Source of the DNA: Bacteroidales bacterium
Lineage (GTDB): Bacteria > Bacteroidota > Bacteroidia > Bacteroidales > VadinHA17
NCBI GenBank assembly: GCA_022615595.1
Contig: JAKEGI010000028.1
Span: 1-11,659 of the forward strand
Reading direction: 5' to 3'
DNA: 11,659 nt
The position numbers and the translations under genes were made by a program. Positions 1-11,659 of the stretch are shown piece after piece (within the stretch, counting starts at the first letter, position 1; every line of letters starts with the position of its first letter). The notes below the pieces were generated by a model. That model was not told where the DNA came from, did no database searches, and saw only the letters and a program-made list of their open reading frames with translations.

Positions 1-524
1 AGTGTATCAGGCAGCATAAATCTCGCCACAGGCTCATCTTTAAGGTTATCGAGCATGTAGTAGACATAGCTTTCAGAATTGATCATCCCGTTTGACCAGT
101 CTTCAAAGTAGAGATTCACAGTCATGCCTCTTTCGACGGCCTTTGAGATTACATATTTAATATCGCGAAGATGTTCGTCAGCGCTCTTTCTCAGCTGCTT
201 CTCAAGATGACGTCTCGATCCTTTGCAAAGGAGATTTACCACCCTGACGCCTGCGTTATCTATCCAGTCGAGTGAAGTCTCTCCGTCTACAAATCCGAGT
301 ACCTCGATTTTGTCAAGCAGGTTATTCTTCCTTGCCCATTCTGCAATTTTGTATGTCGCCTCAAATTCTCCTTCGGAAACTCTTGCCGAAGCTACTTCAA
401 GGCGGTCGACTTTAAGCTCCCTTAGCAGCAGGGTAGCCATATGCAGCTTTTCAACGGGTGAAAATGAAATACCCTGCGTCTGTTCGCCGTCGCGAAGGGT
501 TGTGTCCATTATCTCAAGCTTCAT
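1..524 (-). CDS. LeuA/citramalate-synthase-like acyltransferase, 3' part cut by window start
   Basis: This is the first 174 codons of a DRE-TIM metallolyase of the 2-isopropylmalate / citramalate / homocitrate synthase family. Such enzymes condense acetyl-CoA with a 2-oxo acid. The reading frame opens at the ATG at 524, which overlaps the leuD stop as ATGA. Residues 7-15 read DTTLRDGEQ, the metal- and substrate-binding signature of the family. Residues 141-146 are EDWSNG, and residues 172-174 are PDT, matching the barrel strand that reads PDTTG in LeuA. The HxH metal motif and any C-terminal regulatory domain lie beyond the window. It clearly differs from the leuA at 2533-4029: after GEQ it reads TQGISFSP instead of VPGCQLN. 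From memory, Bacteroides carry such a second LeuA-like gene between leuD and leuB. It could be a citramalate synthase (pyruvate + acetyl-CoA, isoleucine precursor) or a second isopropylmalate synthase. Family is certain, substrate is not. Confidence 0.88.
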   Translation of the reverse strand, partial: MKLEIMDTTLRDGEQTQGISFSPVEKLHMATLLLRELKVDRLEVASARVSEGEFEATYKIAEWARKNNLLDKIEVLGFVDGETSLDWIDNAGVRVVNLLCKGSRRHLEKQLRKSADEHLRDIKYVISKAVERGMTVNLYFEDWSNGMINSESYVYYMLDNLKDEPVARFMLPDT

Positions 525-1123
525 CCCAGACCTCCTCTCTTCTTTTCATAATCTGCAATCCTGCTTCTCATATTTATAAGGTAATCAATGTCATCGAGCC
601 CATGAATCAGACACTCCTGCTTGTAGGGGTTAATCTCGAAGGTGAAAGACTTTCCGGATGAAGGGATCTCCACTTTGCGTTCCTGCACGCTGATTTTAAC
701 GATCGTTTCCGGCGCTGCGGTAACAAGAGCTATGAGGCCCTTTACCTCGTCATCAGGTAAGATCAGAGGAAGCAGGCCGTTGTTAAGTGCATTGTTACGG
801 AAGATATCGGCAAAGAAGCTTGATATCACAACCCTGAATCCGTAATCATAAACGGCCCAGACCGCATGTTCGCGGCTTGATCCGCAGCCGAAGTTTTTCC
901 CTGCAACCAGAATCTTCCCGCTATACTTCCTATTGTTAAGGATAAAGTCCTGAACCGCTCTTCCCTCCTGGTCAAATCTCCAGTCGCGGAACAGGTTATT
1001 GCCAAATCCTTCTCTCGAGGTAGAGCTGAGGAACCTGGCAGGTATGATCTGGTCAGTATCGACATTTTCCAGGGGGAGAGGAACGCAGGTCGATTCAAAT
1101 ATGTTTAGTTTCTCTTTTGCCAT
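521..1123 (-). CDS. leuD: 3-isopropylmalate dehydratase small subunit LeuD
   Basis: The small (swivel-domain) subunit of isopropylmalate isomerase pairs with LeuC to convert 2-isopropylmalate to 3-isopropylmalate in leucine synthesis. In the cytoplasm it supplies the substrate-recognition lid over the LeuC iron-sulfur cluster. The 200-residue length is normal for bacterial LeuD. Residues 20-28 read NVDTDQIIP and residues 79-87 read GCGSSREHA, the two hallmark motifs. The C-terminal GLDDIDYL at 175-182 is also typical. It starts 15 bases after the leuC stop, and its own TGA overlaps the ATG of the next gene by four bases, which suggests translational coupling. If the downstream enzyme makes citramalate, LeuCD could also isomerise citramalate for isoleucine synthesis; that dual role is known in other organisms and is only inferred here. 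Confidence 0.97.
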   Translation of the reverse strand: MAKEKLNIFESTCVPLPLENVDTDQIIPARFLSSTSREGFGNNLFRDWRFDQEGRAVQDFILNNRKYSGKILVAGKNFGCGSSREHAVWAVYDYGFRVVISSFFADIFRNNALNNGLLPLILPDDEVKGLIALVTAAPETIVKISVQERKVEIPSSGKSFTFEINPYKQECLIHGLDDIDYLINMRSRIADYEKKRGGLG

Positions 1124-1138
1124 TTGTCTAAGGTTCTT

Positions 1139-2536
1139 TTAAAACAGTCGCGGATCTGTTATTCTGCCTGTTACCGCCGATGCTGCAGCTGTCAGCGGGC
1201 TGGCAAGCAATGTTCTTGCTCCCGGCCCCTGCCTTCCCTCAAAATTCCGGTTCGAAGTTGAGACAGCATACTTCCCTGCAGGTATTTTGTCTTCATTCAT
1301 CGCAAGACATGATGAGCAGCCCGGTTGTCTCAGTTCAAAACCGGCATCACGGAGTATTTCAAGAAGTCCTTCCTTCTTAACCTGTTCTTCAACAAGTCTT
1401 GACCCGGGGACCAGGAGTGCCGTTACGTTTTCTGCCTTTTTCCTTCCCTTCACAACAGATGCAAAAGCCCTGAAGTCTTCAATTCTTCCGTTTGTACAGC
1501 TGCCGAGGAAGACGTAATCAATAGGATGGCCATCGAGCTTTATTCCCGGGCTGAATCCCATGTATGAGAGGGCCTTAATATAATTATCCCTGTCCTGGCT
1601 GTTCATCCCTTCCGTATCAGGCAGCGGAGCGTCGACCGCTATTGCCATTCCCGGGTTGGTGCCATATGTAATCATCGGTCTGATTGATTCAGCATTTATG
1701 GCGATCTCTTTATCAAATGATGCCCCCGGATCAGTTATGAGATCTTTCCATGATTTGAGATCATCATCAAACGCATTGTTACCTGAGTAGTATTTTGTGT
1801 TCTTAAGGTAGGAAAATGTTGTTTTGTCAGGTGCGATGAGGCCACCCCTGGCTCCCATCTCAATGCTCATGTTGCATATTGTCATTCTTGATTCCATGCT
1901 CAGAGCCCTGATTGCCGAACCGCTGTATTCAACAAAATAGCCTGTTGCTCCGCCAGTTGTAAGAAGAGATATGATATGCATTATTATATCCTTGGATGTA
2001 ACTGCTTTGCCCAGGGCACCGTCAACAGTTATCCTCATTGTTTTAGGCCGGGTCTGCAGGATGCACTGTGTTGCCAGCACCATCTCCACCTCACTCGTTC
2101 CAATACCAAATGCCACTGTTCCGAAAGCGCCATGTGTGGAGGTATGACTGTCGCCACATACGATGGTCATACCCGGTCTTGTGTATCCAAGCTCAGTCCC
2201 TATTACATGAACTATACCGTTATAATTATGATTCAGACCGAATAACTCGATGCCATGCCTGGAACAGTTCTCCCTGAGCTTATCCACCTGCATTCTTGAC
2301 AATTCCTCCCTGATCGGAAGATGCTGATCTCTTGTCGGTGTGTTATGGTCAGCAGTGGCCAGTGTCAGTGATGGCCGGAACACAGTTATCCCCCTCTCAT
2401 CCAAACCCCTGAAGGCCTGAGGGCTTGTTACCTCATGGATATAGTGCCTGTCAATATACAGTACATCAGGGCCATCATCAATAGAATGAACCCTGTGTGC
2501 ATCCCATATCTTGTCGAACAATGTTTTTGAACTCAT
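1139..2536 (-). CDS. leuC: 3-isopropylmalate dehydratase large subunit LeuC
   Basis: The large, aconitase-like subunit of isopropylmalate isomerase carries the [4Fe-4S] cluster that isomerises 2-isopropylmalate to 3-isopropylmalate by dehydration and rehydration. The protein has 465 residues, the usual length for the bacterial two-subunit form. The three cluster cysteines are visible: C347 in GSCTNGR, and C407 and C410 in PGCSSC. The active-site stretch NRNFEGRQG lies at 429-437. [12 protein letters not shown] at 128-139 and the N-terminal DHNTPTRD at 63-70 are further family signatures. The ATG at 2536 overlaps the leuA TGA as ATGA, so the ribosome can pass directly from leuA to leuC. No odd residues or breaks are seen. 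Assignment is secure. Confidence 0.98.
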
Positions 2537-4029
2537 TTTAACTTTGAAATTGCGTCAATCAATGCCTCTACTGATGCCGTAACGATATCAGTATTGGCTG
2601 AAAACCCATAATAGATTCTTCCTTCATACTCCACCTGGACATGCACCTTGCCGAGATCATCACTCCCCTTTGTAATTGCCTGAATAAGGAACTCCTCCAG
2701 CACTATTGTTTTCTTTATCAGTTGCTTGACAGCGGTGAATGATGCATCTATCGGGCCGTTACCCGATGCTGTGGATGTGTGCACTTCACCATTTATTCTC
2801 AGACCGACGGTGGCCACAGGGAAGGTACTCTTGCCGCATGTAACCTGGAGTAGTTCGAGTTTCAGGGGTTTTTCCCCGGTGAAGACCTGTCCGGTCAGGA
2901 TCCTTATGTCATCGTCATCGATATTTTTCTTTTTATCAGCAAGCTGAAGGAACTTATGATATATCTCGTCAAGTTCATCCTTTTTGTACTGAAAGCCCAG
3001 AATTTCAAGGCGGTGATTCAATGCGGCCCTTCCGCTTCGTGCAGTCAGAATGATGGATGATTCCTTGATTCCCACATCCACAGGGTCAATGATTTCATAG
3101 TTTTCCCTGTTCTTGAGCACTCCGTCCTGATGAATTCCCGATGAATGGGCAAAAGCATTCCTGCCCACAATGGCCTTGTTGGGTTGAACAGGCATATTCA
3201 TCAGTGTTGAGACGAGCCTGCTGCTGTTGTAAATGAGCTTGCTGTTTATGTTTGTGGTGAGGTTTAATGACTTGTGGCTTTTAAGTATCATGACGATCTC
3301 TTCAAGAGAGGTATTGCCTGCCCTTTCGCCTATTCCGTTGAGCGTAACCTCAACCTGCCTTGCACCATTAATTATGCCCATCATGGTGTTTGCGGTTGCC
3401 ATTCCAAGGTCATTGTGACAATGGGTTGATATAATTACCTTTTCTATGCCCTTAACATTCTCACGCAGGTACCTGATTTTTTCTCCGTACTGTTCAGGAA
3501 GACAATAACCTGTTGTATCAGGAATATTCACCACCGTTGCACCTGCTTTTATCACGGCTTCGATGACCCTGGCCAGGTATACGTTATCTGATCTTCCTGC
3601 ATCTTCGGCATAGAACTCCACATCATCCACAAATTTCTTTGCATACTTCACGGCGTCAACAGCCCTCCTGAGCACCTCCTCAGGTGTTGCCCTGATCTTA
3701 TGCTCGATATGGTACGGCGATGTTCCTATTCCTGTATGTATTCTCTTACGCTTTGCAAATTTCAGGGCATCAGCTGCTACTTCGATATCCTGTTTTACTG
3801 CCCTTGTCAATGCACAGATAACAGGTTCGGAAACGGCTTTTGATATCTCTACCACCGATGCAAAATCACCGGGGCTGGATATCGGGAAGCCTGCCTCAAT
3901 GACATCAACGCCCAGTGTCTCAAGCGCTTGTGCTACTTCGATCTTCTCAATTGTATTGAGCTGGCAACCAGGGACCTGCTCCCCGTCGCGGAGAGTAGTA
4001 TCGAAAATTATAATCTTTTCTTCCATCAT
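2533..4029 (-). CDS. leuA: 2-isopropylmalate synthase LeuA
   Basis: This enzyme makes the first committed step of leucine synthesis: 2-oxoisovalerate + acetyl-CoA to 2-isopropylmalate. The 498-residue protein has the TIM-barrel catalytic domain at about 1-270, with DTTLRDGEQ at 10-18, the HCHND metal motif at 203-207 and GIGERAGN at 232-239. A linker follows with [13 protein letters not shown] at 291-303. The C-terminal LeuA regulatory domain runs from about 370 to the end and contains GNGPIDA at 423-429, so leucine feedback inhibition is likely. Two adjacent ATG codons lie at the start (4029 and 4026), and either could be used; neither has a good Shine-Dalgarno sequence. It begins 6 bases after the ilvC stop and overlaps leuC by four bases. 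It is distinct from the shorter-motif paralogue at the end of the operon. Confidence 0.97.
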
Positions 4030-4035
4030 TGAAGT

Positions 4036-5088
4036 TTATTTCTTATTACCCGGCCTTAACTTTCTGACTGCAGCCCCGGCGCTCCATAATTCTGAGTTTC
4101 TCAATTCACTTAGTTCAACTTCAAGCAACTCCCTGTAATCTGAGGAGCTCGTTGACTGCAGTACTCTTACACATTCTTCTCCTGACTTCACTCTCCTGTA
4201 GAGTTCTTTGAACACGGGAAGGGTGGCCTCCCTGAACTGGGGTCTCCAGTCGAGAGCACCTCTCTGTGCTGTTACGCTGCAGTTGGCGTACATCCAATCC
4301 ATGCCATTTTCATCGACAAGGCGTATCAGGCTTTGCGTCAGTTCTTCTACGGTTTCGTTAAAGGCTTCAGAGGGGCTGTGACCGTTCTCTCTCAGCACCT
4401 GATACTGTGCATCCATTATCCCGGCCAGGGCTCCCATCAGGACACCCCGTTCACCTGTCAGGTCGCTGTAAACTTCATTTTCGAAAGTGGTAGGGAAGAG
4501 ATAGCCTGAGCCTATCCCGATGCCAAGGGCAAGTACCCTTTCAGTGGCTCTTCCAGTATAATCCTGGAAAACAGAGAAGCTTGAATTGATACCTGCGCCT
4601 GCGAGGAAGTTACGGCGGACGCTTGTCCCCGATCCCTTTGGAGCACATAGAATTACATCGACATATTCAGGAGGTATGACCCCGGTATGCTCCTTATATG
4701 TTATCGAGAAGCCATGCGAGAAATAGAGTGCATCGCCTTTCTTGAGAGAGGCTTTCACCGCAGGCCACAGTGTCCGCTGTGCTGCATCCGATACAAGATA
4801 TTGAATGACAGTACCCTTTTTTACTGCCTCCTCAACGGGGAAGAGTGTTGTCCCGGGAATGAAACCGTCTGCAACGGCACGGTCCCAGTCTTTACTGAAC
4901 TCCGGTGCCTGTCCGACTATTACGTTAAAACCGTTATCCTTAAGGTTCAACGCCTGAGCAGGCCCCTGAACGCCATACCCGATAATTGCTATGGTCTCAT
5001 TCCTTAATACTTCGAGTGCCTTTTCAACAGGAAATTCTTCCCTGGTTACTACCTCTTCAACTACTCCGCCGAAATTGATCTTTGCCAT
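4036..5088 (-). CDS. ilvC: Ketol-acid reductoisomerase IlvC
   Basis: The enzyme converts acetolactate or acetohydroxybutyrate to the dihydroxy acids of valine and isoleucine synthesis, using Mg2+ and a nicotinamide cofactor. The 350 residues contain an N-terminal Rossmann domain with GYGVQG at 37-42, SHGF at 124-127, and a single C-terminal knotted helical domain. The metal ligands are visible as D209 and E213 (SDLTGER) and E245 and E249 (NETVEEL). The conserved CSVTAQRGALDW follows at 270-281. Overall wording matches the Bacteroidota type of IlvC. The odd part is the loop after the second Rossmann strand (residues 60-68, Q-A-P-E-F-S-K-D-W). It has no arginine and carries a glutamate where many NADPH enzymes have R/K and S residues to bind the 2'-phosphate, so cofactor preference may be shifted. 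It lies 30 bases after ilvN and 6 before leuA. Confidence 0.97.
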   Translation of the reverse strand: MAKINFGGVVEEVVTREEFPVEKALEVLRNETIAIIGYGVQGPAQALNLKDNGFNVIVGQAPEFSKDWDRAVADGFIPGTTLFPVEEAVKKGTVIQYLVSDAAQRTLWPAVKASLKKGDALYFSHGFSITYKEHTGVIPPEYVDVILCAPKGSGTSVRRNFLAGAGINSSFSVFQDYTGRATERVLALGIGIGSGYLFPTTFENEVYSDLTGERGVLMGALAGIMDAQYQVLRENGHSPSEAFNETVEELTQSLIRLVDENGMDWMYANCSVTAQRGALDWRPQFREATLPVFKELYRRVKSGEECVRVLQSTSSSDYRELLEVELSELRNSELWSAGAAVRKLRPGNKK

Positions 5089-5118
5089 GATAATTTGTAT
5101 TAGTTTTTGTTTTTCTTC

Positions 5119-5679
5119 TTAATTATATATGCTCTCTTCCGGGATCTTTGACCTTGTGGCCGTGTCCATCTCTTTCAGGTAGGAGTGAAGCTCCTTAACC
5201 TGTCGTGTGATGGCAATCCTCCCTGATCTGACAAACTGCAAAATCCCGTGCTTCTCCAGAAAACGAAGAAGTTCAATTATCTCATCCTTGTGTCCGGTTT
5301 TCTCTATCACCATATATTCAGGCGTTACCTCGACAAGTCTTCCGTTATGATTCCTGACAACCTGATCGACAATATTTCCTGACATCATCACCTTGGTCGG
5401 TACCTTAAACAGGGCAATCTCCTGATATACTATCTCTTCCGATGTGTGGGCAAATACCTTCAGTACATCGATGACCTTTTCCATCTGCCGCACAACCTTT
5501 TGTATCAACTCTGGAGTTGTCCTTACAACAATTGTTATAAGATGCACCCCTCTTACAGCTGATTCAGAGGCTGTTATGCTATCAATGTTTATCTGCCGCC
5601 TGGTTAGTATTATGGTTATCTGGTTAAGAATACCAATATGGTCTTCAGAAAATACTGATAATGTATATTCCTGGTTCAT
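5119..5679 (-). CDS. ilvN: Acetolactate synthase small (regulatory) subunit IlvN
   Basis: This is the regulatory subunit of acetohydroxyacid synthase; it activates the IlvB catalytic subunit and mediates feedback inhibition, usually by valine. The protein has 186 residues. An N-terminal ACT domain spans about 4-77, with the pattern SEDHIGIL near 11-18 and RRQINIDSIT at 27-36. G16 and N31 align with G14 and N29 of E. coli IlvH, the residues linked to valine binding, so valine inhibition is likely retained. A second, C-terminal ACT-like domain follows at about 82-165, with YQEIALFKVP at 85-94 and QFVRSGRIAITR at 148-159. The gene sits 10 bases after ilvB, the usual pairing, and starts at the first ATG with no clear ribosome-binding sequence. 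It could equally be named ilvH. Confidence 0.96.
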   Translation of the reverse strand: MNQEYTLSVFSEDHIGILNQITIILTRRQINIDSITASESAVRGVHLITIVVRTTPELIQKVVRQMEKVIDVLKVFAHTSEEIVYQEIALFKVPTKVMMSGNIVDQVVRNHNGRLVEVTPEYMVIEKTGHKDEIIELLRFLEKHGILQFVRSGRIAITRQVKELHSYLKEMDTATRSKIPEESIYN

Positions 5680-5689
5680 AGCTGTATAA

Positions 5690-7420
5690 TTAGTGTGTTA
5701 ACTTTATTTCTGATACAGATGCTCCTGGCTGAACCATAGGCATCACATTTGTTTCTTTTTCAACGGTCACCTCCAGCAGGAAGGGTCCGTCAGTTGCCAG
5801 CATTTCCCTTACTGCGGGTTCGAGCTCATCTCTTTCAGATACTTTCTTTGCTGGCATCCGGTATGCAGCCGCAATAGCTGCAAAATCAGGGTTAACCATC
5901 TCTGTAGATGCGTATCTTTTGCTGAAGAACATATCCTGCCATTGTCTCACCATGCCCAGGTAGCTGTTGTTCAGGATGACAATCTTTACGCCAATGTTAT
6001 ACTGCATTATGGTTCCGAGCTCCTGTATTGTCATCTGAAAACCCCCGTCACCCAAAAAGGAGATCACATTCTTTTTTTGTGACCCCAGTCTTGCCCCGAC
6101 TGCTGCCGGAAGTCCGAAGCCCATTGTCCCCAATCCTCCTGATGTTACCAGTGTATTGGGTTCAGTGAACCTGTAATATCTTGCGGTCACCATCTGGTTC
6201 TGCCCGACATCTGTTACTATTACTGCGTCTCCTTTCGTCAGGTCGGAAATAAGTTTTACGACCTCACCCATTTTTATTTCACCCGATTCAGGTTTTATCT
6301 CATTCTTTATAATAGTGTCAAATTCGGTTTTGTCGCATATCCTGAATGCCCGTATCCATTTCTCATAAGAGTTATTATTTACCAGCGGGATGAGACTTTT
6401 AAGAGTCTCTCCGGCATCATTGTTTATAGCCACATCAACCTTTACATTCTTATTAATTTCTGCAGCATCGATATCGATATGAATAATACTGGCATCGGGT
6501 GCATACTTTTTAAGATTTCCGGTGACGCGATCGTCAAACCTCATACCTACAGCAATCAGCAGGTCAGCCTCGTTTGTCAGCACGTTTGGGGCATAATTGC
6601 CATGCATTCCAAGGTACCCGGCATAAAGTCTGTGAGATGAAGGGAAAGCTGATAGACCGAGCAGAGTAAGGGCAACGGGGATACCCGTCTTTTCTGCAAA
6701 CATCATCAGTTCCTTCTCTGCATGAGAGATAAGGACACCATGGCCGGCAATGATCATCGGACGGGAAGCATGATTAATCAGTATTGCTGCCGATTCGATT
6801 TCCTTCATATGAAGAGGTATATGCGGATTATAGCTTCTTATATAATCGCATTTGCTGTAGCTGAAATTCAGTCTCTCAATCTGGGCATCTTTTGTAATAT
6901 CAACCAGTACGGGTCCGGGACGTCCTGTGGTGGCAATATAGAAGGCCTTTGACAGAGCCTCCGGTATTTCTGATGCACTCTTGACCTGGCAGTTCCACTT
7001 TGTCACAGGCATTGACACTCCGATGATGTCTGTCTCCTGGAAGGCATCGGTTCCTATCAGGGTTGAGACCACCTGGGCTGTTATAAACACCACCGGGACA
7101 GAATCGAGGTATGCATTGGCGATACCCGTCACCAGGTTGGTGGCGCCGGGACCGGAGGTGGCAAGACATACTCCCGGCTTGCCGGTCACCATGGCATAGG
7201 CCTGGGCTGCATGGGCGGCACCCTGTTCATGTCTTGTAAGTATGTGGGTTACCTTATCCTCCACATTCATGAGGTTGTCATAGATAGGCATTATTGCCCC
7301 TCCGGGATAGCCGAAGACCGTCTCCACTCCCTCGGCAATAAGTATATTGATGACTGCCTCGGCACCTGAAATCTCAGTATGCCCGTTTCCGTTGTGATTC
7401 TTGTTGTTATTTTCCTTCAT
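5690..7420 (-). CDS. ilvB: Acetolactate synthase large (catalytic) subunit IlvB
   Basis: The thiamine-diphosphate catalytic subunit of acetohydroxyacid synthase joins two pyruvates to acetolactate, or pyruvate and 2-oxobutyrate to acetohydroxybutyrate. The 576-residue protein shows the three expected domains. The PYR domain (about 15-185) has the catalytic glutamate E65 in RHEQGAAHAAQAYA. The central FAD-binding-like domain spans about 205-350 and includes RFDDRVTGN at 294-302. The PP domain holds the ThDP motif from GDGG at 457-460 to NN at 484-485. The first 13 or so residues are rich in Asn, Lys and His and precede the conserved core, so they form a short low-complexity leader. The gene starts 11 bases after the ilvD stop and is followed 10 bases later by ilvN, its regulatory partner. 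An assimilatory enzyme is more likely than a catabolic acetolactate synthase because of the linked small subunit. Confidence 0.97.
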   Translation of the reverse strand: MKENNNKNHNGNGHTEISGAEAVINILIAEGVETVFGYPGGAIMPIYDNLMNVEDKVTHILTRHEQGAAHAAQAYAMVTGKPGVCLATSGPGATNLVTGIANAYLDSVPVVFITAQVVSTLIGTDAFQETDIIGVSMPVTKWNCQVKSASEIPEALSKAFYIATTGRPGPVLVDITKDAQIERLNFSYSKCDYIRSYNPHIPLHMKEIESAAILINHASRPMIIAGHGVLISHAEKELMMFAEKTGIPVALTLLGLSAFPSSHRLYAGYLGMHGNYAPNVLTNEADLLIAVGMRFDDRVTGNLKKYAPDASIIHIDIDAAEINKNVKVDVAINNDAGETLKSLIPLVNNNSYEKWIRAFRICDKTEFDTIIKNEIKPESGEIKMGEVVKLISDLTKGDAVIVTDVGQNQMVTARYYRFTEPNTLVTSGGLGTMGFGLPAAVGARLGSQKKNVISFLGDGGFQMTIQELGTIMQYNIGVKIVILNNSYLGMVRQWQDMFFSKRYASTEMVNPDFAAIAAAYRMPAKKVSERDELEPAVREMLATDGPFLLEVTVEKETNVMPMVQPGASVSEIKLTH

Positions 7421-7431
7421 TCCCTGAAACC

Positions 7432-9258
7432 TTAGATAATTCTTATCGCACCCTGATCAGCTGAACTGACATTGGCAGCGTATGCCTTCAGAGCGCCTGA
7501 GATCACTCTTGACCTCTTTAGCGGTTTGTAGGCCATTTCACCCCTTAAAGTCTGGGCTGATCTCCTTTTTTCAATTTCTTCCTTATTTACCAGGAGGTTT
7601 ATTGACCTGTCAGCGATACTGATCTCAATAATATCTCCGTTCTGTACAAGGGCCAGTAATCCTCCTGCGGCTGCTTCGGGTGACAGATGACCGACAGATA
7701 GTCCTGATGTGCCTCCAGAAAAGCGGCCATCGGTTAAAAGTGCACATCTCTTGTCTAGCCCCTTTGACTTCAGGTATGAAGTGGGGTAGAGCATCTCCTG
7801 CATGCCTGGCCCTCCTCTTGGTCCTTCGTATCTTATAATGACAGCCTGGCCCTCCTTCACACCTCCGTTCAATATGCCCTCCACGGCATCTTCCTGTGAT
7901 TCGAAAACGACGGCAGATCCTGAGAAGGTGAAGAGAGCAGGGTCTATGCCGGCTGTTTTGACAATGCACCCGTTCACGGCAACATTACCGTACAGTACTG
8001 CCAGTCCTCCTTCCCTGTTGTAGGGGTGATCCATGCTTCTTATGCAGCCGCTGACCCTGTCAGTATCATGGGCGGGATAATATTTTTCCTGCGACCCCAT
8101 CTCAAGATTTCTCACACCTCCCGGGGCGCTTCTGAATAGTTCATGGGCCTCAGGGAGTGCTGTCCCGCTGAGTATATCCCATTGCGAGATCGCTTCAGCG
8201 AGAGAGGGGTGGTCAATCCGGAATACAGAGTCATCAATCAGCCTGCCACGTGACAATTCACCCATGATGGCCATGATCCCTCCGGCACGGTTAACATCCT
8301 GGATGTGAAAGTGTGAGCTTGGGGCTACCTTACAGATATTTGGAATCTTCCGTGACAGCTCATCAATATCCTTCATTGTGAAATCCACCTTTGCTTCCCG
8401 GGCGACAGCCAGGAGATGAAGAACGGTATTGGTAGATCCGCCCATTGCAATGTCAAGGGACATAGCATTCATGAAGGCACTCCTGGTAGCAATTGAACGG
8501 GGAAGAACAGTATCATCACCCTCGTAGTAATATTTTTTTGAAAGTTCGACTATCAGCCGGGCAGCTTCTTCCATCAGCATGAGACGATTCCGATGTGTGG
8601 CAACCACTGTTCCGTTACCCGGCAGGGCTATTCCAAGCGCCTCGGCAAGGCAGTTCATTGAGTTGGCTGTAAACATCCCGGAGCAGGAGCCGCATGTCGG
8701 GCAGGCTGCCATTTCTATCTCTTTAAGTTTCTCATCAGAGACCGAATCGTCAGCAGCAGCGACCATGGCATCTATAAGATCCAGTTCCCTCGTGGCGGTT
8801 CTGCCTGCCTCCATAGGGCCACCTGAAATAAAAACAGTCGGAATGTTAAGTCTCATGGCGGCCATCATCATCCCGGGAGTGATCTTGTCACAGTTGCTGA
8901 TGCAGATCATCGCATCTGCGCGATGGGCGTTGCAGACATACTCCACGCTGTCGGCTATCAGCTCTCTTGAAGGAAGGGAGTAGAGCATCCCTTCGTGGCC
9001 CATAGCAATACCGTCATCTATCGCTATTGTATTGAACTCAGCAGCAAAGAATCCCTGCCTGTTGATCTCTCTCTTAATCAACTGGCCAGCATCATGCAGG
9101 TGTACATGGCCGGGGACGAACTGAGAAAAGGAATTTACGATCGCAATCAGAGGTTTTCCAAACTGATCTTCCCTCATTCCATTGGCACGCCAGAGACTTC
9201 TGGCTCCGGCCATGTTCCTTCCTGTTGTCGTTGTCGAACTTCTTAAAGGTATTTTCAT
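7432..9258 (-). CDS. ilvD: Dihydroxy-acid dehydratase IlvD
   Basis: The iron-sulfur enzyme dehydrates the dihydroxy acids made by IlvC to 2-oxoisovalerate and 2-oxo-3-methylvalerate. The 608-residue length matches the long E. coli-like form. Visible signatures are DDGIAMGH at 81-88, the SNCDKITPG stretch with C123 and K125, and CPTCGSCSG from C186 to C192. The late [12 protein letters not shown] motif is also present. The position that holds a third cysteine in many [2Fe-2S] plant and actinobacterial enzymes reads PGHVHL here, as in E. coli IlvD. An oxygen-sensitive [4Fe-4S] cluster is therefore more likely; this is inference. The gene is first in the operon after the leader region, and its ATG at 9258 lies 16 bases beyond the U-tract of the attenuator terminator. 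No Shine-Dalgarno sequence is seen; the A/U-rich bases before the start are normal for Bacteroidota. Confidence 0.98.
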
Positions 9259-9274
9259 GTAAAAAAAATCATTT

Positions 9275-9306
9275 AAAAAAAAGCTTCCCGGTTTTCCGGG
9301 AAGCTT
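9275..9306 (-). terminator. Intrinsic terminator in the ilvD leader (attenuator)
   Basis: On the minus strand, a perfect 11-bp stem (AAGCTTCCCGG, loop AAAA, CCGGGAAGCTT; 9306 to 9281) runs straight into a tract of eight U residues ending at 9275. On the plus strand the hairpin is not followed by a U-tract, so it acts in the direction of ilvD. It lies between the promoter and the ilvD start, after the leader peptide, so it is placed to control read-through into the operon and not to end kbl transcription only. A second run of eight U residues (9261-9268) follows just before the ilvD start. Confidence 0.9.
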
Positions 9307-9344
9307 CTGTATATTTCACCTTTTATTATACAATTACCCACCGG
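9296..9344 (-). promoter_or_regulatory. Putative antiterminator alternative to the attenuator hairpin
   Basis: The segment CCGGUGGG (9344 to 9337), beginning 4 bases after the leader-peptide stop codon, can pair with CUUCCCGG (9303 to 9296). The latter is most of the 5' arm of the terminator. Seven of eight positions pair, counting two G-U pairs, with one U-C mismatch. The same segment, as GUGGGUAAU (9341 to 9333), can instead pair with AUUACC-CU-CAC (9381 to 9371) inside the leader coding region: nine pairs with a two-base bulge. These mutually exclusive pairings resemble the 1:2, 2:3 and 3:4 structures of classic attenuators. The antiterminator is weaker than the terminator on paper, and its folding has not been computed. 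Confidence 0.6.
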
Positions 9345-9348
9345 ATCA

Positions 9349-9405
9349 TTAGCCTAAGCCAATAATAAGTGTGAGGGTAATAAAATATAATATAATACTT
9401 CTCAT
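9349..9405 (-). CDS. Branched-chain amino acid leader peptide (attenuation)
   Basis: An 18-codon reading frame with its own ATG and TAA lies between the promoter and the attenuator hairpin. The product reads MRSIILYFITLTLIIGLG. Nine of 18 residues are isoleucine (positions 4, 5, 9, 14, 15) or leucine (6, 11, 13, 17), and there is no valine. This is the expected makeup of a sensor peptide whose translation stalls when charged tRNA-Ile or tRNA-Leu is scarce. Residues 9-12 are encoded by the RNA segment that can pair with the region after the stop codon. The stop is followed at once by an in-frame TGA. A ribosome resting on the stop would cover the putative antiterminator segment four bases downstream. 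The composition is also compatible with chance in A/T-rich DNA or with a tiny hydrophobic peptide, but position, length and surrounding structures favour a leader. Confidence 0.82.
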   Translation of the reverse strand: MRSIILYFITLTLIIGLG

Positions 9406-9411
9406 AGTTAC

Positions 9412-9427
9412 GTTGCAGTCATGCAAC
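9412..9427 (-). repeat. Perfect hairpin in the ilv 5' untranslated region
   Basis: GTTGCA and TGCAAC form a perfect 6-bp inverted repeat around a 4-base loop (TGAC). It lies between the promoter -7 box and the leader-peptide ATG, six bases before that ATG, near the expected 5' end of the mRNA. It may be an RNA hairpin that stabilises the transcript or tunes leader translation, or a DNA operator. The sequence alone does not decide. Confidence 0.55.
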
Positions 9428-9435
9428 AATGGGGA

Positions 9436-9465
9436 CAAAAATAGATATAATTTTAATACAGCAAA
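9436..9465 (-). promoter_or_regulatory. Bacteroidota-type promoter of the ilv-leu operon
   Basis: On the minus strand, TTTG (9465 to 9462) is followed after 18 bases by TATTTTTG (9443 to 9436). This is an exact match to the Bacteroidota -7 consensus TAnnTTTG with a -33 TTTG at near-normal spacing. Transcription would begin about 6-8 bases further on, near 9429, giving a 5' leader of roughly 24 bases before the leader-peptide ATG. The promoter begins 38 bases after the kbl stop codon. Confidence 0.75.
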
Positions 9466-9502
9466 CATTTTCGCCTTTTTTTGAAAAACGTGAAATTATG
9501 TT

Positions 9503-10693
9503 CTACTTCAGGATCTGCAGTTCTTTGCCAATTTTGATGAATGCACTGACAGCCTTGTCGAGATGTTCAATCTCGTGTGCTGCCGAGAGTTGTACCCTGA
9601 TGCGTGCCTGGTCTTTCGGGACAACAGGGTAGTAAAATCCGATTACGTAGATACCTTCCCTAAGCAACCGTGAAGCCAGCTCCTGGGAGAGTTTGGCATC
9701 ATAAAGCATTACTGCGCATATTGCTGACTGTGTTGGTTTTATGTCAAATCCGGCCTTTAGCATCCTCTCCATGAAATACTTCGTGTTGAAATGCAGCTTG
9801 TCCTGCAATTCGTTGGTCTCGGTCATCATCTCAACCATCCTGATGCCTGCAGCGGCAACAAGAGGCGGGATGGCATTGGAGAAGAGGTATGGCCTTGAGC
9901 GCTGGCGGAGCATCTCAATTATCTCCTTCTTGCCGGTGGTGAACCCTCCGATGGCTCCGCCGAATGCTTTGCCCAGGGTGCCGGTTATTATCTCGATCTT
10001 TCCCCTGAGGTTATATAGTTCTGTGACTCCCCGGCCTGTTTCACCGACAACACCCGCGGAGTGGCACTCATCTACCATGACCATGGCATTGTATCTGTTT
10101 GCCAGCTCATATATTTTGTCAAGCGGAGTCACGTTACCATCCATAGAGAAGACACCGTCGGTGACTATAAGTCTGAAGCGCTGCTCCTGTGCAAGTTGCA
10201 GTTGTGTCTCAAGGTCCTCCATGTCTGCATTCTCGTAGCGGTAGCGCTGTGCCTTGCAGAGACGCACGCCGTCAATTATTGAAGCATGGTTGAGGGAGTC
10301 TGATATAATGGCATCTTCACTTGTGAGCAGTGGTTCGAACACGCCGCCGTTGGCATCAAAACAGGCTGCATAGAGAATAGTGTCTTCGGTTCCGAAAAAA
10401 TCAGCCAGTTTATTTTCCAGCTCCTTATGCAGGTCTCCGGTACCACATATGAAACGTACCGATGACATACCGTAGCCATGAGTCTCAAGCGCTTTCATGG
10501 CCGCCTCAACCAGCTTCTCATTCGCTGACAGTCCGAGGTAGTTATTGGCACAGAAATTCAGCACCCGTTGCCCGGTGTCAAGTGTTATCTCCGCACCCTG
10601 CGGTGATACAATGACACGTTCATGCTTGTATAGCCCGGCTTCTTTTATCTCACTGATCTGAGACCTGAGATAATTCTGATATTGATTGTACAT
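9503..10693 (-). CDS. kbl: Glycine C-acetyltransferase (2-amino-3-ketobutyrate CoA ligase)
   Basis: This PLP enzyme of the alpha-oxoamine synthase family splits 2-amino-3-oxobutyrate with CoA into glycine and acetyl-CoA, the second step of threonine breakdown after threonine dehydrogenase. The 396 residues match the family length. Visible landmarks are NFCANNYLGL at 46-55, NHASIIDG at 135-142 with H136, VDECHSAG at 207-214 with D208 and H211, and the PLP lysine K242 in GTLGKAFGG. ARIRVQLSAAHE near 363-374 is the C-terminal signature. The wording matches the Kbl of Bacteroides as I recall it, so the Kbl assignment is preferred over BioF or serine palmitoyltransferase. The partner tdh is not in the window. 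A divergent paralogue lies 119 bases upstream. No strong terminator follows the stop codon, so transcripts may continue into the ilv leader. Confidence 0.93.
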   Translation of the reverse strand: MYNQYQNYLRSQISEIKEAGLYKHERVIVSPQGAEITLDTGQRVLNFCANNYLGLSANEKLVEAAMKALETHGYGMSSVRFICGTGDLHKELENKLADFFGTEDTILYAACFDANGGVFEPLLTSEDAIISDSLNHASIIDGVRLCKAQRYRYENADMEDLETQLQLAQEQRFRLIVTDGVFSMDGNVTPLDKIYELANRYNAMVMVDECHSAGVVGETGRGVTELYNLRGKIEIITGTLGKAFGGAIGGFTTGKKEIIEMLRQRSRPYLFSNAIPPLVAAAGIRMVEMMTETNELQDKLHFNTKYFMERMLKAGFDIKPTQSAICAVMLYDAKLSQELASRLLREGIYVIGFYYPVVPKDQARIRVQLSAAHEIEHLDKAVSAFIKIGKELQILK

Positions 10694-10697
10694 CGGT

Positions 10698-10709
10698 GTG
10701 AATATTCAC
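10698..10709. repeat. 12-bp perfect palindrome just upstream of kbl
   Basis: GTGAATATTCAC is a perfect palindrome ending four bases before the kbl ATG and lying downstream of the candidate -7 box. It could be an operator for a dimeric regulator. A 12-bp A/T-centred palindrome may also arise by chance, so the call is tentative. Confidence 0.35.
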
Positions 10710-10721
10710 TTGAAACGGATG

Positions 10722-10729
10722 CAAAGATG
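10722..10729 (-). promoter_or_regulatory. Candidate -7 box for kbl
   Basis: CATCTTTG on the minus strand is one base away from the Bacteroidota -7 consensus TAnnTTTG and lies 28 bases before the kbl ATG. No clear TTTG is found at the -33 distance, so this is a weak promoter candidate in the 119-base gap between the two Kbl-family genes. Confidence 0.35.
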
Positions 10730-10812
10730 GCGTTTTACTGCGATTATTCCATGACGATAATCATTAATATCAGATGAAAAATATGTGAAGCCTTTCCTTA
10801 AAAATTACCGCG

Positions 10813-11659
10813 TCACATTCCGTACTTTTCAATGATCTGATCTTTTGTGAGACCAAGAATACCATATTTCTTTCCCACTTTGATAAATGCTTCGAGGGCT
10901 TTGTCGAGATGGTGGATCTCGTGACCTGCAGAGATCTGGGTTCGTATCCTTGCCTGCCCGTTCGGAACCACAGGGAAGAAGAATCCGATAGCATATATGC
11001 CCTCTTTAAAGAGATCCCTCGAAAAGTCCTGTGACAGTTTTGCATTGAAAAGCATTACCGGCACTATCGGGGTATTACCATCCTTAAGCAGGAAGCCTGC
11101 TTCTGTAAGACCTTTACGCCAGTATGCCGCGTTTTTTTCGAGCTTGTCGCGACGTTCGGTGCTTGCAGTAAGGATATCGAATACCTTGAGTACACCCGAG
11201 ACAATAACAGGAGCTATTGTATTTGAGAATAGATAAGGACGGGCCTTCTGCCTGCACATCTCCACTATCTCCTTTCTTCCTGACACACACCCTCCGGAGG
11301 CTCCGCCGAGGGCCTTCCCGAAGGTTGTCGTGATGATGTCAATCTTGCCGAAGACATTGCAGAATTCATGGGTGCCCCTTCCTGTTGTACCGATGAATCC
11401 CGATGCATGAGAGTCATCGACAAGCAGCATGGCATCATACTTTTCGCAAAGTCTGACCATTTCGTCAAGCCTGGCTGTATCCCCGTCCATGGAGAAGACG
11501 CCGTCGGTAATGACCAGTTTAAGGCGTTTATCAGCGTGGAGCAGGAGTTTCTCTTCAAGGTGCTCCATGGATGAGTGTTTGAAGGTGTCATGCTGTGCGC
11601 TGCAGAGCCTCATACCGTCAATTATCGAAGCATGCACCAGCCTGTCAGAGATCATAATA
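10813..11659 (-). CDS. Second Kbl-family (alpha-oxoamine synthase) enzyme, 5' end beyond window
   Basis: The C-terminal 282 or so residues of a PLP-dependent alpha-oxoamine synthase are present. The frame stays open to the window edge, and the ATG at 11655 is internal, because the following SDRLVHASIIDG aligns with residues 131-142 of the neighbouring Kbl. Visible landmarks are VDDSHASGF, with the PLP-contacting Asp and His, the lysine of TTTFGKALGG, and ARIRTQISAGHE near the C-terminus. It looks roughly half identical to the adjacent kbl product by eye. It differs in several places: VHAS replaces NHAS, the RYRY stretch is replaced, TTTFGKA replaces GTLGKA, and about 12 extra C-terminal residues end in EKYGM. 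Its DDSHA and GGASGG wording resembles E. coli Kbl. It is probably a second glycine C-acetyltransferase, but another amino-acid or acyl-CoA substrate is possible. The TGA lies 119 bases before the next gene. Confidence 0.85.
   Translation of the reverse strand, partial: IMISDRLVHASIIDGMRLCSAQHDTFKHSSMEHLEEKLLLHADKRLKLVITDGVFSMDGDTARLDEMVRLCEKYDAMLLVDDSHASGFIGTTGRGTHEFCNVFGKIDIITTTFGKALGGASGGCVSGRKEIVEMCRQKARPYLFSNTIAPVIVSGVLKVFDILTASTERRDKLEKNAAYWRKGLTEAGFLLKDGNTPIVPVMLFNAKLSQDFSRDLFKEGIYAIGFFFPVVPNGQARIRTQISAGHEIHHLDKALEAFIKVGKKYGILGLTKDQIIEKYGM

Follow-up and report, generated by a model that had tools for sequence, protein, structure and literature searches.

Results

A short frame rich in Ile and Leu codons and a terminator precede ilvD

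What decides whether the ilv-leu genes of this bacterium are transcribed? The window, by which we mean the whole 11,659-nucleotide stretch of DNA that was analysed (one contig of a 1.6 Mb assembly that is 69% complete), holds the gene order ilvDBNC-leuACD, which would be read as one transcript, and a first-pass annotation had proposed that the operon is governed by a leader-peptide attenuator lying before ilvD. The anatomy behind that proposal can be read directly: a promoter motif, the leader frame MRSIILYFITLTLIIGLG, a UAA stop, a gap of 42 bases (9348–9307), an 11-bp hairpin, eight T and then ilvD (Table 1). The leader begins with ATG at 9405–9403, ends with TAA at 9351–9349 on the minus strand and reads ATG AGA AGT ATT ATA TTA TAT TTT ATT ACC CTC ACA CTT ATT ATT GGC TTA GGC, with Ile or Leu at 9 of the 18 codons. 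The hairpin consists of AAGCTTCCCGG (9306–9296), the loop AAAA (9295–9292) and CCGGGAAGCTT (9291–9281), and its stem can be extended to 13 pairs. When folded, the sequence 9405–9259, which begins with the leader and ends just before ilvD, had a z score of –6.06 against 200 shuffled sequences, none of which folded as well.

The promoter motif follows TTTG / TAnnTTTG, which we take to be the Bacteroidota promoter consensus, with 18 bases between TTTG and TATTTTTG. Transcription would start near 9430, giving a transcribed leader of about 150 bases that is mostly coding frame and alternative helices. The leader frame stays open in the 5' direction up to an ATG at 9468, beside the promoter motif; in the alignment of relatives that we call A1 (below), the column of 9405 is ATG, GTG or TTG in 56 of 63 rows. 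By eye we saw no Shine-Dalgarno-like sequence 5' of the leader in the window, as the annotation had said; to our knowledge, a leader start of this kind is usual in Bacteroidota.

Table 1. Features of the window. Positions count from the first letter of the whole stretch.
Feature	Position	Strand	Basis or detail
TTTG, distal promoter element (Bacteroidota-type), putative	9462..9465	-	sequence reading
TATTTTTG = TAnnTTTG, proximal promoter element, putative	9436..9443	-	sequence reading
Leader ORF MRSIILYFITLTLIIGLG + UAA stop	9349..9405	-	18 codons, 5 Ile + 4 Leu
Segment 1, within leader ORF	9375..9392	-	AUUACCC 9381-9375 and UAUUAUAU 9392-9385 pair with segment 2
Segment 2, directly after stop	9324..9345	-	CCGG 9344-9341, GGGUAAU 9339-9333, GUAUAAUA 9331-9324
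Segment 3	9296..9313	-	terminator 5' arm 9308-9296, and UAUACAG 9313-9307 lengthening the antiterminator
Segment 4, terminator 3' arm	9279..9291	-	folding
Eight T, U tract of terminator	9275..9282	-	sequence reading; first two pair in stem as well
ilvD, dihydroxy-acid dehydratase, operon gene 1	7432..9258	-	NF009103 and TIGR00110 above cut-off
ilvB, acetolactate synthase large subunit	5690..7420	-	TIGR00118 above cut-off
ilvN, acetolactate synthase small subunit	5119..5679	-	TIGR00119 above cut-off
ilvC, ketol-acid reductoisomerase	4036..5088	-	TIGR00465 above cut-off
leuA, 2-isopropylmalate synthase	2533..4029	-	TIGR00973 above cut-off
leuC, isopropylmalate dehydratase large subunit	1139..2536	-	TIGR00170 above cut-off
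leuD, isopropylmalate dehydratase small subunit	521..1123	-	TIGR00171 above cut-off
Citramalate/isopropylmalate-synthase-like gene, 5' part, truncated by contig end	3..524	-	top match NF042433 (CimA)
Glycine C-acetyltransferase gene, upstream neighbour of leader	9503-10693	-	

By their profile matches, the products of the genes downstream are enzymes that make Ile/Leu-type amino acids, matching the codons of the leader. The ilvC product exceeds the TIGR00465 cut-off yet falls below that of NF004017 (213 versus 336 bits), and may therefore be a divergent ketol-acid reductoisomerase. The CimA match of the truncated last gene spans profile positions 7–179 of 514 and is below the full-length cut-off. 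At the other end of the window, a second gene of the glycine C-acetyltransferase family adjoins the first (10813–11659, minus strand) and is truncated by the contig end.

The unit is kept before ilvD throughout the family

The annotation had named, as evidence that would refute it, close relatives in which the hairpin is retained but the reading frame or its Ile/Leu codons are lost. IlvD matched in 86 of 98 family genomes; leaving aside G096, whose ilvD is cut at a contig start, and G058, where it is in fragments, we examined the window and 84 further ilvD upstream regions (G008 twice). A script that looks for an intrinsic terminator downstream of a short frame rich in Ile, Leu and Val (I/L/V) codons found both in 83 of these 85 regions, and by eye we judged the unit present in the other two (L105 and L133), the first of which is also a covariance-model match. 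Stricter settings gave 78 of 84 and 77 of 85.

At the setting that gave 77 of 85, the script made no call in 425 Markov-simulated regions and 3 calls in 365 regions before other ORFs of at least 200 aa. Of those 3, one looks real (L077) and another used the terminator of a hisG leader (L246). In L077, an I/L/V leader, MSLLHHILFVLIIVIIIIPP, and a terminator stand before an ilvB-like ORF (~5011) and not before ilvD.

The promoter motif is found in the matching place in relatives: 56 of 82 family rows carry TTTG-N17-23-TAnnTTTG 5' of the leader, compared with 0.24% of shuffles, and 67 of 82 carry TAnnTTTG, compared with 6.2% of shuffles, its end a median of 21 bases before the leader start. The leader starts chosen by the script in 83 family rows are ATG (62), GTG (14) and TTG (7). 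I/L/V make up 51.5% of residues in the leader frame versus 30.9% and 13.3% in the other frames, a comparison that is partly circular and carries little weight because the rows were selected for the leader frame.

These counts bear on a simpler account, that the hairpin terminates the upstream glycine C-acetyltransferase gene and the short frame arose by chance. It does lie on the same strand, 196 bases past the stop of that gene, but a promoter motif and an I/L/V leader, both conserved in place, intervene, the leader and terminator occur together so rarely in the simulated and other-gene regions, and the helices described next fit their own partners. We therefore consider a terminator of the upstream gene highly unlikely.

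Exclusive helices are predicted to respond to the position of the ribosome

The annotation had also listed three pairings, 1:2, 2:3 and 3:4, that exclude one another. Folding recovered them: the antiterminator (2:3) and the terminator (3:4) are mutually exclusive, and the protector pairing (1:2) sits in the ORF. With a ribosome at the stop, the leader folds into AUUACCC:GGGUAAU and UAUUAUAU:GUAUAAUA (coordinates in Table 1), and the terminator forms as well; moving the ribosome to the Ile/Leu codons yields CCGG (9344–9341):CCGG (9299–9296), GGGU:GCUU and UUGUAUA:UAUACAG. The 2:3 helix is thus present, but in the window a U.C mismatch and wobbles weaken its middle relative to the family consensus, and there is an extra 7-pair upper helix that the annotation did not list.

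We then placed a ribosome with an assumed 27-base footprint on each codon in turn and ended the transcript at segment 3, before segment 4 exists. For the window, a ribosome on Leu6–Ile15 gave an expected count of 9.4 for 2:3 pairs; the count was 0.3 when the ribosome stood at the stop and 4.4 when there was none. In the 63 family rows of type A (one of two versions of the antiterminator, see below), the means were about 8.3, 0.6 and 5.0, respectively. Between the best stalled state and the stop state, more than 3 pairs were lost in 62 of these 63 rows, and likewise in 131 of the full set of 136 (row L042 was left out of these folds). This loss of 2:3 at the stop arises largely because the footprint reaches segment 2, that is, from spacing. 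The best stalled state exceeded the ribosome-free state by more than 1.5 pairs in just 32 of the 63 type-A rows. For the window without a ribosome and before segment 4, the best fold is already 2:3 and the ensemble is mixed, so that the folds make no clear prediction that an untranslated leader terminates. The complete leader, at equilibrium, adopts the terminator whether the ribosome is stalled or at the stop, and the decision would therefore need to be kinetic, made during RNA synthesis.

In the mechanism that we propose, the leader peptide would be translated while RNA polymerase advances from the start near 9430. Were charged tRNA-Ile or tRNA-Leu scarce, the ribosome would stall in the Ile/Leu stretch and cover segment 1; segment 2, left free, would join the terminator's 5' arm in the 2:3 helix, and the operon would be read. 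With an ample supply, the ribosome would reach the UAA and cover segment 2, the terminator (3:4) would form, and transcription in the cell would stop before ilvD. The constrained folds and the comparative evidence both agree with this stall-or-terminate model, which the annotation had put forward.

Pairing partners co-vary and the antiterminator exists in two versions

Among the 83 family rows, segment 2 and the terminator arm come in two sequence versions. Type A (63 rows) has CCGGGAA in segment 2 and TTTCCGG in the terminator arm; type B (18 rows) has GGTGAGAA..GG and CC.TTCTCACC; 2 rows were left unsorted. The antiterminator thus persists while its sequence is replaced.

To compare partners across both versions, we scored each segment against its own partner and against partners swapped between rows. 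Across the 83 family rows, 1:2 scored 27.7 with its own partner and 23.8 when swapped, and 2:3 scored 20.2 and 16.3. In 54 rows from named records, the corresponding values were 22.8 and 19.4 (1:2) and 17.9 and 14.3 (2:3). In every case, none of 5000 permutations was as good. Together with the retention of the leader, this is the outcome of the alignment of ilvD upstream regions that the annotation had suggested.

We additionally counted double changes by column within the alignments A1 (type A, 63 rows) and A2 (type B), comparing them with 500 shuffles that ignore the relatedness of the rows; both alignments hold only rows accepted by the caller, and the pairing percentages are conditional on that acceptance. 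In type A, the core of 1:2 is 87.1% paired, with 24 double-changed cells versus 11.5 in the shuffles (0 of 500 as many), although the pairs that show a double change are not unusually many (6 versus 4.5; 112 of 500), and a control slid by +2 gave 34 double-changed cells but was 54% paired. The core of 2:3 in type A is 94.8% paired and nearly invariant, with no double changes; with the upper helix, which is itself 57.6% paired, it shows 24 double-changed cells versus 14.9. In type B, 2:3 is 88.1% paired with 27 double-changed cells versus 11.6 (0 of 500), and 1:2 is 73.4% paired with 22 double-changed cells versus up to 30 in slid controls, which makes the last comparison weak evidence. The terminator (3:4) is 98.1% paired in A1 and 99.8% in A2.

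Codon choice in the leader bears on what the unit would sense. It might respond to leader translation in general (slow elongation, antibiotics) or to Rho or translational coupling, the Ile/Leu bias being a product of AT-richness. Ile codons are indeed AT-rich, as is the region, and in the fold model 2:3 arises almost wherever in the stretch the ribosome sits, be the codon Ile/Leu or other. AT-richness fits poorly, however, with the distribution of the residues: in type-A family rows, I/L/V account for over 90% of the residues at positions –5 to –7, counted in codons from the stop, yet for 49% and 41% at –10 and –13. It fits poorly also with the use of GC-containing Leu, Ile and Val codons in the leaders (CTC, CTT, ATC, GTG and GTC), and with the runs of His codons in hisG leaders of relatives that share a similar layout (below). 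Such general sensing therefore seems very improbable. We conclude that, with high likelihood on the evidence of sequence comparison and modelling, the ilvDBNC-leuACD operon has a ribosome-mediated transcription attenuator of the classical type, which would respond to Ile and Leu and would very probably let the bacterium limit the synthesis of branched-chain amino acids to times when these are scarce.

The unit extends through the order

We built a covariance model (R1) from the 63 type-A rows. It matched at E ≤ 0.01 in 74 of 98 family genomes, and the strong matches fall ahead of that genome's own ilvD match, except in G096, whose element appears to lie at the end of a different contig. Across the order, it matched in 43 of 198 genomes, mostly weakly. 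Because R1 reaches other families poorly, prevalence in the order was measured from ilvD upstream regions.

In a sample of 109 genomes spread across the order, 44 had IlvD at E ≤ 1e-100 (the window's own counted), and 43 upstream regions were examined. The script called a leader and terminator in 30 of the 43, one of which (L334) is doubtful by eye. Among the 13 misses, inspection by eye revealed a clear unit in L295, L305 and L330, a plausible one in L332, an I/L/V-rich frame alone in L311 and L326, and a hairpin without such a frame in L325; no unit was seen by eye in L321, L322, L324, L329, L331 and L333. For named records ranked by IlvD similarity, the unit was called in 51 of 80, including Mariniphaga, Parabacteroides, Marinifilum, Labilibaculum and Ancylomarina. 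Many of the 29 records without a call are labelled Spirochaetes or other phyla, and records of Alistipes, Rikenellaceae, Muribaculaceae and Prevotellaceae are among them (L037, L062, L078, L079, L081). A candidate leader-peptide switch before ilv-leu is thus widespread in a whole bacterial order.

Beyond the order, a loose caller fired in 9 of 40 regions sampled from the phylum (a count that leaves out loci L166–L194). By eye, six of these are convincing (L197, L203, L211, L224, L225, L229), L215 is doubtful, and L210 and L233 are ambiguous. In other classes of the phylum (L216–L221), short I/L/V-rich frames stand before ilvD and no terminator was called in range; these possibly use another terminator type.

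Similar leaders precede other amino-acid genes

R1 also matched weakly at 21 places away from ilvD, of which 20 were examined (G038:C202 was left out). By eye, 10 are hisG leaders, 3 are Phe/Tyr leaders, 2 are Asn leaders, and 5 are plain terminators or ambiguous (L255, L258, L262, L263, L264). The names HisG, PheA and AsnA for the products of the genes that follow are ones we assume by eye and from recall.

His-rich leaders (e.g., MYTTTSHHHSHTCSQAR) stand directly before hisG-like genes in L245–L250, L252–L254 and L260, with terminators such as AACCCGTCTGA..TCAGGCGGGTT. In L245 and L246, the His leader shares a contig with the ilv leader and follows it by about 12 kb; in L245, ORFs of lengths and order like those of the window are followed by 2 more (513 and 355 aa) and then by the hisG-like gene with its own leader. 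The hisG leader is a second candidate attenuator with a layout similar to that of the ilv unit. Leaders rich in Phe and Tyr (e.g., MNIIYNWFAAYFYFYFFKRR), with terminators, precede prephenate-dehydratase-like genes in L251, L259 and L261. Asn-rich leaders (e.g., MINCYFNNNLFNQVMNNYHNPGRILLKN), again with terminators, precede asnA-like genes (aspartate-ammonia ligase) in L265 (= L256), L267, L285 (= L257) and L293. The script found Asn leaders at 4 of the 29 family asnA loci examined, and they are therefore not general in the family. Our literature search found no report of an Asn leader attenuator.

Finally, 7 of 208 upstream regions carry tandem leader–terminator units before ilvD. Five are from Marinifilum, Labilibaculum, Ancylomarina and a Marinifilaceae MAG (L053, L054, L058, L066, L074), and the others are L032 and L337. 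In those five, the first leader has Ile, Val and Leu codons, and the second has nearly all Ile and Val. Tandem leader attenuators are described for Salmonella mgtCBR, which in the abstract of PMC3641672 its authors call a singular example answering different signals.

Discussion

The ilvGMEDA, ilvBN and leu attenuators of Escherichia coli and Salmonella combine the exclusive helices 1:2, 2:3 and 3:4 with a leader peptide rich in codons for the end product. The window shares both traits and differs in its 18-codon leader, in an operon that begins with ilvD and in a promoter and start region of Bacteroidota type. A comparative survey by Lopatovskaya and colleagues (2010) reportedly covers several phyla. 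That survey is cited in the portion of PMC4833913 available to us. A 2010 genome survey (PMC2965389, in the part available) states that leader-peptide systems had until then been shown only in Proteobacteria and Actinobacteria, and adds Firmicutes; the string 'bacteroid' is absent from its main text as available.

The closest described case is the ilvD attenuator of Staphylococcus aureus, from a different phylum, which has the same first gene and an Ile/Leu leader. The available passages of PMC5794164 describe an Ile/Leu peptide of 26 aa whose stop lies 52 nt before a terminator, a model of stalling versus termination, and leader and terminator mutations among strains selected for growth without Val. 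As described there, the S. aureus antiterminator spares the terminator stem and pairs with the U tail, whereas segment 2 here pairs with the terminator 5' arm, and a ribosome-binding site and additional control by CodY are reported, whereas we saw no ribosome-binding site here. The ilvB leaders of Actinobacteria likewise have a short I/L/V-rich frame and a terminator before an ilv operon, but their frame overlaps the terminator hairpin, unlike that of the window (PMC1262725, passages available); the ilvBNC leader of Corynebacterium glutamicum reportedly belongs with them (PMC11857589). Counting against our reading, codon changes in the Streptomyces coelicolor ilvB leader, which is of similar type, were without response, according to the same part of PMC1262725.

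A different kind of sensor is also conceivable, in which a tRNA-sensing T-box or other metabolite riboswitch runs the terminator and the leader frame is incidental; the Bacillus subtilis ilv-leu operon has a tRNA-Leu T-box (PMC5794164, in the passages available). A cmscan search against 4227 Rfam families returned five matches up to E = 5, none of them at its gathering score and none a T-box or riboswitch, and little of the roughly 150-base leader is left over once the coding frame and the alternative helices are accounted for. We rejected the T-box identity on the cmscan result and regard riboswitch control as extremely unlikely. The search also gave a weak match to Phe_leader (RF01859) at 9403–9274, a membership that we rejected since its 30 bits are below the gathering score of 55 and the peptide specificity differs.

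For ribosome-mediated attenuation, there are precedents within the phylum. In Flavobacterium psychrophilum, strong clues were reported for leader-peptide attenuation before amino-acid operons, in a passage that names no operon, pairing or conservation (PMC9723704), and in Bacteroides thetaiotaomicron, short ORFs reminiscent of leader peptides were noted (PMC7366714, in the part available). The Flavobacterium clues place the window's unit within a known kind. The annotation had presented it as a compact version in a distant phylum; the kind had already been hinted at for the phylum (PMC9723704, same passage). Among the matches listed in our literature search, which left subscription journals mostly outside, there was no description of a Bacteroidota ilv attenuator like the window's.

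The ilv unit is itself a further case of a known kind of attenuation, and its breadth, its tandems and its His, Phe/Tyr and Asn counterparts are more interesting. On balance, we favour the broader view, drawn from these comparisons, that ribosome-mediated attenuation may be an old and general form of amino-acid control in Bacteroidales, covering Ile/Leu/Val (ilvD), His (hisG), Phe/Tyr (pheA-like) and, in a few lineages, Asn (asnA). If that is true, the tandem leaders of Marinifilaceae would form a two-input gate before ilvD. With its two antiterminator versions, the set from across the order offers natural data for the evolution of attenuators that have no visible Shine-Dalgarno start, and the unit provides a clear, testable prediction for how branched-chain amino-acid synthesis may be controlled in a major group of bacteria from the gut and the environment.
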